From assembly GCF_024359545.1 (NCBI RefSeq), contig NZ_JAKQZG010000018.1:1-60013 (forward strand): a stretch of 60,013 bases of DNA. The letters run 5' to 3'. Positions 1 to 60,013 of this stretch are shown piece after piece; the stretch's first letter is position 1, and each line of letters opens with the position of its first letter. A model generated the notes under the pieces. That model did not search any database, was not told the origin of the DNA, and was given only the letters and a program-made list of their open reading frames with translations. The position numbers and the translations under genes were made by a program. Source of the stretch: Jiella marina (GTDB taxonomy: Bacteria > Pseudomonadota > Alphaproteobacteria > Rhizobiales > Rhizobiaceae).

Positions 1-297
1 AAGGGGCTTTTCCGCTGCCGCAAGCAGTCTCGCACGGAGCTGCAATCCGTTGGCTAAATTGTACGCAATATCGGGACTGAAAGAGAATTCGGCGGAAAGA
101 GTTTCAAGGATATCAACGCCGCGGCTGATGGACGATAGATCACCAAGCGCATCGCCACAATCGATTAGGATAATCGCGGCAGTAGCCCTTCCATCGGGTG
201 TCTCATCCAACTCGCCTACGCGGCGAAGCGCTTCTGCGGGGTCCTTGTCCCGCAATTCCTGAAGCTTTTTAACAACACTATCGGTGCGCTCATTCAT
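1..297 (-). CDS. Hypothetical protein, C-terminus beyond window edge
   Basis: The frame is open from an ATG at 297 to the left edge, giving the first 99 residues. The start overlaps the stop of the upstream gene as ATGA (294-297), which implies translational coupling and makes this the third gene of a leftward operon. The visible part is helical and rich in Ala and Leu. Its second half, which includes the stretch PDIAYNLANGL, loosely resembles tetratricopeptide repeats. I do not recognise a family. The link to the nuclease gene two positions upstream suggests an accessory role in that system, but this is inference. Confidence 0.7.
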   Translation of the reverse strand, partial: MNERTDSVVKKLQELRDKDPAEALRRVGELDETPDGRATAAIILIDCGDALGDLSSISRGVDILETLSAEFSFSPDIAYNLANGLQLRARLLAAAEKPL

Positions 298-917
298 GAG
301 CAGATATGATCCATCTTCCGCTTGAACTTTCTACGTAGATCCGCGTTGGCAGGAACCTTCAGTTCAGCAAGATAGGAATCGAATGCATTAACCAGTTGCT
401 GATGCAACAGAGTGCGATTGACTGTGATCCGTCTGTCATGGGAAAAAACAAATACCTTACCGCTCTTACGGACAGTAATGCGGTCCGTTGATCCGGTGTG
501 ATGGAGCGCGCACCGACCCTGTTCATAAACATTGACCGCTAGATCGTTAGCGTTTCCGTGTTGCGGTACGCAGGCTATGAATGCCGGCCAATTGGTCAGG
601 AATGCTTTGAAAAGTGCTTTGCTCTTGCCATTGTGGTTGATTAGTCCCTCTCGAAACCCCTGAATGGTCTCGATTAGCAGGAAGTCAATGGCCAAAACGG
701 CAAAGCCGTTTGTCCCGCGGCCCTTTCCGTTTTCTGCATCGATCAGGAGCTGTGCGGGTTCGATAAAACGGCGTCGGATGCGTGCATTGAGGATGGCGAT
801 TCCCTTAGTCCAGTCTGCAGTAGCGCCGTTCGCTTCGCTCAGTGTGAGGCTCTTCCAGGTCCTTAGCCGGTGACCGGGAGCAATCTCGAAATCATCCGGC
901 AGCTCAGGCGACCCCAT
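294..917 (-). CDS. Hypothetical protein in the Mrr-type nuclease operon
   Basis: This is a 207-residue protein starting at ATG 917, one base past the TAG stop of the upstream nuclease gene (919-921). An earlier in-frame ATG at 956 would overlap that gene and looks less likely. There is no signal peptide or membrane segment. The C-terminal half is basic and ends in a Lys/Arg-rich helix, compatible with nucleic-acid contact. I recognise no domain. Tight spacing on both sides places it in one transcript with the restriction-endonuclease-like protein upstream and the partial gene downstream. Confidence 0.75.
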   Translation of the reverse strand: MGSPELPDDFEIAPGHRLRTWKSLTLSEANGATADWTKGIAILNARIRRRFIEPAQLLIDAENGKGRGTNGFAVLAIDFLLIETIQGFREGLINHNGKSKALFKAFLTNWPAFIACVPQHGNANDLAVNVYEQGRCALHHTGSTDRITVRKSGKVFVFSHDRRITVNRTLLHQQLVNAFDSYLAELKVPANADLRRKFKRKMDHICS

Positions 918-918
918 A

Positions 919-2214
919 CTATTCTGCCTTTGCTGCACGCTTGGCGGCGTCGGCATCCCTCTTTTCTGCCGCCTGAGCTTTGCGGTATGCCGCTACGCGT
1001 TTAATGATGGCCAACAGCTCGCTGAAATTCTGCACACTCGGTTCAATATCGAACAGTGGGCAGTCGTGCTCCTTATCGACACGGAAACCCACCTGGCACG
1101 GTTCATTGTAAGATTCCATACGAACGTGCCTAGAAGGCTCTTCAGATTCTTCAATCCCAGTCAGTTCGAGGCGAAGCCAGTATTCCTCGATCTCATCTTT
1201 GTCGTCTGTGAGTGTTTGGCGATTGAAGGTGAGGATACGTTTGCAATCCGCGCTACAGATATCCTGAATTTCGGAGAGAAGCTGATTTGCAATCGGCATC
1301 AATAGATATGACTGCACATCTTCCGGGAATTTGTCCGGTTCTCCGCGCGTGATTGAATCGACGACGAGGGCCGCCACACTTTCCGGCTGAAGCTGATCGA
1401 TCGCGCATAAGATCAAATAGGCGAAAGCGCGAATGAGCGGTGTTTGCTCAACACCTGCCTTTGATGCCCGCATCATCAGATATGGAACGTTCACCAGCGC
1501 AAGGTGCAACACCTCGACGAGCGACGACGTGCTGAGCACAGCGCCCCAAGGCCGGTGTGTGATACTGCCATTGGCAAATTCGTTCGCGATGAGCGCAAAT
1601 ATGCCTAGCGATGTAAATTCGGCTTCGGCGCGCGCTTTCCACAGTTTTTTCAGTGTGGGGGAGGAAACGAATTCGAGCTTATTCCAGAAACGCGACTCCA
1701 GCGCCTGGAACTGACCATCAAGGCTGAGTGCCTCGGAAAACAATCGCAGAACTACATCGGGATGACGCGACAACAGCCGTTCCAGATGGGCGTTGTCCCA
1801 AAGCTTCACTTTGGGCCGAGGGTTGTTCCTCTGCCACTCCTTGACCCAATCGCGCGTCGGGTTAGAAAACTGGGTGTTGGTAGCAATGACGACATAGTCG
1901 AGGCCGCCTTTGGCCTGAGCGTTGATAATAGCGCTCTTTACCTCGTCAGATTCTACCGTACCGCTTCGCCCCTTGCATTCCACCCACCACACCTGCGGTT
2001 CCATTTCTTGATCGGCTGTTGGCGTATAGAAATGTGCTTCGAGATCGCGGCCGCCGTCTGAAGCGCCGCCGCCGCTTCCTCCCGTACGCCATTCAAGGTC
2101 TTTGGCGCCCATGGCATCGAAGAGCCAGTACAGACACTCTTCCAAGTCCTTGCCCTTCAATTCCGCGAAGGGAATCGAAGCCGGTAAAACCCATTCTTTT
2201 TCTTCTTCATTCAT
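919..2214 (-). CDS. Mrr-type restriction endonuclease-like protein
   Basis: This is a 431-residue protein. Its first 170 residues carry a PD-(D/E)XK nuclease core of the Mrr/type IV restriction class: DGGRD at about 53-57, then a strand with VECKG at 78-82 supplying the E-x-K pair. Mrr-family enzymes cleave modified or foreign DNA. The remaining 260 residues are helical and unrecognised, and the protein ends in an Ala/Lys-rich tail. It is the first gene of a leftward operon with two unknown genes, about 170 bp downstream of the PIN gene of the QueC-like operon. The location in a mobile element supports a defence role; the specificity is unknown. Confidence 0.75.
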   Translation of the reverse strand: MNEEEKEWVLPASIPFAELKGKDLEECLYWLFDAMGAKDLEWRTGGSGGGASDGGRDLEAHFYTPTADQEMEPQVWWVECKGRSGTVESDEVKSAIINAQAKGGLDYVVIATNTQFSNPTRDWVKEWQRNNPRPKVKLWDNAHLERLLSRHPDVVLRLFSEALSLDGQFQALESRFWNKLEFVSSPTLKKLWKARAEAEFTSLGIFALIANEFANGSITHRPWGAVLSTSSLVEVLHLALVNVPYLMMRASKAGVEQTPLIRAFAYLILCAIDQLQPESVAALVVDSITRGEPDKFPEDVQSYLLMPIANQLLSEIQDICSADCKRILTFNRQTLTDDKDEIEEYWLRLELTGIEESEEPSRHVRMESYNEPCQVGFRVDKEHDCPLFDIEPSVQNFSELLAIIKRVAAYRKAQAAEKRDADAAKRAAKAE

Positions 2215-2383
2215 AGGAGTTTAAGCTACTATTTTTATATCCAAATTCCCAAATGAATATTGAATAACTGCAATTCAGACTTTTAGCCAAAGAGCCTTCG
2301 TGCCCGTTGGAAACAAGTCCAACAATCCGCCGGTTGGATGCCGCCAGCGCATCAGGTCAAGGAGAAAGCTAGGTTTTACCCTT

Positions 2384-3001
2384 TCAGCAATCAAGGAATC
2401 GCTCCTTGTATTGTGGCAGACAGGTGCACTCGCGTGCCCGAGCCTCACCGATAGCCGCAATTACGGAATCCGCACTTTCCGGCGGGATACGCATGCGTCC
2501 GTCTCGCAACGCCAAGAACACAGCATCTACAACAGAAGCTTCACCGAGATTCGTGGAAACGACAGGATGCGTCAGCAAATCCAGCGACCATCCTGCAAGT
2601 TGTCCGTTGCGGCAATGCTCGCGTGACCGTTTTCGGCCCCTTCTTTCATCCAGCACTGGGCAAAGACCGCGCTTCGACGCGATGGCTATCGTTGCGGCCT
2701 CTCCATCATCGAGGCTGGGCGAAGAGGTGAGCAAATGCAGAAAAAGTTCATATTCATTATCCGTCATTGCCTCGACGACGGCAGTCCCACTGGCGACAGC
2801 CTCTCTGAGAAACCCTTGCTCCCCGTTCTGATGACCCGTTTCATGATCCAGCTCGCCAGCCACTTCCTGTGGCACCAGAATCTGGTTCGGTATGGCGTTG
2901 AGGATAAGCGCGCCGCTCTGGCAAGCATGAAGATTGATCAGCACGCTTGTGTCGAGAACCAATGGCACGTCCACATTAATCAGCGAGCTTGACCAATTCA
3001 T
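2384..3001 (-). CDS. PIN-domain nuclease (DUF3368-like)
   Basis: This is a 205-residue protein. ATG 3001 is preferred over the TTG at 3025 because a GAGG lies upstream of it. It overlaps the end of the XRE/metallopeptidase gene. PIN-type acidic residues are visible: LDTS with Asp17 near the N-terminus, LDDGEA at about 97-102 and LDERRGR at 117-123, the layout seen in DUF3368 PIN proteins. PIN domains are metal-dependent RNases, often toxins. Pairing with an HTH-metallopeptidase gene resembles toxin-antitoxin organisation. The C-terminal 80 residues are unassigned. It is the last gene of the four-gene QueC-like operon. Confidence 0.8.
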   Translation of the reverse strand: MNWSSSLINVDVPLVLDTSVLINLHACQSGALILNAIPNQILVPQEVAGELDHETGHQNGEQGFLREAVASGTAVVEAMTDNEYELFLHLLTSSPSLDDGEAATIAIASKRGLCPVLDERRGRKRSREHCRNGQLAGWSLDLLTHPVVSTNLGEASVVDAVFLALRDGRMRIPPESADSVIAAIGEARARECTCLPQYKERFLDC

Positions 3002-4166
3002 CAGTCTCTTTTTCCTCAAGCTCAATCTGATCGATAATGCCGCGAAGCTCGAGACGGCCGATATTTAGTAACTCGGCCAGTTGGCCCTCTGACATAAGGT
3101 CGCGCTTCCAGGCGGCATGAGCCATGAGGCTCATTCGATGCGAGACTAGTCGGTCGGCATCGGTTTTTGCAGGATCGCGAAGTACGGCGGAATCGCCAAG
3201 CACTTCACGCGCATGATCATCAGTAATGCCGCCTCTATTTTCAAACCAGTCCCACGTTCCTTTCTTCGCCAGCCCTATTTCCTCCAAGCGCAGGCAGCAG
3301 GCCTGTCTTGAAATATGGTATTCGTTGGCGAGGAGGATGATCAACCTGATGGTAATCTTTCCTGTGATCTCCTTGATCCGGCGAAAACTCTCAGTAAAAC
3401 TTTCGGCGGGCGCCATGAAGGACCTGCCAAACGCGTTGGCGTAGCGCTCGTCTCTTGATAGAAATCGTTCGTTCGTTTCCAGAACTTCCGGGTTCTGCCG
3501 AGTTCCGAAAAAATGTCCAAGCTCATGCGCCGCAGACTGAACGCGACGGGGAAGGGGATGATTAGCATTAAGAAGGATGCTGGCGCCAATTCCCTCATCA
3601 TAGCTGAACAACCCGGCCACTTTTGAAGTCGAGGATAGACGCCGCTGGTAAAGCCTGATGCCAAGCTGCCTGTCGATCAGTGAGAAGATGTCTGCAATTG
3701 GTCCTAGTCCGAGGCCAAGCCATTCGCGCAGTTCTGCCGCATGCTGCTCCGCAAGCATAACCACGTTACCACTGTTTATCCCGCGCTCTGGAGGATAGTT
3801 TCGAATTTTCCGGATTCCCAGCAAGTTTTCCAGCTCAACTTCAGCCTTAATGAGGTTGTTGAGCAACTGAATCGCTTCAGTAGTCTCAGTGTCCTCTGCC
3901 TCCCGTAGCTTACGGAATCGTGGCACCAGATCGGTATGCACTGCCTCACGACGAAGAAGCGCGTTGACAGAGAGTCCATAGCGGCTCGCGAGAGTCTGTA
4001 TCTCCTGAATTCGCACGCGGCGCACACCCTGCTCAATAGATACAAGGGTGGGTCTTGACACGCCGAGGATCCGGGCTGCCTCTTCTTGTCGGACGCCGGC
4101 ATTCTCACGCGCCATCCGCAGGCGGCGACCGATTTCTTGCGAACTTAGCTCGTTGAGATCAGCCAT
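2976..4166 (-). CDS. XRE repressor fused to ImmA/IrrE-type metallopeptidase
   Basis: This is a 396-residue protein from ATG 4166. Residues 11-70 form a Cro/C1 helix-turn-helix (ARILGVSRPTLVSIEQG). A zinc-metallopeptidase motif, HELGH, sits at 214-218 with helical context typical of ImmA/IrrE (COG2856). ImmA-type proteases cleave phage or ICE repressors after DNA damage; fused HTH-ImmA proteins usually regulate their own locus. The start overlaps the upstream QueC-like gene by 8 bp and the end overlaps the PIN gene, so all are co-translated. It is the likely regulator of the operon and could act on the palindrome at 6136-6146. Its proteolytic target is unknown. Confidence 0.88.
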   Translation of the reverse strand: MADLNELSSQEIGRRLRMARENAGVRQEEAARILGVSRPTLVSIEQGVRRVRIQEIQTLASRYGLSVNALLRREAVHTDLVPRFRKLREAEDTETTEAIQLLNNLIKAEVELENLLGIRKIRNYPPERGINSGNVVMLAEQHAAELREWLGLGLGPIADIFSLIDRQLGIRLYQRRLSSTSKVAGLFSYDEGIGASILLNANHPLPRRVQSAAHELGHFFGTRQNPEVLETNERFLSRDERYANAFGRSFMAPAESFTESFRRIKEITGKITIRLIILLANEYHISRQACCLRLEEIGLAKKGTWDWFENRGGITDDHAREVLGDSAVLRDPAKTDADRLVSHRMSLMAHAAWKRDLMSEGQLAELLNIGRLELRGIIDQIELEEKETDELVKLAD

Positions 4167-5532
4167 TGCGCCCTCCATCCATCCAATCATTCAAAAAGCT
4201 ATTGCTTCCAAGCTCAGATCGATATGCTCTCCATTCATCAGCATGCGCGCTCAACATAGCCCTCAATTTTCTGGTCGTTCCGTCCAAAGTCTCACCCGTA
4301 GCAGTCGCGATCTGAGAGGCATGAGTGCGGAGTAATTCGTCCGGGCGGATAGCTAAATCAGCCAGGTGCTGCAGATGTCTTGCACCTACGCTGCCATATT
4401 CGATCATGATGTCCCGGTCAGCCTTCTCAGCGACGGGCATAAGCGCTTGCCCGAGGAGAGCCTCTCTGAGGTCTGAGATGACATAGACGCCCGGTTCTTC
4501 GTCGATCCCCGCCGCGTACATACTTTGGCGCCTAAGCAGACAGGCGGCACACAGCCCGCACTGCTTCCGGTAACCATCATTAACGATACGGCGGGTTTGC
4601 CAGCAGGAATGAGTTTGGGTCAAATGTAGGTAATTCTTGCCCGGCAAGTGCAGGAAGTCCCGCAGCGTTTGCCCCTTAGTGTGCCAGAGCCTGGGTTGCT
4701 GAAACTTGACTTCCCAGTCAAGGAGGGCCTGCAGGAACTGCTCCATTCGACGAAAGAAAGCTGGATGGTTCCTGTAGTCGGCATAGACGTTGTGCAAAGG
4801 TAGGATCGCAGGCCCTAAAGCCCCTTGACCGCTTTCGGGAACTACGACTCTCGATACCTGATACAACTGTGCCGCCATTGCGGTAATAGCCGCAAATTTG
4901 AAGCTGCGGCTTCGGAAGCTGCTTTCGTTCTTACGATAGTTGCGAGTGTCGAATGGAATGCGTTCAAACGGACTATCGTTCTTTTGGCGCCGCTGGCGGG
5001 TGCCAGCCACGCGAATGCACAAGGCCTCTTCTTCACCGCCGCTCAGGCCCGTGACGGCGCGTGAATCCAGGCCATCGCTGTAGGCGATTGCGACCTTTTT
5101 GGTTTTGTCGAAGTCCAAAGGAATCTGGCGCGCACCGATCGGTGATCTGTTCTTCGCGCGGAAAAAATTAAATTGCCAGGTGTCTCCGGTCAGAAAATAC
5201 AGAGCCCGTCGCAGAGCATGTTGCACGGCGGGTTTCTGCCACCTTTCCAGGTCGATAACAGGGACGTGGAGGATGAAACTACGGGCCCAAGCACGCGATC
5301 TTTTCCAACGCCTGTCCGCAAATTCGATCGCGGCACATACAACGAGCAAATCGAAATGCCGTGGCAGGCATCCCGCTACATCGAACGAGTCAATGATTTC
5401 GGCATCAAACTGGATTTGTTCACCAATTTCTGCCAACTCCTCGTGCCCAGAGAGCCGCGCGGGTGGTTTTCCGCCGCTTTCAAGTACGATGAGGGTTTTG
5501 GCGGTAAGCGACGTGTGATTGTGGACGTTCAT
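4159..5532 (-). CDS. QueC-like PP-loop protein of a putative defence operon
   Basis: This is a 457-residue protein, about twice the size of housekeeping QueC. A PP-loop ATPase motif is at 151-157 (YSDGLDS; the usual SGGxDS has its second Gly replaced by Asp). A QueC-type zinc site follows: Cys310 and C-x2-C-x2-C at 325-331. QueC makes 7-cyano-7-deazaguanine; QueC-like paralogues also occur in the Qat and type IV CBASS antiviral systems. The first 150 residues and the C-terminal 120 have no counterpart in housekeeping QueC that I know. No other queuosine gene is near. It overlaps its upstream neighbour by ATGA and its downstream neighbour by 8 bp. Confidence 0.82.
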   Translation of the reverse strand: MNVHNHTSLTAKTLIVLESGGKPPARLSGHEELAEIGEQIQFDAEIIDSFDVAGCLPRHFDLLVVCAAIEFADRRWKRSRAWARSFILHVPVIDLERWQKPAVQHALRRALYFLTGDTWQFNFFRAKNRSPIGARQIPLDFDKTKKVAIAYSDGLDSRAVTGLSGGEEEALCIRVAGTRQRRQKNDSPFERIPFDTRNYRKNESSFRSRSFKFAAITAMAAQLYQVSRVVVPESGQGALGPAILPLHNVYADYRNHPAFFRRMEQFLQALLDWEVKFQQPRLWHTKGQTLRDFLHLPGKNYLHLTQTHSCWQTRRIVNDGYRKQCGLCAACLLRRQSMYAAGIDEEPGVYVISDLREALLGQALMPVAEKADRDIMIEYGSVGARHLQHLADLAIRPDELLRTHASQIATATGETLDGTTRKLRAMLSAHADEWRAYRSELGSNSFLNDWMDGGRNG

Positions 5533-6098
5533 TGTTCGGGCCCTTCATCCACAGTCACTCGCTTCGGAGAACTGAAAGCCCTTCTGTTGCCATCTTTCAT
5601 GGCCTGACAGAGCTTCTCCACGTCTATGTTGGAAAATGCTTCTGCATTTCGCTCAAGGCACTTTTGGTAGTCGACACGGCTTATGTCACCTAGGTCTCTT
5701 GCTTGAATGCAGTGTTCGTCTTGACGGTTCTTCACGATGCCTACCCACTCTCGGGTAGCGGCATCCAGCGCGGGCTGCAGCGCATCCGCAGGGGATGAGC
5801 CATCAAGAACATTGGCTATCAGCGTGCGTCGCAAAATGTCTGAAAACGACGACATAGAATGCCTTTCTAAGACGGCCTCGATATCCGAGACGGGATCGAG
5901 CGTCAGCTGTGACTGAGACAGGCAGGTCGACAGGTCCTGCACCATGAAGCTGAATTCCTTAACGCCTGCGTCAGTCATCATGCTGTGACATGCCTGGTTG
6001 ACCCGCTCAGCAGGGCTGGCAGCATCACTGACTAGCTGCTCGCCGAACTTCTTCCATCGGGTACTTAGCCGTAAGTTTCTGAACGGGCCATCGGTCAT
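5529..6098 (-). CDS. Hypothetical protein, first gene of the QueC-like operon
   Basis: This is a 189-residue soluble, helical protein with start ATG 6098 preceded by an AAGGAA ribosome-binding site. The stop overlaps the QueC-like start (ATGA, 5529-5532). No domain is recognised. In Qat systems a small unknown protein (QatB) precedes the QueC homologue, and this gene has that position, but I cannot show sequence relatedness. Its N-terminus is Met-Thr-Asp-Gly rather than Met-Gly. It could be the partner or substrate of the QueC-like enzyme, which is inference from gene order alone. Confidence 0.75.
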   Translation of the reverse strand: MTDGPFRNLRLSTRWKKFGEQLVSDAASPAERVNQACHSMMTDAGVKEFSFMVQDLSTCLSQSQLTLDPVSDIEAVLERHSMSSFSDILRRTLIANVLDGSSPADALQPALDAATREWVGIVKNRQDEHCIQARDLGDISRVDYQKCLERNAEAFSNIDVEKLCQAMKDGNRRAFSSPKRVTVDEGPEQ

Positions 6099-6310
6099 GA
6101 CATCTTTCCTTTGAAAAGAAAGTGGACGAAGAATCTGACATTGTCAATAAATAAAATTTTTTAGCTGACATTGATGGTATGATTCTCCACCGATGGGGGC
6201 TTACGCCCCCCAATTTTTGCTGATGAGCGCTATCGACGGTGGCCGATAAGGTTAGCTTGATAAGGAAGATATATCGGTGCGTATATAGTACAAATTAGGA
6301 AGGAGGGGGT
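6099..6310. promoter_or_regulatory. Divergent AT-rich promoter region with palindromic operator
   Basis: This AT-rich gap separates the leftward QueC-like operon from the rightward gene at 6311. It contains a perfect palindrome TGACATTGTCA at 6136-6146 and a second CTGACATTG copy at 6165-6173, 30 bp apart, which fits binding by a dimeric HTH protein such as the operon's own XRE-ImmA regulator. On the minus strand TTGACA lies inside the first palindrome, with a weak -10 about 17 bp on. A strong AAGGAGGGGG ribosome-binding site precedes 6311. Confidence 0.55.
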
Positions 6311-7060
6311 ATGGATTACACAAGAATACTCGCAGAGGGGGTTGGTGCTTGGCTTAAATTTGAATATGCTTGTGACAGGAGCGGACTATTTAGCGAGAAG
6401 TATCTTTCGCATCCGATCGGTCAAATATTAAGTTCACGTACAGGAAATCTCGCTCAAGCAGAATACAAACATCCTATATTGGCAGAATTATCGAAAGGTG
6501 TGGGACGGCGACCTGAGATAGATTCTGTTGTTTGTGATCCATATCCTGCAATTAATGTGGCAGTTGAATCAAAGTGGTTGGGGAAAACCAAGCCGAATGC
6601 AAAAGATATAATGTGGGACTTGATAAGGCTTGAGCTTATTGCGAATAAATTCAACGCTAGATGCTTCTTCATCCTAGGCGGCAAGCGGTCTGACTTGGAG
6701 AGTTATTTTTCTCGAAAGGCTTTTTCGGGTAAGCAAGAAAGCGGGATGGCCAGGCCGCTCCTTCTTCATAATAGGAACATTGTTCATAAGACAAACCTCG
6801 TTCCCCACAACAACCCTCGAGTGTCGCTTTTGAAGAAGCTCTTCGAAAGTTACCAAGATTTTGATTTTCCTCACAGACTGCTCACACGGCGAAGCGCCCC
6901 GTTTCCCCCAGGGGCTCGTGCAAAAGACCCGCAGGTATTTGTGTGGGAAGTGATGTCTGCACCAAATCGGGAAACGTTTCAGCCTCGTAACTCGGCTCAC
7001 TATTCTGCTAGCGGCCAAAGCCGAAGATCAACCTATTCGAAGAAGAAGGATGCCAAGTGA
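6311..7060 (+). CDS. Hypothetical protein with PD-(D/E)XK-like motif
   Basis: This is a 249-residue protein, lower in GC than its neighbours, with a strong ribosome-binding site. Residues 67-90 contain PEIDSVV and then VAVESKW, giving Asp71 and Glu86-x-Lys88 on successive hydrophobic stretches: the core signature of PD-(D/E)XK nucleases. The C-terminal 60 residues are Arg/Ser/Pro-rich and probably disordered. It is divergent from the QueC-like operon and shares its regulatory gap, so it may belong to the same module. The nuclease assignment rests on the motif only; the base composition indicates horizontal acquisition. Confidence 0.65.
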   Translation: MDYTRILAEGVGAWLKFEYACDRSGLFSEKYLSHPIGQILSSRTGNLAQAEYKHPILAELSKGVGRRPEIDSVVCDPYPAINVAVESKWLGKTKPNAKDIMWDLIRLELIANKFNARCFFILGGKRSDLESYFSRKAFSGKQESGMARPLLLHNRNIVHKTNLVPHNNPRVSLLKKLFESYQDFDFPHRLLTRRSAPFPPGARAKDPQVFVWEVMSAPNRETFQPRNSAHYSASGQSRRSTYSKKKDAK

Positions 7061-7082
7061 ACACGTCAATCTGTTGGCCATC

Positions 7083-7600
7083 CTATCTCCGTGGCCAACC
7101 AAGCTTGTCCGTCTTTTCGCGAACGTCTCTCAGATAACCGCTCAATTCCGGCTTAAGCCAGAACTCCGGTAATTCGACGGTGAAGTAGCCGGGATCGCGG
7201 GATACCAGCATGGCTGACTCGCCGCCGGTGGCAAGGCGGATGTCTTCGAGCTGTAGCAGCGGGCGGGATTGCTCCATCAGGTTATCGCCCGAGCCGTTCA
7301 CCTGATTGGTGTTGACGTTGAAGCCGTGCACCATGACGGAGGTGCGGCCAGATCGGTGCTCAATCTCCTTGAGGGTGTCGAGGTCCGGCAGGCCGCGATA
7401 GAGCGTATGCGCCACGGCCTTCTTCCAGATTCGCGCGAGATCTCCTTGCCATATTTGGATTCGATCTGCGCGGCAGCGTTCTGGCACACACCGAGGAAGT
7501 TTATGCCGTCCTCGCGTTAGAGCGTCAGTACTTCGTAGAAATCGAGACGTAGAGCTGACCCCATTCCTCGCCGACGACAAGCGCCCGCAAAGGCCCGTGC
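7083..7600 (-). pseudogene. traG/virD4-type coupling protein remnant
   Basis: The reading continues over three frames. Around 7560-7490 there is a piece like DFYEVLTL, an in-frame TAA, then GINFLGVCQNAAAQIE and SKYGKE. A frameshift near 7435 leads to HTLYRGLPDLDTLKEIEHRSG and on to the natural C-terminus at 7083. This matches the C-terminal motor region of TraG-type type IV coupling proteins, which pump DNA into a conjugation channel. The N-terminal two thirds, including the Walker motifs, are missing. Stop, frameshift and deletion mean it cannot work; the element is therefore not self-transmissible from this gene. Confidence 0.75.
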
Positions 7601-7604
7601 GCAT

Positions 7605-8068
7605 CGGCGAACCGCTCGATGATCGCGGCCTTCATGGCGCACGCGGGCAGGCGGCTCCAAAGCGCGCGGTGCCGGCATAGGCGGGGCGTCCGCTGCTTTG
7701 TCTTTATCCTCGTTCGACGCTTCGAGGATGGCGATACCGACCGATCCCAGCACATAGCCGCCGACCACCACGTAGAACCACACCAGTACGGATCGATCTT
7801 GAAGCCGATGAGGATGGCGGAGAAGACGACGAAGGCCGCGCCTGCAAGCCCGCGGTAGATAAACAGTCGTGCTTCATTCGGCTCGATGGTGATGCTGCCG
7901 AGCTTGAGCGGCTTCCCGCGTTAGCTGGGCGCGTTCTTCTTCACTGAGGCGGATGCTGAGCGGCGCGGCGCGTTTGCGCTCCGGCCCGTTCGCGGCGACC
8001 GGCGGTCCCTTCGCCGCACTTTCCCCAAGCCCGACGGCACTTGCGAAGACATCCGCTACGGAGAGCAT
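7605..8068 (-). pseudogene. MobC-like N-terminus joined to a decayed membrane-protein fragment
   Basis: The ORF starting at 8068 encodes 64 residues ending soon after PLSIRLSEEERAQLTREA, which is the start of the ribbon-helix-helix part of MobC-type relaxosome proteins. It then runs out of frame into a sequence (about 7700-7880) that reads as two hydrophobic helices (FVVFSAILIGFKI, then WFYVVVGGYVLGSVGIAIL) split by another frameshift. This looks like a deletion that fused the 5' end of mobC to downstream transfer genes, followed by further decay. No working product is expected. Confidence 0.55.
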
Positions 8069-8111
8069 GATGGCACCTGAAAATCCTTGGATTTTCGGTG
8101 CTCAAGTAGGG

Positions 8112-8150
8112 TATTCCACGCCTTCAAAGTCTCGAACAACTCGTTCGAGA
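8112..8150. other. oriT-like site upstream of mobC remnant
   Basis: The sequence has TATTCCA at 8112-8118 and, exactly 20 bp from its start, an inverted repeat with arms TCTCGAAC and GTTCGAGA around a 5-bp loop (8130-8150). The site at 13703-13739 has the same box, the same 20-bp spacing and the same arm and loop layout. Both lie just upstream of a mobC-like gene on the minus strand. Conservation of spacing between two otherwise diverged regions suggests a relaxosome recognition site. The nick site is not identified. Confidence 0.5.
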
Positions 8151-8343
8151 TTTCGCTGTCGAGGCGCACCGTCTCGGCCTTTCTTTCTGGCTTTCCTGAC
8201 AGCCAGTCTCACCCCTTGCAACGGCCTGAAGGCCGTCTTTCGCTTCGCCCGCCCCTTCGGGGTGCAAGGGCTGAGCCTGCCTGCCTCTCCGGACGCCATC
8301 AAGGCCGCGACGGTCGCGGTCCTACCGGCGAAAGGAGAACGAC

Positions 8344-9243
8344 ATGCCATCCAAACCTCAGAAATTCGATGTCCACCAGGAGATCACCAACCGCATTGCC
8401 GAGGCGATCGAAACCGCGGGCGAATTCCAGCTTCCTTGGATCAGGTCCGGCGGCGGCCTGACGCGTCCCGTCAACGTCGCATCGAAGAATACCTATAACG
8501 GCGTTAATATCCTCAGCCTCTGGATTTCTGCGATCCAATCCGAATATCCGTCCAATCTCTGGGGCACCTACCGGCAATGGCAGGAGAAGGGATGTCAGGT
8601 CCGCAAGGGCGAAAAAGGCTCCCTCGTGGTTTTCTACAAGCGCTACACGGTCGAGGCCGCAGGCGATGACGAAAACGACGATGGCGAGCGTCTTGTCGCC
8701 CGGGCCAGTTGGGTATTCAACGCCGCGCAAGTCGAGGGCTTCTCGATTGAGACGCCGGATATTCCCGAGGCAGCCGTATTCGATCCCTTGGCGCGTGCTG
8801 AAGCCTTTGCGCAGGCGACTGGAGCCGTCATCCAGGAAACCGGCGACAGCGCTTGTTATCTTCCCGGCGACGATCTGATCCGTCTACCGGAACGGCGCCG
8901 CTTCACCGGCACCGACACCATGAGTGCCGGGGAGAGCTTCTATGCCGTGCTCTGCCATGAACTGGTCCACTGGTCCGGTGCAAAGAGCCGGCTGGACCGC
9001 AATCTTGCCCCACGCTTTGGCAGCGAGGCCTACGCGATGGAGGAACTGGTGGCCGAACTTGGTTCCGCCTTCCTTTGTGCGGAACTCGGCATCACGCCAG
9101 AACCGCGCACCGATCACGCTTGCTACATCAAGACCTGGCTTGAGGTTCTGAAAAACGACAACAAAGCGATTTTCTCGGCGGCCTCCAAGGCATCCGAAGC
9201 CGCGAACTGGTTGATCGCCCACGAGGTGGAGGCGGGCGCGTGA
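8344..9243 (+). CDS. ardC: ArdC-type antirestriction protein
   Basis: This is a 299-residue, full-length protein. The N-terminal domain (about 5-130) is the ArdC ssDNA-binding fold (QLPWIRSGGG, TYNGVNILSLW, WGTYRQWQEKG, VRKGEKGS). The C-terminal domain is a zincin-like metallopeptidase with HELVH at 205-209 and a downstream acidic helix EELVAELGSAFLCAELG. ArdC proteins protect incoming single-stranded DNA from host restriction during conjugation. It fits the mobilization context and appears intact although the neighbouring tra genes are decayed. The start has the GGAG-type site AAAGGAGAACGAC upstream. Confidence 0.92.
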   Translation: MPSKPQKFDVHQEITNRIAEAIETAGEFQLPWIRSGGGLTRPVNVASKNTYNGVNILSLWISAIQSEYPSNLWGTYRQWQEKGCQVRKGEKGSLVVFYKRYTVEAAGDDENDDGERLVARASWVFNAAQVEGFSIETPDIPEAAVFDPLARAEAFAQATGAVIQETGDSACYLPGDDLIRLPERRRFTGTDTMSAGESFYAVLCHELVHWSGAKSRLDRNLAPRFGSEAYAMEELVAELGSAFLCAELGITPEPRTDHACYIKTWLEVLKNDNKAIFSAASKASEAANWLIAHEVEAGA

Positions 9244-9366
9244 GCGCCCGTCACCCCCTTTTAGAAAGTTCGTCGCGCTCGCCTTCGGCTCGCACGTCGC
9301 CCTGCCGATAGCTCGTGAGATTGAATCTCGAATTTCGGAATGGAGCGCCTGATCGGTCCCACGAAC

Positions 9367-9660
9367 TTACGGCTCCAGCAGCCGTTCCCAATCCCGACTT
9401 GCTCGGGGCAGCCGGAGCACGAACACGTCGTTTGCCCGGATTGTGTAGATGATCAGATGCGCCCGATAGGGGTGAATGCGGACCGGCGGCGTGATCTCGC
9501 GGCGCTCTCGTGCCATCTGCGGATTTTCGGCAATCAGCGATAGCGTATGCAAGAGGCCGGCCTGGTACTTTTCCGCCTGACCCTCGCCGAATTGCAGCGC
9601 GCCTTCCACGTAGATGTCGTAGAAATCCTGCTCCGCCAACGCCGAGAGCTTATAGATCAT
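9367..9660 (-). CDS. parE: ParE/RelE-family toxin
   Basis: This is a 97-residue protein of the usual family length. It begins MIYKLSALAEQDFYDIYVE and contains the REITPPVRIHPYRAHLIIYTI strand region and a C-terminal VLRLPRASRDWERLL, all typical of ParE toxins. ParE-type toxins act on gyrase, RelE-type ones on ribosome-bound mRNA; the ParD-type partner favours ParE. It overlaps the antitoxin gene by 11 bp. Such pairs stabilise mobile elements, which fits this location. Confidence 0.9.
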   Translation of the reverse strand: MIYKLSALAEQDFYDIYVEGALQFGEGQAEKYQAGLLHTLSLIAENPQMARERREITPPVRIHPYRAHLIIYTIRANDVFVLRLPRASRDWERLLEP

Positions 9661-9907
9661 TCTCGTTCTTCTGGCGGTACCGCGACCGCGCTTCGGCCAT
9701 CAATTCATCCGGACCTTTGTCGCTCTCGCCGCTGGCGATCGCCTCATCGACCATCTTCTGAAGTTGTGCGATTTGCGCGGCTCGCTCCTGATCGCGGCGG
9801 ATCAGGTCGCGGATATAGTCGCTCGTATTGCCGTAGCGGCCGGATTTCGTCTGCGCTTCGACCCAGCTCCGCATCGGATCGGGCAGGGACACGTTCATTG
9901 TTGCCAT
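9650..9907 (-). CDS. parD: ParD-family antitoxin
   Basis: This is an 85-residue protein with start ATG 9907 behind GGAGG; the ATG at 9922 lies upstream of that site. The N-terminal ribbon-helix-helix (MNVSLPDPMRSWVEAQ, then NTSDYIRDLIRRD) is typical of ParD. The charged C-terminal tail would wrap the toxin. It probably represses its own operon through the repeat at 9932-9956. It is translationally coupled to the toxin. Confidence 0.9.
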   Translation of the reverse strand: MATMNVSLPDPMRSWVEAQTKSGRYGNTSDYIRDLIRRDQERAAQIAQLQKMVDEAIASGESDKGPDELMAEARSRYRQKNENDL

Positions 9908-9931
9908 TTTCAGCACCTCCAAACCTCATTA

Positions 9932-9956
9932 TGGCACCAAATGGCAAAAATTGCCA
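9932..9956. promoter_or_regulatory. Likely ParD operator
   Basis: TGGCA at 9932 is followed by the palindrome TGGCAAAAATTGCCA at 9942-9956, some 35 bp upstream of parD. Repeated short palindromes next to the start are the usual target of ribbon-helix-helix antitoxins. Confidence 0.45.
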
Positions 9957-10035
9957 AAAAAATTCTGTGGGGGTGGTGTTGGGGCGCGGCGGCTAATGGG
10001 ATGTTGAAAGCTTCGTTTCTTGCTAATGCCCGAAC

Positions 10036-10713
10036 TCACGCAGCCATCGTTCGGCCGTCCGTGATGTCATGGACACGGCACCATTCCGGCAATGTCAGGT
10101 CCATGTCGTCACCGCTATGGCGGTTGAAGAATTGCGGATCATCAAAATACGAGCCGACATAGATGACCGGCGCCCGGAATAGCCGCTGGTAGATCACTGT
10201 GCCGGGAATTTCTTCCAGCGTGTAATTCAGCGAGCGGGCAAAGATTTTGTCCCGGTCAGGGGTGAAACCCTGCGCTTCCTGGCGGGTCGCGGCCCGCTCG
10301 GTGTAGTCGGAGCAGATGCCATCAATGTAGGCTTTGACGGCCGGGTTGCCCTGATAGAGTCCGCGAACCCGACGCTCGATCCTGTCGAACTCCGGCGTTT
10401 TGAGATCGTTCCAGACCGTGACGGCCACATGATCGAAGGCGGCATCGAGGATCGGGCGACTCTTGCGCAGCCAGCGCGCTGCACTCGCCCGGCAGGTCTC
10501 GACTGCCTCGTCCCAGAGGGGATCGTCTCGGAGCGCGAAATTATGTGCATCGAGCGTATCGCAGAGGATCAGCCGCACCGAGCGAAACCGGCTTGCCGTT
10601 GCCTGAACCAGTTCCTTGAAAGCCCGCCCATGCATGGCGTCGATACAGCCGCAGATCGGCATGATGCAGCGATCCGTGCCGGTGAGATGGGCGGGGACAT
10701 CAATCCGAAACAT
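10036..10713 (-). CDS. tRNA-dependent cyclodipeptide synthase-like protein
   Basis: This is a 225-residue protein, the family's usual size. Start ATG 10713 follows a GGGAGGTGG site; the ORF extends upstream without a good start. The segment SLNYTLEEIP (161-170) matches the AlbC-type motif holding the catalytic Tyr and Glu (Tyr164, Glu168), and VIYVG (Tyr185) matches the later Tyr. CDPSs use aminoacyl-tRNAs to make cyclic dipeptides through a Ser nucleophile in a GxS motif near the N-terminus. Here that region reads PICGCID, with Cys21 where Ser is expected. It is coupled to an XRE gene. Family assignment is fairly good; the activity is uncertain. Confidence 0.65.
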   Translation of the reverse strand: MFRIDVPAHLTGTDRCIMPICGCIDAMHGRAFKELVQATASRFRSVRLILCDTLDAHNFALRDDPLWDEAVETCRASAARWLRKSRPILDAAFDHVAVTVWNDLKTPEFDRIERRVRGLYQGNPAVKAYIDGICSDYTERAATRQEAQGFTPDRDKIFARSLNYTLEEIPGTVIYQRLFRAPVIYVGSYFDDPQFFNRHSGDDMDLTLPEWCRVHDITDGRTMAA

Positions 10714-11326
10714 CGCCACCTCCCACCATCTGGCCATTTCGCCACCAGTACTCGAACTGGCGGCGCATGACCTTGGCATGTACCGCCGACTTCATTACGA
10801 CGAAGTTGTTCCCGGCCGTGCCGGGCACATGCTGCATCGTCTTGTCGCCGTAGATCACGCAGATTTCCGAGCCGGAGAAGTAATCCTCCGGTATCCAGCG
10901 ATAATCGGCGAGATCGCCGGCAATGACCGTATTTCCCGCGCAGATCGTCGAACGGAACCTGTAACCGGCTTTCCGCATGTCCTGCAGCTTCTGCGATACG
11001 GCTGCGCTCGATCGCCGGTCGTCGGCGCAGTGGAACAGGACTTCCCCACCGGGCGGCACGGTGTGCTCCACATCGGCGAGGACCTCAAGATAGTCGTCAT
11101 AAGTGGTGAGGACGAAGTCGCGTTTTTCGACGCCGCTCGGCGTGATGAAGATGCCCTGTTCACTGAAACAAGTCTCGATCCGGCGCAACGTCCGTGCATC
11201 CGGCTCGCCGCGTTCGGCTTCGAGATTGGCCACGGTGGACTTCGCGAGTCCAGCTTTCTCAGCCAGTTCAGCTTGGCTCCAGTCAAGAAAACCACGCGCG
11301 GCTCTGATCTTTTCTGCGTTTAACAT
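10700..11326 (-). CDS. XRE regulator with PLD-like C-terminal domain
   Basis: This is a 208-residue protein. An N-terminal Cro/C1 HTH lies at about 4-58 (FLDWSQAELAEKAGLAKSTVANLEAE). The C-terminal 140 residues (VPPGGEVLFHCADD, ADYRWIPEDYF, MKSAVHAKVMRRQFEYWWRNG) look like a catalytically degenerate phospholipase D-like ligand domain, a judgement from pattern only. It overlaps the CDPS-like gene by 14 bp, so it probably regulates it. A good promoter and a palindrome lie upstream at 11366-11413. Confidence 0.75.
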   Translation of the reverse strand: MLNAEKIRAARGFLDWSQAELAEKAGLAKSTVANLEAERGEPDARTLRRIETCFSEQGIFITPSGVEKRDFVLTTYDDYLEVLADVEHTVPPGGEVLFHCADDRRSSAAVSQKLQDMRKAGYRFRSTICAGNTVIAGDLADYRWIPEDYFSGSEICVIYGDKTMQHVPGTAGNNFVVMKSAVHAKVMRRQFEYWWRNGQMVGGGDVSD

Positions 11327-11365
11327 CGTCTAAAATATCAATCTGTAAATCAAAATCTGCTTTAT

Positions 11366-11413
11366 ATTATCAAAGAAATCATAGAAATTGTCAATGTTAA
11401 TCCAATTTTAACA
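11366..11413 (-). promoter_or_regulatory. Promoter and palindromic operator of the XRE-CDPS pair
   Basis: On the minus strand TTGACA (11389-11394) is followed after 17 bp by GATAAT (11366-11371), a near-consensus sigma-70 promoter 40 bp upstream of the XRE start. Just upstream of the -35 box is the inverted repeat TGTTAA-n7-TTAACA (11395-11413), a plausible autoregulatory site. Confidence 0.6.
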
Positions 11414-11472
11414 TAATACATCTAAAACGGACCCATTCTGGTTCAATAATTTCGCTATGTATGAGGTTTGCT

Positions 11473-11892
11473 ATGAAGATTTTGAAGGAAACGTTTTTCG
11501 AGCGCCTGCGCAACCGCCTGCCGGCCAACGACGCCCGCCGAGCCATCAAGGCTTTCCGTCGGGCCAAGCACCGGCTCGACATCGATTACATGACCGTCAA
11601 AGAGCTGTCGGAACTGCGCGAACGCTACCGCACCTCGGCAATGCTCGCGTGCCGGGCCGTGAAAGAGTGGGAGGTGCGCCATGCGGTTCGCCGCATGCAG
11701 GACGTCTACCGGGATCGCGAACGTCAGATCCTTTATGCCCAAGCCCGCGAGGCCGTCTCCATCTATCGCGATATCAAGCAGGACTATGTCGACTTTTACG
11801 AGATCGCGATGCATCAGGTCGGCGTGCCGGGTCGTGGGCAGCCATCGAAAGGCGTGTGGTACCCGCCGCAATGCGACCGGAATGGCCTTTGA
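11473..11892 (+). CDS. Hypothetical protein, basic and helical
   Basis: This is a 139-residue protein from ATG 11473; an in-frame ATG at 11461 is possible. It is Arg-rich and almost entirely helical, with repeated RxxxR spacing (RERYRTSAMLACRAVKEWEVRHAVRRMQ), so a coiled-coil or nucleic-acid-binding role is plausible. It is not recognised. It is convergent with the relaxase gene and divergent from the XRE-CDPS pair, whose AT-rich gap it shares. Confidence 0.6.
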   Translation: MKILKETFFERLRNRLPANDARRAIKAFRRAKHRLDIDYMTVKELSELRERYRTSAMLACRAVKEWEVRHAVRRMQDVYRDRERQILYAQAREAVSIYRDIKQDYVDFYEIAMHQVGVPGRGQPSKGVWYPPQCDRNGL

Positions 11893-11926
11893 AACGTCTG
11901 CGCAAGCCAAGCTGTGGTTCAACCGC

Positions 11927-13207
11927 CTACAGGCTTGGGCCTGATCGCTTCCGTCGTCTCTGAATTTCGGAGGCATGGACGCCCTTGGCCTCATCCGACT
12001 GAAAGGACCTGTATCGTGTGAGGTTACGGCGCAGGTCGGCAAGCTTCGTCGCCTGCACGTCCCGGAGTTCCTTAATACGTCTTTGGAGGATTGCGCGCTT
12101 CTCCCTTTGGCGGTCGATCAGAGCCTGGCGTTCGGCCTCGTGCCGGACTGCCGAGGTTTGAGCTTCAGCTTCCGCTTGACGCCGCAAATCCTGAAAGCGT
12201 CCGATTATTCTGTGCCATAGCCCTTTCAGGCCCTTCGGCAGCCGGGCGGCCCTTGTCTGGGCTTCCTCCTGTCGTTCTCGTTCGAGCCGATCTTCCAGCA
12301 TCTTTCGCGCCGCGCGGTGCGCTTCGGTCATTTGATCGCGTGCAGCGTAGAGCGGTGCCGCCTTCCGCGCGAAGCCTTGGCGTGCGGTCTCGACGTGAGC
12401 ACGCAAGGCCGGGGTCATCGCGTTGCTGATGACCTTCTTCGTAGCCGCGACGCCACGGAATCCTTCCGCCGATCCCAACCGTACGCGAACGGCCTTCGTC
12501 TTCTCGTTCAGAAGGCGCGGGAGAGCATGAATGTCGCCGTCATGCGTCAGAACCACGAAGTCACGCCGGTCGCCCTTGGCGAGGTAAAGGCCACGCTCTT
12601 CGAGCGCATGCGAAAACGCCTTGATCCCATCCGATCGCTGCCAGCAGGATTGTACCTGCGCCTTCAGCCAGCGCGGATCGAGACCGGTTCGCTTGGATTG
12701 CTGCCATTCTGCCAGGGTGAAATTGGTCGGATTCCGAGCATTGGCATTCTCGATCCCGGCCGGCATCTCCCACCCGTGCGTCAGATAGAGGTCCCGTGCG
12801 ACCCCCATCAGCCGCGTCTTGAAGAAGGGGAGGTGCCGGGCGGTCATGCTTTCGGCGTCGATGCGGCTCCACACACAGTGCGCATGTCGCCGGCCTTCTT
12901 TTTCATGGAAGATGACGGCGCGCGGCTGCCCCTCCAGGCCCAGCCGTGTTTCGATCGTATCAATCGCATCGATGAAGTCCGAAACGGGCAAGCGTGCTTC
13001 GGCTGGTGGATTGAGGCTCAGCGAAAAGAGATACTGGCGGCAACGCGTGCCGCGGGAGATGGCTTCTGCTTCCTTGAACGCGTCGCGCAATGTCTCGCCG
13101 GCAAACCCGCGCATCTCATGGACGGCGACATGTTCGTTGTCGTCGGTCCGCATAAGATGGGTAGCGAGGTTGCCCCCGCTACCGCGTTGTGAGCCTTTGA
13201 GTATCAT
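11927..13207 (-). CDS. MobA/VirD2-family relaxase
   Basis: This is a 426-residue protein. The relaxase domain occupies about 1-260: MILKGSQRGSGGNLATHLM carries the N-terminal motif, and the metal-binding histidine triad is seen at H101 with HAH at 108-110. The C-terminal 160 residues are a charged, Arg/Glu/Gln-rich coiled coil. Relaxases nick oriT and pilot the single strand into the recipient. It overlaps mobC (ATGA, 13204-13207), a standard mobC-mobA arrangement. With no intact coupling protein or secretion genes visible, the element would need a helper. Confidence 0.9.
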   Translation of the reverse strand: MILKGSQRGSGGNLATHLMRTDDNEHVAVHEMRGFAGETLRDAFKEAEAISRGTRCRQYLFSLSLNPPAEARLPVSDFIDAIDTIETRLGLEGQPRAVIFHEKEGRRHAHCVWSRIDAESMTARHLPFFKTRLMGVARDLYLTHGWEMPAGIENANARNPTNFTLAEWQQSKRTGLDPRWLKAQVQSCWQRSDGIKAFSHALEERGLYLAKGDRRDFVVLTHDGDIHALPRLLNEKTKAVRVRLGSAEGFRGVAATKKVISNAMTPALRAHVETARQGFARKAAPLYAARDQMTEAHRAARKMLEDRLERERQEEAQTRAARLPKGLKGLWHRIIGRFQDLRRQAEAEAQTSAVRHEAERQALIDRQREKRAILQRRIKELRDVQATKLADLRRNLTRYRSFQSDEAKGVHASEIQRRRKRSGPSL

Positions 13208-13659
13208 GCTCGGCTTCCGGTTTTGAGGCCGAGAGCCGTAATCAGGTGGGCCCTAATCTGTCCGACGTGATCGACGGCTTGCCGCAAGCCGGCTTCGAGG
13301 TCTGGCGTCACGGGCAAGGCGCCGATCCGTGCGGCGCTGGCCAATTCCTTCAGGCTCGCAGAGAGGTCCGAGCGCCCGAGCAGCGCGAGCGCCTTTGCCA
13401 AGGCTTGTCCATCGTCGACGAGGCGACCGCGGCGCCGTCTGGCTGGCGCGCGCAGATCGAGCGCTTTGGTCTTGATGTAGGTCCCTAACGGCAGACCCTC
13501 AGCCGCCGCATGTTGCTCTAGGCGCTGCCGCTCGGATGCCGTCAGGCGGAGCGAAAACGGTGCAAGACGTCTTTTGTGTTGCCGTTTCTTCGCTGGCGCG
13601 CCTGACTTATCGAAAATTTCTCTGAGTGTTTCCCGACCATTCTGTGCATTTACGGACAT
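13204..13659 (-). CDS. mobC: MobC-type relaxosome accessory protein
   Basis: This is a 151-residue basic protein. It has a ribbon-helix-helix-type segment (PFSLRLTASERQRLEQHAAAEGLPLGTYIKTKAL) and a C-terminal helical part (LEAGLRQAVDHVGQIRAHLITAL) typical of MobC. It would bind oriT and help the relaxase. The fragment at 7874-8068 shares the SxRL(T/S)xxER motif, so two copies of this family once existed here. It is translationally coupled to the relaxase. Confidence 0.88.
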   Translation of the reverse strand: MSVNAQNGRETLREIFDKSGAPAKKRQHKRRLAPFSLRLTASERQRLEQHAAAEGLPLGTYIKTKALDLRAPARRRRGRLVDDGQALAKALALLGRSDLSASLKELASAARIGALPVTPDLEAGLRQAVDHVGQIRAHLITALGLKTGSRA

Positions 13660-13702
13660 GGCGGCCTCGGGCCGCGGTCGAAATTCTCGTGCTTCAGAAC
13701 GC

Positions 13703-13739
13703 TATTCCAGTCGGCCAAAACGTCGAACAATTCGTTCGA
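13703..13739. other. oriT-like site upstream of mobC
   Basis: TATTCCA at 13703-13709 is followed at 20-bp spacing by TCGAAC-n5-GTTCGA (13723-13739). It lies about 45 bp upstream of mobC on the minus strand, the normal place for oriT. The layout repeats that at 8112-8150, which supports a conserved recognition element. Confidence 0.55.
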
Positions 13740-13797
13740 ATGCGACCAGTCGCTGCGCGCCATACCTTTGAATATTCGACCCGGAGAGGACGCGACC

Positions 13798-13843
13798 GGT
13801 AGCGGAGGAGGGACTTGAACCCCCGACACGCGGATTATGATTC
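13798..13843. other. Attachment-site copy: 46-bp tRNA-Met 3' fragment
   Basis: These 46 bp are identical to 42217-42262 and in the same orientation. They comprise the 3' half of the elongator tRNA-Met gene, from the anticodon loop to the second base of CCA. The sequence diverges immediately on both sides. Here the fragment has no 5' half, so it is not a gene but the displaced end left by site-specific integration. It is the distal att site of the 28.4-kb element and possibly shared with the mobilizable element to its left. Confidence 0.9.
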
Positions 13844-13860
13844 TTCAACGAAACGTTGAA
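13844..13860. repeat. Inverted repeat adjoining the att core
   Basis: A perfect 7-bp inverted repeat, TTCAACG-AAA-CGTTGAA, abuts the att core on the integrase side. Core-flanking dyads are where tyrosine integrases bind, so this may be a core- or arm-type site. Confidence 0.4.
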
Positions 13861-13925
13861 ATCATTGATCTTCCGCAGGCCATGTCGCGTCCTTGTCGCT
13901 GATACTCAGCCATGGAAAACGCATG

Positions 13926-15116
13926 TCAGGCCAAAAGCAGCCTCTCGGCGGCTGCCAGAGCTTCGGCTTCGTCGGCGGCGGGAAAGAGATGGCCGTAGGT
14001 GTCAAAGGTCATCTGAATCGACGAGTGGCCCATGCGGGTCTGAACGGCTTTCGGCGAGAGTTCGAGACCGCCGTCGGCTTTCGCGTTGATGCACCATGAG
14101 GCGTACCAATGCCGAAGGGCATGCATGCCGGTGTAGCGGGCAGCGAGGATGGGTTTGCCCTCGTCATCACGCTTGCGGGTCTCGATTGTCACGCCGGCCT
14201 TGATTATAGTCGGATGAAGGCCTCGGTTGATGATGTTGCCCAGGCTCTCAACGTTGCCGGCGGAATTCGGAAAGACGAGATCAAGGCGGCTCGGTGGACA
14301 AGCAAGCTTCCATTCCCGCAAAGTGTTCACGACGAGGGGCGTCAGTGGGATCGATCGATGCCCTGCCTCGCTCTTCGGAGCGCCGATCGCGTTGAACCGA
14401 TCGGCGCGCTGGCGAACATGCACCGCGGCCTTGTCGAGATCCACGTCTCGCCAGGGCAGGCCGCGCAGTTCGCTTGCCCGCATGCCGGTGAAGATCGCCG
14501 TGATCAGCAATGGCCGAAATCTGCCCTCTGCGGCCTCCAGGATCGCGCGGACCTCTTCACGCGTCGGAATGTCGACGCCGTATTGCAGGCGCTTCCTCTG
14601 GCGTTTCTCGGAGGATTTCGAGCCGCGCCGCTTCGACATTTCGGAGACGACGTTCCTAACGACGAGGCCCCTCTCCTGCGCATCCGAGAGGATCGACCCA
14701 AGCGAGACCGTCACGCGCTTGACCATGGCCGGCGAGCGGCCATTCTCGCGAAGCGCCTCCTGAAAGGCGCGCACTGCCGGCACGGTGAGCTTGTTCAGCT
14801 TGGTGGCCCCGAGGAAGGGCTCGATATGGATCTGGACATGCTGGCGGTATTGGTCCGTCGTCGAGCGCTCCAGCCCGGCGGCGTCACAGCTCTTCAGCCA
14901 TAGCGTTGCGGCCTCGCGCACGGTGACCGTTTGAGAATCGGCGACGTGGACGCCTTCGCGAACCTCGACGCTCGCCGTCGCGGCGAAGGCGTCCGCTTCC
15001 TTCTTCCGGGCGAAGGTCTTCAGCCGGCGCTTACCGGCCATGTCGGTGTAGTCGACCACCCATGCGGTCTTCTCAGCGCCCTTCGGCGTGGTCCAGGTGC
15101 GGCGACGGACGGACAT
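13926..15116 (-). CDS. int: Tyrosine recombinase/integrase
   Basis: This is a 396-residue protein. The N-terminal arm-binding and SAM-like core-binding domains (about 1-175) are followed by the catalytic domain with the TGMRASELRGLPW Arg box, HALRHWYASW (HxxR) and GHSSIQMTFDTYGH with the nucleophilic Tyr. It lies 82 bp from the att repeat and reads toward it, so it is the integrase of the tRNA-Met element. Its start overlaps the stop of the Arc-like gene (both at 15116), linking its expression to that regulator. Confidence 0.95.
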   Translation of the reverse strand: MSVRRRTWTTPKGAEKTAWVVDYTDMAGKRRLKTFARKKEADAFAATASVEVREGVHVADSQTVTVREAATLWLKSCDAAGLERSTTDQYRQHVQIHIEPFLGATKLNKLTVPAVRAFQEALRENGRSPAMVKRVTVSLGSILSDAQERGLVVRNVVSEMSKRRGSKSSEKRQRKRLQYGVDIPTREEVRAILEAAEGRFRPLLITAIFTGMRASELRGLPWRDVDLDKAAVHVRQRADRFNAIGAPKSEAGHRSIPLTPLVVNTLREWKLACPPSRLDLVFPNSAGNVESLGNIINRGLHPTIIKAGVTIETRKRDDEGKPILAARYTGMHALRHWYASWCINAKADGGLELSPKAVQTRMGHSSIQMTFDTYGHLFPAADEAEALAAAERLLLA

Positions 15117-15523
15117 TATTCGTCCTCTGAATGCTTTTTGGGGAACGGGTCTTCACGCGCAATGCGCAGCAATAGATTTAGGTCTCTGTCGTTGCCTGAT
15201 GCCGCCTCGCTTAGTGCTCTGCCGATTGTTACAGCGCTTTTCGTCACAGATTTGAGCTCTCTCTCGATCCTCGTCATATTGGATTTCGTTTCTCTCAGTT
15301 CCTCGGCAAGGCTTAAAAACGCTGCGGTTTGCTCGCTGAGCATGCGATCTTGCCGCTCAATCTGCTCCGACGCGTCGTCGATGAACGACCCCTCAAGGCG
15401 CGCTATGATCTCCGCATTCATTGAACGATTGTTCACGTCGGCGGCAGCTTTAATGCGGTCGCGCATGCCGTCGGGCAAGCGGAGCACGTATTTATCCTGC
15501 GGCTGAGCGGGCTTCTTAGACAT
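15116..15523 (-). CDS. Arc-family DNA-binding regulator
   Basis: This is a 135-residue protein. The N-terminal ribbon-helix-helix (DKYVLRLPDGMRDRIKAAA, NNRSMNAEIIARLE) is that of phage Arc-type proteins. The rest is a helical, probably coiled-coil, extension. Start ATG 15523 lacks a clear ribosome-binding site; a GTG at 15556 is possible. It is upstream of and coupled to the integrase gene and divergent from an AlpA-like gene. Three TGGCTAnnAGCCA palindromes lie in between and are probably its operators, so it likely controls integration and excision. Confidence 0.82.
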   Translation of the reverse strand: MSKKPAQPQDKYVLRLPDGMRDRIKAAADVNNRSMNAEIIARLEGSFIDDASEQIERQDRMLSEQTAAFLSLAEELRETKSNMTRIERELKSVTKSAVTIGRALSEAASGNDRDLNLLLRIAREDPFPKKHSEDE

Positions 15524-15525
15524 AG

Positions 15526-15598
15526 TGGCTATCAGCCATACTTTAGCGATTGACACAACTAATGGCTATGAGCCATCATACATAATGGCTACCAGCCA
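15526..15598. promoter_or_regulatory. Three palindromic operators between divergent control genes
   Basis: TGGCTATCAGCCA (15526-15538), TGGCTATGAGCCA (15563-15575) and TGGCTACCAGCCA (15586-15598) share 5-bp arms TGGCT/AGCCA around a 3-bp centre. The start-to-start distances are 37 and 23 bp. The first sits 2 bp from the Arc-like start codon. A TTGACA lies at 15550-15555 on the plus strand. The arrangement suggests a switch region bound by the Arc-like or AlpA-like protein. Confidence 0.75.
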
Positions 15599-15621
15599 TC
15601 AATGAACGAAAGGTAAACAGA

Positions 15622-15813
15622 GTGACGGACGACGATGAAGGGAAACTCGATCTGGTTTGGGGAGTAGAAGCCATCGCTAAACTGATCGGCCGCACCCATG
15701 CCGCGACCTACCACATGTGCGCCAATGGGGAGCTTCCGGCTCGGCGGATCGGCCGCCGCTGGGTCGCTAAACGCGAGGCTCTGGAGCGGTTCTTCGAGGA
15801 TACGGCGGCGTGA
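15622..15813 (+). CDS. AlpA/excisionase-like HTH protein
   Basis: This is a 63-residue protein from GTG 15622. It is a single winged-helix unit: LVWGVEAIAKLIGRTHAATYHMCANGELPARRIGRRWVAKREAL holds the helix-turn-helix and the RRIGRRWV wing of AlpA/Xis-type proteins. Such small proteins direct excision or activate the integrase gene. It is divergent from the Arc-like regulator across the three operators, as expected for a recombination directionality factor. Confidence 0.75.
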   Translation: MTDDDEGKLDLVWGVEAIAKLIGRTHAATYHMCANGELPARRIGRRWVAKREALERFFEDTAA

Positions 15814-16040
15814 ACGCGAACGGACGGCTCGGCAACAAAAACCGTTAGGTTTGCCACTCACGCTAATCTGGCGGCGATGGTATTCAAGCCAACCGGGACA
15901 GGCCCGATCTAAAGCGCCTCCTACCAACGAAAAGCGAGGCGAGGACATGGTTGCCATTCGCCTTCCTACCTGACCCTCTTCAAGACGAAGACCGCAGTTC
16001 AGGCCGATAGACAAACCGAACTTATCCGAAGGAGGGCAAG

Positions 16041-16304
16041 TTGACCGCGCAAATTCTCGTTTTTCCGAGCCACCGCCGAGTTGGTAAAATCAGGCAAGCA
16101 GTGGCCTCACTTCGTCGCGCGCAAACCCAGAAGGACTTCACGGCTCGGTGGCTTCAGACCACCCGCATTCTGAAGAGCCAGTTGTTGGCTCTAGGACTGC
16201 CCCGAGAGGCCGTCATTCGCGAGGTCGGCCAATTTTCCCTCGCGCTTGAATGCGCCATCGACGTCTACCGCCAGAAGGGCGAATTGCCGAGTGAGATCGC
16301 ATGA
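16041..16304 (+). CDS. DUF6074-like small protein
   Basis: This is an 87-residue protein that appears to start at TTG 16041 behind GGAGGG. The opening ILVFPSHRRVGKIRQ, followed by a helical region, resembles the DUF6074 proteins common in Hyphomicrobiales mobile elements; their function is unknown. The stop overlaps the next gene (ATGA at 16301-16304), starting a run of coupled small genes. Confidence 0.65.
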   Translation: MTAQILVFPSHRRVGKIRQAVASLRRAQTQKDFTARWLQTTRILKSQLLALGLPREAVIREVGQFSLALECAIDVYRQKGELPSEIA

Positions 16305-17002
16305 GTAAGATGGATTTCTTGATGATTCCGGTCGACGCGATGTTCAACAAGCACCTGACGTTGAACGATCTTCGTGTCCTCGCCGCTATCACCTTCCATG
16401 ATCGCCGAGGAGCCAATGGCCGCGGTTGTTTCGCGACGAACTCTACTCTTGCCGTAAGGGCTGGGTGCGACACTAGAACGGTGAAGCGGGCCCTCTCAAG
16501 ACTTCGAGAGCTTGGGTATGTTCGTTCGGAGCATAGCGCGCATGACGGTCGTCGGTTCGTGCATCGCGTAGTCTATAGGTCCAGCATTGAAGAAAAAGGG
16601 GACAAGCACGCCCCCAATTCAGTCCCGGATAGGGGACATTCTGAGACCATATTGGGGACATCGCATCAGGTGCATCTTCAGGAAAATCAGGACCTTGCTA
16701 GTAGCAACCAGAAAGAGAAGCATATTCTGCTAAACAGAGAAGCAGATGCAGTGGAAACTGCGTCATCTGGCGATGACGCGAACCTTCTTTATCCACATGC
16801 ATGGTTGGCTATCGTTGATCGGAACAAGGAAACAGCGTCGACGCGACAGCTCGAACGATGCCTGCCTTACCTCGAAAAGATCATGGAGGGCTACGAGACC
16901 GGCGACCCCGTTCACGGTCGTGCGTTCCGCCTGTGTGAGGAGATTGGGGCCATCCTCTATGAGAGGAAAGAGCACCCTGCCTATTCGGAGGCAAACGGTT
17001 GA
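16301..17002 (+). CDS. Helix-turn-helix protein, replication-initiator-like
   Basis: This is a 233-residue protein. Residues 15-90 form a winged helix (FNKHLTLNDLRVLAAITFHD, NSTLAVRAGCDTRTVKRALSRLRELGYV) of the kind found in plasmid and phage replication or regulatory proteins. A Ser/Gln-rich linker (about 105-150) is followed by a helical C-terminal domain of unknown type. It is coupled to the gene before it (ATGA) and the gene after it (TTGA). A role in replication or gene control of the element is inferred from the fold and position. Confidence 0.7.
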   Translation: MSKMDFLMIPVDAMFNKHLTLNDLRVLAAITFHDRRGANGRGCFATNSTLAVRAGCDTRTVKRALSRLRELGYVRSEHSAHDGRRFVHRVVYRSSIEEKGDKHAPNSVPDRGHSETILGTSHQVHLQENQDLASSNQKEKHILLNREADAVETASSGDDANLLYPHAWLAIVDRNKETASTRQLERCLPYLEKIMEGYETGDPVHGRAFRLCEEIGAILYERKEHPAYSEANG

Positions 17003-17208
17003 CCGATCTTTCCCTCAACCTTCTGTGGGGCACGAATTGCATCGCCAGAGCGGCGCACTGTTCGCTCGGCCTCGTGCAGCAAGTGATGGCACTCCCCGGC
17101 TGGCCCTGTCCGGCATCTTGTTGGCGGGTGGTCGATGGCCTTCGCAGGCAGATGATGAAGGTCGACGTCGCCAAAAACCGAATCGGGGATCGAGCTTCGG
17201 ATCACTGA
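16999..17208 (+). CDS. Small hypothetical protein
   Basis: This is a 69-residue protein from TTG 16999, overlapping the preceding stop. The segment LLWGTNCIARAAHCSLGLVQQV has the spacing of a helix-turn-helix, and the LWG opening recalls the AlpA-like protein at 15622. It is weakly supported and kept because of the coupled overlap. Confidence 0.45.
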   Translation: MTDLSLNLLWGTNCIARAAHCSLGLVQQVMALPGWPCPASCWRVVDGLRRQMMKVDVAKNRIGDRASDH

Positions 17209-17559
17209 TTGCGTCCAAGCCAAAATGCAGCAGCTGGCGTATTCCGAGCGGTCGTGGCCAGGAGGTGACGCGGCTTTAGGCGCACCACTGCACAAAAGTG
17301 GGTGCGGATCCTGCTTGCGCAAAAAACGAGAACGCCGCCATATGCGCTGCCGCCCGTGCCACAATGTCGGCAGCTGACTGTAAAGACCGGGATTTTATCG
17401 CGCTTCATGACTAGCCCGTTGCTCTCTTGCTTGGGTTTGGTCTTGCAGCGAATATCTTGAGATCTCTATGTTTTATGCGCCACGCCAAGGATGAGCGATT
17501 TCTTTTCAAGTGGTAACATGATACCATTTGACGGTCGATCACATTGAAACGAATTGGCC
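17209..17559. other. Gene-free stretch with one palindrome
   Basis: No convincing coding frame was seen. TGGTA-n6-TACCA at 17511-17526, about 35 bp upstream of the ribbon-helix-helix gene, is a plausible operator for that protein. Confidence 0.4.
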
Positions 17560-17719
17560 ATGGCGAGGCATCCAGAAGTTCTGATTTTTCGTATGCAGAG
17601 CGGCACAAGCGCCGCATTGGCGCAGGTCGCCGAATATGAGAACCGGCAAGCCGGCCGACATCATCCGCGACATAGTCCAAGTACGCATCGAGGCCCATCA
17701 GTCGAAGGCGGCGGCATGA
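17560..17719 (+). pseudogene. Frameshifted ribbon-helix-helix protein
   Basis: The first 29 codons from ATG 17560 read as a short beta strand plus helix (HPEVLIFRMQSGTSAALAQVAEYENR). One base later the next frame continues as KPADIIRDIVQVRIEAHQ, the second helix expected for a ribbon-helix-helix domain, ending in a TGA that overlaps the next start (ATGA, 17716-17719). A single extra base near 17645-17648 explains this. Natural mutation and sequencing error cannot be told apart here. Confidence 0.65.
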
Positions 17720-17913
17720 TGGAAACCGAAGTTTTCCTTTACTCCATTGGGAAACCCAATCGAGCCAAGAACATCAGCTACTCGGATGCGTGTTCAATGG
17801 CGCGGATGGGGGTAATCCCTGGCGTCGTCACAGGTCCGGGCGGGTATAGCCTCCTCGTTGCCGTTGATCGGGGCGTCGAGGCCGAAGCGGTCATGAAACG
17901 AGTGGCGAATTGA
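17716..17913 (+). CDS. Small hypothetical protein
   Basis: This is a 65-residue protein from ATG 17716 (or ATG 17719). It is a compact alpha/beta sequence (TEVFLYSIGKPNRAKNISYSDACSMARMG, then GGYSLLVAVDRGVEAEAVMKRVA). It is not recognised. Both ends overlap neighbouring genes, so it is part of the coupled accessory run. Confidence 0.55.
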   Translation: MMETEVFLYSIGKPNRAKNISYSDACSMARMGVIPGVVTGPGGYSLLVAVDRGVEAEAVMKRVAN

Positions 17914-18458
17914 GCGGGAAGAAGCCGTCCGGCGGCGGCAAGCCTACGACCCTCACGGTCGCCGATCCGAAAAAGAGCAAAGGCGCCTTGAAGTCCATTG
18001 GCGGTTCGCAGTCGGACGAATGGAACAACATCCTTGCAAATCAGGCCGTGCAAAGCCTTTGGAAAGCGCATTCCGACAGTGAATCGCTAGATCTGCAGAT
18101 GAGTGCGACGATTGCTGCAATGATGGGCGTAGGGCCCAAAAGCGAGTTGGAGGGAATGCTTGCGACCCAGATGATCGCGACCCACAACGCCGCGATGGAG
18201 TGCTACCGCCGCGCGATGCTGAGCGAGCAGACCTTTGCCGGCCGCGATATGGCCCTTAGCCAGGCGAACCGCCTGGTGCGCTCCTACGCCACCCTCGTCG
18301 GCGCTCTGGACAAGCACCGGGGCAAGGGGCAGCAGACCGTCCGCGTCGAACACGTTCACGTCCACCAGGGCGGTCAAGCCATCGTCGGTAATGTCAGTCA
18401 TGCCGGCCGGCGGCCGCAAGAAGAGACAGCAGCCGAAGCCGTCATGGACGGGGAGTGA
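17910..18458 (+). CDS. Conserved phage-like hypothetical protein
   Basis: This is a 182-residue protein that starts at TTG 17910 overlapping the previous stop. The N-terminus is Gly/Lys-rich; a long helical middle follows (RRAMLSEQTFAGRDMALSQANRLVRSYATLVGALDKHRGKGQQ). It ends in a His/Val motif (RVEHVHVHQGGQAIVGNV) that I know from prophage-like genes of rhizobia, where it sits next to an HGG-motif protein as here. Function is unknown. Confidence 0.65.
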   Translation: MSGKKPSGGGKPTTLTVADPKKSKGALKSIGGSQSDEWNNILANQAVQSLWKAHSDSESLDLQMSATIAAMMGVGPKSELEGMLATQMIATHNAAMECYRRAMLSEQTFAGRDMALSQANRLVRSYATLVGALDKHRGKGQQTVRVEHVHVHQGGQAIVGNVSHAGRRPQEETAAEAVMDGE

Positions 18459-18712
18459 GAAAGATGACGGTTGACCCCTTGCACTCCGCTCCTCGATGTG
18501 GAGCACACTCCCGCCGCACGGGAGAGCCCTGCAGGGCGCCGGCAATGACGAACGGCCGATGTCGGATGCATGGCGGGAGATCTACCGGGCCGGCGAAAGG
18601 CTCTCAGAACGCTCTGAAGCATGGGATGCGGTCGGCTGAAGCTGTGGCCCAGCGGAAGGCTTTGAACGCGTTGCTCCGGGAAAATCGAGAGATGGCGCTT
18701 CGGCTAAATTGA
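18455..18712 (+). CDS. HGG-motif small protein
   Basis: This is an 85-residue protein from GTG 18455 (ATG 18464 has better ribosome-binding-site spacing). Cys residues in CGAHSRRTGEPCRAPAM and CRMHGGRSTGPAKG suggest a small zinc-binding unit, followed by ALKHGMRSAEAVAQRKAL. This HGGxSTGPxxG pattern is common in phage-derived proteins. The stop codon TGA is also the first three bases of the 41-bp cassette repeat. Confidence 0.65.
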   Translation: MRKMTVDPLHSAPRCGAHSRRTGEPCRAPAMTNGRCRMHGGRSTGPAKGSQNALKHGMRSAEAVAQRKALNALLRENREMALRLN

Positions 18713-18750
18713 AACTGACCAATGAAGATGTTTCCAAAACGAGCGCTTTC
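18710..18750 (+). repeat. 41-bp cassette-border repeat, copy 1
   Basis: This is a diverged copy of the repeat at 21189-21229 and 27315-27355. Shared blocks are TGAAAC, ATGAA, TGTTTC and ACGAGCG. It lies between the accessory genes and the MerR/CDF module. Confidence 0.55.
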
Positions 18751-18771
18751 TGCTCGCTTGGACGATTCTCC

Positions 18772-19179
18772 TTAATGCGGGGTGATCGCATCGAGGATGC
18801 GGCAATTCGAGATCGTGCCGCCGCCAGAGCATCGCGATGCGATGCGCTGCAGTTCATGCGCCAGCGCTTGAAGGTCGGCGATTTTTCGCTCGACCGCGGC
18901 CAAATGCGCCGCAGTGATCTCGTCGACGTCGCTGCAGGCGCGTTCATCATCCAACGAGAGTTCGAGAAGTTCGCGGATATTTTCGAGCGAAAAGCCCAGA
19001 TCCCGGCACCGGCGAACGAACCGAAGCCGTTCCAGGGCCTCGGCGTCATAGGACCGGTAGTTGCCCGCGCTGCGAACCGGTGAAGGCAAAAGGCCGATCT
19101 TCTCGTAATATCGAATTGTCACGACCTTGGTCCTGGTCTCCCGGGCAAGATCGCCAATCTTCAGCTCGCCGTGTTTCAT
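18772..19179 (-). CDS. MerR-family metal-responsive regulator (CadR/ZntR type)
   Basis: This is a 135-residue protein. The N-terminal MerR winged helix (LKIGDLARETRTKVVTIRYYEKIGLLPSP) is followed by a dimerization helix and metal-site cysteines: one in DERACSDV (about residue 79) and a pair in CSGGGTISNC near the C-terminus, as in CadR/PbrR/ZntR proteins. Such regulators unwind a long-spacer promoter when Cd, Pb or Zn binds. It is divergent from a CDF-type transporter, its probable target. The exact metal cannot be told. Confidence 0.88.
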   Translation of the reverse strand: MKHGELKIGDLARETRTKVVTIRYYEKIGLLPSPVRSAGNYRSYDAEALERLRFVRRCRDLGFSLENIRELLELSLDDERACSDVDEITAAHLAAVERKIADLQALAHELQRIASRCSGGGTISNCRILDAITPH

Positions 19180-19182
19180 GAC

Positions 19183-19203
19183 TTGACCCTATAGCCGCTA
19201 TAG
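19183..19203 (+). promoter_or_regulatory. MerR-type operator and -35 box
   Basis: TTGACC (19183-19188) is directly followed by the dyad CTATAGCCGCTATAG (19189-19203) in the 65-bp gap between the divergent merR-like and transporter genes. This is the usual MerR layout with the dyad in the spacer. The -10 box is unclear. Confidence 0.65.
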
Positions 19204-19244
19204 ACAGCACGTAAAGGGTTGCAACGAACGAAGCGAGATTTGTT

Positions 19245-19892
19245 ATGCCCTGCTGCTCCGATGACGGTTGCGCCTCAAGCGCGACGAGACAAACCGGCCA
19301 ATATCGCGGCGTTCTCTGGATCGTGCTTGTGATTAACGCGAGCATGTTCCTGATCGAAATCATCGCCGGTCTCGCTGCCGGATCGACTGCGTTGCAGGCC
19401 GACGCGCTCGATTTCTTTGCCGATGCCGCGAATTACGGCATCAGCCTGTTCGTTCTGGGCATGAGCTTGCGCTGGCGTGCGAGTGCTGCCCTCGTAAAGG
19501 GCGCCTCGATGGGTTTCTTCGGTCTTTGGGTCATTGGAAGCGTCATCTGGCACACGCTGAACGGCGCTGTGCCAGGATGGGGCACCATGGGCGTTGTCGG
19601 GAGTATCGCACTCGCCGCCAATGCCGCCTGCCTTGCTCTCCTTTATGCTTGGCGCGAAGGCGATGCGAACAAGCGCTCGGTCTGGATTTGCTCGCGCAAC
19701 GACGTGATCGCCAATCTCGCGGTTCTGGCGGCCGCCCTCGGTGTTTTCGGCACGGGCACGGGGTGGCCCGATATCATCGTGGCAAGCGTGATGGCAGTCC
19801 TGGCGCTGCAAGGGGCGGCAACGATCCTCCGGCAGTCTCTGTTCGAGCTTCGGGATGATCGCCGGATAAGCCTCCTGCCCAGTCCTCGCTGA
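19245..19892 (+). CDS. CDF-type metal cation transporter
   Basis: This is a 215-residue membrane protein with about six hydrophobic segments. The N-terminus CCSDDGC is a likely metal-binding patch. TMH2 carries DALDFFADA, the D-x3-D-type site of cation diffusion facilitators, and the typical GSTALQADAL precedes it. It lacks the cytoplasmic C-terminal domain of full CDF proteins and is shorter than the usual 300 aa. It probably exports the metal sensed by the divergent MerR protein. Confidence 0.8.
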   Translation: MPCCSDDGCASSATRQTGQYRGVLWIVLVINASMFLIEIIAGLAAGSTALQADALDFFADAANYGISLFVLGMSLRWRASAALVKGASMGFFGLWVIGSVIWHTLNGAVPGWGTMGVVGSIALAANAACLALLYAWREGDANKRSVWICSRNDVIANLAVLAAALGVFGTGTGWPDIIVASVMAVLALQGAATILRQSLFELRDDRRISLLPSPR

Positions 19893-19995
19893 AGCCATTT
19901 GTTGGTTTTCAGGCTCGCATCTCTGAAGGTAGCCAACCAAACCAAGGCGCCTGTCGTTTGTGCAGAATGGTGATAAATGCGGCGTTATTTTCCGC

Positions 19996-21180
19996 ATGTG
20001 GGCATTCTCGATGACGCGGCTTCTTGTTCGTCTCCTTCCAGACCTCGGCCATATTAGTGCTTTCGAGCAAATGCGAGCCAGCATCGGAGCGCTTATCGGC
20101 ATTGCCGTTACAGGCTTCGCCACGCTTCTGCTTCTCGGTGCTGATACCGCCATACCGCTTCTGGTGGCGCCGATGGGTGCGTCAGCGGTTCTTTTGTTCG
20201 CGGTGCCGTCCAGTCCTTTGGCTCAACCTTGGTCGATTATCGGCGGCAACGTATCTGCTGCGGTGGTCGGGATTGGTTGCCGGATGCTAATTCCCGACCC
20301 GCTTCTTGCCGCAGCGGTCGCAGTCTGCCTTGCCATAGCTCTCATGTTCGTTCTGCGATGTCTTCATCCTCCAGGTGGGGCGGTTGCGGTCACCGCCGTT
20401 CTGGCTGGCCCGATCGCCGACACCTTGGGATTCGGCTTTGCCGTCGTTCCGATCGGACTTAACTCGGCGCTCCTGCTTGCGGTGGCGCTCGGCTATAATC
20501 GATTGACAGGACACCGATATCCGCGCCTGCGGCCATCAGGGAATGTGAATCCCCATGGCACAAGAGATCCGTTGCCGCGTGATCGGACCGGGTTCACGCT
20601 CGACGATCTCGATATAGTGCTGGAGCGCCGAGGAAAGGTCGTCGATATCGATCGCAACGATCTGATGGAAATTTTGACGACGGCCGAGCATGAGGCTTAT
20701 CGGCGCCGATCAGGAGATCTGACTTGTGGGGATGTGATGTCACGCGACGTGGTGACAGTATCGCCGACGACGACAATCGGCGAGGCGTGGGCCATCATTC
20801 GCGATCGAGATTTCAGCGTGCTTCCGGTAACAACGGACGATCGCAAACTCGTCGCGCTCCTGACGCGGGAGAATTTCGTTGACGCTGTCGGAAAGGGTCT
20901 TGGACGACCGTCCCTGCTGGCGGACAAGCGGTTGGAGCGCGGTCTCGACAAGGGATTTTCAACACGAATGCCGGTGGAGAGGATCGCCTCTAAAGCCCCC
21001 CTGACAGCCATGACGACGACGTCCATCGCGGAACTTGTTCCGATTCTGTCGAAGGCCGGACTGCACCATATTGCGGTGGTCGACGAGGCGACCCGACTGA
21101 TCGGGCTTGTCACCCAGACGGATCTGGTGATGGCCCTGTTCAAGGGCAATGTCGGCAGCATGAACAAGAGAGCCGACTGA
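19996..21180 (+). CDS. HPP-domain membrane protein with two CBS domains
   Basis: This is a protein of about 394 residues; the start is uncertain (ATGs at 19960, 19996 and 20011, none with a clear ribosome-binding site). The first 170 residues hold four to five transmembrane helices with the HPP signature (LRCLHPPGGAVAVTAVL). Two CBS domains follow (VMSRDVVTVSPTTTIGEAW; then TTTSIAELVPILSKAGLHHIAVVD). HPP proteins are membrane proteins, some linked to nitrite transport; CBS pairs bind adenosyl nucleotides. It stands between the MerR/CDF unit and cassette repeat 2. Confidence 0.85.
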   Translation: MWAFSMTRLLVRLLPDLGHISAFEQMRASIGALIGIAVTGFATLLLLGADTAIPLLVAPMGASAVLLFAVPSSPLAQPWSIIGGNVSAAVVGIGCRMLIPDPLLAAAVAVCLAIALMFVLRCLHPPGGAVAVTAVLAGPIADTLGFGFAVVPIGLNSALLLAVALGYNRLTGHRYPRLRPSGNVNPHGTRDPLPRDRTGFTLDDLDIVLERRGKVVDIDRNDLMEILTTAEHEAYRRRSGDLTCGDVMSRDVVTVSPTTTIGEAWAIIRDRDFSVLPVTTDDRKLVALLTRENFVDAVGKGLGRPSLLADKRLERGLDKGFSTRMPVERIASKAPLTAMTTTSIAELVPILSKAGLHHIAVVDEATRLIGLVTQTDLVMALFKGNVGSMNKRAD

Positions 21181-21188
21181 TCCAAACT

Positions 21189-21229
21189 TGAAACAGAATA
21201 CGATGAAAGTGTTTCAAAGACGAGCGTTC
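21189..21229 (+). repeat. 41-bp cassette-border repeat, copy 2
   Basis: It matches the reverse complement of 27315-27355 with only a few differences (TGAAACAGAATAC, ATGAAAGTGTTTCA and ACGAGC are shared). The two copies form inverted repeats 6.1 kb apart, enclosing the MHYT-GGDEF-EAL, TetR, aldehyde dehydrogenase and SDR genes. Confidence 0.7.
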
Positions 21230-21322
21230 AAAGGATCGGTATGGGTGGAAATGGCATGTTATAGGGTTGAATTAACCACCCCCGTTGGCAAACGCGAAAC
21301 CTGCTGACTTTTACCATGGGTC

Positions 21323-23692
21323 ATGATTGCGATTCTCGCCCAGTTGGCTTCCGACCATTCGCTAGTCACGGTTCTCGCCGCACTCGTCATCTGCCTTGCC
21401 GCAGGATGGCTTCTTACGTCATTGCGCGATCGGGCGACGGCATCGGTCGGCATCGTCCGTCTCCAGTGGCTGGCCGGCACTGCGTTCGTCGCAGGGCTAG
21501 GGGTGTGGACCACTCACTTCATGGCCATGATCGGCTACCGCCCCGATCTCCCCCTCGGTTACGGGGCGGGCATCACCACCGCCTCCGCCGTGATCGGAGT
21601 TCTTGCGGTTGGTATGCCGGTCGCGGCCACGGTCGTCGTCCGGAACGCTGCAGCACGGGCTGCGCTTGGCGCCATGGCCGGCCTTGGCATCGGTGCCATG
21701 CACTACACGGGGATGCTTGCGCTGTCGGGTTGTCTCCAAAGCCAGCATGCGGGTGCGACGATCGCGGCCTATGGCGCGGGTGCCGTTCTCATGGCCATCG
21801 GTTGCGGCTCGTCACGGATTTCGTCATCGACTGCGCGTTTCTGTGCCGCGTTCACGCTCGCGGTCTGCAGCTCGCACTTCCTATCCATCTCGGGCACCAC
21901 GCTCGCTCCTGTGCCCGACATGGCTGGGGTAGCCAGCGACAACGTTACGCTCAGCATCTTCACGGCGATGGGAGCCGCGGTGCTGTTGATCGGTGCGCTC
22001 ATGACTATCCTCGCGGCACGACGCTTTGATGCCCAGGCCGAAGCCCATACTGCGATTCTGGCGACCGCGCTCCACAACATGTCGAATGGGCTGGTCTTCA
22101 TCGAGAAGACGGGCAAGATCGGCCTCTTCAACGAGCGCTTCGTCGAGATGTTCGGTCTTTCCGGAATGGGACTCCGCCTCGGAATGACGATTGATGAGGT
22201 CATCGACCTAGTTTCGTCCGCCGCAGGATGGGATGCAGGCCAGCGCAAATGGGCTGCCGGACGCATCGAGGAACGCCTCCGGGCGACCAAATTCGCCCCT
22301 GTCGACTACGTCCTGCCAAACGGGCGCACTGTCGAGATCGACAGCAACTCCGTGGCGGGAGGCGGAACCGTCATCACCTACAACGACGTCACCGAGGAAC
22401 GCGCGGCTCGCGCGGAAATCTCGGAGCTGGCCTACCACGACCCGCTCACCGGTCTGCCGAACCGCCTGGCCTTCCGGGAACGCAAGCTCGCCTTGATGGC
22501 GGGAGATAAGCCGTTCCATCTCCTTCTTGTCGATCTCGACCGCTTCAAGGCCGTTAACGATACCTACGGGCATGGGGTCGGCGATGAGCTTCTGGTGCAG
22601 GTCGCCAGCCGTATCGTCGCCATGGTCGGCGAGAACGGGTTCACGGGCCGCCTCGGCGGGGATGAGATCGGCGTGTTCGTCTACGGCGGCGCAGACAAGG
22701 CTTCTCAGATCGCCGAGGGAGTGGTCGAAGCCCTCTCGAAGCCGTTCATTCTGAGTGGGTTTACCGTGTCTGTCGGGTGTAGCATCGGTCTTTGCTCCGG
22801 CGAAGGGATCAATTCTCCCGACGTTCTGATGCAGTGCGCCGACGTCGCGCTCTACGATGCCAAGCATCAGGGTAAGGGACGCGTCGCCGCTTACCGCACC
22901 GGAATGCTTGAGGCAGCGACCGAGCGACACAAGCTAGAGGCGGACCTCCGGCAGGCCATGCCCCTCGGGCAGTTCCATCTGGCCTACCAGCCGATCATGA
23001 CACTCGATACCGAAGAGATCGTCGGCTATGAGGCGCTCCTGCGTTGGGAGCACCCCGAGCGCGGCATGGTGCCGCCCGCAACGTTCATCCCGCTTGCCGA
23101 GGAGACGGGGCTCATTGTTGACATCGGACGTTGGGTATTGGAGGAGGCGTGCCGCGAGGCGGCATCATGGCCGAACGAGCGTCACGTTGCGGTGAACGTC
23201 TCGGCGGTCCAGTTCCGGTCGCCGCTGCTCCTGTCGCATCTGACTTCGGCACTGGCCGGGAGCGGGCTGCCGGCTCGGCGTCTAGAGGTCGAACTGACCG
23301 AAACGGCGCTGGTGGAGGACGGTGCGAAGATCGCCAGCGTGTTGGCGGACATTCGGCGTCTCGGCGTGAAGGTGGCGATGGACGATTTCGGGACGGGCTA
23401 CTCGTCGCTCGCTCACCTCTGCGACTTCCCGCTCGACCGCATCAAGATCGACCGCAGCTTCGTCGTGGCGGCGGAGAAGAACTTGCGCGCTCATGGTGTC
23501 GTGATGGCCGTGGTGGCCCTTGGGCGGCAAATCGGAGTGCCGACGCTTGCGGAAGGCATCGAGACGGAGGAGCAACTGGAACTTCTTCGCGGCCTCGGGT
23601 GCGGAGCGGTTCAAGGCTACCTTATCGGGAAACCCGCCCGCCTGCGGGGCAAGGATTTCTCGTCACAAGGGCCTTGGCGAGCAACGGCCTGA
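21323..23692 (+). CDS. MHYT-PAS-GGDEF-EAL cyclic-di-GMP protein
   Basis: This is a 789-residue membrane protein. Residues 1-230 are an MHYT sensor with seven helices (THFMAM, MHYTGM and SSHFLS repeats), thought to sense gases such as O2, CO or NO through a metal. A PAS-like segment lies at about 240-355. A GGDEF domain follows with GGDEI at about 444-448 in place of GGDEF, then an EAL domain with YEALLRWEHP (about 568) and DDFGTGYSS. Diguanylate cyclases make and EAL enzymes degrade c-di-GMP. The EAL side looks intact; the GGDEI change may weaken cyclase activity. Confidence 0.92.
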   Translation: MIAILAQLASDHSLVTVLAALVICLAAGWLLTSLRDRATASVGIVRLQWLAGTAFVAGLGVWTTHFMAMIGYRPDLPLGYGAGITTASAVIGVLAVGMPVAATVVVRNAAARAALGAMAGLGIGAMHYTGMLALSGCLQSQHAGATIAAYGAGAVLMAIGCGSSRISSSTARFCAAFTLAVCSSHFLSISGTTLAPVPDMAGVASDNVTLSIFTAMGAAVLLIGALMTILAARRFDAQAEAHTAILATALHNMSNGLVFIEKTGKIGLFNERFVEMFGLSGMGLRLGMTIDEVIDLVSSAAGWDAGQRKWAAGRIEERLRATKFAPVDYVLPNGRTVEIDSNSVAGGGTVITYNDVTEERAARAEISELAYHDPLTGLPNRLAFRERKLALMAGDKPFHLLLVDLDRFKAVNDTYGHGVGDELLVQVASRIVAMVGENGFTGRLGGDEIGVFVYGGADKASQIAEGVVEALSKPFILSGFTVSVGCSIGLCSGEGINSPDVLMQCADVALYDAKHQGKGRVAAYRTGMLEAATERHKLEADLRQAMPLGQFHLAYQPIMTLDTEEIVGYEALLRWEHPERGMVPPATFIPLAEETGLIVDIGRWVLEEACREAASWPNERHVAVNVSAVQFRSPLLLSHLTSALAGSGLPARRLEVELTETALVEDGAKIASVLADIRRLGVKVAMDDFGTGYSSLAHLCDFPLDRIKIDRSFVVAAEKNLRAHGVVMAVVALGRQIGVPTLAEGIETEEQLELLRGLGCGAVQGYLIGKPARLRGKDFSSQGPWRATA

Positions 23693-23978
23693 TCCTCTGC
23701 CTCTTGGACATGCCGGATCGTCGAAGACAAACCGAAGGGTGTGTATCTGGCCGATCATGCTGCGTCGGACCGGAACGACTGCTCGTAGGCGCGTCGGCGC
23801 GATGGAAAAAGGTTTGCAAAGGGTTGGAAGCTGCTGAACGTTTACCCGATCAAATCTGAAACAAAATTGCGAATTCTGTTGCAGGTTTGGCGACGCGGGC
23901 GATCGGCGGATTGGTAAGGTAAAAGGTCGTGACCGAAGATTTTTCTGGCGAGCAGTTCTTGCGAAGAAACGAAGTGGG
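23693..23978. other. Gene-free gap
   Basis: No supported gene was seen between the convergent c-di-GMP and TetR genes. No clear terminator hairpin with a T-run was found. Confidence 0.4.
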
Positions 23979-24578
23979 CTATGTCTGGAGGCCTTCAAAG
24001 AGCGTACTCAACGCCAGTTCTGTAGCGTTGTCTCCGACTTTTTCGGGCTGGAGCAACCCGTTCAACTCCAGCATCGTCAGACCATGAATCTGTGCCCAGC
24101 AGGCCGTGGCCTGTCCTCTTGAGGGGCGTTCACGAACCTGGCCTTGCCGTTGCCCCAGTTCAATCAGGGCGACCGCGAAATCGAATGTTTTCAGGGCCCG
24201 AGGATCGAGATGGGCCGAGATCGTCCCGAATTCTCCGCCAAACATCAGACGGTAGAGCGACGGGTTCTGTCGCGCAAAGTCCAGATAGGCCGATGCTGCA
24301 GCGAAGAACTTCGATCGAAATCCTTTAGGCGCTTCTTTCGCACTTTTGTCGAGCGTCGCCGTCAATCGGTCGAATCCGACCAGTGCCAGCTCGGTCAGGA
24401 GCGCTGCCTTGTCCTCGAAATGCTTGTAAGGTGCCGCATGGCTCACTCCGGCGCGGCGTGAGACCGCGCGAAGGGTGAAATTCACCCCCTCGGGTTCGGC
24501 CAGCATGGTCATGGCGGTGTCCAAGATCACTCGCCGCAGATCGCCATGGTGGTAGGGTCGTTTGCTCGGTCCGGTCAT
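23979..24578 (-). CDS. TetR-family regulator
   Basis: This is a 199-residue protein. The N-terminal HTH has YHHGDLRRVILDTAMTMLAE and FTLRAVSRRAGVSHAAPYKHF, typical of the TetR group with a TetR_C-type ligand domain (the YRLMFGGEFG region). It is divergent from the aldehyde dehydrogenase gene across a 93-bp gap that holds two operator-like palindromes, so it most likely represses that operon and its own gene in response to an aldehyde or related compound. Confidence 0.9.
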   Translation of the reverse strand: MTGPSKRPYHHGDLRRVILDTAMTMLAEPEGVNFTLRAVSRRAGVSHAAPYKHFEDKAALLTELALVGFDRLTATLDKSAKEAPKGFRSKFFAAASAYLDFARQNPSLYRLMFGGEFGTISAHLDPRALKTFDFAVALIELGQRQGQVRERPSRGQATACWAQIHGLTMLELNGLLQPEKVGDNATELALSTLFEGLQT

Positions 24579-24604
24579 TCAGTTTCCGACATCGTTCACC
24601 TTTT

Positions 24605-24660
24605 ATGTTGACATCGTCTACATGAGCTTCTAGATGGCTGCAAGTTGTCACTGTCTACAT
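24605..24660. promoter_or_regulatory. Two TetR operator candidates
   Basis: ATGTTGAC-ATC-GTCTACAT (24605-24623) is a near-perfect palindrome. A weaker second copy, AAGTTGTC-ACT-GTCTACAT, is at 24642-24660, just ahead of the AGGAGG ribosome-binding site of the dehydrogenase gene. Confidence 0.65.
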
Positions 24661-24671
24661 AGGAGGCGGAC

Positions 24672-26111
24672 ATGAAACATACCAGCGAACTCGTCGCCGA
24701 CACGACGACCGGTCCCAACCCGGCCGAAATCCTCGACCGTCAGCGGACGGCCTACCTGCGCGATGGCGCGCCGGATTTGGCGACGAGGCGCGCGGACCTT
24801 GGGAAGCTGCGTGCCCTTCTGGTCGAAAACCGCCGCGCGCTTGAAGAGGCCGTCGCTGCGGATTTCGGTCACCGCTCGCACAATGAGACGGCTATCATGG
24901 AACTCGTGCCGACCGTCGAAGGCATCGACTACCTGTCGAAGAACCTGCGCCGCTTCATGGCGCCGGAACGGCGGCATGTATCAGCCGTGTTCCGTATGGC
25001 GCGCGCCCGCGTCGCTTATCAGCCGCTCGGCGTGGTCGGCATCATCTCGCCCTGGAACTACCCGCTGAACCTCGCCCTGATGCCTCTCGCAACCGCCTTG
25101 GCAGCGGGAAACAGCGTGATGCTGAAACCCTCAGAGCTGACACCCCGCACCAGTGCACTCATGCAGCGGCTTCTCAAGGGCGCGTTCAAGGAGGACAAGG
25201 TTGCAGTCGTGACCGGGGATGCCGAGGTGGCGAAGGCGTTCAGCGCCTTGCCGTTCGATCACCTGATGTTCACCGGCAGCACCAAGGTCGGGCGCGCGGT
25301 GATGCGCGCCGCCAGCGACAACCTGACGCCAGTGACACTGGAGCTTGGGGGCAAGTCGCCGACGGTCGTCGCGCGCGGCGCGGTTGGCACGATGTCTGCC
25401 CGACGCATCGCCTACGGCAAGCTGGCCAATGCCGGACAGACCTGTGTCGCGCCCGATTATGCGCTGGTCCACCAGGACGACGTTGAGGCCTTCACGGCCG
25501 CATTCGACGCCGCGACCGGTAAATTCTATCCCGGCGGACCCACCAGCGACGACTACAGCACCATCGTAAGTGACGGTCACTTCGACCGGCTCACCGGCCT
25601 GATCGAGGACGCGCGGGCCAAGGGTGCCAGGATCGTGACTGTGGGCCACGACGCGGGCGACGCGGCGAAACGCAACCGCACCATCGCGCCGACCCTGATC
25701 CTGGACCCGACCGGGGACATGGACATCATGCAGGAGGAAATCTTCGGCCCCATCCTGCCCATCATGACCTACCGGACGCTGGAAGAGGCCATCGCCTTCG
25801 TCAACTGCCGCCCGCGCCCCCTCGCGCTCTACTGGTTCGGCCCGTCAGGTGAAGAGCAGGATCGCCTTCTGACGAAGACGACATCCGGCAACGTCGGCAT
25901 CAACAGCACGGTCCTCCATGTCGCACAGGACGATCTTCCCTTCGGCGGTGTCGGCGAGAGCGGCATCGGGGCCTATCACGGCATCGAAGGTTTCCGCCGG
26001 TTCAGCCACGCCAAGGGCATCTACGCGCAGGGACGCTGGAACCTCGCCGATCTCGCCATGGCACCCTTCGGCAGGGTCGCCGAACAGCTTCTGAAGTTCA
26101 TGCTCAGATAA
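24672..26111 (+). CDS. calB: Coniferyl-aldehyde dehydrogenase-type enzyme
   Basis: This is a 479-residue, full-length protein. The aldehyde dehydrogenase fold is clear: NAD-binding IISPWNYPLNLALMPL, catalytic Glu in TLELGGKSP (about 222-230), catalytic Cys in NAGQTCVAPDY (about 257), and EEIFGPILP. The C-terminus (GMGAYHGxEGF-type: GIGAYHGIEGFRRFSHAKG) is that of CalB-like enzymes that oxidise aromatic or long-chain aldehydes to acids. It is followed 25 bp later by an SDR gene and controlled by the divergent TetR. The symbol reflects family resemblance, not a proven substrate. Confidence 0.85.
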   Translation: MKHTSELVADTTTGPNPAEILDRQRTAYLRDGAPDLATRRADLGKLRALLVENRRALEEAVAADFGHRSHNETAIMELVPTVEGIDYLSKNLRRFMAPERRHVSAVFRMARARVAYQPLGVVGIISPWNYPLNLALMPLATALAAGNSVMLKPSELTPRTSALMQRLLKGAFKEDKVAVVTGDAEVAKAFSALPFDHLMFTGSTKVGRAVMRAASDNLTPVTLELGGKSPTVVARGAVGTMSARRIAYGKLANAGQTCVAPDYALVHQDDVEAFTAAFDAATGKFYPGGPTSDDYSTIVSDGHFDRLTGLIEDARAKGARIVTVGHDAGDAAKRNRTIAPTLILDPTGDMDIMQEEIFGPILPIMTYRTLEEAIAFVNCRPRPLALYWFGPSGEEQDRLLTKTTSGNVGINSTVLHVAQDDLPFGGVGESGIGAYHGIEGFRRFSHAKGIYAQGRWNLADLAMAPFGRVAEQLLKFMLR

Positions 26112-26135
26112 CGCGCAAACCACGGAGAACACACC

Positions 26136-26984
26136 ATGACGCAGATTGCGGGGCGCACGGCGCTGATAACCGGCGGCGCTTCCGGCATTGGGCTTCTGAT
26201 GGGCCGGATGCTCATGGAGCGTGGCGCGGCACGTCTGTTTGTCTGGGATGTCAGCGCGACCAATATTGACTTGGCTCGGGTCACCCTCGACCCGCTTGGC
26301 ACCGTCGTCTTCGACCGCGTGGACGTGTCGGACACCGAAGCCGTTCGTGCCGCCGTCGCGCGGCTCGAAGCCGATGGTACGGCGATCGACCTGCTGATCA
26401 ACAACGCGGGTATCGTAGTGGGCAAGCCCTTCCTCAAACATGGCCACGCCGATATCGACCGAACGCTGGCAATCAACACGGGGGCGCTGATGCACCTGAC
26501 CCGCGCCCTGCTGCCCGGCATGGTGTCGCGGGGCCGGGGGCATGTGGTCAACATTGCCTCGGCGGCGGCGCTCGTCTCGAACCCGAACATGAGCGTATAC
26601 GCCGCCAGTAAGTGGGCCGTGACCGGCTGGTCAGACTCCCTGCGTCAGGAGCTGGAGCGGTCAGGCACCGGCGTGCGCGTCACCACTGTTCTGCCCTATT
26701 ACATCCACACCGGCATGTTCGACGGGGTGCGTTCGCGCCTCATCCCGATCCTTCAGCCCGAGGACGTCGCGCGCCGCATCCTGCGCGCTGTGCAGCGCGA
26801 CGCCGTCTTTCTCCACATGCCCGCCATCGTGCGCCTGCTGCCGTTGCTGCGGGGACTTCTGCCAACTCGGGCGCTCGATTTCGTTCTCAACCGCATCTTT
26901 GGCGTCGCGAGCAGCATGGATGATTTTCACGGGCGTCAGGAAACGGCGAAAGATGTGCGCGAGCCAAAAGGCGACCTCTCGTGA
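26136..26984 (+). CDS. Short-chain dehydrogenase/reductase
   Basis: This is a 282-residue protein. The Rossmann motif TGGASGIG is at about 12-19, NNAG at about 88-91, the catalytic Ser in NIASAAAL and YAASK. The C-terminal 60 residues are hydrophobic and basic, as in membrane-associated SDRs. It shares an operon with the aldehyde dehydrogenase, suggesting an alcohol-to-aldehyde-to-acid or lipid-aldehyde pathway. The substrate is unknown. Confidence 0.9.
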   Translation: MTQIAGRTALITGGASGIGLLMGRMLMERGAARLFVWDVSATNIDLARVTLDPLGTVVFDRVDVSDTEAVRAAVARLEADGTAIDLLINNAGIVVGKPFLKHGHADIDRTLAINTGALMHLTRALLPGMVSRGRGHVVNIASAAALVSNPNMSVYAASKWAVTGWSDSLRQELERSGTGVRVTTVLPYYIHTGMFDGVRSRLIPILQPEDVARRILRAVQRDAVFLHMPAIVRLLPLLRGLLPTRALDFVLNRIFGVASSMDDFHGRQETAKDVREPKGDLS

Positions 26985-27314
26985 AGACTGATAAGTGCGC
27001 CGGAGCGATCGTCCCCACGGTCTTTTAGTACCCGGATCGTCCTGCGCGTGATCGAGACACGCATCCCGCAACCTCGAACATTCATGTTTGGCGCAGCGAA
27101 AGACCGGCGGCTGCCCGGAGTGACCAGCATCCGCTCCAACCTGTCGCTGAAGGAAATGAAAGCGTCGAGCAAGTTGCCGGTAACGCCCGCCGCCGGCACT
27201 TGAGCGATACGCCGCTTGGTCAGAGGCAGGAGCGAGTGTCTGGCGAACCTGGCGCACAGCAGCCATTCGCTCATAGCCTGGCGAATGGCCAGTTTCCACC
27301 CACCACGGCCATTC
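26985..27314. other. Gene-free stretch between SDR gene and repeat copy 3
   Basis: Open frames on the minus strand exist but resemble no family I know. They start at the ATG inside the 41-bp repeat, so they may be vestiges of a gene once attached to it. Confidence 0.35.
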
Positions 27315-27355
27315 GAAAGCTCGTTTCTGAAACACTTTCATAGTATTCTGTTTCA
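27315..27355 (-). repeat. 41-bp cassette-border repeat, copy 3 (inverted)
   Basis: It is inverted relative to copies 1 and 2. On the minus strand its first three bases are the TGA stop of the serine recombinase gene, paralleling copy 1, which begins at the stop of the HGG-motif gene. Confidence 0.7.
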
Positions 27356-28039
27356 CGCAGCGGGCTGCATCTTCTCCAGTACGCGCTGCACCTGCACCGC
27401 CTGCCACTGGCCACCACGAGCCGTTTTGAAGCTCCTTTCATTCAGGGCTTTGGCGATGGCGGACATGGACGAAATCCCTTCCGAACGAATGTCCTCGATC
27501 ACTGGCGTCAGATCAGCCGCATGCTGCATGGCCTTCTCCTGACGACGGGCGATTGAGACGGCGCGGCCCTTGGTGCTCTCGGCTGCGAGGTTGCTTCGAT
27601 CTCCACCGAGCTTCACGCCTCGCGCCTTTGCAGTGGCAAGCGCATCCTTCGTGCGCCTGGAGATCATCCGACGCTCTTCGTCGGCGACCATGGCCATGAT
27701 CCCCACCGTCAGACGGTTCGCCGTTGGCATGTCGGCCGCGACGAAATCGACACCGGCCTTTTCGAGGCCGAGCAGGAAATGCGCGTCGCGGGACAGGCGA
27801 TCGAGCTTGGCAATGACCAGGGTAGCATTGTGGAGCCGGGCAAGGCGCATGGCCTCAGCGAGCTTCGGGCGATCGTTCTTGCGACCGCTTTCGATCTCGA
27901 CGACTTAGGCGACGAGCTGCCAGTTTCCACCGTTCAGAAAACCCTCGACGGCTCTGCGCTGCGCCTCGACACCGAGACCAGACTGACCCTGCCGTTCGAT
28001 CGAGACCCGGAGGTAGGAAATGAAGCGTCCGTCAGCCAT
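27353..28039 (-). pseudogene. Serine recombinase/resolvase with in-frame stop
   Basis: Read from ATG 28039, the frame gives the resolvase N-terminus ISYLRVS (catalytic Ser) and QSGLGVEAQRRAV. A TAA follows at 27905-27907 after about 44 codons, and the frame then continues as VVEIESGRKNDRP, LVIAKLDRLSRD and a full C-terminal region ending in an HTH-like segment. A single base change (for example GAA to TAA) would explain it. Without readthrough the protein is split and inactive. It abuts cassette repeat 3. Confidence 0.85.
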
Positions 28040-28206
28040 GTCTGGCGCCTTTCATTTGTTGCAACGAGCATTGCTACAAATGTAATCGATATTCTGAGGA
28101 GGTGTAAGAGACAAAATGGCAGCGGACCTCCGTCGGGTAAAATTCCGGAGTGAGCGAGGTCTCAGGACACACCGAACTCGCTAACGAGCATCGGTTCCGG
28201 CATTCT

Positions 28207-28555
28207 AAATGTCATCGACGAGTTCACACGCGACAGCCGTAAGGGAATGGATCTTCGCGGTCGGAGCGAAGTCAGCGTTCATCGAGCCTGTAGCCCTTGG
28301 GAGAACGGCTATCGCGAGAGTTTCAATTCCAAACTCCACGACGAGATTCTGAACGGCGAGGTCTTCTACTCGTTCGCCGAAGCAAAGGTCGTGATCGAGA
28401 ACTGGCGCCGCCACTGCAACACGGCGAGGCCGCACTCGTAGCTCGGCTAGCGGACGCCTGCACCGGGGACCGTTCAATGGCCAGCGCCGCTAAACGGACC
28501 GGCGTCGACGGCAGCGCCAACTATGGCGCAAGGGCCGCCCCCCACTAAGATCCAC
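28207..28555 (+). pseudogene. IS3-family transposase remnant
   Basis: Translation gives the C-terminal integrase-core tail of IS3 OrfB: CSPWENGYRESFNSKLHDEI, FYSFAEAKVVIENWRRH and NTARPHS. A TAG then replaces the next Ser codon, and the frame continues through the usual LG-x-RTPAPG-type tail. An internal deletion joins a VIDEFTRDS-type start to the SPWENGY block. The GATCCACCCCGGACCACC stretch at about 28549-28567 may be its end repeat. Non-functional. Confidence 0.75.
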
Positions 28556-28574
28556 CCCGGACCACCTCGTAGGG

Positions 28575-28596
28575 GCAGACCAAGCAAATGGTCTGC
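28575..28596. repeat. Perfect 8-bp hairpin downstream of the octad-repeat gene
   Basis: GCAGACCA-n6-TGGTCTGC forms a perfect stem. It lies about 120 bp past the stop of the leftward octad-repeat gene but has no T-run on that strand, so a terminator role is weak. Confidence 0.3.
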
Positions 28597-28714
28597 TGCT
28601 GGTTTCGCGGACACCGAGATAGGTAATCCATGAACACAGAGTGGAAGTGCGTTTTCGTATCTCGGTCCAGGCCTTTTGCTTTCCCGCTTTGGGCGGTGAT
28701 TGTGCTCCAGTCGA

Positions 28715-31700
28715 TCAGTAGGATCTATAGGCCGACATGATCGCGGTGATCTGCAGCGTGTCCAGCGAATGAGTTTGCGTCGGCGTGATGGCTTGCAGCT
28801 GTTCGGGTCTCAGACTGAGGATGTTGGCTGATGAGAGGCCGGCTATCGCGGTGTTGCTGATCGCGGCGATGTCCGTCGTCGAGAAGGCCGAGAGCTGGCT
28901 GGCCCCGAGCGCAGCGATCTGTGCCGCGCCAAGGCTCGCGACTTGAGCGGGCGTCAGGGCCTCCGCCTGCTGGGCTGTCAGAGCCATGATCATGTCTGGT
29001 GTCAGGCCAGCGATCGCGCTCGGATTGATCGCCGCGATCTGCTCTGCCGAGAGCGACGCGATCTTGTCTGTGCTGAACGTCGCCACCTGGATCGCGTTGA
29101 GCGTGCCCATCTGCGCGGTTGTCAACCCGTGGATCTGCGGGCTGTCCAGCGCCCTGAGTTGATAATAGGACAGGGCCGCAATCTGCGGGCTCGTCATGGA
29201 AGCGATCTGGTCGCCGCGGAGCGCCGCGATTTGGTCGGCGGAAAGCCCGGCGATTGCCGTTGTCTTGATCGCCCCAATGTGGGCGGCGGAAAACGCGGCG
29301 AGGTCTGCGGCACCGAGTGCGGCAATCTGGGTGGAACTCAGCGCACCAACCTGTGCAGGTGAGAAGCTGGTGATTTGAGCTAAGCTAAGAGCCTCGATCT
29401 GAGACGGCATGAGACCTGGAAGCGCTTTCGCGGTCAGGGCTGCAACCTGCGACGTGGTGAGCGCGCCTATCCCACCGGTCGAGAGCGCGCCCAACTGGCC
29501 AGCGCTAAGAGCGGTGATCTGCGCTGTCGTAAGGACCTCCACCTGCGAGGGCGAGAGGATGGCGACTTGGTTTGGCGTCAGTCCGGCGATCTGTGCTGGC
29601 TGAAGGGAGGATATCTGATCGAGGCTGAAGCCGGCGATACGCTCGGCGGGAAGACCGGCGATCGCGGAGCTGGCGAGCGCGGCAATGTGGCTAGACGACA
29701 TTGCCGCGAGAGCGGAGCTGCTAAAGGATGCCACTTGTGCCGCGCTCAGAGCGGCCATCTGCGCCGTCGACAGCTTGGCGATCTGTCCGTCGCTGAGGGC
29801 CGGGATCTGAGTTGTCGTCAGGCCGGCGATCGCCTTCGGACCAATCGCAGCAAGCTGATCCGACGTCAGCGTATTCAGCTTGTCCGCCGAAAGGCCTGAG
29901 ACTTGACCGGCACCGAGCGCACCAATCTGCGTCGTCGACAGGGCGCCAATCTGCGTTTGAGACAGGGAGTTGAGCTGCCCCGCGGTCAACGCCGCCATTT
30001 GGCTGTTCGTCAGTGCCGCGATCTGTTCGGCGACGAGTGTTGCCAATTTCTCTGTGGTCAGGCCGGAGATGGCGCTCGGGCTGAACGCAGCGACGACGGT
30101 AGCAGAGAGGCCCGCCAGCGCATCCACACTCAGGGCCTGGATCTGGGGCGCCGTAAATGCCGCCAATTGCTTTATCGTGAGACTATGGATCCGGTCGGAA
30201 GTAAGGCCCGCGACGTGATCGGGGGTCAGTCCGGCGATGGTCTTCACGCTGATTGAGGTGAACTGGTCCCCCGACAAGGCAGTCAGATGGTCACTTGACA
30301 GCGCGGCCACCTGCATCGCGGTCAGGGCTGCGATCTGGTTGGTCGACAAGGCGCCTATCTGCATCGGCGTAAGGGCGGCGACCTGCGCCGGCGTCAACGC
30401 GGCGATCTGGCTCGGGGTGAAAGCTGCCGATTTCTCGACGCTGAGGGCGGTGATAGCGTCCGGGGAAAGGCTCGACACCGACCCGGTTCCGATCGCTGCG
30501 ATGTCGGAGATTGAAAAGGTCGCCAGATCCGCCGGGCTGAGCGCTCCGATTTGCGCAGCAGTCAGCGCGGCAACCTGTGTTGACGTCAGGGCTTCTGCCT
30601 GCATGGTGGTCAGGCTCGCCACGTGCGAGGCTGTCAGGCCCGCCACCGCCTTGGTGTTGAGCGCGGCAATCTGATCGACCGAGAATGCGGCGATGGATGC
30701 GTCAGACATGGCCGAAAGCTGCACCGCAGTCAGGCCACCGATCTGCGAAACCGACAGGCTCTGGATCTGGGAGGGGGTCAGCCAGGCCGCCTGCGTGCTT
30801 TTCAGCCCAGCAATCTGCGTCGCTGAAAGTGCCACGATCTGGGTCTCGTCGAAATCGGCGATCTTGTCGCCGGAGATACTCGAAAGTGCGCCGACGCCGA
30901 GTGCCGCGATGCCTTCTGGCGCTAGCGCCGCCAATTGGTCGGCGCTCATGGCTTCCACCTGCCGGGGCGTGAGCGATGCGATCTGCGTCGGCAGCAGTGC
31001 TCCGATCTGCGAAAGTGATAGAGCAGCAGTTTGATTGGCTGTCAGGCCTGCGATCGCCTTGGGAGCAAGCGCAGCGATCTGTTCGGGCCCAAGCGAGGAA
31101 AGGCTTTCCGTGGGGAGGACACTGAGTTGAAGTGCGGAGAGCGCGCGTATCTGCAGCGTCGATAGCGCTTCGGCCTGCGCCGGCGTGATGGCTGCAATCT
31201 GCGTCGGCTTCAACGCGGCGATATGGCCGGCTGTTAGGCCGGCGAATTGGTCGAGGCTGAGAGTTGCGACATTGCTTGCGGAGAGTCCGGAGATGGCAAT
31301 CGGATTCATCGCCGCGACATTCGCCCGGGAGAAATGCTCCAGGGTGACCGGGGTGAGGGCAGCGAGCTGCAGCGCTGTCAGGCTGGAGACTTGCGACGAA
31401 CTGAAGGCCTCGGCCTGTGCGGGCGTGAGGGCCGCGACCTGCGCTGCGGTCAGCCCGGCGACGGCGTTGGGTCTCAACGCCCCGATCTGCTCGGCGGATA
31501 GCTCGCCGAGCGCCGGGATGGACAGGGCGCTGACCTGTGCGGCCGTCATGGCGCCGATCTGCCGTGCCGACATAATATCGGCTTGCGTAGCACCGAGGGC
31601 GCCGATCTGAACGGGCTTCAGGGCGGCGACTTGCGCACTTGTCAGAGCAGAGACTTGGTCGAGGGTGAGAGCGGAGATAGTTTGTGGGGCAAGTCCAGCG

Positions 31701-32950
31701 ATGGCGCCGTTGCCGATCGCGGCGATCTTCCCAATTGAGAAGGTCGCGACTTGTTCCGCCGACAGGGTGGCGATCTGAGGCAGGCTCAGGCTCGCGATCT
31801 GCGACGCGTTCAACGCCTCGGCCTGAGCCGGAGTCATTCTTCCGATCTGGGTGGTCGTGAGACCAGGGATGGCCTTGGGATTGATCGCGGTCACCTGCGC
31901 CAGGGAGAAATTGGCAAGGCCCTCGGTGCCCAGTGCGGCGACGTGGACCGCGGCCAAGGCGCCGACTTGGGCGACCGAAAGGCCCTGGATCTGCGCGGAC
32001 GAGAGCGCTCTGACCTGGCTGGCCTTCAGCGCGGCGACTTGGCCGGTTGTCATGGCCCCAAGTTGATCCAGCGTCAGCGCCGCGCTGGACAGCCCGGTGA
32101 TTGATCTCGGGTTAATGGACGCGAAGCCCGTGGTAGAGAAATGCGAGATCTGCTCAGCGCTGAACGCTGCGACCTGCTTGGCCGTGAGGCCCGCGATCTG
32201 CAGTGGCGTGAGAGCTGTGATATGTTCGCTGTTCATCGCGGCGATCTGCGCGCTCGTCAGTCCACCGATCGCGCGCGTGCTGATTGCGGCGACGTGAGAG
32301 CTCGACAACGCGGCGAAGGTCTCCGGCGAAAGCGCTGCAATCTGGCTTGGCCCGAACGCGCGCATCTGGATTGAGCTCAACGCCTGGACCTGCGTGTCCG
32401 TCAGCGCTTTAGCCTGGCCGGCACTCAAGGCCGCGATCTGGGTTGCCGATAGGGCCGCTATCTGATCGCCAGTGAGCGAGGCGACCTTATCACCCGAAAG
32501 ACCCGGCAGCCCGACGACGCTTATCGCAGCGATATCCGCCTGCGAAAAGGTCGCGAGGTCGGCGATACTCAAGGCCGCAATCTGCGTGCGGCCGAGGCTT
32601 GCAATCTGGGCCGGCGTCAAAGCCTCTGCCTGGTCCGTGCTGAGGCCTGCAATCTGCGATCCGCTAAACGCAGCGATCTGGGAGCTTCGCAGGCTGGCGA
32701 TCTTGTCGGCTCCAAGAGCCGCGATCTGATCGGCGGTGAGGCCTGGAATTGCCTTTGCCGAGATCGCAGAAACCTGGGCTTGAGACAAATGAGCGATTCC
32801 ATCGACCGAAACGGCAGCGATCTGTGATGCGTTCAGGGCTCCGACCTCAAGCGGGCTCAGCGCGGTCAGCTCATCAATGCTCCAGCTGGAGACGGTCTTG
32901 GCCGGGATGGCCTTGATCTGGAGAAGGCTCTGAGAGGAGATCGTTGTCAT
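28715..32950 (-). CDS. Giant octapeptide-repeat protein
   Basis: This is a 1411-residue protein. ATG 32950 is chosen because repeats begin soon after it; the frame extends to 33202 with unrelated sequence, and the ribosome-binding site is weak. Nearly the whole protein is about 170 octads of consensus (S/T)-x-x-Q-(I/V)-A-A-L. Marked octads of type NPxAIAGL divide it into alternating blocks of 7 and 10 octads, a 136-residue (408-bp) super-repeat seen about eight times. No signal peptide, membrane segment or known catalytic domain is visible, and charge is low. Ser/Thr N-caps with i, i+3 hydrophobics suggest an alpha solenoid of very short helices. Function unknown; it is flanked by IS remnants. 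Confidence 0.85.
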   Translation of the reverse strand: MTTISSQSLLQIKAIPAKTVSSWSIDELTALSPLEVGALNASQIAAVSVDGIAHLSQAQVSAISAKAIPGLTADQIAALGADKIASLRSSQIAAFSGSQIAGLSTDQAEALTPAQIASLGRTQIAALSIADLATFSQADIAAISVVGLPGLSGDKVASLTGDQIAALSATQIAALSAGQAKALTDTQVQALSSIQMRAFGPSQIAALSPETFAALSSSHVAAISTRAIGGLTSAQIAAMNSEHITALTPLQIAGLTAKQVAAFSAEQISHFSTTGFASINPRSITGLSSAALTLDQLGAMTTGQVAALKASQVRALSSAQIQGLSVAQVGALAAVHVAALGTEGLANFSLAQVTAINPKAIPGLTTTQIGRMTPAQAEALNASQIASLSLPQIATLSAEQVATFSIGKIAAIGNGAIAGLAPQTISALTLDQVSALTSAQVAALKPVQIGALGATQADIMSARQIGAMTAAQVSALSIPALGELSAEQIGALRPNAVAGLTAAQVAALTPAQAEAFSSSQVSSLTALQLAALTPVTLEHFSRANVAAMNPIAISGLSASNVATLSLDQFAGLTAGHIAALKPTQIAAITPAQAEALSTLQIRALSALQLSVLPTESLSSLGPEQIAALAPKAIAGLTANQTAALSLSQIGALLPTQIASLTPRQVEAMSADQLAALAPEGIAALGVGALSSISGDKIADFDETQIVALSATQIAGLKSTQAAWLTPSQIQSLSVSQIGGLTAVQLSAMSDASIAAFSVDQIAALNTKAVAGLTASHVASLTTMQAEALTSTQVAALTAAQIGALSPADLATFSISDIAAIGTGSVSSLSPDAITALSVEKSAAFTPSQIAALTPAQVAALTPMQIGALSTNQIAALTAMQVAALSSDHLTALSGDQFTSISVKTIAGLTPDHVAGLTSDRIHSLTIKQLAAFTAPQIQALSVDALAGLSATVVAAFSPSAISGLTTEKLATLVAEQIAALTNSQMAALTAGQLNSLSQTQIGALSTTQIGALGAGQVSGLSADKLNTLTSDQLAAIGPKAIAGLTTTQIPALSDGQIAKLSTAQMAALSAAQVASFSSSALAAMSSSHIAALASSAIAGLPAERIAGFSLDQISSLQPAQIAGLTPNQVAILSPSQVEVLTTAQITALSAGQLGALSTGGIGALTTSQVAALTAKALPGLMPSQIEALSLAQITSFSPAQVGALSSTQIAALGAADLAAFSAAHIGAIKTTAIAGLSADQIAALRGDQIASMTSPQIAALSYYQLRALDSPQIHGLTTAQMGTLNAIQVATFSTDKIASLSAEQIAAINPSAIAGLTPDMIMALTAQQAEALTPAQVASLGAAQIAALGASQLSAFSTTDIAAISNTAIAGLSSANILSLRPEQLQAITPTQTHSLDTLQITAIMSAYRSY

Positions 32951-33424
32951 CTTGGCGTGTGTCCGGGCTTTTGCTGAAAACTCTCGATGATCAGCAACCG
33001 TGCCAAGAACGTTGAACGACGTCCTCAGCGACCTTTGCCCTTCATCCGCGAGCCTGCGGCACGATCGCTGTCGATCAACCCTCCGCCCTCTCCGCATCTC
33101 CCAATGATCCGTGTGCAGGCTTGCCCAAGGCTGTCGGAAGGGGACAACCGGGCGCTGGGGCGGGCGATCGAATAGACAGCGTCTGATTGACGGACAGTTC
33201 ACTGTCAGCCTGACCCTCCACGCCCATCAGAAGACGAAGGCAGATGCCCACCAAGCCGAATGGAATGGGCATCGCGAGCGTTCGTGAATGAGGCAAGTGG
33301 GCCGACCGGGAACCCAGTGGCGACGGGGCAGCCGCAGCTGTCGAGCATTAGGGCTTCGCCTCGGGCCGCAGCGAGAAGCAAGGCGGGAGCACGAGGGGAG
33401 TTCAGGGCGGCTCCAGCATTAATT
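32951..33424. other. Gene-free stretch upstream of the octad-repeat gene
   Basis: No supported gene. It should hold the promoter of the repeat gene, but no clear -35/-10 pair was found. Confidence 0.35.
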
Positions 33425-33592
33425 GCGCTGGGCGAGGCGTTAGGCGCTCTTCTCGCCATAGGCTGCACCGGTGGCGGCGCCGACCTCCAACTCCATCAGC
33501 CGTTCGGCGGCAAAGCCGATCATCTCGCGAAGAATGTCTGCGTCGGCGCTCTGTTCGACCAGCGCGCGTAAGTCCATCATGGGTTTGGTCAT
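33425..33592 (-). pseudogene. IS256-family transposase N-terminal remnant
   Basis: From ATG 33592 the minus strand reads MTKPMMDLRALVEQSADAD, then LREMIGFAAERLMELEVGAATGAAYGEKSA. A TAA stop (33440-33442) follows and then RLAQRN in the same frame. This is the characteristic start of IS256-type transposases; the other 330 or so residues are gone. Confidence 0.8.
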
Positions 33593-33796
33593 CGGGGGCA
33601 GTCCTCGGTTCGGTTGCGTGTCGCAACTCGACCCTACCGCGGATCCCTCGGTGGCCGCTCACCTACACCACTCAGTGGGACACGACCTGATTGCATAGCC
33701 GTCTTGGAAGCCCTTTGAGCAAAGTATGACTTGGATTGTTTGGTATCAAAAGGCGATCTTAGCTCTCGGCAAGTGAAATCCAAGGCGCGGTGTTTG

Positions 33797-34006
33797 ATGG
33801 ACTGGATCGGACTGACGGATGAGGATCGTTCTCTTCTCCTGAGGTTGTTTGACCATGAGGCAGTCCCGCATATTCTGCCGTCACATATCGCGGAAGAGTT
33901 GCTTTTTCTTGGGTTCATTGAGCGTTGCGGCAGAGCTTTCGTAATCAGCGACGATGGCAAGGAGTTTGTTCGGATATTGGCGCGTCACCCGTGGTCTTCT
34001 CCTTGA
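33797..34006 (+). CDS. Small hypothetical protein, winged-helix-like
   Basis: This is a 69-residue protein from ATG 33797. The order helix (DEDRSLLLRLFDHE), helix (PSHIAEELLFLGFIERCG) and beta pair (RAFVISDDGKEFVRIL) is that of a tiny winged helix. No family is recognised. It could regulate a neighbour or be a domain remnant. Confidence 0.5.
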   Translation: MDWIGLTDEDRSLLLRLFDHEAVPHILPSHIAEELLFLGFIERCGRAFVISDDGKEFVRILARHPWSSP

Positions 34007-34250
34007 CGGCTTTGAGGTTCCGCTGACCATCCCAAGCAGCTTCGAACTTTCACCGCTGCGCTTAAAATTGGTGATACCTCCACATCCAAATGAGCAGATC
34101 ACCCGCCAGACAAAGCGTCAATGATATCGATGGGGGGACTTCGAAGGCCGCGCGCGCCGGCCAAGATTGCTAGAAAGGGAGGCCCCGCTGACGGAGCAAC
34201 GAAACCTCCCTTGTCAGTCAGTCTATGTGCTGATGCCCTCGCAAGTACGA

Positions 34251-36176
34251 TCAGAACTCGGCCCATTCCTCTTCTGAACGGACCTGTTTCTCGACACGTG
34301 CAGCAGCTCCCGTTCCGGATGTCTTCAACTGCACCACGGTGGAACGGCCTGCACTCCGCGCTTTGCGGCCAGAGACCTGGCCGGCCTGACGCGGGCGTGA
34401 CGAAGCGGTGGCTGTCTTGAACTGTGCCATCAGATCAGAAAGCTGATCGGTCTCCTTGGACAGCGTCTGGCTGGCAGCCGTCGCCTGTTCCACCATGGCT
34501 GCGTTCTGCTGCGTAACCTTGTCCATCTGGTCGGCAGCGCCTGCCACCTCGCGGAGGCTGACGGCCTGCTCGCTGGCGCTGGCGGCGATGCTCGCGATGA
34601 TCTCGGCCGTGTGGCTGACCTGCGCTACGATCTCGTTCAGCGACTTTCCCGACGCGGTCACGAGTTCGACGCCGCTTTCGACTTCCTCGCGTGAAGTGGT
34701 GATCAGGCCCTTGATCTCTTTGGCAGCCTCTGCGGAACGCTGGGCGAGGCCGCGAACCTCCTGTGCGACAACGGCAAAGCCCTTCCCAGCCTCGCCGGCA
34801 CGCGCCGCTTCCACGCCTGCATTAAGGGCGAGGAGATTGGTCTGGAACGCGATCTCGTCGATCACAGAGATGATCTGGTTGATCTCTTCGGAGGATTTCT
34901 CGATCCGATTCATCGCCGTGACTGCACGGCCGACGATCTCTCCGCCCTTCTCGGCATTGCTGCGGGCGGTCGTTGCTGAAGTCTGGGCGCGGCTGGCACC
35001 CTCCGCCGTTTCGTTGACGGCCTGCGTGATCTCGCCTAGCGCTGCGACTGTCTCCTCGATGGAAGCAGCCTGCTGCTCGGTGCGTTGGGCGAGGTCGTTG
35101 GAGGCGGTGTTGATTTCGGCAAGGCCGACACGAATCTGGCTGGTGGCGTGCACTACTTGGCCGATTGCACCTTCGAGCTTCTCGACGCTGTCATTGAACT
35201 TGGCCCGGATCGGCTCGAATTCCGCGGCGACCGGGTCCGACATGCGGACGGTCAGGTCGCCATTGGATAGCCGGTCGAACCCGACTTCGACGACCCCCAC
35301 GAACGCACGTAAATCCTCGGCCTTGGCATTGTCCAGAGCCGCCTGGCGCTTCTTGGCCTCCTCTTGGCCGATACGGGAGCGCTCCGCCTCGCTCTTGAGG
35401 CGCTCCTGTTCGATCGCAGCCTGTTTGAAGGTCAGCACCGCGCTGGCCATCTGACCAACTTCGTCCTTGCGGTCGGTTGCTGGAACATCGACGCTCTTGT
35501 CGCCACCGGCAAGGCGGCGCATTGCCTCGGTCATGGCGACGACCGGCCGTGCGATCGAACGTGACAAAAGGAAGCCCATCAGCCCGGCGATGAACATGGC
35601 GAGAACGGCACCCGCCATCAGGGTCGTTTTGGCAGAAGCGTCAGCGGCAACTCGACCCTGAATTCGAGCCGCGACGATCGATTCCTGAGTTGCTCGAATC
35701 TCCTCAATGAGTTGTCGACCTTCGGTCAGCTTGAGCTTGCCGGTAAGAGCGAAAGCCATTTCGCGCGTCCGCGGATTCTGAGCGAGTTGAATCTGACGTT
35801 CGGCCGAATTCCTTTGCCAGTTTGCGACTGAGGCCTTCAGTGCGTCTATGCGAGCGACTTGCTCACTCGAAACTGTATGAGATTTGAAGTATTCGGCAGT
35901 CTCATTGAATGCCGTCTTCGCATGCTCATATGTCTGCAGGAAGATTTTGTCGTTACTGAGTAGGAAGCCGCGGACTGCATTCTGCTGCTCAAGCATGGTC
36001 TGAAGCAGTTGTTCAGCCCGGACGTTGAGATCAAAGCTCTTCTGGTTCGCGCTGGCGTCCTCATTAATCGTCTCAAGCGCGCGATATACGACCAGGTCAG
36101 CCGCTGCAGTTGCCACGATCACAGCAACAAAGGCGAGGATCAGTTTCTTGGGGGTTTTTAGATTGTCGATGAACAC
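34251..36176 (-). CDS. Methyl-accepting chemotaxis protein with CHASE3-like sensor
   Basis: This is a 641-residue inner-membrane receptor. TM1 is at about 12-34; a helical periplasmic domain of CHASE3 type spans about 35-185; TM2 is at about 187-212, followed by HAMP and then a long methyl-accepting coiled coil with the signalling tip [34 protein letters not shown]. The last residues EEWAEF match the W-x-x-F tail that recruits CheR/CheB in other receptors. It is carried on the mobile element with no chemotaxis operon nearby, so it would plug into the host's pathway. Confidence 0.93.
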
Positions 36177-36417
36177 GTCGGAAGCCTTAGCAATTCGTTA
36201 CCACTCTCGGTAGCGTGAAACGTATGGAGCACAGAATTTAATATTTACGAAACAGCGAACGGGCGCTCATCTCTCTGGGCGCACTGCAGAACTCCTTAGC
36301 TTAGGGGCGAATACGGACACCGTCATTTGGAACAGCTCCTTCCGCTCACTCTCGACCCGAGCCAGTCGCCAAACGAACGTTGCTGCATGCCAACTTCCCG
36401 AACTAGGCATTAAGAAC
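36177..36417. other. Gap upstream of the chemoreceptor gene
   Basis: No supported gene. The AT-rich stretch near 36235-36255 is the likely promoter area of the leftward receptor gene. Confidence 0.35.
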
Positions 36418-36636
36418 CGGCGATGCGTGCCGGATCTGCCCGTTCATCTCGCTGCAGCGTTCTTTCGCTGTCGGTGTGGGAGCACGCGGATCCGGTCGCG
36501 GTCGATCAAGCCATCCGATCCACAGCGAGCGCGGCCGGGACAGGCTCGCGCCTGGTCGGAACGATCGCAATGCAGAATGCCGGGCTCGCTCGGGGTGCGG
36601 CCAGTCGCCGGCCACGCCCCGGAATCGCTCAAGTGA
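36418..36636 (+). pseudogene. Truncated paralogue of the 38726 Cys-rich protein
   Basis: The frame reads RRCVPDLPVHLAAAFFRCRC and then GSTRIRSRSI, DPQRARPGQARAW. It lines up with residues from about 45 on of the protein at 38726-39004 (RRCRPDLPIHLAAAFFRCRC, GSKQIRSRAV, DPGRARPHWAKAW). The N-terminal 45 residues of that protein are missing here and no good start exists. A duplicated and decayed copy is most likely. Confidence 0.6.
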
Positions 36637-36964
36637 AGGTATGCAGCGCGAGCTTCAGGCTGCCGTCGTCTCGCTTCTCAAATACATGGGTGGCGATGCC
36701 GCCGATATCCGGACCATCGCCACCCTTCGCGCTCCACTTCTCCCCTGCCGGCTATGAGCCGGATTATTCCGGACACGCTCCAAGATCGCCGAAACCGCTC
36801 TGATGCTTCCACAGCTCACAACTGCAAGGTTTCGCTTGAGCGAGGAGCCGATCAACCAGCGATGAACGCTCCATGAATATTACGCTCAGTCAACTTTCAA
36901 ATGGGCCTTGCAATAAAGCCTGCGCAGCCGAGCGATCGGCCTGCGAAACAGAAGGAAGGAAATC
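36637..36964. other. Gene-free stretch before the small exported genes
   Basis: No supported gene. An AAGGAAGG ribosome-binding site ends the stretch just before 36965. Confidence 0.4.
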
Positions 36965-37237
36965 ATGAGCAAGACATTGAAGGCGGCAGTGATCGCGATC
37001 GCTGCAGCCCCGCTGCTGCTCACCTCTATCGCTAACGAGGTTGCAGCAGCCCCCAAGAAGAGCGGGACCATCAAGTCCGGATCCTACGAGACGGTCTGCG
37101 ACAAGAAGCCGAAGAGCTGCGGCTCGGAAGTCGAGCTGCCCCCGCGCAAGCCCAAGGCAGCCAAGCCGGCCAAGAAGGTCAGTCGGAAGCCTGGTGGTAA
37201 TGGCTACACGCCGATCCCCGGAAAGGTGAAGCGTTGA
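36965..37237 (+). CDS. Small exported basic protein 1
   Basis: This is a 90-residue protein with a Sec signal peptide (MSKTLKAAVIAIAAAPLLLTS, probable cleavage near AAA at about 27-29). The mature part has two Cys (ETVCDKKPKSCGSE) and a Lys/Pro-rich tail. The strong ribosome-binding site AAGGAAGG is 5-6 bp from ATG. It is the first of three tandem small exported genes. Function unknown; a periplasmic disulfide-stabilised peptide is inferred. Confidence 0.75.
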   Translation: MSKTLKAAVIAIAAAPLLLTSIANEVAAAPKKSGTIKSGSYETVCDKKPKSCGSEVELPPRKPKAAKPAKKVSRKPGGNGYTPIPGKVKR

Positions 37238-37338
37238 GAAAGCCGCGAAGCGGCGCCGGATTCCCGATGGACCGACCGTCATTTGGTTCATGTGGAATCC
37301 GGCGCCGCTCTGACCACCCTCAATGAGGAACTGGAGCC

Positions 37339-37593
37339 ATGAGCATCAACATCAAAGCCCTCAGCGGCTTGGTGCTCGCCCTCGGTCTCTCAGCCATAAT
37401 GGTCACCTCGGCCAGCGCCGTTAAGCCACGCACCTGCCCGGACGGGACGGTGGTGGCGGACTCTGAGCGTTGCCCGAAAACCAAGAAGCCTGGCCCCAAG
37501 GCCAAGCTTCCCGGTCCCAAGCCATTGGTTGAGCGTCCGTCTGGGCGACATCGCCATCTCGCCCCCACCAAAGGGCAGGTCATCGGCCGATAG
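37339..37593 (+). CDS. Small exported basic protein 2
   Basis: This is an 84-residue protein. Its signal peptide (LSGLVLALGLSAIMVTSASA) is followed by CPDGTVVADSERC, a short two-Cys loop, and a Lys/Pro/Arg-rich tail. It resembles the gene before it in plan rather than in residue-by-residue identity. The TCPDGTVV...C pattern is seen in small exported proteins of related bacteria; no function is known to me. Confidence 0.75.
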   Translation: MSINIKALSGLVLALGLSAIMVTSASAVKPRTCPDGTVVADSERCPKTKKPGPKAKLPGPKPLVERPSGRHRHLAPTKGQVIGR

Positions 37594-37704
37594 GCGCCTG
37601 CGCTTCGACGATGATCGCTGCGGCGAAGGAATCCCGAAACGAAGAAGATCTCCCTCAACGCGTCCGCAAACACGGTCCGTATGAGTGAACCAAGGAAAAC
37701 AGTC

Positions 37705-38034
37705 ATGTCTATTAACCTGAGCGCCTGCGGGGCGAGAGTCCGCCCCGCTCTCCTCCTGGCTATGGTCGCCTGTTTCTCACTGTCGGCGGCAGAGCAAGGC
37801 CTCGCCAAAAAAGCGAGTAACACGGGTACGACCAAGATCACCGTCAGCAACCTGAAAAAGAAGGGCTACAAGTGCGAGGTCGTGTCTTTGGGGCTCACCG
37901 AATGCGCCAAGACAGGCTCGAAGACCTATTGGTGCAGCACAAAGACCACGTGCACAGAAAAACCCCGAGTGCATCGCCCGGTTCGCGACCGCGCCGGCCC
38001 CGCCCCAATAGCTGGCCCCGTCGCTCCTCGTTGA
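37705..38034 (+). CDS. Small exported basic protein 3
   Basis: This is a 109-residue protein from ATG 37705 with an AAGGA site; an in-frame GTG/ATG further upstream is less likely. It has a signal peptide (about 1-33), then a four- to six-Cys mature part (YKCEVVSLGLTEC, TYWCSTKTTC) and a Pro/Arg-rich tail. The N-terminus MSINLSACG echoes the MSINIKALSG of gene 2, hinting at duplication. It lies just upstream of the acetyltransferase gene. Confidence 0.72.
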   Translation: MSINLSACGARVRPALLLAMVACFSLSAAEQGLAKKASNTGTTKITVSNLKKKGYKCEVVSLGLTECAKTGSKTYWCSTKTTCTEKPRVHRPVRDRAGPAPIAGPVAPR

Positions 38035-38102
38035 GCCGCAATCCATCCCTCGATGTCACTGCCATGGCGCTAAAATGCGCCATGGCAGTAGGAGAACGTG
38101 CC

Positions 38103-38648
38103 ATGTTGCCGGAAATCACCACGCCGCGTCTCACGCTTCGTGAAACCTGTCTGGAAGACGCACCCGGGATTCAGGCTTACCAGGCCGAGCCCGATCAATG
38201 GCGCAATCAGGCCGTCGAGCCTGAGGAACTGGCGGACGCTGAATTGCGGATCCAGCGCTATTTCGAACACAAGGGTCCCGACGATGCACGTCGTCTCTTC
38301 GTGTTCACCGCGCGCGAGAGGGCTTCCAACAACCGTGTTGTGGGTCAGGCCAGCATCTCTCGCTCGCATCCGGCCATCGGGCATCTAGGCTTCGGAGTGG
38401 GCGCCACATTTGCAGGCGCCGGCTTCGCAACCGAGATGGCGCAAGCCATGCTCCGCTTCGGCTTTGAGGATGTTGGCCTTCACCGCCTGGTCGCCAATGT
38501 CGCTGTCGAGAATCTCGCCTGCATCCGCGTGGTGGAAAAGATCGACATGGTCCGCGAAGGCGTCGAACGGGAAGCCATTTGGGCACAAGACCGCTGGTGG
38601 ACCGAAGCGATGTATTCGATGCTTGAGGGCGAGTACGAGCGACTCTAG
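38103..38648 (+). CDS. GNAT acetyltransferase (RimJ/RimL-like)
   Basis: This is a 181-residue protein from ATG 38103 behind GGAGAA. It starts ITTPRLTLRETCLEDAPGI, typical of RimJ-type GNATs, and has the acetyl-CoA region GHLGFGVGATFAGAGFATEM followed by GLHRLVANVAVENLACIRVVEK. Such enzymes acetylate protein N-termini, amino acids or antibiotics; the substrate here is unknown. Confidence 0.85.
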   Translation: MLPEITTPRLTLRETCLEDAPGIQAYQAEPDQWRNQAVEPEELADAELRIQRYFEHKGPDDARRLFVFTARERASNNRVVGQASISRSHPAIGHLGFGVGATFAGAGFATEMAQAMLRFGFEDVGLHRLVANVAVENLACIRVVEKIDMVREGVEREAIWAQDRWWTEAMYSMLEGEYERL

Positions 38649-38725
38649 GTAGCTGGCTACGCTTCTTCTCAAGCGTCGCCAGCCGCGAGACAAACGGGGG
38701 CAGCAGCCTTCCCGAATCGCAGAAC

Positions 38726-39004
38726 GTGAACAAAATTGGAACATCGGAGGTGCCGGTGTTCCAGACAATCGACGATTTGCGGCGAAACAAATGGTGGCTG
38801 GAACTGCGCTGTGTTGATTGCGAGCGATGCGTTCAGGTGCCCCATGCGATGCTGCCTCGGCGCTGCCGCCCCGACCTCCCCATCCATCTCGCCGCAGCGT
38901 TTTTCCGCTGTCGATGCGGCAGCAAGCAGATCCGCTCGCGGGCCGTCGATCTCGCCGATCCGGGACGCGCGCGGCCGCACTGGGCTAAGGCTTGGTGGGA
39001 GTGA
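38726..39004 (+). CDS. Small Cys-rich (zinc-ribbon-like) protein
   Basis: This is a 92-residue protein from GTG 38726. Cys pairs CVDCERC and, later, RRC with FRCRC suggest a zinc ribbon; the middle reads PDLPIHLAAAFFRCRCGSKQIRSR. A truncated second copy is present at 36418-36636, which supports that the sequence codes for protein. Function unknown. Confidence 0.55.
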   Translation: MNKIGTSEVPVFQTIDDLRRNKWWLELRCVDCERCVQVPHAMLPRRCRPDLPIHLAAAFFRCRCGSKQIRSRAVDLADPGRARPHWAKAWWE

Positions 39005-39071
39005 GACCTGCGATCTACGCCAGGCAACCACCGAGCACCGGTGACCGTTCAGGGTGGTCGGCTTGTCGAGG

Positions 39072-39266
39072 ATGGCCAATCGAATGAAACCGGAAGAACG
39101 CTATCCCAGTCGCCGGAAGGACCGGCAGACCCGCGCCTATGTGTTGATGGCCGTCGCTGCCGCCGCAGTCGCAGGCCTCATTGTTTTCGTCTTCAGCGGG
39201 GACGATCCATCCGGTGGCATCGAGCCGCGACAACAGGGCACGCCGGGCGACACAAGCGCCGGATAG
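39072..39266 (+). CDS. Small single-pass membrane protein
   Basis: This is a 64-residue protein from ATG 39072 (ATG 39084 also possible). A basic N-terminus (PEERYPSRRKDRQTRAY) precedes one transmembrane helix (VLMAVAAAAVAGLIVFVF) and an acidic, Gly/Pro-rich tail. The positive-inside rule puts the tail in the periplasm. Not recognised. Confidence 0.55.
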   Translation: MANRMKPEERYPSRRKDRQTRAYVLMAVAAAAVAGLIVFVFSGDDPSGGIEPRQQGTPGDTSAG

Positions 39267-39542
39267 GCGATCATCTTCTCGACCTCATCTTTGGGCTTCG
39301 ATCGGCGTTTTCGGCGCGGCGAGTTCGTTGAGGGCGGTCGGGCTTAAATCGAACACGATGTTCGGCGAGGTGGCGAGTTCTTTTCATGAAAGCGGCGACG
39401 TCCGCACGTCCGAACAAAGCAACTGCCGCCGCTTGGGATTCTGTAGCGGTGACTGTCTTCGGGAGGCCGGAGCGCTGGCATAGTCCCGAACAGCCATCCG
39501 CTGTTGGGCGCATGAAGCCGCGCCTCAGCGACGACGACGAGC

Positions 39543-41831
39543 TTAGCGCGATCTTTGATGCAGGAAGGCGATATTATCGGCGTGAGACGTCGACACGGCT
39601 GCATCTATTGCGGCAGCAAGATCCTCTAGTGAGAAGGGCTTTGAGAGACGTGGAAGATTTCGGTTCGTGCCTGGCGGCAACTCCGCGTAACCGGTGACGA
39701 GCAGAACCGGCAGTTTAGGTTGCTCCTCTCGGATCGCGGCGATGAGCTGAAGGCCGGTCATGGCAGGCATTGCCTGATCGGTGATGACGAGATCTACGGC
39801 GGTATGTTGGATTATCTCCAATGCATTCGTGCCAGAGTGGGCTTCGATGACCCTATGGCCGAGATCTTCCAGCATGGCGACCGTGCCCATCAAAACGATT
39901 GGGTCGTCGTCCACCGCAAGGATCGTCAAAGTCTGTATTGGCGCCGGTCGCGTCTCTTCCGCTGAGACGGGGGGAGCGTCCTCGGCTACGGCGATATCCT
40001 TGGCAACAGGAAGCCATATCTCGGCCGTCGTTCCGACGCCCACTGCGCTCGAAAGCACGAATTGACCCCCAGACTGCCCAGCGAAGCCATGAACCATCGA
40101 GAGGCCAAGGCCTGTGCCCTTGCCGACGTCTTTGGTGGTAAAGAAGGGCTGGGTGGCAGACGCAAGAGTCGCAGAATCCATGCCGCATCCCGTATCGGTG
40201 ACAGTAAGGCGAACATACTCACCAGCGGAAAGGGTTTCATCCGCGGCAACTCTGCTGACACCTTTGGTCGAGATCGTGATCGTTCCACCGTCCGGCATGG
40301 CGTCGCGCGCATTGACCGCGAGGTTGACCAGGGCCAATTCAAGCTGGTTGGCATCAGCATTGACCGACGGAAGACCGATCGGGAAGTTAGTCTCGATCTG
40401 CACGCTGGGCCCGATTGACCGCTGCAAGAGGTCGGCCATGCCGTGAACAAGTTCTGGCAGGTTCACGGCGGAGGGACGCAGATCCTGCCGCCGAGAGAAC
40501 GAGAGCATGCGCTGAGTAAGTGAAGCCCCACGTTCCGCGCCGAGTATGGCTGTATCGATCAGCTGGCGGAGCTTCGGATCCTCAGGGAGGCGCTTCCTGA
40601 GAATTTCGAGGTTGGCCAGCACAGCGGCCAAGAGGTTGTTGAAGTCATGAGCCACGCCGCCGGTCAGATGGCCCAGCGCTTCCAGCTTCTGAGACTGACG
40701 AAGCTGTTCTTCAGCCTGCCGCCGAGCAGTGATATCGACTAGTCCGCATAGAGCTTGGACGAAGCGTCCGTCGGCGTCGCGCTCGACATGCGCGGATAAC
40801 AAACAATCCAGCTGCCGTCCGTCCTTCGTGACGAATTGATATTCGGCGCCACGTACCTGCTGAGAGGCCAACAATGCAGGCCAGTCGACCTCCACACGGC
40901 GGCGTGCGGAGGCTTCTGTCATGAAATCGGTGAGTGGACGCCCGACAACTTCGGCGAACTCATAGCCGAGCACCTCAAGCCACACGTCGCTGACATGTTC
41001 GATGCAGCCGCTCTCATTAAGAGCATGCAGCGGAAGAGGGGTCCGCCGATAGAGAGTGACGAAGCGTTCTTGGCTTCTCTGTGTTGCAGCTGCTTCGCGT
41101 GCGCTCGCGAGGGCGAAGCGCTGATCGATGATCGAGGCGAGCAGAGCTAGGAACAGGATCAGGAAAGTCAGCGCGGCAACGGCGGATGCAAGAGCCATAG
41201 GATCGAGCGCCGGGGCCATCGCCGTCTTGCCAGCATCGGAATGCATCGTCATGGTCGCAGCCGCCATGCCCGTATAGTGCATTCCAGAAATCGCGAGGCC
41301 CATGGCGCCGGATGCCGCAAGCTTTCGCGAGGAGACTGTGCCCGTAAAAGCTAGCCAGAGTGCAGCAATCGAAGCGCCAATGGCAATGGCCACCGACGCG
41401 CCTACCAAACGGAGATCGTAGTCGATCGAGGCTGGCATCTGCATGGCATGCATTCCGAGGTAATGCATCGTCGCGATACCGCACCCCATGATGAGGCCGC
41501 CGGCGATCAGAATCGGCCAACTCACCACCCGGTCGGAAAGCAGCGCGAATCCGATGCCCGTTACGAGAATGGGCAACGCGAGCGACATGGCCGTCAGAGT
41601 GACGTCGTAACCGACCTCCATCGGTGTTCTGTAGGCGAGCATGGCGACGAAGTGCATGGACCAGATACCGCCACCCAGCGCAGTCGCTGCGGTGACAATC
41701 CAACCAATGCGAACCCATCCCGCTGCAGTTCGCACGCGGCCCGCGAGATCGAGAGCGGTATAGGCGGCCACTGTTGCGATAGAGACGGAAAGAATGACCA
41801 GCGGCCAGCTGTAGGTGCCGTCAACGATCAT
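39543..41831 (-). CDS. MHYT-PAS hybrid sensor histidine kinase
   Basis: This is a 762-residue protein from ATG 41831 (an ATG at 41933 adds residues unlike the family). An MHYT membrane sensor (MHFVAM, MHYLGM and MHYTGM) covers about 1-220. PAS (about 250-370), the kinase core with VAHDFNNLLAAV (phospho-His) and NLAVNARDAMP, and a C-terminal receiver domain with phospho-acceptor Asp in LVITDQAMP follow. It is the second MHYT protein in this element; both may sense the same diffusible gas. No partner output regulator is adjacent. Confidence 0.92.
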   Translation of the reverse strand: MIVDGTYSWPLVILSVSIATVAAYTALDLAGRVRTAAGWVRIGWIVTAATALGGGIWSMHFVAMLAYRTPMEVGYDVTLTAMSLALPILVTGIGFALLSDRVVSWPILIAGGLIMGCGIATMHYLGMHAMQMPASIDYDLRLVGASVAIAIGASIAALWLAFTGTVSSRKLAASGAMGLAISGMHYTGMAAATMTMHSDAGKTAMAPALDPMALASAVAALTFLILFLALLASIIDQRFALASAREAAATQRSQERFVTLYRRTPLPLHALNESGCIEHVSDVWLEVLGYEFAEVVGRPLTDFMTEASARRRVEVDWPALLASQQVRGAEYQFVTKDGRQLDCLLSAHVERDADGRFVQALCGLVDITARRQAEEQLRQSQKLEALGHLTGGVAHDFNNLLAAVLANLEILRKRLPEDPKLRQLIDTAILGAERGASLTQRMLSFSRRQDLRPSAVNLPELVHGMADLLQRSIGPSVQIETNFPIGLPSVNADANQLELALVNLAVNARDAMPDGGTITISTKGVSRVAADETLSAGEYVRLTVTDTGCGMDSATLASATQPFFTTKDVGKGTGLGLSMVHGFAGQSGGQFVLSSAVGVGTTAEIWLPVAKDIAVAEDAPPVSAEETRPAPIQTLTILAVDDDPIVLMGTVAMLEDLGHRVIEAHSGTNALEIIQHTAVDLVITDQAMPAMTGLQLIAAIREEQPKLPVLLVTGYAELPPGTNRNLPRLSKPFSLEDLAAAIDAAVSTSHADNIAFLHQRSR

Positions 41832-42215
41832 AACTTTTCCATCCTTGACATCTCGCCGTAGGCTGTTCGCAGGTTTTGACTGAGGTGGCAGATCCACCAG
41901 AGCAGAAGCCAGATCTAGCCTTCCCAGTTCCACGGCAGCCTGAACAGCGTCCGAGCTCTTAAGGACCTGATCAAGAACTGATGCTGAAACGTCCAGGTGA
42001 AAACCGGATAGCGGATCAAAAGTTGTCGAAATGTCAGCACTTCGGCCAACCCAGCTTTATCGCCCGTGTCGCATCCCATGTCGCGTGGAGCTGCCGAGCT
42101 TGTCAAGAAACCCCTGTAAGTCAGGGGAAATCGCTGCAACATGACTGCAACATCGAGAGACGGTCAAGATAGCACCGCCGCCGTTCTATGCCACTGATTT
42201 TAATACGAAATTATG
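41832..42215. other. tRNA-proximal end of the element, no gene
   Basis: No supported gene. The stretch lies between the hybrid kinase start and the att/tRNA site and should include the kinase promoter and possibly integrase arm sites. Confidence 0.4.
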
Positions 42216-42292
42216 TGGTAGCGGAGGAGGGACTTGAACCCCCGACACGCGGATTATGATTCCGCTGCTCTAACCAACTGAGCTACTCCGCC
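42216..42292 (-). tRNA. tRNA-Met (CAT anticodon)
   Basis: It is a 77-nt gene with encoded CCA. The acceptor stem GGCGGAG pairs with CTCCGCT, the D arm is GCTC...GAGC, the anticodon stem GCGGA/TCCGC closes the loop ATCATAA with anticodon CAT, and the T arm contains GGTTCAAGTCC. The sequence is that of elongator tRNA-Met of alphaproteobacteria; initiator features are absent. Its 3' half is the integration site. Confidence 0.96.
42217..42262. other. Attachment site inside tRNA-Met
   Basis: This 46-bp direct-repeat copy forms the 3' half of the intact tRNA-Met gene. Its partner is at 13798-13843. The distance between copies (28,419 bp) gives the element length. Integration keeps the tRNA functional because the element brings its own 3' half. 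Confidence 0.9.
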
Positions 42293-42322
42293 GCCGGGCC
42301 GCTTTGGCGGCAACGTCGCGGG

Positions 42323-42352
42323 GGTATAGGAGCGGTTTGCGATCCCTGTCAA
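42323..42352 (-). promoter_or_regulatory. tRNA-Met promoter
   Basis: On the minus strand TTGACA (42347-42352) and TATACC (42323-42328) are separated by 18 bp and end about 30 bp before the tRNA. This is a good sigma-70-type promoter outside the element. Confidence 0.7.
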
Positions 42353-42426
42353 TGCCCTTTGCATGTGAGATCGAAACATTCGCCACGCGACTGTCGCGGC
42401 CCGCGCAGCCTGTCGATGTTGCAAAG

Positions 42427-42459
42427 CCCGCGGCGCTCCATAGTTCGGAGCGCCGCGGG
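42427..42459. terminator. Strong GC hairpin
   Basis: CCCGCGGCGCTCC-n7-GGAGCGCCGCGGG is a perfect 13-bp stem flanked by AAAG on the left and TCTT on the right. It may terminate transcription, though the T-runs are short. Confidence 0.5.
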
Positions 42460-42552
42460 TCTTGGCGGGCGGTACCGAGGCGCAGGGAGGGCGGGGGATC
42501 CACGCCTTGGGAACGCGCCCGCAGGCGGCCTGATCAATCCTTCAGTCCAGAG

Positions 42553-42734
42553 TGTTGGAGCGCCGTGCGTCCGCCAGGACGAACAAAAGGACGCTCCAAC
42601 TCTCTGAATCGACGCATCAGGCTTTCCGAAAATCGATGCCGATTTTCGGGCCGATGCTGTAGCCGTCCCTTTCGATTACTCCGGGACGGACGGCGCTTCA
42701 GGCGCGAGAGCGCATTGCCTCGCGCCTTGCCGCC
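42553..42734. repeat. Intergenic hairpins between tRNA and EF-hand gene
   Basis: There are two hairpin-forming units. One is a nested structure with outer arms GTTGGAGCG/CGCTCCAAC and inner arms CGTCC/GGACG (about 42551-42600). The other is CCGAAAATC-n6-GATTTTCGG (42626-42649). They look like dispersed intergenic repeats of rhizobia-type genomes. No gene was seen from 42293 to 42734 apart from these structures and the tRNA promoter. Confidence 0.45.
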
Positions 42735-43451
42735 TTATTGCTGCGCGGCGTCATCCCCGTCGATGTCGCCGGAATCGTCCGGCTGGGCCTGATCGGGCAT
42801 GAAGCGCATGCCGCGGCCGCCGCGCCGGTCGGAGCGGTCGAGCTTGCCGTCGCCATTGCGATCCATGCGCTCGACGAGACCGGAAAGCCGGCGATCGAAC
42901 TCGGCCTGGGTGACTTCACCGTCGCCATTCGCGTCGAGGTCCTGGAAGCGGTCGACCATGCGCTCGCGCATCCGCTCCAGCCAGAGCGTCTGGAACTCCT
43001 CGATGGAGAGCGTGCCATTGTTGTCGGCATCGAAGCGGGCGAGTTGCTGCTGCCTGGCCTGATCGATCTCGTCCTGGGTCAGGCTGCCGTCCTGGTTGAG
43101 ATCGAGCTCCTGCATGCGTTCGTGCATCATCGCGCGCGGTCCGCCGCCTCGGCCGCCCCAGCCGTGAGGTCCCATGCGGCCATGATGCATGCCGTGGCGG
43201 CCTTCGCCCCAGCGCTCGCCATGGCCCCGGCGTTCGCCATGATGGCCGCCGCGGTGGTGCCGGCCTTCGCCGCGTCCGCGCCAACCGTCATCGTCGTCAC
43301 CGCGCCAGTGGGCCTGCTGGACGGGGCGTTCGCGGGCACCGCCGTTCTGGGCCGCATCGTTCTGGGCATTGCCGCTCTGGGCGAAGCTCAGACCACTCCA
43401 GAGGGCGGCGGCAGTGATGGCGATGGTCGAGATGGTCAGGGTCTTTTTCAT
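42735..43451 (-). CDS. Exported EF-hand calcium-binding protein
   Basis: This is a 238-residue protein with a signal peptide (ISTIAITAAALWSGLSFAQ). A His/Gly/Arg-rich middle (about 45-105) is followed by four EF-hand loops: DLNQDGSLTQDE, DADNNGTLSIEE, DANGDGEVTQAE and DRNGDGKLDRSD. It probably binds calcium, and perhaps other metals through the His-rich part, in the periplasm. It is divergent from a two-component gene pair about 220 bp away, which may control it or sense a related signal. Confidence 0.9.
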   Translation of the reverse strand: MKKTLTISTIAITAAALWSGLSFAQSGNAQNDAAQNGGARERPVQQAHWRGDDDDGWRGRGEGRHHRGGHHGERRGHGERWGEGRHGMHHGRMGPHGWGGRGGGPRAMMHERMQELDLNQDGSLTQDEIDQARQQQLARFDADNNGTLSIEEFQTLWLERMRERMVDRFQDLDANGDGEVTQAEFDRRLSGLVERMDRNGDGKLDRSDRRGGRGMRFMPDQAQPDDSGDIDGDDAAQQ

Positions 43452-43673
43452 CGGATCCTCTCTTGATTTCCCGAGGGTTTTCCGCCGGGGATGAGCGAGA
43501 GATAGGGCCTTGCCGTCGCAGAAATGTCCCGGCCGACCCGCCGATCTGTCGCCGCCTGTCGCATCCGGCCGTCTTGCGACAATCGCTTACAATTTTCTGC
43601 TGCGGCCTTTGCCGGGATGCCTATTGTCGGGTCATAGGAAGCCGTCCGCAGCAAGCCGAACGAAACGATCCCC

Positions 43674-44396
43674 ATGGAAACAAGGCCCCATATCCTCGTC
43701 GTCGACGATCAGCGCGACATTCGCGAGCCGCTTGGCCGGTATCTCGAGAAGCACGGGATGAGGGTGACGCTTGCCGGCAGCGCGGCCGAGGCGCGGGAGG
43801 CCTGCAAGCGCCATTCCGTCGATCTCGTCGTTCTCGACATCATGATGCCGGGCGAAGACGGGCTCTCCCTCTGCCGCTCCTTGCGTGAGAGCGCCAACAT
43901 GCCGGTGATCCTGCTCACTGCCATGGCCGAGGATGCGGACCGGATCGTCGGACTCGAAGTCGGCGCCGACGACTATGTGGTGAAGCCCTTCAATCCGCGC
44001 GAACTGCTCGCGCGAATCAAGGCAGTGCTTCGCCGGGCGACGACGCTGCCGCAATCGATGCAGCCTGTTTCCGAAGACCGAATGGCCTTCGGCGAATGGG
44101 TCTTCGATCTCGCCCGGCGCGAGGTCATGGGCGCTGATGGGGTGGTGGTGCCGCTTTCGACCGCCGAGTTCCGGCTGCTCTCTGCCTTCGTGCAGCGCCC
44201 GGGCATGGTGCTCACCCGCGATCAGCTCCTCGATCTCACCAGCGGACGCGAAGCCCATCCCTTCGACCGCTCCATCGACAACCAGATTTCGCGGCTCAGG
44301 CGCAAGCTGGAGGCCGATCCCAAGAACCCGGAAATCATCAAGACCGTCTGGGGTGGCGGCTATGTCTTTGCCGCTGCCGTGAAGGAGGCCTCGTGA
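43674..44396 (+). CDS. OmpR-family response regulator
   Basis: This is a 240-residue protein. The receiver domain has the acidic pair VVDDQ, the phospho-acceptor Asp in LVVLDIMMP and Lys in VVKPFNP. A C-terminal winged helix (LSTAEFRLLSAFVQRPGMVLTRDQLLDLTSGR) binds DNA. The stop overlaps the kinase start (ATGA, 44393-44396), so the two form a co-translated pair. Confidence 0.95.
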   Translation: METRPHILVVDDQRDIREPLGRYLEKHGMRVTLAGSAAEAREACKRHSVDLVVLDIMMPGEDGLSLCRSLRESANMPVILLTAMAEDADRIVGLEVGADDYVVKPFNPRELLARIKAVLRRATTLPQSMQPVSEDRMAFGEWVFDLARREVMGADGVVVPLSTAEFRLLSAFVQRPGMVLTRDQLLDLTSGREAHPFDRSIDNQISRLRRKLEADPKNPEIIKTVWGGGYVFAAAVKEAS

Positions 44397-45736
44397 GGCG
44401 CCTTCTTCCCCGGAGTCTGGGTGGCCAGTTCGCGACGCTTCTCATCATGGCGCTGCTGTTTGCGCATCTCGTCAGTCTGGCGCTGTTCTTCGACGAACGC
44501 GGCCGCGTGGTGCGGGCGGCCATCCGCTTCGGGGTCGTGGAGAAGGTTTCGACCCTCGTCCAGGTCTTCGACGACACCACGCCGGAACTCGGCCAGCGTC
44601 TGGCGACGGCCCTCAGCAACCGGCGCACGCGCCTCGAGATCGCGGAACGGAGCAGTTTGCCGCCGGACGGCATGAGTGAACGCGAGGAGGAATTCGCCGA
44701 GGAACTCGCCGATGCGCTCTCGGTCGACGAGCATGGCCCCCGCGCCCGCTTCACCGACCGCCCCCCGCGTCGCGATGAGGGCTGGATGCATCGCCACCAT
44801 CGCGCTTTCACCGGTGTCGAGATTTCCATTCCGCTCGCCGGTGGGCGGTGGCTGAATGCGACCTCGGTGGTCAGGGCGCCACCCATCGGGCTCTCCTGGC
44901 CGTGGCTGGTCTCGCTTGGCGTCAGTGCGATTGCGACGCTTCTGGTGGCGGCGCTTCTCGTGCGCCGCATCACCGGGCCGATGCGCGAACTGGCGGCCGC
45001 GGCGGAAAAGATCGGCCGGGGCGAGGCGATCGACCCCGTGCCGGCGAAGGGGCCGAGCGAGATCCGCACCACCGTCGAGGCGTTCAACGTCATGCAGGAG
45101 CGTCTCTCGCGCTTCGTGCGCGACCGCACGCGCATGGTCGCCGCCATCAGCCACGATTTGCGCACGCCGATCACTTCATTGCGGCTGCGTGCGGAATTCA
45201 TCGAGGACGCCGACCTTAAGCGCGACGTCGTCCGCACGCTCGACGAGATGCAGGCGATGGCGGATGCGACCCTGGCCTTCGCGCGCGAGGAGGGCGCGGG
45301 CGAGGCCACGCGCAGCGTCGATGTCGCGGCGCTGATCGACGGCTTCGTGGAGGACATGCGAGGCCTCGGCAAGGATGTCACTTATGAGGGGCCGGAGCGG
45401 CTCGTCTGGCGCTGCCGCCCGGTGAGCCTCAAGCGGGCTCTCGCCAATCTCGTGGAGAACGCCGTGCGCTATGCCGGCGCGGCGCGGATCGGTCTCGTGG
45501 AGGAAGGCGGCGAATTGCGGATCACGGTCGAGGACGACGGACCGGGGATCCCGGCGACGCATCTGGAGGAGGTCTTCGAGCCTTTCGTCCGTGTCGAGAC
45601 CTCGCGCAGCCGCGAGACAGGTGGGGTCGGGCTCGGCCTGTCGATCGCCCGGTCGATCGTGCGCGCCCATGGGGGCGAATTGACCCTGACGAATCGGCAA
45701 ACAGGCGGTCTCGTCGCCACCATCAGCCTGCCTTGA
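44393..45736 (+). CDS. HAMP-domain sensor histidine kinase
   Basis: This is a 447-residue membrane kinase with TM1 at about 14-30 and a periplasmic domain with an Arg/His-rich stretch (DRPPRRDEGWMHRHHRAF). TM2 is at about 163-185, then HAMP, a His box ISHDLRTPITSLRLR, an N box NLVENAVRYA and a G box DDGPGIP. It is the partner of the OmpR-type regulator. The signal is unknown; the neighbouring EF-hand gene and the His-rich periplasmic patch make a metal ion a fair guess. Confidence 0.94.
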   Translation: MRRLLPRSLGGQFATLLIMALLFAHLVSLALFFDERGRVVRAAIRFGVVEKVSTLVQVFDDTTPELGQRLATALSNRRTRLEIAERSSLPPDGMSEREEEFAEELADALSVDEHGPRARFTDRPPRRDEGWMHRHHRAFTGVEISIPLAGGRWLNATSVVRAPPIGLSWPWLVSLGVSAIATLLVAALLVRRITGPMRELAAAAEKIGRGEAIDPVPAKGPSEIRTTVEAFNVMQERLSRFVRDRTRMVAAISHDLRTPITSLRLRAEFIEDADLKRDVVRTLDEMQAMADATLAFAREEGAGEATRSVDVAALIDGFVEDMRGLGKDVTYEGPERLVWRCRPVSLKRALANLVENAVRYAGAARIGLVEEGGELRITVEDDGPGIPATHLEEVFEPFVRVETSRSRETGGVGLGLSIARSIVRAHGGELTLTNRQTGGLVATISLP

Positions 45737-45807
45737 AGCCTCTCGCCGCCTTGGCGCCGCGGCCTATTTGGCTTGACTGAGTGTTGGCCGATTGCAAGGG
45801 GGAGGCG

Positions 45808-46584
45808 ATGTTCAGGAACGGATTGCGGGAGATATGGGATTCCGGCCGGCCGGCGCTCAATGGCTGGCTCTCCATCGGCAATTCCTTCACCGCCGAGATC
45901 ATGGCGGCGCAGGGCTATGATTCTCTGACGATCGATATCCAGCACGGCGCGCTCGACTATTCCTCGTTCCTGCCGATGTTCCAGGCGATGCGGGCTTCAG
46001 GCGTCGTGCCGATGGCCCGGGTGCCCTGGCGCGAACCGGGCATCGTCATGAAGGCGCTCGATGCCGGGGCGATGGGCATCATCTGCCCGATGATCAACAA
46101 TGCCGAAGAGGCCGCCGAATTCGTCAGCTTCACGCGCTACCCGCCGCGTGGCCAGCGCAGCTTTGGCCCCACCCGCGCGACCGTCGCCTACGGCGGATAC
46201 GACCTGTCGGCCAATGACGAAGTGCTGGCGCTGGCGATGATCGAAACGCGAGAGGGGGTCGAAAATCTCGACGCGATCGCGGCGACGCCCGGTCTCGACG
46301 GGCTCTATATCGGCCCCGCCGATCTCGCCCTCGGCAATTCCGAGGGGCGTCTTCCCCCGGGCTTCGACCGGGAGGAAGACGAGATGATCGCCCTGATCAA
46401 GCGGATTCTCGCGGCCTGCAAGGCGAACGGCATCAAGGCCTGCCTGCATTGCGCATCGCCTGACTATGCCGCGCGCGCGATTGGGTGGGGCTTCGACCTG
46501 ACGACGGTCTCCAACGACGTGCGGCTTCTGGCAGAGGCCAGTGCCAATTCGGTGAAGCGGTGGCGGGAACTCGCCGGGTCGTGA
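45808..46584 (+). CDS. HpcH/HpaI-family aldolase
   Basis: This is a 258-residue protein from ATG 45808 behind GGGGGAGG. Family motifs include NGWLSIGNSFTAEIMAAQGYDSLTIDIQHG, VPWREPGIVMKALDAGAMGIICP and an acidic METREGVENLDAI-type block (IETREGVENLDAIA), then GLYIGPADLALG. Class II metal-dependent aldolases of this family split 4-hydroxy-2-oxo acids into pyruvate and an aldehyde. The substrate is not evident from the neighbours. Confidence 0.92.
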   Translation: MFRNGLREIWDSGRPALNGWLSIGNSFTAEIMAAQGYDSLTIDIQHGALDYSSFLPMFQAMRASGVVPMARVPWREPGIVMKALDAGAMGIICPMINNAEEAAEFVSFTRYPPRGQRSFGPTRATVAYGGYDLSANDEVLALAMIETREGVENLDAIAATPGLDGLYIGPADLALGNSEGRLPPGFDREEDEMIALIKRILAACKANGIKACLHCASPDYAARAIGWGFDLTTVSNDVRLLAEASANSVKRWRELAGS

Positions 46585-46693
46585 TCCTCGGCGACAAGCA
46601 GATGATCTGGTCTTGATCTTTTGAGCGCTGGAAGCGTCTTCATTCCGGCCAAGCGGCAGTTCGCCGCGAGATCCTGAATCCGGGAGGCGAGGG

Positions 46694-47086
46694 ATGGACC
46701 GGTTTACCGGTGGCTGCCTCTGCGGCGACGTTCGGATTTTGGCAACAGGCCAGCCCTATCGCGTCGGCCTGTGCCATTGTCTCGACTGCCGCAAACATCA
46801 CGGCGCACTGTTTCACGCTTCTGCCGTCTTTCCGCGCGAGGCGGTGACGGTTGAGGGGGAGGTGCGCGACTATGCCGGGCGCTTCTTCTGTCCTTGCTGC
46901 GGATCCTCGGTCTACTCGGTCAGCGCGGACGAGATCGAGGTGCATCTGGGTTCACTGGACAAGCCCGACCAACTGGTTCCGACCTATGAGTTGTGGACCA
47001 TTCGCCGGGAATCCTGGCTTCCGGATTTTCCGATCGCGCGACACTATGAGCGGGATCGGGAAAACGAGAGCCGCGCCGAAGAATAG
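46694..47086 (+). CDS. GFA-family (glutathione-dependent formaldehyde-activating-like) protein
   Basis: This is a 130-residue, full-length protein. Zinc ligands are visible in GGCLCGDVR, LCHCLDCRK and FCPCCGSSVYS. Members bind zinc and were named after Gfa, which speeds glutathione-formaldehyde adduct formation; most have unproven roles. A monocistronic layout is likely, with a palindrome just downstream. Confidence 0.92.
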   Translation: MDRFTGGCLCGDVRILATGQPYRVGLCHCLDCRKHHGALFHASAVFPREAVTVEGEVRDYAGRFFCPCCGSSVYSVSADEIEVHLGSLDKPDQLVPTYELWTIRRESWLPDFPIARHYERDRENESRAEE

Positions 47087-47405
47087 ACTGGCTTCTCCCG
47101 GCATTGATGCCGGGAACGAGGGCCGCGAGTTGAGGACGATCGCCAGGCTTTCCGATGTCAGGGCAGAAGACCTGGACAACAGTCACTTGACACGACGGCT
47201 GCCGACACACCAGCGCCGCCTCCGTCCATAGGAGGGCTTCCACCCCGCTATCGTTCGTCGAGCTCTTCGCTTCAACCCACTGACGTCTTACCGCCCGCCC
47301 CTGCTGCGGCAGGATGGTGACCGCGGAGCGAGCCTGCCGCCATGCCGCCTCTCCGACGCCAGTCGGTTCGGAAGTCCTCGCGGGCGACAGACATCTTCGG
47401 CAGGC
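47087..47405. terminator. Gene-free stretch with terminator-like palindrome
   Basis: TCCCGGCAT-TG-ATGCCGGGA at 47096-47115, 10 bp after the GFA stop, is a perfect 9-bp hairpin without a T-run. No supported gene was seen in the rest of the stretch. Confidence 0.4.
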
Positions 47406-47816
47406 CTACGCCGTGCCTTCCGGCTCCATGTGGCCGAAGGGCAGTTCGTCGCGGATGCGGGTCAGGACGCCGATGAAGGCGCGCGCAAAGCCGTAGAAGC
47501 GTTCGCCGACCTCGTCGCGATCGGGCACGCGGATCGCATCGCCCTCTTCGTTCAGGACCGCGAACAGCACCCGGCCGCGGCTGTTTTCGGCCAGATGCAC
47601 GGCGGCGATCTGGGAGACGTCCTCGAACGTGCCGTCCGTCGGCATGGCGAACAGGAATTCGCCGCCGATCATTTCGGCCGCCTGCCTCACGCAATCCTCA
47701 AACGAACCCTCCGCGAGGTCCGTGGCGTCGAGCGCCAGCTCGAACTCCACCGTCTCCACGCCCTCCCCGGCCTCGAAGACATGGCCTGGCTGCACCTGAT
47801 CGATATCGATGGACAT
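47406..47816 (-). CDS. Hypothetical protein
   Basis: This is a 136-residue acidic protein. ATG 47816 has GGGGGA at good spacing; ATG 47825 in the same frame lies too near it. The body is alpha/beta (VETVEFELALD, GEFLFAMPTDGTFEDVSQIAAVHLAE, RVLFAVLNEEGDAIRVPDRDEVGERFYGFARAF). There is no signal peptide. It is divergent from the acyl-CoA synthetase gene. Family not recognised. Confidence 0.75.
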   Translation of the reverse strand: MSIDIDQVQPGHVFEAGEGVETVEFELALDATDLAEGSFEDCVRQAAEMIGGEFLFAMPTDGTFEDVSQIAAVHLAENSRGRVLFAVLNEEGDAIRVPDRDEVGERFYGFARAFIGVLTRIRDELPFGHMEPEGTA

Positions 47817-47987
47817 GATCGTCATTCCCCCTGTCTTATCCCTTGGCGAGGAGTGTGACGCGCCGACATGTCCAAACTTGGGCGGCCGGTCCGCCGGGTG
47901 GACAAGCCCGCGGCTTTCGGAAGACATTGGCTGCTCGAAAAAGACGCCGTCCATGCAGCGGCCGTCGCAAAATACGGGAGGAAATTC

Positions 47988-49616
47988 ATGCGCGGTTTGA
48001 TGCAGGACTGGCCGCTCTTGTGTTCGAAGATCATCGATCATGCGGCGCGCGAACACCCGCGTCGCGAGGTGGTCTCCCGTTCGGTCGAGGGCCCGATCCA
48101 TCGCACCAATTACAAGGCCGTGCGTGAGCGCGCGCTCAAGCTTGCCCAGCGGCTCGAAAAGGACGGGTTCGGGGTCGGCGACCGGATCGCCACCATGGCC
48201 TGGAACACCTGGCGGCATCTGGAATGCTGGTACGGGATCACCGGCATCGGCGCAGTCTACCACACGCTCAACCCTCGGCTGTTTCCCGAACAGATCGCCT
48301 GGATCATGAACGATGCCGAGGACAAGCTCCTCTTCGTCGACCTGACCTTCCTGCCCCTCGTCGAGGCGCTTCAGCCCAAACTTCCCAGTCTCCGGAAGGT
48401 CGTCGTGCTGACCGACGCCGCGAACATGCCGGAGACGAAGGTCGCGAACGCGGTGCCATACGAGGAATGGCTGAACGAGGTCGATGGAGACTTCGCCTGG
48501 AAGGAATTCGACGAAACCACCGCAGCCGGCATGTGCTACACCTCGGGCACGACCGGCAATCCCAAGGGCGTCGTCTATTCCCACCGCTCCAATGTGCTGC
48601 ATTCCATGCTATCGCAGGCGCCGGACGCCATGGGGCTTGCCTCCCGCGATTCCATGCTGCCGATCGTGCCGCTGTTCCATGCGAACGGCTGGGGTCTGGC
48701 TCTCACGGCGCCGATGGCCGGTGCGCGGCTGGTGATGCCCGGCCCGAAGATGGACGGGGCGTCGGTCCACGAGTTGATCAATACGGAAAAGGTCACCTGT
48801 TCGGCTGCCGTGCCGACGGTCTGGCTGATGCTGCTCCAGCATCTGCAATCCTCCGGCGGCGAATTGCCGACGCTCGACCGCGTGGTGATCGGCGGCTCGG
48901 CCTGTCCGCGCAAGGTGACCGACGCCTTCCAGAACCGCTACGGCGTCAAGGTTGTCCATGCCTGGGGCATGACGGAGATGAGCCCGCTGGGCACGCTCTG
49001 CGCGCTCAAGCCGGAAGTCGCCGACAAGACAGGCGAGGAACTGCTCGACGTCGAGGAGAAGCAGGGCTTCCCGCCCTTCGGCGTCGAGATGAAGGTGACG
49101 GACGATGCCAATGTGGAGCGGCCGCGCGACGGCAAGACATTCGGCCGCCTGAAGGTGCGCGGGCCGGCCGTCGCCAGCGCCTATTTCAAGAATCAGGGCG
49201 CCGAGATGTTCGATGAAGAGGGCTGGTTCGATACCGGCGACGTCGCCCATATCGATGAGAACGGCTACATGCAGATCACCGACCGGGCGAAGGACGTGAT
49301 CAAGTCGGGCGGCGAATGGATTTCCTCGATCGAGCTGGAGAATATCGCCGTCGGCCATCCGGAGGTGGCCGAAGCCGCCGTGATCGGCCTCCAGCATCCC
49401 AAATGGGACGAGCGACCGCTGCTCGTCTGCGTGAAAAAGGAAGGCTGCGACCCGACGAAGGAGGACATCCTGGCCTTTCTTTCGGACAAGATCGCCAAAT
49501 GGTGGATGCCGGACGACGTGGTCTTCGTCGAGGCGATTCCCCACACCGCGACCGGCAAGATCCAGAAGACGACGCTTCGCGAGGACTTCAGGGACTACGT
49601 CCTGCCGACGGCCTGA
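47988..49616 (+). CDS. Fatty-acyl-CoA synthetase (AMP-binding family)
   Basis: This is a 542-residue protein from ATG 47988 with GGGAGG upstream; an ORF extension to 47868 lacks family sequence. The adenylation motifs are present: [17 protein letters not shown] (P-loop), WGMTEMSP, the [16 protein letters not shown] region, [15 protein letters not shown] and a C-terminal [13 protein letters not shown] with the catalytic Lys. Medium- or long-chain acyl-CoA ligases of this type activate fatty acids for beta-oxidation. It stands alone. Confidence 0.93.
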
Positions 49617-49721
49617 CGCATCGCCAGCAAGGCTCGAACGCCGTCCTCGGCCCGGGCGCGCTTCCTAAAGCTCCGCAGCTTCTGTAGGATTGGCTGCGGA
49701 CAAGAACTCCAAGCGTGAGCG

Positions 49722-50642
49722 ATGAAGAGCGCCTTCGGCCATCTGCCGGTCTCCGGTCATTATGTCAGGAAGCGGCTGCGTCTGGCGGGTTTCGCCCGCT
49801 GGCTCGCCGGCTTCTCCCTCGTGACGACGCTTGCCGGCTTCGCCGTCTACCGGCTCGGCGGAATAGAATTGCGCGCGCTGATCGGCCTGTTTCTGCTCTG
49901 CGCAGGGATGGGTCTCCTCGCCTTTCTCCTGTCGTGCTACAGCCTCATGCGCGTCTGGTTCGGCGGCGTTCTGGGCGGCGGCAAATCGATCGCCGCCTTC
50001 GTGCTTGCGGTTCTGGCACTTCTGCCCTTGGGTCTTGCCGCCTATCTCCTCTACACGAATCCGCGCGCCAATCTCGCCTACACGGAAGGCATGGAGCCCG
50101 ACACGATCGGCGAAGTGATCGAGACCGCTCCAACCGCGGCCGAGCGCTGGCGTCTGGCGATCAATGCCGAAGACCGGCCCAGCCTCGTGACCGGTCGCCG
50201 CTACTTCGCCGTCGCACCGGAAGTCTACAAGGCGGTGCGTCTCGTCCTGGCCGACCGGGGTTGGGAGGTGAACGAGGTCGAGGTCGGTCGGCCGGAGGAA
50301 ATCGCCGAGGCCATCGAGAGCGGGGATCTCGGCGTCAGCGGGACGGTCGAGGCACCGATCCCCACGCCGCGTTCCGAGGCGCGGAACCTGACCGAGGCGG
50401 ATCTCGTCACCACCCGCGACAGCGACCGCTACCAGATCGAAGCCACCGCCGAGGATTTCGTCTTCGAACTCCCGAGCGACATCGTCATCCGCATTCAGGA
50501 AGACGGCAACGAGACCTTCGTCGACGCCCGTTCGGCATCGCGGGCCATCGGTGTCGATTTCGGTCAGAACCGCCGTTTCCTCGAGAGCTTCTTCGACGAC
50601 CTCGACACGGCGCTTGCGGGGCAGGTGGCGACGTCGTCGTAG
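49722..50642 (+). CDS. DUF1499 membrane protein
   Basis: This is a 306-residue protein. Three transmembrane helices lie in the first 115 residues. A C-terminal soluble domain (about 165-300) has the DUF1499 pattern: RRYFAVAPEVYKAVRLVLADRGWEV, DFVFELPSDIVIRIQEDGNETFVDARSASRAIGVDFGQN. Function unknown. Confidence 0.85.
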   Translation: MKSAFGHLPVSGHYVRKRLRLAGFARWLAGFSLVTTLAGFAVYRLGGIELRALIGLFLLCAGMGLLAFLLSCYSLMRVWFGGVLGGGKSIAAFVLAVLALLPLGLAAYLLYTNPRANLAYTEGMEPDTIGEVIETAPTAAERWRLAINAEDRPSLVTGRRYFAVAPEVYKAVRLVLADRGWEVNEVEVGRPEEIAEAIESGDLGVSGTVEAPIPTPRSEARNLTEADLVTTRDSDRYQIEATAEDFVFELPSDIVIRIQEDGNETFVDARSASRAIGVDFGQNRRFLESFFDDLDTALAGQVATSS

Positions 50643-50663
50643 GGCGCTTCAGCGTGGTCGGTA

Positions 50664-51593
50664 TCAATCGGCAGGCCGATAGTGCCGGTCCTGCAAAGGC
50701 CCATCGGTTTCACAGACAATGCGACCGCGCTCTTCGAGGTCGTCGAGATGGGCCTTCACGGACAGGCCGGCGGCGCCGTGCAGGCGTGGATCGAGCCCCT
50801 GATAGATCGCGGCGACGATCTGAGGGATCGTGCGGTCGCCCGCCTCGATGCGCTTGACGATCGCCGCTTCGCGCATCGTCCGGTGGCGGATAAGTCCGCG
50901 CACGAAAGGGATCGGCCTTTCGACCGGCCCGCCGTGACCCGGCAGATAACGACCTTCCGAGCGCGTCAGCAGCTTGCGCAGCGAACTCATGTAGTCGCGC
51001 ATCACCCCGTCGGGCGGCGCCACCACCGGTGTCGACCACGCCATCACATGGTCGCCGGAGAACAGAACGCCCGCCTCGGGCAGCGCCAGGGCAATGTGGT
51101 CGGACGCGTGGCCGGGCGTCGCCACCACCTCCAGCCTTCGGCCCGCGAGGTCGAGAACCTCGCCGTCTTGCAGAACGCGATCGAAGGCAAGACCGGTTTC
51201 GGCGGCGGCGTCGAGCCCTACGCCGCCATCGTCACCACGCGGCCTTGCCGTCATTCCGAGCAAGGGGGCGTCGACGCGTTGCCGGAAGTCGGCGGCCAGG
51301 GCCGCATGGTCGCGATGGCTGTGGGTGAGGATCACGCTCTCGACGGTGCGCTCCCCGATCGCCGCAATGAGCGCATCGCTATGGGCGTCGTCGTCCGGAC
51401 CGGGATCGATGACGAAGCATTCACGGTCGCTCCCCAACACGTAGCTGTTGGTGCCCTTGAAGGTGAAGGCAGATGGGTTGTTCGCCGTTACCCGAAGGAT
51501 GTCGGGCGCCACCGCGATCGCCGCGCCATAGGCCGGATCGAAATCGGTCCTGAAGGTAGGCTCCTTTTCGTCGCTCTCGTCGATCTTGCTCAT
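50664..51593 (-). CDS. Metallo-beta-lactamase-fold hydrolase (LACTB2-like)
   Basis: This is a 309-residue protein. It has the metal motif HSHRDH, then PGHASDHIALALPE and FSGDHVMAWSTPVV, with later PGHGGPV. The C-terminal part (IPQIVAAIYQGLDPRLHGAAGLSVKAHLDDLEERGRI) is the winged helix of LACTB2-type enzymes, which include RNases and thioesterase-like hydrolases. The specific reaction is unknown. It is convergent with the DUF1499 gene. Confidence 0.92.
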   Translation of the reverse strand: MSKIDESDEKEPTFRTDFDPAYGAAIAVAPDILRVTANNPSAFTFKGTNSYVLGSDRECFVIDPGPDDDAHSDALIAAIGERTVESVILTHSHRDHAALAADFRQRVDAPLLGMTARPRGDDGGVGLDAAAETGLAFDRVLQDGEVLDLAGRRLEVVATPGHASDHIALALPEAGVLFSGDHVMAWSTPVVAPPDGVMRDYMSSLRKLLTRSEGRYLPGHGGPVERPIPFVRGLIRHRTMREAAIVKRIEAGDRTIPQIVAAIYQGLDPRLHGAAGLSVKAHLDDLEERGRIVCETDGPLQDRHYRPAD

Positions 51594-51828
51594 GTCCCGG
51601 GGATCGTCCTCCAGCCCGTTTCCCGCTCGCCTTACCCTTCCTGCTCCGAAACGGCGAGGCGGATGGATCGTTTCCCGTCTGCGACCTGCGACTTAGGAGA
51701 TATGTCTTCCAGGCGGCAGGCATTCGCGCGGCAAGCGACGGCAAAGGCTGCGCCCGAATTAATTGGCACCAGTCGCAGCACATTGCCCTCAGGGTATAGA
51801 GGCGATCGTTGCCGGCAAGGAAGCTGGA

Positions 51829-53124
51829 TCAAACGCCTTGGGTTGCCAGGCCCTCGTGCGAATCCTGGACCGAGACGCCGGGCCGGACGCGCCGGGAATA
51901 GGCGCCGGCAACCTCGCCGGCGATCATGTCGGCGGTGACGGCGGAGAGCGTCCAGCCGAGATGGCCGTGGCCGGTGTTGTAGAAGACGCCCGGCCGGCGG
52001 CCCTGCCCCACCCGCGGCATCATGTTCGGCATCATCGGACGCAGGCCCGCCCAGGGCACGACGGAGGCGGTCGAAACGCCCGGGAAATGCGTGCGGCACC
52101 ACTCGACCAGCGGGCGGATGCGGGCCGCCTTGATGTCGCGGTTCTCGCCGGTGAATTCGGCCGTGCCCGCGATGCGCAGTCGGTCCGCACCGAGGCGGCT
52201 GGTGACCACCTTGGCATGATCGTCGAGGATGCTGACCATCGGGGCGGCGGCCCGGCTCTCCTCGTCGTCCAGATTGACGGTGATGGAATAACCCTTCACC
52301 GGATAGACATTCACCCGATCCCCGAGCTGGTGCGCGAATTCGCGGCTGGCGACGCCGGCACAGACGACGACGCCGTCGAACCGCTCCTGCCGGGATGCAT
52401 CGGTTCCGTCCTTTGAGCGCCACGAGACAGCAACGCTGCCATCCGAATTGGAGGCAAGGCGCGAGACATCCGCGCCGAAATGGGTGTGAGCGCCACGGCG
52501 GCGGCAGGCATCGGCCAGGCGGCGCGTATATTTGTGGATGTCGCCGGTAAAATCGGATTCAGTGAAGAAGCCGCCGATGAACTTGCCACGGATCGTGGGT
52601 TCGATGGCGGCGACCTCTTCGGCGGAAACCGCGACGCGCTTCAGCCCTCCCTTTTCAAGAAGTCTGTTGACCTCGGCTGCATGGTCGAATTCGCCCTGTT
52701 CCTCGTAGACATGCAGGATGCCGCGCTTTTCGACGTCGAAGTCGAAGCCTTCGCGCTCGGCCATGTCGAGGAGATGCCGGCGCGCGGCGATGGCGAGCCG
52801 GGTGGTGGCGATGGTGTTCTCTTCGTAGCTGCGGGCTGCGAGCACGAATTCGGCCATCCAGGACAGCTTGTGCCAGGACGGCGTCGGGTTGACCAGGAGC
52901 GGCGCGTCCTTGGTCAGCATCCATTTGAGGCCCTTGAGGAAGGTGCTCGGCCGGTTCCAGACCTCGGCGTTGGAGGCCGATAGCTGGCCGCCATTGGCGA
53001 AGGACGTCTCCATTGCAGCATAGGCCTGACGATCGAAGATCGTGACCTCGAAGCCACGCATGAGGAGCTTGTAGGCGGTGGTGATGCCGGTGATGCCGGC
53101 GCCGATGACGGCGATCGAAGTCAT
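51829..53124 (-). CDS. dadA: D-amino acid dehydrogenase (DadA-like FAD oxidoreductase)
   Basis: This is a 431-residue protein. The N-terminal FAD site IAVIGAGITGITTAYKLL and the DAO-family blocks (ANGGQLSASNAEVWN, VVVCAGVASREFAHQLGDRVNVYPVKGYSI, NTGHGHLGWTLSAVTADMIAGEVAG) are those of DadA, which deaminates D-amino acids to 2-oxo acids. A tandem glycine riboswitch lies directly upstream, so glycine level controls it. That raises the possibility that glycine or a glycine-linked amine is the substrate. Confidence 0.9.
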   Translation of the reverse strand: MTSIAVIGAGITGITTAYKLLMRGFEVTIFDRQAYAAMETSFANGGQLSASNAEVWNRPSTFLKGLKWMLTKDAPLLVNPTPSWHKLSWMAEFVLAARSYEENTIATTRLAIAARRHLLDMAEREGFDFDVEKRGILHVYEEQGEFDHAAEVNRLLEKGGLKRVAVSAEEVAAIEPTIRGKFIGGFFTESDFTGDIHKYTRRLADACRRRGAHTHFGADVSRLASNSDGSVAVSWRSKDGTDASRQERFDGVVVCAGVASREFAHQLGDRVNVYPVKGYSITVNLDDEESRAAAPMVSILDDHAKVVTSRLGADRLRIAGTAEFTGENRDIKAARIRPLVEWCRTHFPGVSTASVVPWAGLRPMMPNMMPRVGQGRRPGVFYNTGHGHLGWTLSAVTADMIAGEVAGAYSRRVRPGVSVQDSHEGLATQGV

Positions 53125-53165
53125 GACGAGCCTTTCTTCCGCGGTTTTCGCGGAGATCCGTGCGC

Positions 53166-53365
53166 GCCCCTCCCGTCATGAGCCTGAGAGCTTCACAGAA
53201 AGCCGGCGTACCCGGCCTCGTGCTTTCTCCTTCGGCGGACGGCCGGTGCCCTGGCCGCCACTCTTCGGATTTTTGCGACGAAACGGTCCCTTTGCCTGAG
53301 AGTTTCCGGGGCGGTTGCTCCTTCGGCGCCGGCCCGAGGGCCGATCTCTCCCGTATTCGTCGGTG
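53166..53365 (-). promoter_or_regulatory. Tandem glycine riboswitch
   Basis: On the minus strand two aptamers are visible. The first has GGGAGAG, GCGCCGAAGGAGCAA and ACTCTCAGGCAAAGGGACC; the second has GAAGAGTGGC, CGCCGAAGGAGAAA and GCTCTCAGGCTCATGA. These are the conserved cores of the glycine riboswitch in its two-aptamer form. The element ends about 40 bp before dadA. Glycine riboswitches are generally ON switches for glycine use or removal. Confidence 0.93.
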
Positions 53366-53655
53366 ATCGAAGTCTAGTGCCTGAACCTTGACCCGACAAT
53401 GACGAGTCCCTCAAAGGTCCATGCATAGCTGCTATGCATTTTTGCATGATCAGATGGTTATAGCCGCATCCGGCCAACCTTGCGCGATTCGGCAAGCGCC
53501 AGTCCAAGTCGCGACGTTAGGATCGCCTCACGTCGCCTGAGAACCGGCCGCGTCGGCGGAGCGTGACCGGGCGACAGCCACGAACAAGACCCGCATGCGA
53601 AATCATCTGGACCCGCATTCTTGCGGACCATGTCGGAAAAGAGAACGTAACAAGC

Positions 53656-56079
53656 GTGGGCATCAAGGGCCGGATCATCGTTGCATTCCTGCCGGTCGCC
53701 ATTCTGGCGATCGCGCTCGGTCTCGTCGCCCAGATGGCATGGCCGGAGGCAAGTCCCGCACCTGCGGTGACGGCGGTGCCGCAGCCGGTCCGGATCGCAC
53801 CCGCTCCTGCTCCTGCTGCTCCAGCACCTGCCCGGCTGAACAAACCGGCCCCGCTCGGCGAATTCGCCTTGCGCGCTTCCAGCGATCTCGAACGCCTGCG
53901 AATCGCGGCCGTGGACTTCATCGAGGACGGCCGGAAGGACAGCTACGACCGCTTCCAGAGCGCCGCGAGCGAATTTGGCGAGCTTTCGCCGGAAGACCGC
54001 CGCCTTCTCGCCGGCGACGCAGGATCGGAGGCCGCCTGGAAGCGGGTAGAGACCGGTATCGCCTCCTGGCAGTCGGCGATGGACCAACTCTACGGCCTGC
54101 GAACCGGTGAGGCCAAGGCGACGGGCGCGGTGGCCGAATCCGGACCGCTGGCCGTCTCGGCGATGTCCGACGTGATCAAGCTTGCCTGGCGCGCCTTCGA
54201 CATCGAGGCGCTCTATCACGCGACCGCCACCTTCGAATCCCTGAATGCCAGCCTCGTCTCGGCCGAACGGTTCCTGCGCACCGACGAAGGCGCCGCCTTC
54301 GACGTGGCGCAGTCCAAGCTGAACGAGGCGATTGGCCGGCATGCGGCGATGACCAAGCTGATGACGGACCCTGCCCAGCTCGAACGGGCGCGGGAATCGC
54401 TGTCGCTGATGAAGGATTATGGCGAGAAGCTCGGCGCAACGAAGGACTTCGCCGCGCGCATGCGCGAGCTTCGCGCCGGCATGCTGATCACCCTGCCCCG
54501 CGCGCTTGCCGACCACGTCGCGACGCTGCGGCGAGCAGCCACTGCAGATGTCCCCTCAATCGACCCGGTCGAGACGGCAAGCGTCTCGGCCGCCGACGGC
54601 GACGAAAACGCCGCGACCACCGCAAATCCGGGACCGGCGACCGCCGGCTTCGCACCCGGGCCCCTGGTGCTCGCCGGCAGCATCCTGATCGCGCTGGTCG
54701 CGCTCTTGAGCGGGTTTGTCGCCGCTCGCAAGATCGTCGGACCCTTCACCCAGTTTTCGGCGGCGCTGACCAGCCGGGCCCAAGACGAAACCCGCGCCCC
54801 GCTCGAGGAAGCCGAACGGGAGGACGAACTCGGCGACATCGCCCGGGCCGTCATTGCCATCGAAAAGCAGTCGAGCCGCAACGACGCCGCAAGCGCCGAA
54901 GCCGACGCCCGCCGTCGCCTCGGCGAGCTCGAGAAGATCGAGCAGCAGACGGCCTCCCTTTCGGCCGAGCGGGAGGCGCTCGAAGAGACGATGGGAACCC
55001 TGTCTTCAGGCATCAAGCGGCTGAGCGCAGGGGAAATGAACGTTCGGATCGCTGACGAGATGGGCGATCATTCCGAAATCGGCGAAGAGTTCGACAGGCT
55101 CGCCGAGAAGCTCGAACAGACCTTCAGCGCGCTGTCGATCGCCAATTCCTCGCTCGCGACGGGGCTCGGTGAGATTTTCGTCGCGACCGACGATCTCGCT
55201 CGGCGCACCGAGCAGCAGGCTGCCAATCTGGAACAGACCGTCGCCTCGCTGGGCGACGTCTCCGGTGCCGTTGCGGAAACGGCGGAAGGCGCGCGTCAGG
55301 CCGAACTCGCGGCAGCGACCGCCAAGGAGACGGCCGGTCGCGGCGGCGACATCGTCGGACGGGCGATCTCCGCCATGTCGGCAATCGAGCAGTCGTCCCA
55401 GAAGGTCGTGAAGATCATCGGCGTGATCGACGAGATCGCCTTCCAGACCAATCTTCTGGCGCTCAATGCCGGTGTCGAGGCGGCACGCGCCGGCGAAGCG
55501 GGACGCGGCTTCGCCGTCGTCGCCCAGGAAGTCCGCGGCCTCGCCCAACGCTCGGCCGACGCGGCCAAGGAAATCAAGCAGCTGATCAACGCCTCGAACG
55601 GTCAGGTGAAGGAAGGCGTGTCGCTGGTGACGGCTTCCGGCGACTCGCTGGGCGAGATCGTCGGCAAGGTGGCGGAAGTCAGCCGCCTCGTTGCCGAAAT
55701 CTCCCAGCGCGCCCAGGATCAGGCGGTGAATCTGAAGGAAGTTTCGAGCGCGGCCGAGCAGATGGACCAGGCGACCCAGCAGAACGCCGCCATGGTCGAG
55801 GAGACGACCGCCGCTGCCCAGAACCTGCGCGCCGAGACCGAGACGCTGGCCGTCCTGATTTCCGGCTTTGCGCCGGCGAAGTCGAAGCCCAAGTTCAGGT
55901 CCGCCCCCGACCACGGGCGCCCCCTCCACCGCCCTGCGCCAACCATGGCGCATGACGACGATGCGGACGACGACGTCACGCTCTGGCATGCGCCGCCAGT
56001 GCGCGCCGCGTCCGGCCGCGCCAGTGCCGTCGCCGTCAAGCGCGCGACGCCGGAAGAGGATGGCTGGGAGGAGTTCTGA
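53656..56079 (+). CDS. Methyl-accepting chemotaxis protein
   Basis: This is a receptor of about 807 residues. GTG 53656 is preferred because TM1 ([21 protein letters not shown]) begins just after it; the frame opens at 53563. An Ala/Pro-rich linker precedes a helical periplasmic domain (about 70-320). TM2 ([22 protein letters not shown]) is followed by HAMP-like segments and a signalling tip identical in its core to that of the receptor at 34251-36176. The C-terminus EDGWEEF is a CheR/CheB-tether-type tail after a long disordered linker. The ligand is unknown. Confidence 0.92.
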
Positions 56080-56152
56080 CCGTCGAGCGGGATCTGGCCA
56101 CTTTCGTTTCGGCCGTGCCTTCCGACTTCAGCCCAATCCTCACCGTTGCAGA

Positions 56153-56270
56153 CCCCCCTCTGTCACTTCGTGACATCTCCCCCGCAAGGGGGGAGAGTGG
56201 TGGGCGCTACCATCGATGAAGGCCTTTCTCCCCCCTTGCGGGGGGAGATGTCCGGCAGGACAGAGGGGTT
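56153..56270. repeat. Intergenic inverted repeat, family 1
   Basis: Two arms, each with CTCTGTC...GACATCTCCCCC-type sequence and its complement (GGGGGAGATGTCC...GACAGAGGGG), face each other around a short centre, giving a long imperfect hairpin between the chemoreceptor and betC. It resembles the dispersed palindromic elements of rhizobia-type genomes. Confidence 0.6.
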
Positions 56271-56314
56271 ACCCTCAGGCCCTGTCGCAGACGCTATATT
56301 CAGTCGCCTCAACC

Positions 56315-57829
56315 TCACTCCCCGCGGGGGAAGCGGGCGTTCTCCTCCACGACGTTCAAGTCCATGTGGTTGCGCATGTAGCGCTCCGACGCCTTCTGGA
56401 GCGGCTGGTAGTCCCAGGGGTAATAGGCACCGTTCCTCAGCGCGTCATAGACGACCCACCGCCGGGCCTGGCTCTCGCGCACTTCGGCGTCATACCGCGC
56501 CATGTCCCATTTCGCCCGCATCTGCGCCTGAAAGCCCTTGAGCGTCTCGGCATGGGCGGGGTCGCCCGCGAGGTTGGTCATCTCCTGCGGATCGGATTCG
56601 AGATCAAAGAGCTGCGGCGGGTCGAGTTCGCAATGGTTGAACTTCCACTTCCCCTCGCGGATCGAGACGAGCGGCGCATAGGAGCCTTCGGCGGCGTATT
56701 CCATATAGACCGGCTCCGGCCGCTCATGGCCGTTGACCAGCGGCAGCAGCGAATGGCCGTCGGTCCAGGGTTTGATCGCCCCCATGTCGATGCCGGCGAG
56801 ATCGCAGAGTGTCGGGGTCATGTCGATCGTCGACACCGGAGAGTGGACGAGGCGCGGCTCAAGGCCGGGCGCCGAGATCATCAGCGGCACCCGGGCCGAG
56901 CCCTCGAAGAAGCTCATCTTGAACCACAGGCCGCGCTCGCCCAGCATGTCGCCATGGTCGGAGACGAAGGCGATCACTGTGTTCTCGTCCATGCGCGTGC
57001 GCTTCAGCACGTCGAGGATCGAGCCGATCTTCTCGTCGAGATAGGACAAATTCGCGAAGTAGCCGCGCCGCGAGCGGCGGACGTTTTCGCTCAGAATGTC
57101 GAACTTGGTGTAGTCGTTCGCCTGATAGAGTCGCTGCGAATGGGCATCCTGATCCTCGAACGGAATGGCGCCGGTCACCGGCTCCAGATGCTCGCAATTC
57201 TCGTAAAGGTCCCAGTATTTCCTCCGCGCGACGTAAGGATCGTGCGGGTGGGTGAAGGAAACGGTGAGCGCCCAGGGCCGGTCGTCATGGCCGCGCGAGA
57301 GCTGGAACAGCTTCTGCTCCGCAAAGAAGGCGACCTCGTCGTCATATTCCATCTGGTTGGAGATCTCGGCGACGCCCGCCCCGGTGACCGAACCCAGATT
57401 GTGGTACCACCAGTCGATCCGCTCGCCGGGCTTGCGATAGTCCGGCGTCCAGCCGAAATCGGCCGGGTAGACGTCGGTCGTCAGCCGCTCCTCGAAACCG
57501 TGGAGCTGGTCCGGTCCGACGAAATGCATCTTGCCCGACAGGCAGGTGTGATAGCCGGCTTTCCTGAGATGATGGGCATAGGTCGGGATCGCCGACTGGA
57601 ACTCCGCCGCATTGTCGTAGACCCGCGTGCGCGACGGCAACTGCCCGGACATGAAGGACGCCCGCCCCGGCGCGCAGAGCGGGCTCGCCGTATAGCTGTT
57701 CTGAAACCGGGTCGAGCGCTCGGCCAGCGCCTTCAGATGCGGCATGTGCAGGAAATCCGCCGGCCCGTCAGGAAACAGCGTCCCATTGGCCTGATCGACC
57801 ATGATGATGAGAATGTTCGGGCGGGACAT
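56315..57829 (-). CDS. betC: Choline-sulfatase
   Basis: This is a 504-residue protein from ATG 57829 with GAAGGG upstream. The sulfatase signature C-A-P-G-R with the Cys converted to formylglycine is seen in SPLCAPGRASFMSG. Metal ligands occur in NILIIMVDQ and VSDHGDMLGERGLWFKMSFFEGSARVPLMI. It matches choline-sulfatase through its length and the C-terminal WDYQPLQKASERYMRNHMDLN. It frees choline from choline-O-sulfate for carbon, sulfur or glycine betaine use. The betIBA genes usually near it are not in the window. Confidence 0.92.
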   Translation of the reverse strand: MSRPNILIIMVDQANGTLFPDGPADFLHMPHLKALAERSTRFQNSYTASPLCAPGRASFMSGQLPSRTRVYDNAAEFQSAIPTYAHHLRKAGYHTCLSGKMHFVGPDQLHGFEERLTTDVYPADFGWTPDYRKPGERIDWWYHNLGSVTGAGVAEISNQMEYDDEVAFFAEQKLFQLSRGHDDRPWALTVSFTHPHDPYVARRKYWDLYENCEHLEPVTGAIPFEDQDAHSQRLYQANDYTKFDILSENVRRSRRGYFANLSYLDEKIGSILDVLKRTRMDENTVIAFVSDHGDMLGERGLWFKMSFFEGSARVPLMISAPGLEPRLVHSPVSTIDMTPTLCDLAGIDMGAIKPWTDGHSLLPLVNGHERPEPVYMEYAAEGSYAPLVSIREGKWKFNHCELDPPQLFDLESDPQEMTNLAGDPAHAETLKGFQAQMRAKWDMARYDAEVRESQARRWVVYDALRNGAYYPWDYQPLQKASERYMRNHMDLNVVEENARFPRGE

Positions 57830-58324
57830 GGCGGGAAACCCTTCTCGACGCTGTATTGATTGATGGCTCAAACAATGAACCTGCTCTAACGGTCATTGCC
57901 CCTGCCCACAATGGGGGTCCCGGCGCCGCCGGGGCAACCGCATAGGCGGATATGCGAAACAAGAAGCACGACGCGCCGTCATCCTCGGGCCTGTCCCGAG
58001 GATCCACAGCCAGAGTCGCATCAGAATCTTCGGAGATATCCTTCCTCCCGCGGAGAGCTCTAAGAACATCTCTCAGGAGATCATCGGGACAGGCCCGAGG
58101 ATGACGGAACGGAACGGTATCACCCCCACTCGATCGCCCTGACCGCAACAGAAAGAGCGAAGCAGCCCGGCCGGCACTGCCTCTCATGTGGTTGGGTCGA
58201 CTGGAATTCTCCACGTTGAGGCGACGCGCCCCGATGGGTGCATCGGAACCAACTCTCCTTCCAGCCACGCCGGATTGGCATCCGCCGCGCGGCGGGCTAC
58301 AGCCCTGCCGAAAGGATGGGCCCA
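57830..58324. repeat. Gene-free stretch with inverted repeat, family 2
   Basis: Left arm 57977-58004 and right arm 58079-58106 are 28-bp inverted repeats (CGTCATCCTCGGGCCTGTCC core) with one mismatch, separated by 74 bp. No supported gene was seen. The promoters of the divergent betC and MATE genes must lie here. Confidence 0.6.
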
Positions 58325-59731
58325 ATGCTGCAGGACGATGCAACGGCACAGGCCGCCGCCGCGAGCGGGGTGGCGGGGCAGACGTGGCTCGGGCATGCGC
58401 GTGCGACCCTGGTGCTCGGCCTGCCGCTGATCGGCGTGCAGCTGGCACAGGTGACGATGAACGTCACCGACACCATCATGGTCGGCTGGCTCGGCGCCGG
58501 CGAACTCGCCGCAACGGTCCTGGCGACGCAGGCGTTCTTTCTTTTCTTCATCTTCGGTTCGGGCTTTGCCCATGCCGCGGTTCCGCTGGCGGCAACGGCC
58601 GAAGGCCAGGGGGATCCCCGCGGCGTGCGCCGTTCGATCCGCATGAGCCTCTGGGTGCTGATGCTCTATGGAGCCGTCACCATGGTGCCGCTCGCCCTGG
58701 TCGGTCCGATCCTTCTGGCGCTCGGACAGGAACCGGAGATCTCGCGCCTTGCCGCCGCCTATATGGCGCTCGGCCAGTGGTCGATGTTTCCGGCCCTGGC
58801 GATCCTCAGCCTGCGCGCCTACCTCACCGTGGTCAATCGCGCCTATCTGATGCTTTCGGTGATCGTCGCCGGTGCGCTCGCCAATGCCGGCTTCAACTAC
58901 GTCTTCATCTTCGGCCATCTCGGCGCGCCGGCCCTGGGAATCGTCGGGGCGGCGCTGGCAACGGTTCTGGCGAATCTCACCATGGCTGGCCTTCTCATCG
59001 GCTACACGCTCGCAGCCCCCGCCCTGGCTCGCTATGAGCTCTATGCCCGCTTCTGGCGGCCCGACTGGCCGGCCTTCTTGGAAGTCGTACGCCTCGGTCT
59101 GCCGATTTCGGCGACGATCATCGCCGAGGTCGGGCTGTTCGCGACGTCCTCGATCATGATGGGCTGGCTCGGCACGATCCCGCTCGCTGCCCACGGTATC
59201 GCGCTGCAGATCGCCGCGATTTCCTTCATGGTCCCTCTGGGGCTTGCGAGCGCTGCGACCGTGCGCGTCGGACTGGCCGCCGGGCGAGGCGACAGGGTCG
59301 CCCTCGGCCGCGCGGGAACCGTCGTGATCCTGATCAGCGGATCGATCGCCTTCCTGGCCGCGATGCTCTTCTGGCTCGTGCCCGAGCGGCTCGTCGGCCT
59401 GTTTCTCGATCAGGCCAACGAAAACGCCGCCGATGTGCTGGAAACCGCCGTGCCACTGCTGCTCGTGGCGGCGGTCTTCCAGCTCGCCGACGCGCTTCAG
59501 GCGGTGGGCGCCGGCGTCCTGCGCGGCATGAAGGACACGCGCGTGCCGATGATCATGGCGCTGATCAGCTATTGGCTGGTCGGCATGCCGGTCGCCTATC
59601 TTCTGGCGTTCCCGGCGGGTGTCGGCGCCCCCGGCATCTGGTGGGGCCTCGCGTCGGGGCTGGCGGTGGCGGCGGTGATGTTGAACTGGCGCTATGTAAG
59701 GCGGGAACGGTATGGTTTGGCCCCGGAGTGA
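58325..59731 (+). CDS. MATE-family efflux transporter
   Basis: This is a 468-residue protein from ATG 58325 (GGA 9 bp upstream; in-frame starts further 5' lack support). Twelve membrane helices in two halves are visible, with family blocks QVTMNVTDTIMVGWLGAGELAA in the first half and ETGLFATSSIMMGWLG-like (EVGLFATSSIMMGWLG) in the second. MATE (NorM-type) proteins export cationic drugs or metabolites with Na+ or H+ antiport. Confidence 0.93.
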   Translation: MLQDDATAQAAAASGVAGQTWLGHARATLVLGLPLIGVQLAQVTMNVTDTIMVGWLGAGELAATVLATQAFFLFFIFGSGFAHAAVPLAATAEGQGDPRGVRRSIRMSLWVLMLYGAVTMVPLALVGPILLALGQEPEISRLAAAYMALGQWSMFPALAILSLRAYLTVVNRAYLMLSVIVAGALANAGFNYVFIFGHLGAPALGIVGAALATVLANLTMAGLLIGYTLAAPALARYELYARFWRPDWPAFLEVVRLGLPISATIIAEVGLFATSSIMMGWLGTIPLAAHGIALQIAAISFMVPLGLASAATVRVGLAAGRGDRVALGRAGTVVILISGSIAFLAAMLFWLVPERLVGLFLDQANENAADVLETAVPLLLVAAVFQLADALQAVGAGVLRGMKDTRVPMIMALISYWLVGMPVAYLLAFPAGVGAPGIWWGLASGLAVAAVMLNWRYVRRERYGLAPE

Positions 59732-60013
59732 CTGGACAACAAGACCGACTGATATGAGTCCCTCAATCTACCAAGTGCATTCTTAAAGCCCTGCGGACCG
59801 CCCGGCGGTGGAGAACCGGACAGGTCAGTGCCATTGATAGCCTACGGCAAACTGTGATTACGGGAGATACGTCGACACAAACTAGTAGCAAGGACTCACC
59901 CTTGAAGTTCAGTATCTTCAGCGTGCCCTTCTACCGATCACCGTGTGTATCACGCCCAGAGCGCGTTTTGGCTGGAGTAGGTTCGATCGACCGTACCTAG
60001 GTCCCTCTATACG
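59732..60013. other. Unassigned window end
   Basis: The last 282 bp are lower in GC and more evenly mixed than the sequence before them. I see no gene, repeat or terminator. Confidence 0.4.

Follow-up and report, generated by a model that had tools for sequence, protein, structure and literature searches.

What is a protein made almost entirely of octapeptides, why do its landmark octads recur alternately after 7 and 10 units, and where in the cell would it act? The gene lies in a window of 60,013 nucleotides (the whole stretch of DNA that was analysed). A first-pass annotation had described a 1411-aa product built of (S/T)-x-x-Q-(I/V)-A-A-L octads with a two-level period, and had known of no characterised family with this layout. 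The features of the locus are as follows.

28715..32950, minus strand: giant protein gene of the ALTTAQ repeat (PF20080); ORF of 1411 aa, about 175 octads
32816..32950, minus strand: N-terminal segment of a type kept in relatives (MTTISS/MTSI start, then W-S/T)
32075..32089, minus strand: shortened octad SSAAL with a 3-residue deletion, from alignments with 7 relatives and Jiella pelagia
28835..32281, minus strand: regular 7+10 octad zone, from octad 27 (STRAIGGL) to octad 170 (SNTAIAGL), from octad tables
31691..32950, minus strand: predicted alpha-solenoid, model of residues 1-420 (pLDDT 92.4, pTM 0.78, 2 alignment rows)
30047..31066, minus strand: predicted alpha-solenoid, model of residues 629-968 (pLDDT 95.2, pTM 0.85, 10 alignment rows)
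28718..28753, minus strand: C-terminal tail QITAIMSAYRSY, by comparison with relatives' C-termini

The ORF reading on the minus strand places the ATG start at 32950. An alternative GTG start upstream would extend the protein to 1495 aa; the ATG was preferred because the MTTISS/MTSI-type start is common to relatives. The octad description was borne out: 175 octads, one of them partial, are tiled along the protein, with Q at position 4 in 107 and L at position 8 in 124 of the 175 and the consensus S/T-x-x-Q-I/V-A-A-L.

Pfam matched the protein to PF20080, the ALTTAQ repeat (E 7.7e-176, 52 stretches), with 569.9 bits against a curated cut-off of 26.4 and tandem octads over most of the chain. By these matches it is a further member of a catalogued repeat family, so the family part of the first-pass statement did not stand. 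The part concerning function did: no function of PF20080/ALTTAQ proteins was described in the literature searched, where octad-string results were judged by title. The PF20080 model itself covers a 38-residue stretch, and its database output gives neither a function nor the 7/10 rule. The PDB also contains a solved protein with these octads, 9zem (HeliScrew4, going by its name a designed protein), matching over 120 residues at E 9.5e-20 and by profile at 2e-29; it is short compared with the 1411-aa protein, and the likeness is known from the name and the sequence match. Other matches were judged compositional, namely CAAP1 (55.4 bits, cut-off 25; also found on like octads in two relatives) and SAM_3 (26.4 bits, cut-off 22.6), both above their Pfam cut-offs, and LRR chains in the PDB profile search with E down to 8e-8. 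All NCBIfam matches of the protein fell below their cut-offs.

PF20080 genes occur in 7 of the 10 genomes of the genus, this one included, and the same-genus orthologues are 55-74% identical, mostly aligning over their full length. Values of dN/dS between 0.23 and 0.43 in five pairs, three of which include this gene, indicate that the gene is under purifying selection. A phage link was rejected, the one phage record found being 28% identical over 10% of the query. In a scan with six peptides only, two relatives were confirmed on genome contigs and none on viral contigs.

Evidence on where such a protein would act came from the neighbours of related genes. Of 19 loci outside the taxonomic family, 6 have type I secretion genes next to the ALTTAQ gene, and a Methylomonas relative carries PF00353 RTX repeats close to its C-terminus (37.7 bits, cut-off 23). 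Within the taxonomic family, relatives end in a tail of the QVAAVIAAYxA type, and this tail is kept even where a non-octad linker precedes it. For the present protein, RTX is absent from the Pfam matches; no type I transporter was found beside the gene or among the 20 window ORFs scanned, and the prtD- and hlyD-like genes of this genome lie on a different contig. ABC matches near loci L033, L061 and L037 proved to be import ATPases. Partial ABC matches were seen near L034 and L113.

GT41 glycosyltransferases, 64-73% identical to that of locus L029, were found at most 4.5 kb from the gene in 16 of 37 same-family loci (L029's own included). They were present in 9 of the 27 loci gathered first and in 7 of the 10 later loci, these ten having been chosen after the GT41 positions were known; L049 and L051 had little or no upstream sequence covered in this count. 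Four loci without a clear ALTTAQ ORF were left out (L092, L098, L109 and L114), of which L114 had been selected on account of its GT41; a PF20080 match is present in L092. L059 duplicates the L033 region and was excluded from later counts. No GT41 match occurs anywhere in the window, those of this genome being on contigs C34 and C1, and none was found in the same-genus carrier G020. A 1321-aa TPR-glycosyltransferase beside the genome's own prtD-like gene was not specific: 9 of the 10 genomes of the genus carry it at nearly full length, and two of these nine have no ALTTAQ gene.

Proteins with a GT41 neighbour showed no Ser/Thr excess at octad positions 1-3 (21 versus 39 proteins, p 0.63), in a comparison weakened by some mis-phased rows. 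Whole-protein S+T content within the taxonomic family was 25.8% in GT41-adjoined proteins versus 22.6% in the others (17 versus 22, p 0.002), with p 0.054 once the window's genus was removed (17 versus 15) and p 0.09 for all proteins (22 versus 37); all three comparisons ignore kinship, and we draw nothing from them because the statistics are uncorrected for it.

We hypothesize from the relatives' neighbours that the protein would most likely be an elongated adhesive or matrix rod at or beyond the cell surface, and that in some lineages it would leave by type I export after cytoplasmic glycosylation by the GT41 enzyme. FlmG of Caulobacter crescentus has TPR and GT41 parts. It is described as a cytoplasmic O-glycosyltransferase acting before export (PMC7591256). 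The target of FlmG is flagellin, whereas a role on ALTTAQ proteins is putative, and no GT41 adjoins the present gene. For this gene in particular, an exported rod is a tentative reading.

That the protein instead stays inside the cell as a rod or scaffold, soluble in the cytoplasm, never exported and with partners bound along one face of the solenoid, is a serious possibility, if short of a probable one. No signal peptide was seen by eye in the N-terminal segment, and the cytoplasmic FlmG offers a precedent for a glycosyltransferase working on this side of the membrane. Moreover, the type I HlyD adaptor is missing in 3 of 7 same-genus carriers and present in 2 of 3 non-carriers (all candidates scored); in the taxonomic family, with only 25 candidates scored per genome, it was found in 18 of 22 genomes that carry the gene and in 20 of 22 that do not. 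The type I system is thus not enriched as a co-occurring partner in either. Two of the four family carriers in which no adaptor was found, G105 and G177, are 100% complete and have frames of 2143 and 2639 aa. Against this stand the type I genes adjoining relatives in several lineages, the RTX repeats of the Methylomonas protein and the retention of the tail behind non-octad linkers.

Landmarks of the NPxAIAGL type occur at octads 27, 34, 44, 51, 61, 68, 78, 85, 95, 102, 112, 119, 129, 136, 146, 153, 163 and 170, so that the 7/10 alternation proposed at first pass is unbroken through all 17 landmark spacings; the class was picked by eye, and two degenerate members, octads 85 (GVGALSSI) and 102 (GTGSVSSL), were assigned from position. 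Position 7 is also G in other octads between the landmarks. Nearer the start, landmarks 7, 17 and 27 give two consecutive spacings of 10, as had been noted. The 3-residue deletion reported there is likewise real and peculiar to this sequence among those aligned, as 7 of 7 relatives have a whole octad at that place. The Fourier power of octads without Q at position 4 reached 31.5 at 8.50 octads (17/2), whereas shuffling the octad order 300 times never gave more than 10.6. The 7/10 periodicity is therefore not due to chance. Self-identity was highest at a shift of 136 aa (0.374), followed by 80 (0.327) and 56 (0.323), in agreement with the period first described.

Outside the taxonomic family, the super-period of relatives is 24 octads (192 residues) or 31 octads (248 residues), and some have none that is strong. 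In a feature-free autocorrelation spectrum, a peak at 3.30-3.55 octads was among the top three in 46 of 56 proteins against 95 of 1120 shuffles; equal-width windows at 3.0 and 4.0 octads gave 0 of 56, and those round 2.43 and 8.5 gave 44 and 38 of 56. The group mean peaked at 3.42 for the 24-octad super-period and at 3.43 for that of 31 octads; in two proteins that lack a strong super-period the peaks were at 3.41 and 3.43. For G at position 7, the top line fell at 3.39-3.45 octads in four groups; that of this protein is at 3.40, equalled in 2 of 300 shuffles. The strongest line in this protein's feature-free spectrum is at 8.49 (17.4), with 3.42 no higher than fourth (2.3), and across the taxonomic family the lines at 8.51 and 2.43 are higher than that at 3.38. 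One group includes 3 of 7 proteins with no 3.4 line in the top three, and the power there is below 1 in 6 of 7. We take the 2.43 and 8.5 lines to be the second and third harmonics of 3.4, aliased by sampling at whole octads; either could instead be the fundamental.

Spacings of 7, 10, 17, 24 and 31 octads each come close to a whole number of turns if one turn takes about 3.42 octads, and a return to the same face of the rod would then explain the 7+10 pattern. A pitch of about 3.4 octads per turn is thus probably common to ALTTAQ rods, a confidence reduced because the 3.42 line is just fourth in this protein's own spectrum. The rule was not found described in the literature searched, with searches only partly aimed at it.

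The pattern might instead be merely the record of a 408-bp tandem duplication, with no bearing on rod geometry. The best self-match at 136 aa would fit this, as would the 73-77% self-identity at that shift in L029, L057 and L061. Self-identity at 136 is just 37% here, yet the phase is kept over 17 spacings; same-genus orthologues at 55-74% identity mostly align full length, and the line near 3.4 appears in lineages with other super-periods or none. Duplication alone is consequently a quite unlikely explanation.

Both AlphaFold2 models (pLDDT 95 and 92) predicted about one short helix per octad in an alpha-solenoid, which is very probably the fold of the protein; pLDDT was 58 for the first 10 residues of the model of residues 1-420. 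That AlphaFold was misled by the repetitive sequence and the chain is disordered or beta is highly improbable: AlphaFold2 can yield confident, unrealistic beta-solenoids for repeat proteins (PMC11795689), but two regions with different alignments gave agreeing models, and 9zem, going by name and sequence match, is a solved protein built of these octads. The first-pass claim of selection on a structural solenoid is supported by the two models and by dN/dS; support is weaker for the further claim that the 136-residue period matters in itself, given the other super-periods outside the taxonomic family.

On the pitch reading, the family-wide periodicity suggests that the rod would turn once per about 3.4 octads, or about 27 residues. 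Each octad would supply roughly one short helix, with Ser/Thr ahead of the helix and both I/V and L facing the core, as the pattern suggests. Small-residue octads (A at position 4, G at position 7) would have to share one face and so recur after 7 octads (2.05 turns) or 10 octads (2.92 turns). Alternating 7 and 10 would hold the stripe straight, 17 octads making 5 turns, and the stripe would most likely serve for packing or docking along the length of the rod. Taken as a whole, rod fold, stripe of about 3.4 pitch and surface or export role fall just short of a probable explanation.

The broader proposal, that ALTTAQ proteins are giant alpha-solenoid rods with a 7/10 code, a common pitch of about 3.42 and a docking stripe, exported and often glycosylated by a dedicated GT41, is unlikely as it stands. 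Within it, the super-periods written as 17/5, 24/7 and 31/9 all approximate the pitch; that the 7/10 rule is the large-scale counterpart of the coiled-coil heptad rule, in a rod of some tens of nanometres, is doubtful. Should the pitch rule be true, the super-repeat of a catalogued, apparently unstudied family could be read as rod geometry, and the stripe would show where partners or sister rods dock. Designers of octad solenoids would gain natural examples thousands of residues long, and the rule would point to a class of rods that, in several lineages, have a type I exporter or a glycosyltransferase as neighbour.

Foldseek comparison of the models gave mesothelin as the closest natural PDB match of both. 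It accounted for 6 of 6 matches at E <= 0.001 for the first model (E 7e-5 to 9e-4, TM 0.24-0.50) and 4 of 5 for the second, whose top match was an unrelated designed protein; TM-scores over both models were only 0.19-0.50. The 9zem structure was absent from the best 50 matches shown for either model. Mesothelin was not found by profile search (best 60 of 64 matches, E to 10) or among 19 single-sequence matches. PMC10035497 describes this GPI-anchored human protein as a right-handed solenoid built from short helices, with two or three to each circle. Its units, of mixed ARM/HEAT type, are 27-37 residues long, and stereocilin and otoancorin are given as its homologues. The two proteins are unlike in sequence, units and GPI anchor; the short-helix solenoid, predicted here, may be what they have in common.

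The window encodes a real, ordered and selected solenoid protein, which belongs to a known repeat family.

28715-32950, minus strand: giant ALTTAQ-repeat gene, open reading frame of 1411 aa

The product was tiled into 175 octads (eight-residue repeats), one of them cut short, with the consensus S/T-x-x-Q-I/V-A-A-L. It matched the Pfam ALTTAQ repeat (PF20080) with an E-value of 7.7e-176 over 52 stretches. In the literature searched, the name 'ALTTAQ' occurred in no paper found, and papers containing the string 'pf20080' dealt with other subjects, as judged from their titles. The first-pass annotation had known of no characterised family with this layout; the Pfam match and the empty searches indicate that the repeat is catalogued, and that the claim holds for function, of which no description was found in the literature searched. 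The functions proposed for it below are putative.

When the protein was compared with itself, identity peaked at an offset of 136 residues (0.374), ahead of offsets of 80 (0.327) and 56 (0.323), in agreement with the 136-aa period proposed earlier. Landmark octads (NPxAIAGL-type) followed one another at spacings of 7, 10, 7, 10 throughout octads 27 to 170 (n = 17 spacings), confirming the two-level period; the landmark class was picked by eye, and octads 85 and 102, whose sequences are degenerate, were assigned from position. Two spacings of 10 precede octad 27, which is the irregularity described for the first cycles. The three-residue deletion described there is also present, unique to the window sequence among those aligned; the octad is whole in 7/7 relatives. 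Octads lacking Q at position 4 produced a spectral line at 8.50 octads (power 31.5 vs ≤10.6 in 300 shuffles).

AlphaFold2 models of residues 629-968 (pLDDT 95.2, 10 alignment rows) and 1-420 (pLDDT 92.4, 2 alignment rows) displayed a predicted helix of 4-6 residues in almost every octad, the latter with two additional merged helices of 13-14 residues. Both predictions are consistent with the solenoid that had been suggested. Foldseek hits at E ≤ 0.001 were human mesothelin in 6/6 cases for the first model and 4/5 for the second, whose top hit was a designed crystal protein (TM 0.13). According to PMC10035497, mesothelin forms a right-handed solenoid whose short helices come two or three to a circle, in 27-37-residue units. 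TM-scores of both models to mesothelin in those rows were only 0.19-0.50. The sole strong match in a single-sequence PDB search was 9zem, HeliScrew4 (E 9.5e-20); 'HeliScrew' had no match in the literature searched.

The best explanation so far for the 7+10 period, drawn from sequence periodicities, would be the pitch of the rod. Among 40 family-group proteins (one, L032, from Thioclava), the best lag was 17 octads in 24, then 10 (8 proteins), 34 (4), 27 (3) and 7 (1). Among seven proteins grouped by their period of 24 octads, that lag was the best in 6/7, with L087 preferring 31; the lags of L086 were, in order, 24, then 7 and 31. The fractions 17/5 (3.40), 24/7 (3.43) and 31/9 (3.44) are nearly equal, which suggests a common pitch near 3.42 octads. 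A feature-free spectrum, using every residue and no chosen feature, placed the top line of the group means at 3.42 (24-octad group) and 3.43 (31-octad group). Two proteins without a strong super-period had 3.41 and 3.43 on top, and 3.43 ranked second in the Methylomonas protein. A peak at 3.30-3.55 octads was within the top three in 46/56 proteins (family 29/36, outside the family 17/20) vs 95/1120 shuffles, and control windows of the same width at 3.0 and 4.0 octads gave 0/56. Glycines at position 7 of the window protein had their top line at 3.40, a result reached by 2/300 shuffles.

Several results stand against the pitch reading. In the family mean spectrum, 8.51 and 2.43 outrank 3.38, and same-width windows round 2.43 and 8.5 captured 44/56 and 38/56 proteins. 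The feature-free order in the window protein was 8.49, 2.42, 6.97, 3.42; only position-7 glycines put 3.40 first. In the listed proteins outside the main group, the 3.4 line was above the 95% level of maximum power in octad shuffles (9.5) in 8/19 and below it in 11/19. The 2.43 and 8.5 lines both equal harmonics of 3.4 folded back through whole-octad sampling, which we take as the reason for these results; 3.4 would then be the putative fundamental.

NCBI places Jiella in Aurantimonadaceae, GTDB in Rhizobiaceae. Seven of 10 genomes of the genus, the window's own included, carry an ALTTAQ gene. The six other orthologues share 55-74% identity with the window protein, most of them along its full length; one is frameshift-split. 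The orthologue of Jiella pelagia is 56% identical. It goes out of frame near 13900 of locus L037, close to the gene end, through either a sequencing error or a real change. Five orthologue pairs had dN/dS values of 0.23-0.43. PF20080 was found in 29/199 sampled genomes of the GTDB family (own genome counted), 6/289 of the class and 25/299 of the phylum. Among the family ORFs examined, complete ones range from 778 to 2639 aa, and frames outside the family reach about 6400 aa. Loci L093-L097, from one other family, have frames of 2600 to >5000 aa and, as a group, a line near two octads (2.01) instead of a strong 3.4 line. C-termini of five relatives (L031, L111, L112, L115, L116) consist of a non-octad S/G/E-rich linker and a conserved hydrophobic tail (e.g. 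IASIISSYLAV), which from its sequence looks as if it were a separate signal.

Type I secretion genes adjoin the ALTTAQ gene in 6/19 loci outside the family. The Methylomonas locus has PrtD, HlyD and TolC types, every one above cut-off, and its ALTTAQ protein carries PF00353 RTX repeats close to the C-terminus. HlyB-type transporters occur in five loci, of which two belong to one alphaproteobacterial genus and three to a genus in another class; these scored below the HlyB cut-off in 4/4 tested, the fifth coming from blastp alone, and HlyD was above cut-off in all four tested of the five. In the window's own genome, a PrtD-like transporter and HlyD are encoded on a different contig. Against export here, HlyD within the genus, with all candidates scored, was absent in 3/7 carriers and present in 2/3 non-carriers, one of these three genomes being only 84% complete. 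In the family, HlyD was found in 18/22 carriers vs 20/22 non-carriers, where scoring stopped at 25 candidates in each genome, making absences less sure. Type I export of ALTTAQ proteins is therefore a fair guess for some lineages and may or may not hold for the window's.

In 16/37 family loci, a GT41 glycosyltransferase is encoded no more than 4.5 kb from the ALTTAQ gene (9/27 first loci and 7/10 later ones, the last ten having been picked once GT41 places were known, and some loci sharing a genome); UDP-galactopyranose mutase was close by in 8 of the 16. In the flanking sequence examined of same-genus loci, neither type I secretion genes nor GT41 adjoined the gene (0/7). On contig 38 of the window's own genome, PrtD-like and HlyD genes stand beside two large TPR-glycosyltransferase genes (locus L122, 7970-18038), which could form a secretion-plus-glycosylation operon; the 1321-aa TPR-glycosyltransferase is near full-length in 9/10 genus genomes. 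As a side observation, PMC2275737 describes two R. leguminosarum proteins of ~180 kDa with ~140-residue repeats, encoded upstream of a bacteriocin-type exporter.

Other features of the window were as follows.

8344-15116: ArdC-like antirestriction gene, MobA/VirD2-type relaxase and tyrosine integrase
27353-27850: short N-terminal piece of a serine recombinase, directly downstream of the giant gene
42735-43451: EF-hand protein, adjoining the next pair
43674-45736: response regulator and histidine kinase pair

The region at 8344-15116, on the left side, is a mobile element, and the serine-recombinase fragment is probably a remnant.
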